A stretch of DNA of 7,987 bases from Alphaproteobacteria bacterium (GTDB lineage: Bacteria > Pseudomonadota > Alphaproteobacteria > UBA8366): NCBI GenBank assembly GCA_018665505.1, contig JABJCS010000455.1:1-7987 (forward strand), read 5' to 3'. A program made the position numbers and the translations under genes. Numbering within the stretch: the first letter of the stretch is position 1; every line of letters begins with the position of its first letter. Below are positions 1 to 7,987 of the stretch, in pieces. A model generated the notes under the pieces. It searched no databases. It saw only the letters and a list, made by a program, of their open reading frames with translations, and was not told the origin of the DNA.

Positions 1-738
1 GATTTGGATCTTGTCCGTAAGATGGCGATGGCAGGCGCAGAACCGGAAGCACCTGTAGCCGCCGCTTCAGAAGGATCACTGGTCAGCCTTGTCGAACGGC
101 GGGTCCGGTTCTTGACTGAATATCAAAACGAGCGACTAGCCCGGCGCTACAAGGATTTCGTCGTAAAAGTACAAACGTCCGAAGCCCATCGCGTCCAAGG
201 TGCGGAAGCGCTGACGTCGGCGGTCGCGCGGTATTACTTCAAACTCCTCGCCTATAAAGATGAGTACGAAGTCGCCCGGCTCCACACGGAAACAGACTTC
301 TTGTCCGAAATCGGCGAAAAATTCGAGGCCGGCTATAAGCTGAAATATCATTTGGCCCCGCCGCTTCTCGCCCGCCGGGACCCGGATACAGGCGAAGCGC
401 GGAAAATCGAATTCGGCGAGTGGATATTGCCGGCTTTACGGACCCTCGCGAAATTGAAATTCCTGCGGGGAACACCTCTCGACGTATTCGGATATACCCA
501 AGAACGAAAGCGCGAGCGGGGGCTCATTACGGATTTCGAAGCGGTAATTGAAGGGCTGCTCCGTGACCTCACACCGGAGAATCATGGAACCGCTGTCGAG
601 ATCGCCGCCTTACCGGAGCAAATACGCGGTTACGGCCACGTAAAGGAGCGGAGCATCGCAGAAGCGAAGTCCCGCGAGAGTGAGCTCCTTGAGGAATTTC
701 GGAATCCATCTGTCGGCACAACCGCCGCAGCTGAATAA
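1..738 (+). CDS. Indolepyruvate:ferredoxin oxidoreductase (fused type), C-terminal part, 5' truncated by window edge
   Basis: The frame is open from the first base and ends at a TAA at 736-738, so these 245 residues are the C-terminal end of a longer protein. I recognise the end of the fused alpha/beta indolepyruvate:ferredoxin oxidoreductase of proteobacteria, usually about 1,150 residues. The family converts arylpyruvates (indolepyruvate, phenylpyruvate) with CoA and ferredoxin to aryl-acyl-CoA and CO2 in the cytoplasm. Supporting segments are ARYYFKLLAYKDEYEVARL (about residues 76-94), YKLKYHLAPPLLARRDPDTG (about 112-131), a DVFGYTQERKRE stretch (about 161-172) and IRGYGHVKERS near the end. 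They match the conserved C-terminal region (DUF6537-like) of these enzymes. The TPP- and iron-sulfur-binding parts lie outside the window, so catalytic residues cannot be checked. The TTG at 4 is not the real start. The gene converges on the GYD gene with 8 bases between stop codons. Confidence 0.88.
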   Translation, partial: DLDLVRKMAMAGAEPEAPVAAASEGSLVSLVERRVRFLTEYQNERLARRYKDFVVKVQTSEAHRVQGAEALTSAVARYYFKLLAYKDEYEVARLHTETDFLSEIGEKFEAGYKLKYHLAPPLLARRDPDTGEARKIEFGEWILPALRTLAKLKFLRGTPLDVFGYTQERKRERGLITDFEAVIEGLLRDLTPENHGTAVEIAALPEQIRGYGHVKERSIAEAKSRESELLEEFRNPSVGTTAAAE

Positions 739-746
739 CGGGCGCC

Positions 747-1037
747 CTATATCGCTTTCACGATTTCGAGGAAGGCTTCTTCCGGGAACGCCTTCATTGT
801 TTTCGTTCGGGTATTTCCCTGAGCACCCAATCTCAGCGCAAATGTCGCCGCAGTGGCGTCGTCGGGAAAATCCGCGATTGTCATAAGGTCGCAATCACCC
901 ATTGTCAGATAAACCTTATCAATCTTGCCGCCGAGTTCCTCTGCTTCGCGGCGGGCAACAGCCAGTCTCTCCGGCGACTTTTTAATGTCGCGCAACCCCG
1001 ACTCGGTATAGTTTACTAGGCTAATATATATCGGCAT
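747..1037 (-). CDS. GYD-domain small protein
   Basis: This gene encodes a 96-residue acidic protein opening MPIYISLVNYTESGLRDIKK and continuing with an EELGGKIDKVYLTMGDCDLM core. This is the pattern of the GYD family (PF08734), here with G-D-C-D in place of the family's G-x-Y-D. These are small ferredoxin-like alpha/beta proteins common in alphaproteobacteria, with no established biochemical role. I chose the ATG at 1037 because a strong GGGGAGG ribosome binding site lies 5 bases upstream and the family fold begins right after this Met. The frame stays open back to 1118, but those 27 extra residues are basic, unlike the family, and would run over the ribosome site. There are no membrane segments or signal peptide. 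Stop is TAG at 747-749, convergent with the oxidoreductase gene, leaving no room for a separate terminator. Function is unknown. Confidence 0.85.
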   Translation of the reverse strand: MPIYISLVNYTESGLRDIKKSPERLAVARREAEELGGKIDKVYLTMGDCDLMTIADFPDDATAATFALRLGAQGNTRTKTMKAFPEEAFLEIVKAI

Positions 1038-1042
1038 CCGAT

Positions 1043-1049
1043 CCTCCCC
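1043..1049 (-). promoter_or_regulatory. Ribosome binding site of the GYD gene
   Basis: On the minus strand this reads GGGGAGG, 5 bases before the ATG at 1037. It fixes the start of the GYD gene over the longer open frame. Confidence 0.7.
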
Positions 1050-1108
1050 GTCTGATACGAGAGTTTTTTTTCTGCGTTGATCCGAATTGTAGACCACTTT
1101 CGTAGCAG

Positions 1109-1137
1109 ATTTTAGCATTTAGCCGATTTATTTTGAA
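1109..1137 (-). promoter_or_regulatory. Candidate sigma70-type promoter for the GYD gene
   Basis: Read on the minus strand, TTCAAA (1132-1137) and TAAAAT (1109-1114) are separated by 17 bases. The -10 matches the consensus at 5 of 6 positions and the -35 at 4 of 6. It lies about 70 bases upstream of the GYD start codon. Recognised by eye only; A+T-rich DNA gives such matches by chance. Confidence 0.3.
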
Positions 1138-1187
1138 TTAGGCCGGATTTTGCACGTATACATTGATCGTGAATGAGCGAACTTAGG

Positions 1188-1217
1188 TTGTCTTATCGGC
1201 CCGAAACTTAATATGAT
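1188..1217 (+). promoter_or_regulatory. Candidate promoter for the ABC-like gene
   Basis: TTGTCT (1188-1193) and TATGAT (1212-1217) are separated by 18 bases, with matches of 4/6 and 5/6 to sigma70 consensus. It would leave an untranslated leader of about 185 bases before the GTG at 1410. A second, weaker pair further upstream is TTGAAT (1133-1138) with TATACA (1157-1162), also 18 bases apart. Neither is confirmed. Confidence 0.25.
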
Positions 1218-1394
1218 AGCACGGACATGTTAAAAGTTCACGGCAGCATAGGCACAAACTTTGGGGTTGCCTCCATTTTGCAGCCTCAATCTTGGTAAGA
1301 TTATCTTCGTAGCCCCGACAATGGTGTTTGCCGGTCTTCGACGCGTCTAGGCTTCTAACCGTCACCGCCTCTGGGTGGGAAACATTTGGACCAC

Positions 1395-1400
1395 AAAGGA
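1395..1400 (+). promoter_or_regulatory. Ribosome binding site favouring the GTG start at 1410
   Basis: AAAGGA lies 9 bases before the GTG at 1410. The alternative TTG start at 1386 has only a GGGTGGGA-like stretch in front of it, and TTG is a weaker start codon. Confidence 0.45.
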
Positions 1401-1409
1401 CTTAATAAA

Positions 1410-4400
1410 GTGGAAAAGGGACTTTACGGGTTTATTTGGAGCTATAGCAGGGGGTATCAGCTCGTCATCTTGTGTGTGACGATAGCGACTTTCCCACTTC
1501 TATACTACGCACTGGAATTGCCGAAGATCATAGTTAACGATGCTCTCGGCTCAAAGCCTGACGCCATTCCATTCCCGCGTACATATCTCGGTATTGAATT
1601 CGAACAAACCGAATATTTGCTGACGCTTTGTGGTATTTTTCTACTATTGCTTATCGTTAACGGCGGCATAATGATGGCCTTATTTATTTTTAAGGGCATT
1701 ACGTCGGAACGTTTACTGCGAAGGCTGCGTTTTATACTATTTGAACGTATCCATCGCTTCCCGCTCAAACAGTTCCAGAACACATCTCAAGGTGCAGTAA
1801 CCTCGATGATTACCGCCGAGGTCGAACCCTTCAGTCAATTCTTTGCAGATGCCGTAGAGTTACCGCTGTTCCAAGGCGGGACCATGTTGACGGTCTTAGT
1901 ATTTGTCTTCGTCCAAGACCCTATTATGGGGCTGGCGAGTATCTCCATCATTCCACTTCAAGCCTTTATTATCCCAAAACTGCAGAAAAAAGTTAACCTC
2001 CTGGCGAAGGAACGGGTCGTACGAATTCGCGGAGTTGCCGGTCGTATAAGCGAAGCTGTATCCGGCATTAACGAAATTCATACCCATGATACATCGGCAT
2101 TTTCACTGGCTGACTTTACTCACCACTTGTCCGGCGTTTTCAAGGTCCGGATGAAGATTTATCAGAACAAAGCGTTCTTAAAGTTTTTGAATAACTTTCT
2201 GCTAAAATTGACACCACTTCTATTCTATTCAGTCGGTGGACTACTTATCCTTGATGGCAAACTTGATTTGGGACAGTTGGTCGCAGTCCTCGGTGCTTAT
2301 AGCCAACTTATGTCGCCTTGGAAGGAATTACTAAAATACTACCAGCGCATGATGGACGCGAAAATAAAATTCGAGCAAGTAGCGGAGCAATTCAACCCGG
2401 CCGACATGATCCCAGAAAATCATCTCTTGACGGAACGCCCAGAAACCATTCCGGCACTTAATGGCGAAGTTTCACTTAGCAATGTTACCCTTACGGATGA
2501 AGACGGCGTTAAAACACTGGACTCTATTTCCTTCAATGCAGTGCCCGGCAGCAGAACTGCTCTAATAGCGGGTGGCAGCGGGCGGGACGATCTCGCGAAT
2601 CTTCTGACAGGGTTAATACAACCGAGCCGGGGACGCATCTCCATCGGACCGCATGCTCTTCCCTCCTTACATGAGTCTGTTGCGGGTCGACGGATCGGGT
2701 ATGCGGGACCGGATTCATACATCTTTGAGGGTACAATTGGATACAACACTTTTTACGGACTTAAACATCAACCCGTCGACATTCCGGAAGAAGATGCGCA
2801 ACGTGCAATCGATTTAAAGGACGCATTAGCAGCCGGTAATTCTTCCCACGATATTGAAGCAAATTGGATCGACTACACGGATACCGGCGTGAATAATCAC
2901 CAAGAACTATTAACTTGGTGGCATCAGACATTGGACGCGGTTGAACTCCAAAGTTTTATGTATGGCCGCGCCATGAATATGACGATTGACCCGAAAGACA
3001 AACCTGACCTAGCGAATAATATCGTTCTCGCCAGAGAGAGGGTGCTAGATCGTATTCGCTCAGATTCAGCTCTTGCTGACCTCATCCATCCCTTCGATTT
3101 TGAAGAGTACAATGTTAGCGCCACAGTTGGTGCGAACTTAATTTTCGGCGAAGCTACGAACAGTGATTTCGCCCTAGATAACCTGGGTCAGAATGCATTT
3201 GTACATTCGATTTTGGATGACTGTGATCTCACCAAAAAATTTCAGAACATTGGCCTTCAGGTTGCCGCGACCCTAATCGATATGTTTGACGGCATGTCTC
3301 CCGACGAACCAATATTTGAACAATACAGTTTTGTTGATGATGATTCACTCCAAGATTTAAAGCGAATTGTCGCGATTGCAAAACGTGAAGGCGCAGAAAC
3401 ATTGGTTGCTGAAGACAATGCTCAGGTGATTTCTCTAACCTTTCATCTAATCGTCGAACGCCACCGTCTCGGACATATTAATGAGGATGTGCAGGCAAGT
3501 ATCCTTGAAGCACGGTGTAAATTCCGTTTGCAATTGCCTGAAGAAAATAAAAACTCAATTTCTTTTTTTGATCCAAAGGAATTCAATTCAAAGCTTCCGC
3601 TGCGATCCAACTTGATCATGGGCAGAATTAATGCGGGACGCCCTCAGGCAGAAGAGAAAGTAGATCAAATTCTGCGCGAGGTATTAAATGAAATGAACCT
3701 GACCGCCGAAATAGTGCTCGCAGCAGCTGATTTCACAGTTGGTATTGGCGGACGCCGCATCCCATTAGCAGCGCGCCAATGCATCGCCTTGCTTAGAAGT
3801 ATCATTAAGAGACCTGATATATTAGTCATTAACGAAGCTCTTAATGCCCAAGATCGCGAAGCACGAGACCGTATCCGCCAAAATATTTTCGAACTTCTAC
3901 CCAACACGACAATTATTTGGATCGATAGTGAGATGCCTGAAGAGAATGCATTTGACCAAATATTAGTCATACGGAATGGGCGGATTGAGGAGCGGATATC
4001 GGATCAAGTAACGCCTGAAGTGGCAACGGTGACATCATCCGAACAGGAAATTGAAGATAGTAGTACTATCCTTAATGCAGAGACTTCCGCATTGGCTCAA
4101 GTCCCACTCTTCTCTGAGATGGATGCGTCTAAGTTGAAGCTGCTGGCATTTACAAGTGAACGTTTAACCTACACAAAAGGCGAAGACTTATTCCGTCAAG
4201 GTGATGCAGGCACTGCTGCATATGTAATCCTTGAAGGAGCGGTCGATATTGTGATTGGCGAGGGAGACGAAGAGCTAGTCGTCAATAACTTAAAACAGAA
4301 CGAGTTAGTTGGTGATATGGCATTGTTGAGCACAAAACCGCGCTCCGCAACAGTTAGGGCGGAGACCAATGTCATTGTCTTGGAATTGAAAAAGGAATTA

Positions 4401-4505
4401 TTTCTTGAGCTGCTTGAAGGCAGCCCTCATTTCTCCGCGCATATAGCTAGGATCATGAGCGATCGTCTTTACGACATGACCGCACAATTCCAAAACGCGG
4501 CATAA
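1410..4505 (+). CDS. ABC-exporter-like protein with degenerate, expanded nucleotide-binding domain and C-terminal cyclic-nucleotide-binding-like domain
   Basis: This gene encodes 1,031 residues from GTG 1410; TTG 1386 would add 8. The protein sits in the inner membrane: hydrophobic stretches at about residues 17-35, 69-94, 150-190 and 256-300 form a type I exporter membrane domain, and no N-terminal signal peptide is seen. The nucleotide-binding domain starts near 351. Its Walker A is shortened and reads GGSGRDD (388-394, Arg for Lys). Pro434 replaces the Q-loop Gln. Walker B reads ILVINE (804-809, Asn for Asp, Glu kept). The signature position reads IPLAARQ rather than LSGGQ, and an Asp (839) stands where the H-loop His is expected. 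About 280 extra residues lie between Q-loop and signature. Residues 897-1027 form a CRP-like sensor domain with a GDMAL...KPRSATV phosphate cassette (Asp969 for Glu, Arg978 kept). From memory, related large proteins occur in Rhodospirillales; substrate and activity are unknown. The gene is A+T-richer than its neighbours. Confidence 0.85.
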   Translation: MEKGLYGFIWSYSRGYQLVILCVTIATFPLLYYALELPKIIVNDALGSKPDAIPFPRTYLGIEFEQTEYLLTLCGIFLLLLIVNGGIMMALFIFKGITSERLLRRLRFILFERIHRFPLKQFQNTSQGAVTSMITAEVEPFSQFFADAVELPLFQGGTMLTVLVFVFVQDPIMGLASISIIPLQAFIIPKLQKKVNLLAKERVVRIRGVAGRISEAVSGINEIHTHDTSAFSLADFTHHLSGVFKVRMKIYQNKAFLKFLNNFLLKLTPLLFYSVGGLLILDGKLDLGQLVAVLGAYSQLMSPWKELLKYYQRMMDAKIKFEQVAEQFNPADMIPENHLLTERPETIPALNGEVSLSNVTLTDEDGVKTLDSISFNAVPGSRTALIAGGSGRDDLANLLTGLIQPSRGRISIGPHALPSLHESVAGRRIGYAGPDSYIFEGTIGYNTFYGLKHQPVDIPEEDAQRAIDLKDALAAGNSSHDIEANWIDYTDTGVNNHQELLTWWHQTLDAVELQSFMYGRAMNMTIDPKDKPDLANNIVLARERVLDRIRSDSALADLIHPFDFEEYNVSATVGANLIFGEATNSDFALDNLGQNAFVHSILDDCDLTKKFQNIGLQVAATLIDMFDGMSPDEPIFEQYSFVDDDSLQDLKRIVAIAKREGAETLVAEDNAQVISLTFHLIVERHRLGHINEDVQASILEARCKFRLQLPEENKNSISFFDPKEFNSKLPLRSNLIMGRINAGRPQAEEKVDQILREVLNEMNLTAEIVLAAADFTVGIGGRRIPLAARQCIALLRSIIKRPDILVINEALNAQDREARDRIRQNIFELLPNTTIIWIDSEMPEENAFDQILVIRNGRIEERISDQVTPEVATVTSSEQEIEDSSTILNAETSALAQVPLFSEMDASKLKLLAFTSERLTYTKGEDLFRQGDAGTAAYVILEGAVDIVIGEGDEELVVNNLKQNELVGDMALLSTKPRSATVRAETNVIVLELKKELFLELLEGSPHFSAHIARIMSDRLYDMTAQFQNAA

Positions 4506-4675
4506 GATAAGCCCAGCCAGCGCAACCACAAATCCACGACGGATGAGAAGTGCAGCCCGATTTAAGCAGGTTGGCTTTGAATTCACGCACTCGATTGGGC
4601 ACCCTGTAGCCAAACGGTAAGGCGGACATGGGTAGATCACTGATTTTTTTTTGCGTCGGCAGGACCCCATTTTTC
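4506..4675 (+). other. Short intergenic gap before the methyltransferase gene
   Basis: This gap is 170 bases, or 122 if the upstream ATG at 4628 is used. It holds a possible 6-bp stem (TTGGCT 4571-4576 with AGCCAA 4608-4613, loop of about 31 bases), a stretch resembling a tRNA D-arm (about 4606-4622), and a run of nine T at 4644-4652 with no stem directly before it. I see no convincing terminator or promoter, so readthrough from the ABC-like gene into the methyltransferase gene is possible. Confidence 0.4.
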
Positions 4676-5356
4676 ATGCTGAAAAAGGATCAATTTTATA
4701 AGGATCTCTTGGATGGGCTTTCACTTTTCTACGAAAGCCGCTTCATCACGGACATCCGAAACACGGCCTTAAAGTTTCCTGTCTCGGAACTCGGAAATGC
4801 CCTTAATCGACGGCAAACCGCGTCGAAGCTTTGGCTCTTGGACACCCTCTTCGATTGTCACGGCGCGGCATTGGGCAAAGTCCACATCCTTGGCGGTTGG
4901 TACGGTGTTCTCGCAGCGCTTTTCATTCACGATCCACGCTTCGAAATCGAACGGATCACGAGTTTCGATCTTGATCCCACATGCGCGCCCATTGCCAACA
5001 GCCTCAATGCCACCAATGTCGAACGCGGACTGTTCGAGCCAATCACCGCGGATATCCTCGACCTGCAATACGTGTCGGACGGCGTCCGAATTGACACCTT
5101 ATCGCTGAAGTTACCCGACATTCTCATCAATACCAGCTGCGAGCATTTGGATGATTTCGACGATTGGTTCGCCGCATTGCCGAACGACACCCTACTGGTT
5201 CTGCAGTCGAACGACTATTTCTCCGAACCCGAGCACGTCAACAGTGTCCCCGACCTTGCGGCCTTCAAGCGCCAAGCGCCACTCTCGACCACATTGTTCG
5301 AGGGCGCGCTGGAATTCGACAAATACACGCGGTTCATGCTCATCGGGCGTAAATAG
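4676..5356 (+). CDS. Class I SAM-dependent methyltransferase
   Basis: This gene encodes a 226-residue soluble protein with the Rossmann-type methyltransferase pattern. Motif I is VHILGGWYGVLA (about residues 69-80). The acidic end of strand 2 is TSFDLDP (95-101), with an Asp expected to hold the SAM ribose. An ADILDLQY segment (125-132) follows, and strand 4 is PDILINTSCEHL (147-158). The family transfers a methyl group from SAM; the substrate cannot be read from the sequence. I prefer the ATG at 4676 (AGGA 11 bases upstream) because the protein then starts MLKKDQFYKDLLDGL, whereas the ATG at 4628 (AAGG 5 bases upstream) adds 16 hydrophobic residues partly encoded by a T-run. The first ~100 bases are A+T-rich and the rest G+C-rich. 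It follows the ABC-like gene on the same strand and converges on the glycosyltransferase operon, so methylation of a glycan or sugar precursor is possible but unproven. Confidence 0.82.
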   Translation: MLKKDQFYKDLLDGLSLFYESRFITDIRNTALKFPVSELGNALNRRQTASKLWLLDTLFDCHGAALGKVHILGGWYGVLAALFIHDPRFEIERITSFDLDPTCAPIANSLNATNVERGLFEPITADILDLQYVSDGVRIDTLSLKLPDILINTSCEHLDDFDDWFAALPNDTLLVLQSNDYFSEPEHVNSVPDLAAFKRQAPLSTTLFEGALEFDKYTRFMLIGRK

Positions 5357-5364
5357 CGCGCTAT
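5353..5364. repeat. 12-bp perfect palindrome across the convergent stop codons
   Basis: ATAGCGCGCTAT reads the same on both strands. It contains the methyltransferase TAG (5354-5356) and reaches the first base of the glycosyltransferase stop triplet (5364-5366). It has no loop and no T-run, so it is not a typical intrinsic terminator. Confidence 0.5.
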
Positions 5365-6518
5365 CAATCGCGGCGCTCCAATGCTCGGCGCAAAATGGCG
5401 ACGGTATTTGTCGCCCCGTCCATATCCAGCACAAATTCAGTCGACGGCGTCCTGATGGCCACTCGATCGATGGCATCGGCCAGGCGCTGTGGCGTCAGAT
5501 GGGACGATGCAATCGTTTCAGCCCGCCCCGCTTGCGCTAATTTTTGCGCGCGGCGAGGCTGTTCATCTTCGCCATCCGTATCAAAGGGCACCAGAACCGC
5601 GGGCGTATTAGTCGACAAAATATCGGCCACCGTATTGTACCCCGCCTGCGAGACGGATACGGCGGCACCCGCCAATAGCGTGCGAAAATCGATCCGATAT
5701 CGCTCCACCGTGACGCCATCCGAGGCCTGCTCGGACAGCGCGCTGAAAATGGCCTCCGCCACATTCGGTCCGACGAGCAATCGCCACTGCAAACCTGCTA
5801 GGCGGCTCAGAGGCCGTGCCGCAATTGCCGTCTTGAAGAGGTCGATGCCGACGGCACCTCCTCCGGCCGAGATTAACACCTCCGCTTCGCCGGCGGGCAG
5901 CTGAATCCCGGAGCCTTCGGCGACAACCCCCGTATATCGGAGTTTCGGCGCAAAGGCGCCCGCTTCCGGAAAAGTTTCCTCCAACCGCGCGAAGGATGCG
6001 TCGCCGTGCACAAGCACCAAATCGTAGTAGTCCGCAATGAGTGCCCGGGTTTCTTCGGCTCTCCCCGGTTTTCGACTAGATTTAAGGATGTCCCGTACGG
6101 AACAAATGATTAGCGGTCGTGGGATAGCACTCTTCGCGCTTTCTAATATCGGTATCAGCTCGAATCGCATTTGCCGGCGCCCGAATGGAAAAGCTTCCGT
6201 GATCAGAATGTCGGGCGACCGTTCCGCGATGGCATCGCGTAGCAAGTCTCGGCGGTTGTCTTTCCACACCGCGTCGACCGGCACGTCGTTAACGTCGACC
6301 AGATCGTGGAAACCATCGGCACCGATATGAAGCGGCGGTAGGGCCAATAGCTCTGCGCCACCGATATCCATACCACCGACGGGCCGCCCACCCATCGCCA
6401 ATGTCACATCAAATCCATCCTCCGACAGAGCGCGGCATAAAATCGCCGCTCGGCGCAAATGGCCAATACCCAAAAGATGCTGCACGTAAAAGAAAACGCG
6501 GGAGTTGCGTGAGGTCAC
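5364..6518 (-). CDS. MurG-like GT-B glycosyltransferase (COG4671-like)
   Basis: This gene encodes a 384-residue cytoplasmic or membrane-peripheral protein of two Rossmann halves. The N-terminal half begins VFFYVQHLLGIGHLRRA (about residues 8-24), with the glycine-rich loop seen in MurG/GT28-type enzymes that bind the acceptor. The C-terminal half has ISAGGGAVG (216-224), SQAGYNTVADIL (289-300) and PFDTDGEDEQPRRAQKL (311-327), the usual nucleotide-sugar binding pattern of this class. This fits the predicted glycosyltransferases of COG4671; donor and acceptor sugars are unknown. The start is GTG 6518: a stop lies five codons upstream in frame, and AGGAG at 6531-6535 precedes it by 12 bases, a long spacing. 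It lies 26 bases downstream of the GT4 gene and is probably in the same operon. Confidence 0.85.
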   Translation of the reverse strand: MTSRNSRVFFYVQHLLGIGHLRRAAILCRALSEDGFDVTLAMGGRPVGGMDIGGAELLALPPLHIGADGFHDLVDVNDVPVDAVWKDNRRDLLRDAIAERSPDILITEAFPFGRRQMRFELIPILESAKSAIPRPLIICSVRDILKSSRKPGRAEETRALIADYYDLVLVHGDASFARLEETFPEAGAFAPKLRYTGVVAEGSGIQLPAGEAEVLISAGGGAVGIDLFKTAIAARPLSRLAGLQWRLLVGPNVAEAIFSALSEQASDGVTVERYRIDFRTLLAGAAVSVSQAGYNTVADILSTNTPAVLVPFDTDGEDEQPRRAQKLAQAGRAETIASSHLTPQRLADAIDRVAIRTPSTEFVLDMDGATNTVAILRRALERRD

Positions 6519-6530
6519 GGCGCTTGATTA

Positions 6531-6535
6531 CTCCT
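6531..6535 (-). promoter_or_regulatory. Ribosome binding site of the MurG-like glycosyltransferase
   Basis: AGGAG on the minus strand, in the 26-base gap after the GT4 gene. It is 12 bases from the GTG at 6518, longer than usual, which may mean modest translation initiation. Confidence 0.45.
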
Positions 6536-6544
6536 ATCCGCTGC

Positions 6545-7804
6545 TCAAGCGCTCTCCCGAAGGGAGGCCGTGCGCTCCTTGGATAGCCCAAATTTACCGG
6601 CAATCCGCTCAGCTCCCGCTTCATGAGAGAACTCGTCCCGGACCCGATTGAAACCGGCTTGGCCTAAACGATGACGGAGTGGCGGATCAGTAATCAATGC
6701 CTCCAACGCCCCGGCCAGAGCGGTTTCATCTTCTTGCGGGACAAGCAAACCTGTCTCTCCATCCAGGATCAATTCAGGGATGGCCGAGACACGGGTCGAC
6801 ACACACGGCAGGCCTTGGCTTTGGGCTTCGAGCAAGACGTTCGGCAGTCCGTCACGGTCTCCATTTTCCGCGATGCGGCTCGCCAGAACAAAAATATCGG
6901 CGTCCCGACACGCGGACAGCACGGCTGTCTGCGCCTGTGCTCCGTGCCAGACGACCTTGTCGTCTATACCCAATTTCTTCGCTTGTTCCTGCAATGCATC
7001 CAGGACCATACCGCCGCCGATATGCTCGAAACGCCAATGCAGTTCTTTCGGCAGGTGGCTCAAAGCCCGCAACAACACGTCGTAGCCCTTTTTCGGCACG
7101 GCCCGTCCGACAGACAAGATCGTCAGCGGATCGGCTGCGTTACTACCGTCCTTACGAGTCGCGGGGCGTTCCAATTCCGCGAAACGGTCGAAATCAAGTC
7201 CGTGATAAACCAGCTCAACTCGGTCCTTCTCGGGTGCCAGGGCTGCTAAATGCGCGCGCCCGACTTCGGTACACGTGACCAGCCAGTCCATCTCTCCAAG
7301 CTTCTCCGCCTTCTCCCAGTCCGGTGTGGTCCAAATATCTTTGGCATGTGCCGAACAGCTCCAGCTCAATCCGCTAAGGAGCGACGCATAACGTGTGACC
7401 GATGCCGGCGTGTGAAGAAAGTGCGCGTGTAGATGTCTGCAGCCCTCTTCAAGCTCATCCACCAGAACGATCGCTTGGCCGAAGTGTCGCAATCGGTTGC
7501 GGAACGGGCCGCGCTTGAAATCACGCCACCAAGTGGCCATCGCCTTGCGGAAATTCGGATGCTTACGCTGGCGCAGCCACGCTCGAAAAACCCGCAACGG
7601 TTCATGATGCAGATATTCCGGCGAGTACCGCACCGGTGCCGTGATCTCGTTGTGAATAGGGTGCCGCTCCTTATCCGTCGGATGCCGGAGAGAAACTATG
7701 TTAATAGGAACGCCGCGGCTCTCGAGCGCCGCGATTTCCTGCGCGATAAAGGTTTCCGAAAGCCGCGGATAGCCCTTGAGCACGAAGACAATCGTATCCG
7801 TCAC
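6545..7804 (-). CDS. GT4 family glycosyltransferase (WcaL/exopolysaccharide type)
   Basis: This gene encodes a 419-residue retaining GT-B glycosyltransferase. It opens IVFVLKGYPRLSETFIAQEI (about residues 5-24), typical of GT4 enzymes of colanic acid and exopolysaccharide synthesis. Further landmarks are HAHF (126-129), SAHAKDIW (151-158), YHGLD (200-204), SVGRAVPKKGYDVLL (231-245) with the Arg and Lys that contact donor phosphates, HIGGG (261-265), and DGLPNVLLEAQSQGLPCVS (318-336). The last is the E-x7-E region with Asp318 in place of the first Glu and Glu326 kept. There is no signal peptide or membrane segment. It probably adds a sugar from a nucleotide donor to a lipid-linked or surface glycan. 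The start is GTG 7804, preceded by a GGCAGGGG stretch; the previous gene stops 9 bases upstream, so translational coupling is likely. Stop is TGA at 6545-6547. Confidence 0.9.
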   Translation of the reverse strand: MTDTIVFVLKGYPRLSETFIAQEIAALESRGVPINIVSLRHPTDKERHPIHNEITAPVRYSPEYLHHEPLRVFRAWLRQRKHPNFRKAMATWWRDFKRGPFRNRLRHFGQAIVLVDELEEGCRHLHAHFLHTPASVTRYASLLSGLSWSCSAHAKDIWTTPDWEKAEKLGEMDWLVTCTEVGRAHLAALAPEKDRVELVYHGLDFDRFAELERPATRKDGSNAADPLTILSVGRAVPKKGYDVLLRALSHLPKELHWRFEHIGGGMVLDALQEQAKKLGIDDKVVWHGAQAQTAVLSACRDADIFVLASRIAENGDRDGLPNVLLEAQSQGLPCVSTRVSAIPELILDGETGLLVPQEDETALAGALEALITDPPLRHRLGQAGFNRVRDEFSHEAGAERIAGKFGLSKERTASLRESA

Positions 7805-7813
7805 ACCCCTGCC

Positions 7814-7987
7814 CTATCCGCCGGTTTCGACGAGCGACAATTGGCGATCCACATTAGGATGGAAATGCCGCCCCGCGAGCTTGCCGACATTCTCAACGCC
7901 ATCCATGAAACCGGGAAGCATCGCAGAGGATGGCTTCGGTTGATGCGGTAATTCTCGCAATGCTTTCACGAAATCCTCGATTCCGGC
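7814..7987 (-). CDS. C-terminal end of an unrecognised protein, truncated by window edge
   Basis: On the minus strand the frame is open from the window end for 57 codons and stops at TAG 7814-7816, 9 bases before the GT4 start. The visible peptide begins AGIEDFVKALRELPHQPKPS and ends FHPNVDRQLSLVETGG. I do not recognise a family from this tail. The tight spacing and same strand make it the upstream partner of the two glycosyltransferases, so a glycan-related role is plausible but not shown. The reading frame is supported by position and by the immediate coupling to the next gene, not by homology. Confidence 0.55.
   Translation of the reverse strand, partial: AGIEDFVKALRELPHQPKPSSAMLPGFMDGVENVGKLAGRHFHPNVDRQLSLVETGG

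Follow-up and report, generated by a model that had tools for sequence, protein, structure and literature searches.

An ABC-exporter-fold protein family with a degenerate ATP site and a linked cyclic-nucleotide-binding module

Introduction

What does a membrane protein of the ABC-exporter fold do once its nucleotide-binding domain (NBD) has lost nearly all of its catalytic motifs? The question is raised by a gene in a 7,987-nucleotide stretch of DNA from an alphaproteobacterium, called here the window, and is taken up below from the motifs of the protein itself, its relatives and its gene neighbourhood.

Results and Discussion

Domain layout of the window protein

The pseudo-ABC gene probably starts at GTG 1410, and its reading frame is already open upstream, from TTG 1386; residue numbers of the window protein follow a 1039-aa numbering. 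Only three Pfam families are found in it, PF00664, PF00005 and PF00027, and the succession of a PF00664 transmembrane domain (TMD) and an ABC NBD identifies an ABC exporter fold (type IV). The features of the gene are as follows.

1410..4505, + strand: pseudo-ABC gene, encoding 1031 aa
1422..2390, + strand: TMD of ABC-exporter type (PF00664, Pfam match 8.5e-23)
2451..2768, + strand: first part of the NBD (PF00005, 25.3 bits against a cut-off of 25)
2496..2498, + strand: A-loop position, Asp371 replacing the aromatic residue
2568..2594, + strand: Walker A equivalent AGGSGRDDL, one residue short
2685..2762, + strand: Q-loop module, copy 1, with Pro442 replacing Gln
2769..3590, + strand: insert of about 270 aa, mainly helical, between Q-loop and signature
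3081..3155, + strand: Q-loop module, copy 2, within the insert
3555..3629, + strand: Q-loop module, copy 3, running into the second NBD part
3591..3995, + strand: second part of the NBD
3759..3779, + strand: signature equivalent IPLAARQ
3819..3836, + strand: Walker B equivalent ILVINE (Asn816-Glu817)
3927..3929, + strand: H-loop position, Ser848
4059..4502, + strand: cyclic-nucleotide-binding (cNMP) domain (PF00027, Pfam 7.9e-21), its conserved phosphate-binding cassette at residues 976-992

The protein shares the TMD-NBD half-transporter layout and the fold of the MsbA-type homodimeric exporters (TIGR02203), which give the best NCBIfam match, but unlike these it carries a probably dead ATP site, the 270-aa insert and the cNMP module. 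Identity as an MsbA lipid A exporter was rejected, the match reaching 151.5 bits against an equivalog cut-off of 602. No C39 peptidase domain was detected in the window protein by Pfam, which sets it apart from HetC-type peptidase exporters.

Loss of the ATP site

One of eight canonical NBD features is retained in the window protein, the Walker B Glu (Glu817). The changes in Walker A, Q-loop, signature, Walker B and H-loop to which a sequence-only reading had drawn attention are all present, and they are joined by a sixth, since the A-loop aromatic residue that stacks on adenine is also gone. The combination that marks an active ABC ATPase (Walker A Lys-Ser/Thr, Walker B Asp-Glu, LSGGQ, the Q-loop Gln, the H-loop His and an A-loop aromatic residue) is not found in this protein.

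Family relatives were taken as proteins that share the insert of about 270 aa in the NBD. Of the 386 homologues found, 120 were listed, and 119 of these (all but P0029) were aligned with the query; the motif losses are common to this alignment and to a second homologue set. Counts refer either to 232 proteins, those longer than 820 aa among 241, or to 333 rows, made up of the same 232 proteins and 101 of 102 unique frames from the fetched loci, one frame having been dropped for a missing residue at a motif column. The rows are not independent, as many are close relatives, and 323 of the 333 are distinct over the NBD and insert.

Among the 232 proteins the P-loop residue is basic in 228 and is followed by an acid in 217, the Walker B Asp occurs in one, and an LSGGQ-like signature occurs in none. 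Across the 333 rows the P-loop Lys is found in 119, Ser/Thr after it in 14, the Q-loop Gln in 86, the Walker B Asp in 15, the Walker B Glu in 181 and the H-loop His in 84. SGGQ is absent from all 333, three of which have GGQ without the Ser at the signature position. The A-loop column contains Tyr, Phe or Trp in 0/333 rows and an acid in 319/333, and two rows carry His. When the eight canonical features are scored together, 69 rows keep none, 122 keep one, 70 two, 50 three, 21 four and a single row five. Scores of 6 or 7 are reached by the 21 NBD-like frames that lack the insert, which were collected from every fetched locus, control regions among them. Many of these frames resemble importer ATPases with an A-loop that is unaligned here, so that a score of 8 is not to be expected. 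The row closest to canonical among the 333, that of L118 in genome G250, retains Lys-Thr, Asp-Glu and the H-loop His. This protein is 60% identical to a degenerate member, a relation that could reflect either parallel loss or partial retention.

The proposal of a pseudo-ATPase is thus well supported at the level of sequence, and family-wide, and the ATPase of the family is very probably dead. Weak nucleotide binding is possible because the P-loop Arg/Lys (228/232) and the Walker B Glu (181/333) are often retained. The further suggestion that part of the loss is specific to this lineage proved mostly wrong, the core losses being shared by the whole family, and holds just for the final steps. 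All 12 rows of the clade of the window protein have lost the signature Gln, and the P-loop is one residue shorter in 13 of 37 representatives, among them the window protein.

Selection, conservation and distribution

Comparison of S. meliloti with S. medicae gave dN/dS values of 0.038 for the whole gene, 0.030 for the TMD, 0.036 for the insert, and 0.041 and 0.049 for the two NBD parts; the value for the neighbouring cNMP gene is 0.054. The pseudo-ABC gene and its NBD are under strong purifying selection. That the protein is maintained, as had been supposed from the intact frame, is confirmed by the open frame in combination with this selection (dN/dS 0.04 for the Sinorhizobium orthologues). 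The TMD is the most conserved part, with a column entropy of 1.34 versus 1.90-2.02 elsewhere in 37 representatives, and by the same measure the insert is not conserved above the level of the NBD.

A family member was found in 97 of 289 sampled genomes (E 1e-90 or better) from the class of G002, the Rhodospirillaceae MAG that is the source of L002, and the insert was detected in 31 of 398 genomes of a phylum-wide draw. Named records with family members include Rhizobium, Sinorhizobium and Azospirillum plasmids, and among the matches listed at least two are named Sedimenticolaceae. The family is widespread, without a name of its own. G002 contains two paralogues, L002 and L041, with the cNMP domain fused in one and separate in the other.

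The insert and its repeated Q-loop modules

Profile comparison of the parts of the insert revealed that the Q-loop module, which consists of a strand, the Q-loop and a helix with TIxxNxxYG, recurs within it. Copies 2 and 3 match each other with an E-value of 1.9e-11 and a probability of 97.3 (a single-pair E-value, obtained without control segments), and copy 1 matches copies 2 and 3 with single-pair E-values of 6e-5 and 9e-5 and probabilities of 64 and 59, respectively. The Q-loop is the meeting point of NBD and TMD (PMC7756269, in part), and for this reason its repetition may have enlarged the coupling surface. A model of the insert by itself is largely helical (pLDDT 86.5), and no clear fold match for it was found in the PDB.

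The cyclic-nucleotide-binding module

Gene contexts were compared over 64 loci, namely the window, L001-L003 and one locus apiece from 60 of the 97 genomes with a member. The 60 genomes were chosen for flank length, L002 and L041 share one genome, and some contexts end at contig ends; 20 regions picked arbitrarily from these genomes served as controls. A cNMP partner accompanies the pseudo-ABC protein in 62 of the 64 loci, fused to it in nine and encoded by a separate same-strand downstream gene in 53, while two loci have none. A cNMP match occurs anywhere in one of the 20 control regions.

The PF00027 domain of the window protein contains both the acid and the Arg of the cassette, as Asp977 and Arg986. 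In fused members (n = 114) Gly976 is present in 114, Glu/Asp977 in 110 and Arg986 in 91. The stand-alone partner of L055 (Sneathiella) consists of the domain alone (156 aa); its best matches are PKG/PKA regulatory domains (8.9e-27), with SthK at 1e-12, and Pfam finds no DNA-binding domain in it. Judged by its domain make-up, the stand-alone partner is not a transcription factor. Database records often label family proteins as ABC transporter ATP-binding proteins, and some label the cNMP partner as a Crp/Fnr transcription regulator; these labels are misleading. The S. meliloti partner (L063:12830-13294) is one that bears the Crp/Fnr label.

The earlier idea that the ABC fold serves here in gating or sensing is favoured by the kept cyclic-nucleotide pocket and by the fusion or gene linkage of the cNMP module; gating as such we infer from these features. 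In four relatives (P0085, P0099, P0100 and P0105) a GGDEF domain lies C-terminal to the cNMP domain, and a fifth, P0115, falls narrowly under the cut-off. The GGDEF catalytic motif appears by eye to be degraded in P0085 and P0100, the two sequences that were read.

Linkage to glycan genes

The pseudo-ABC gene of the window is flanked by the following features.

1-738: end of an indolepyruvate ferredoxin oxidoreductase (DUF6537), upstream
747-1118: GYD-domain protein, upstream
4628..5356, + strand: downstream ORF, methyltransferase-like by eye, common to L001-L003; no Pfam family at cut-off
5364..6518, - strand: glycosyltransferase, Glyco_tran_28_C, conserved neighbour (Pfam)
6545..7804, - strand: glycosyltransferase, GT4, EpsE-like, conserved neighbour (Pfam, NCBIfam)

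A GT4 glycosyltransferase lies within 6 kb in 46 of the 64 loci, a GT28-type enzyme in 47 and either of them in 47, against 0/20 control regions for GT4 and 0/20 for GT28. The 17 loci without such a neighbour include five of the nine fused forms, and the four fused forms that have one are the window and L001-L003. A histidine phosphatase gene lies at the same range in 37 of the 64 loci. In the S. meliloti and Azospirillum loci an annotated SAM methyltransferase adjoins the pseudo-ABC gene, and a four-gene ABC importer, of peptide type in Azospirillum, also neighbours the rhizobial and Azospirillum loci that were read. Two linked genes of the glycan operon at L055 (763-1278 and 1337-2146) have no Pfam match and are conserved in several loci.

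Proposed mechanism and alternatives

The reading that best fits the sequence evidence, held at about even odds, is that the family is a conserved pseudo-ATPase of the ABC-exporter fold that is switched by a cyclic nucleotide, without ATP hydrolysis, and handles or controls a surface glycan. In such a mechanism the protein would act as a dimer, and cyclic nucleotide would bind to the cNMP domain and replace ATP as the switch. The NBD would have become a transmission element, the signal passing through it and the insert to the coupling helices and flipping the TMD between conformations. A glycan or lipid carrier would then be passed, as by a gated facilitator or flippase, or glycan synthesis would be controlled, in either case without hydrolysis of ATP. 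A more specific version, put forward tentatively, is a cyclic-nucleotide-gated ABC protein whose NBD, made larger by the repeated Q-loop modules, forms a clutch between the second-messenger sensor and a transmembrane pathway along which the glycan is passed or controlled without ATP.

The alternative that survives best dispenses with transport. As a sensor or scaffold, the protein would use its TMD to detect a lipid-linked sugar or the membrane itself, and its cytoplasmic part to control the linked glycosyltransferases. The glycosyltransferase linkage in 47 of the 64 loci is in keeping with this, as is the C-terminal GGDEF-like signalling domain of a few relatives, and nothing speaks clearly against it; the conservation peak in the TMD fits a pathway, but it would fit a sensor too. 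We regard this alternative as rather doubtful, and it is hardly separable from the favoured gated reading.

Degenerate sites are common among exporters (PMC7756269, in part), and the window protein could be the half of a heterodimeric exporter that is catalytically silent, like TAP1 or TM287, with ATP hydrolysed by a canonical half-transporter encoded elsewhere. TM287/288, TmrAB, TAP and ABCG5/G8 likewise have altered Walker, signature and H-loop residues, and ABCG5/G8 also carries an Arg in place of the Walker A Lys (PMC7756269, in part). These degenerate-site exporters retain one canonical site per dimer (PMC7756269, in part), whereas in the window subunit the motifs of both composite sites are altered. 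A silent half should lend a usable signature to the site of its partner, yet the window protein has IPLAA at this position and SGGQ occurs in 0/333 rows. An exporter-like canonical ORF adjoins one of the 64 loci, according to a motif search that may overlook variants. This is the divergent locus L059, where a canonical ABC exporter of 576 aa and an HlyD protein are encoded just upstream. A looser scan gave 5/64 loci, the other four being similar frames of 803-840 aa with GTTGSGKSV, which we take to be FtsK. The lost signature and the lack of a partner gene in the other loci count against the silent-half explanation, which is unlikely, and the separate active partner considered in the sequence-only reading finds no support in the motif counts or in the 64 gene contexts. 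The exporter and HlyD-type pairing beside the divergent member (L059:3276-6313) is the sole case in the 64 loci.

A further alternative is an unusual ATPase whose metal site has been rebuilt. Its acidic Mg ligand would have left Walker B, where Asp became Asn/Ser, and taken up the position following the P-loop Lys/Arg, where Ser/Thr became Asp/Glu. An acid is found at position 401 in 217 and Asp816 in one of the 232 proteins, and Asp816 occurs in 6 of 14 rows with Ser/Thr401 versus 9 of 319 without (Fisher p 7e-6). The association thins to 3/9 versus 8/81 (p 0.08) among 90 representatives of less than 60% identity, which weakens this explanation, and the A-loop and signature are lost as well; we consider it very improbable. 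Decay of an exporter towards a pseudogene would account for the loss of most motifs from the window protein, but it is contradicted by the open frame, the dN/dS of 0.04 in Sinorhizobium and the presence of members in 97 of 289 genomes, and is scarcely credible.

If the cyclic-nucleotide-switched reading is true, a common and strongly conserved exporter family without a working site would separate, in a testable way, the mechanical role of the ABC fold from ATP hydrolysis, and the family would form an ABC branch driven by signal, not fuel. It would also provide a direct link from cyclic nucleotide to envelope glycan in bacteria including Rhizobium, Sinorhizobium and Azospirillum.

Related systems and nomenclature

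The cyclic-nucleotide-gated channels SthK and HCN likewise consist of a membrane part followed by a cyclic-nucleotide domain, but their membrane part is a cation channel, whereas that of the pseudo-ABC family is an ABC exporter TMD. HetC of Nostoc likewise joins a cNMP domain, which it needs for function, to an ABC exporter; it differs in the N-terminal position of the cNMP domain, in its peptidase domain and in having an essential catalytic ATPase residue (PMC10986499, in part). Degenerate sites and the fusion of a cNMP domain to an exporter (HetC) are thus already known, both with a working ATPase. The combination of pseudo-ABC protein and cNMP module has no recognisable description in the open-licence literature searched (titles and the beginnings of abstracts).

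S. meliloti msbA2 was considered as the named relative and rejected on its map position, the msbA2 operon lying at about 938 kb of pSymB (PMC3687685, in part) and the family gene at 842 kb. MsbA2 is likewise MsbA-like and encoded in an operon with glycosyltransferases (PMC3687685, in part). The accessible portions of PMC6180224 and PMC12239276 contain nothing on the S. meliloti family gene. This gene may be SMb20813, since interpolation of the gene numbers in a table of PMC3687685 (in part) places SMb20813 at about the 842-kb position. SMb20813 has been termed the msbA homologue in one paper (PMC10945364, in part). The genes smb20804 and smb20805 have been linked to capsule and peptide sensitivity (PMC5539429, in part).
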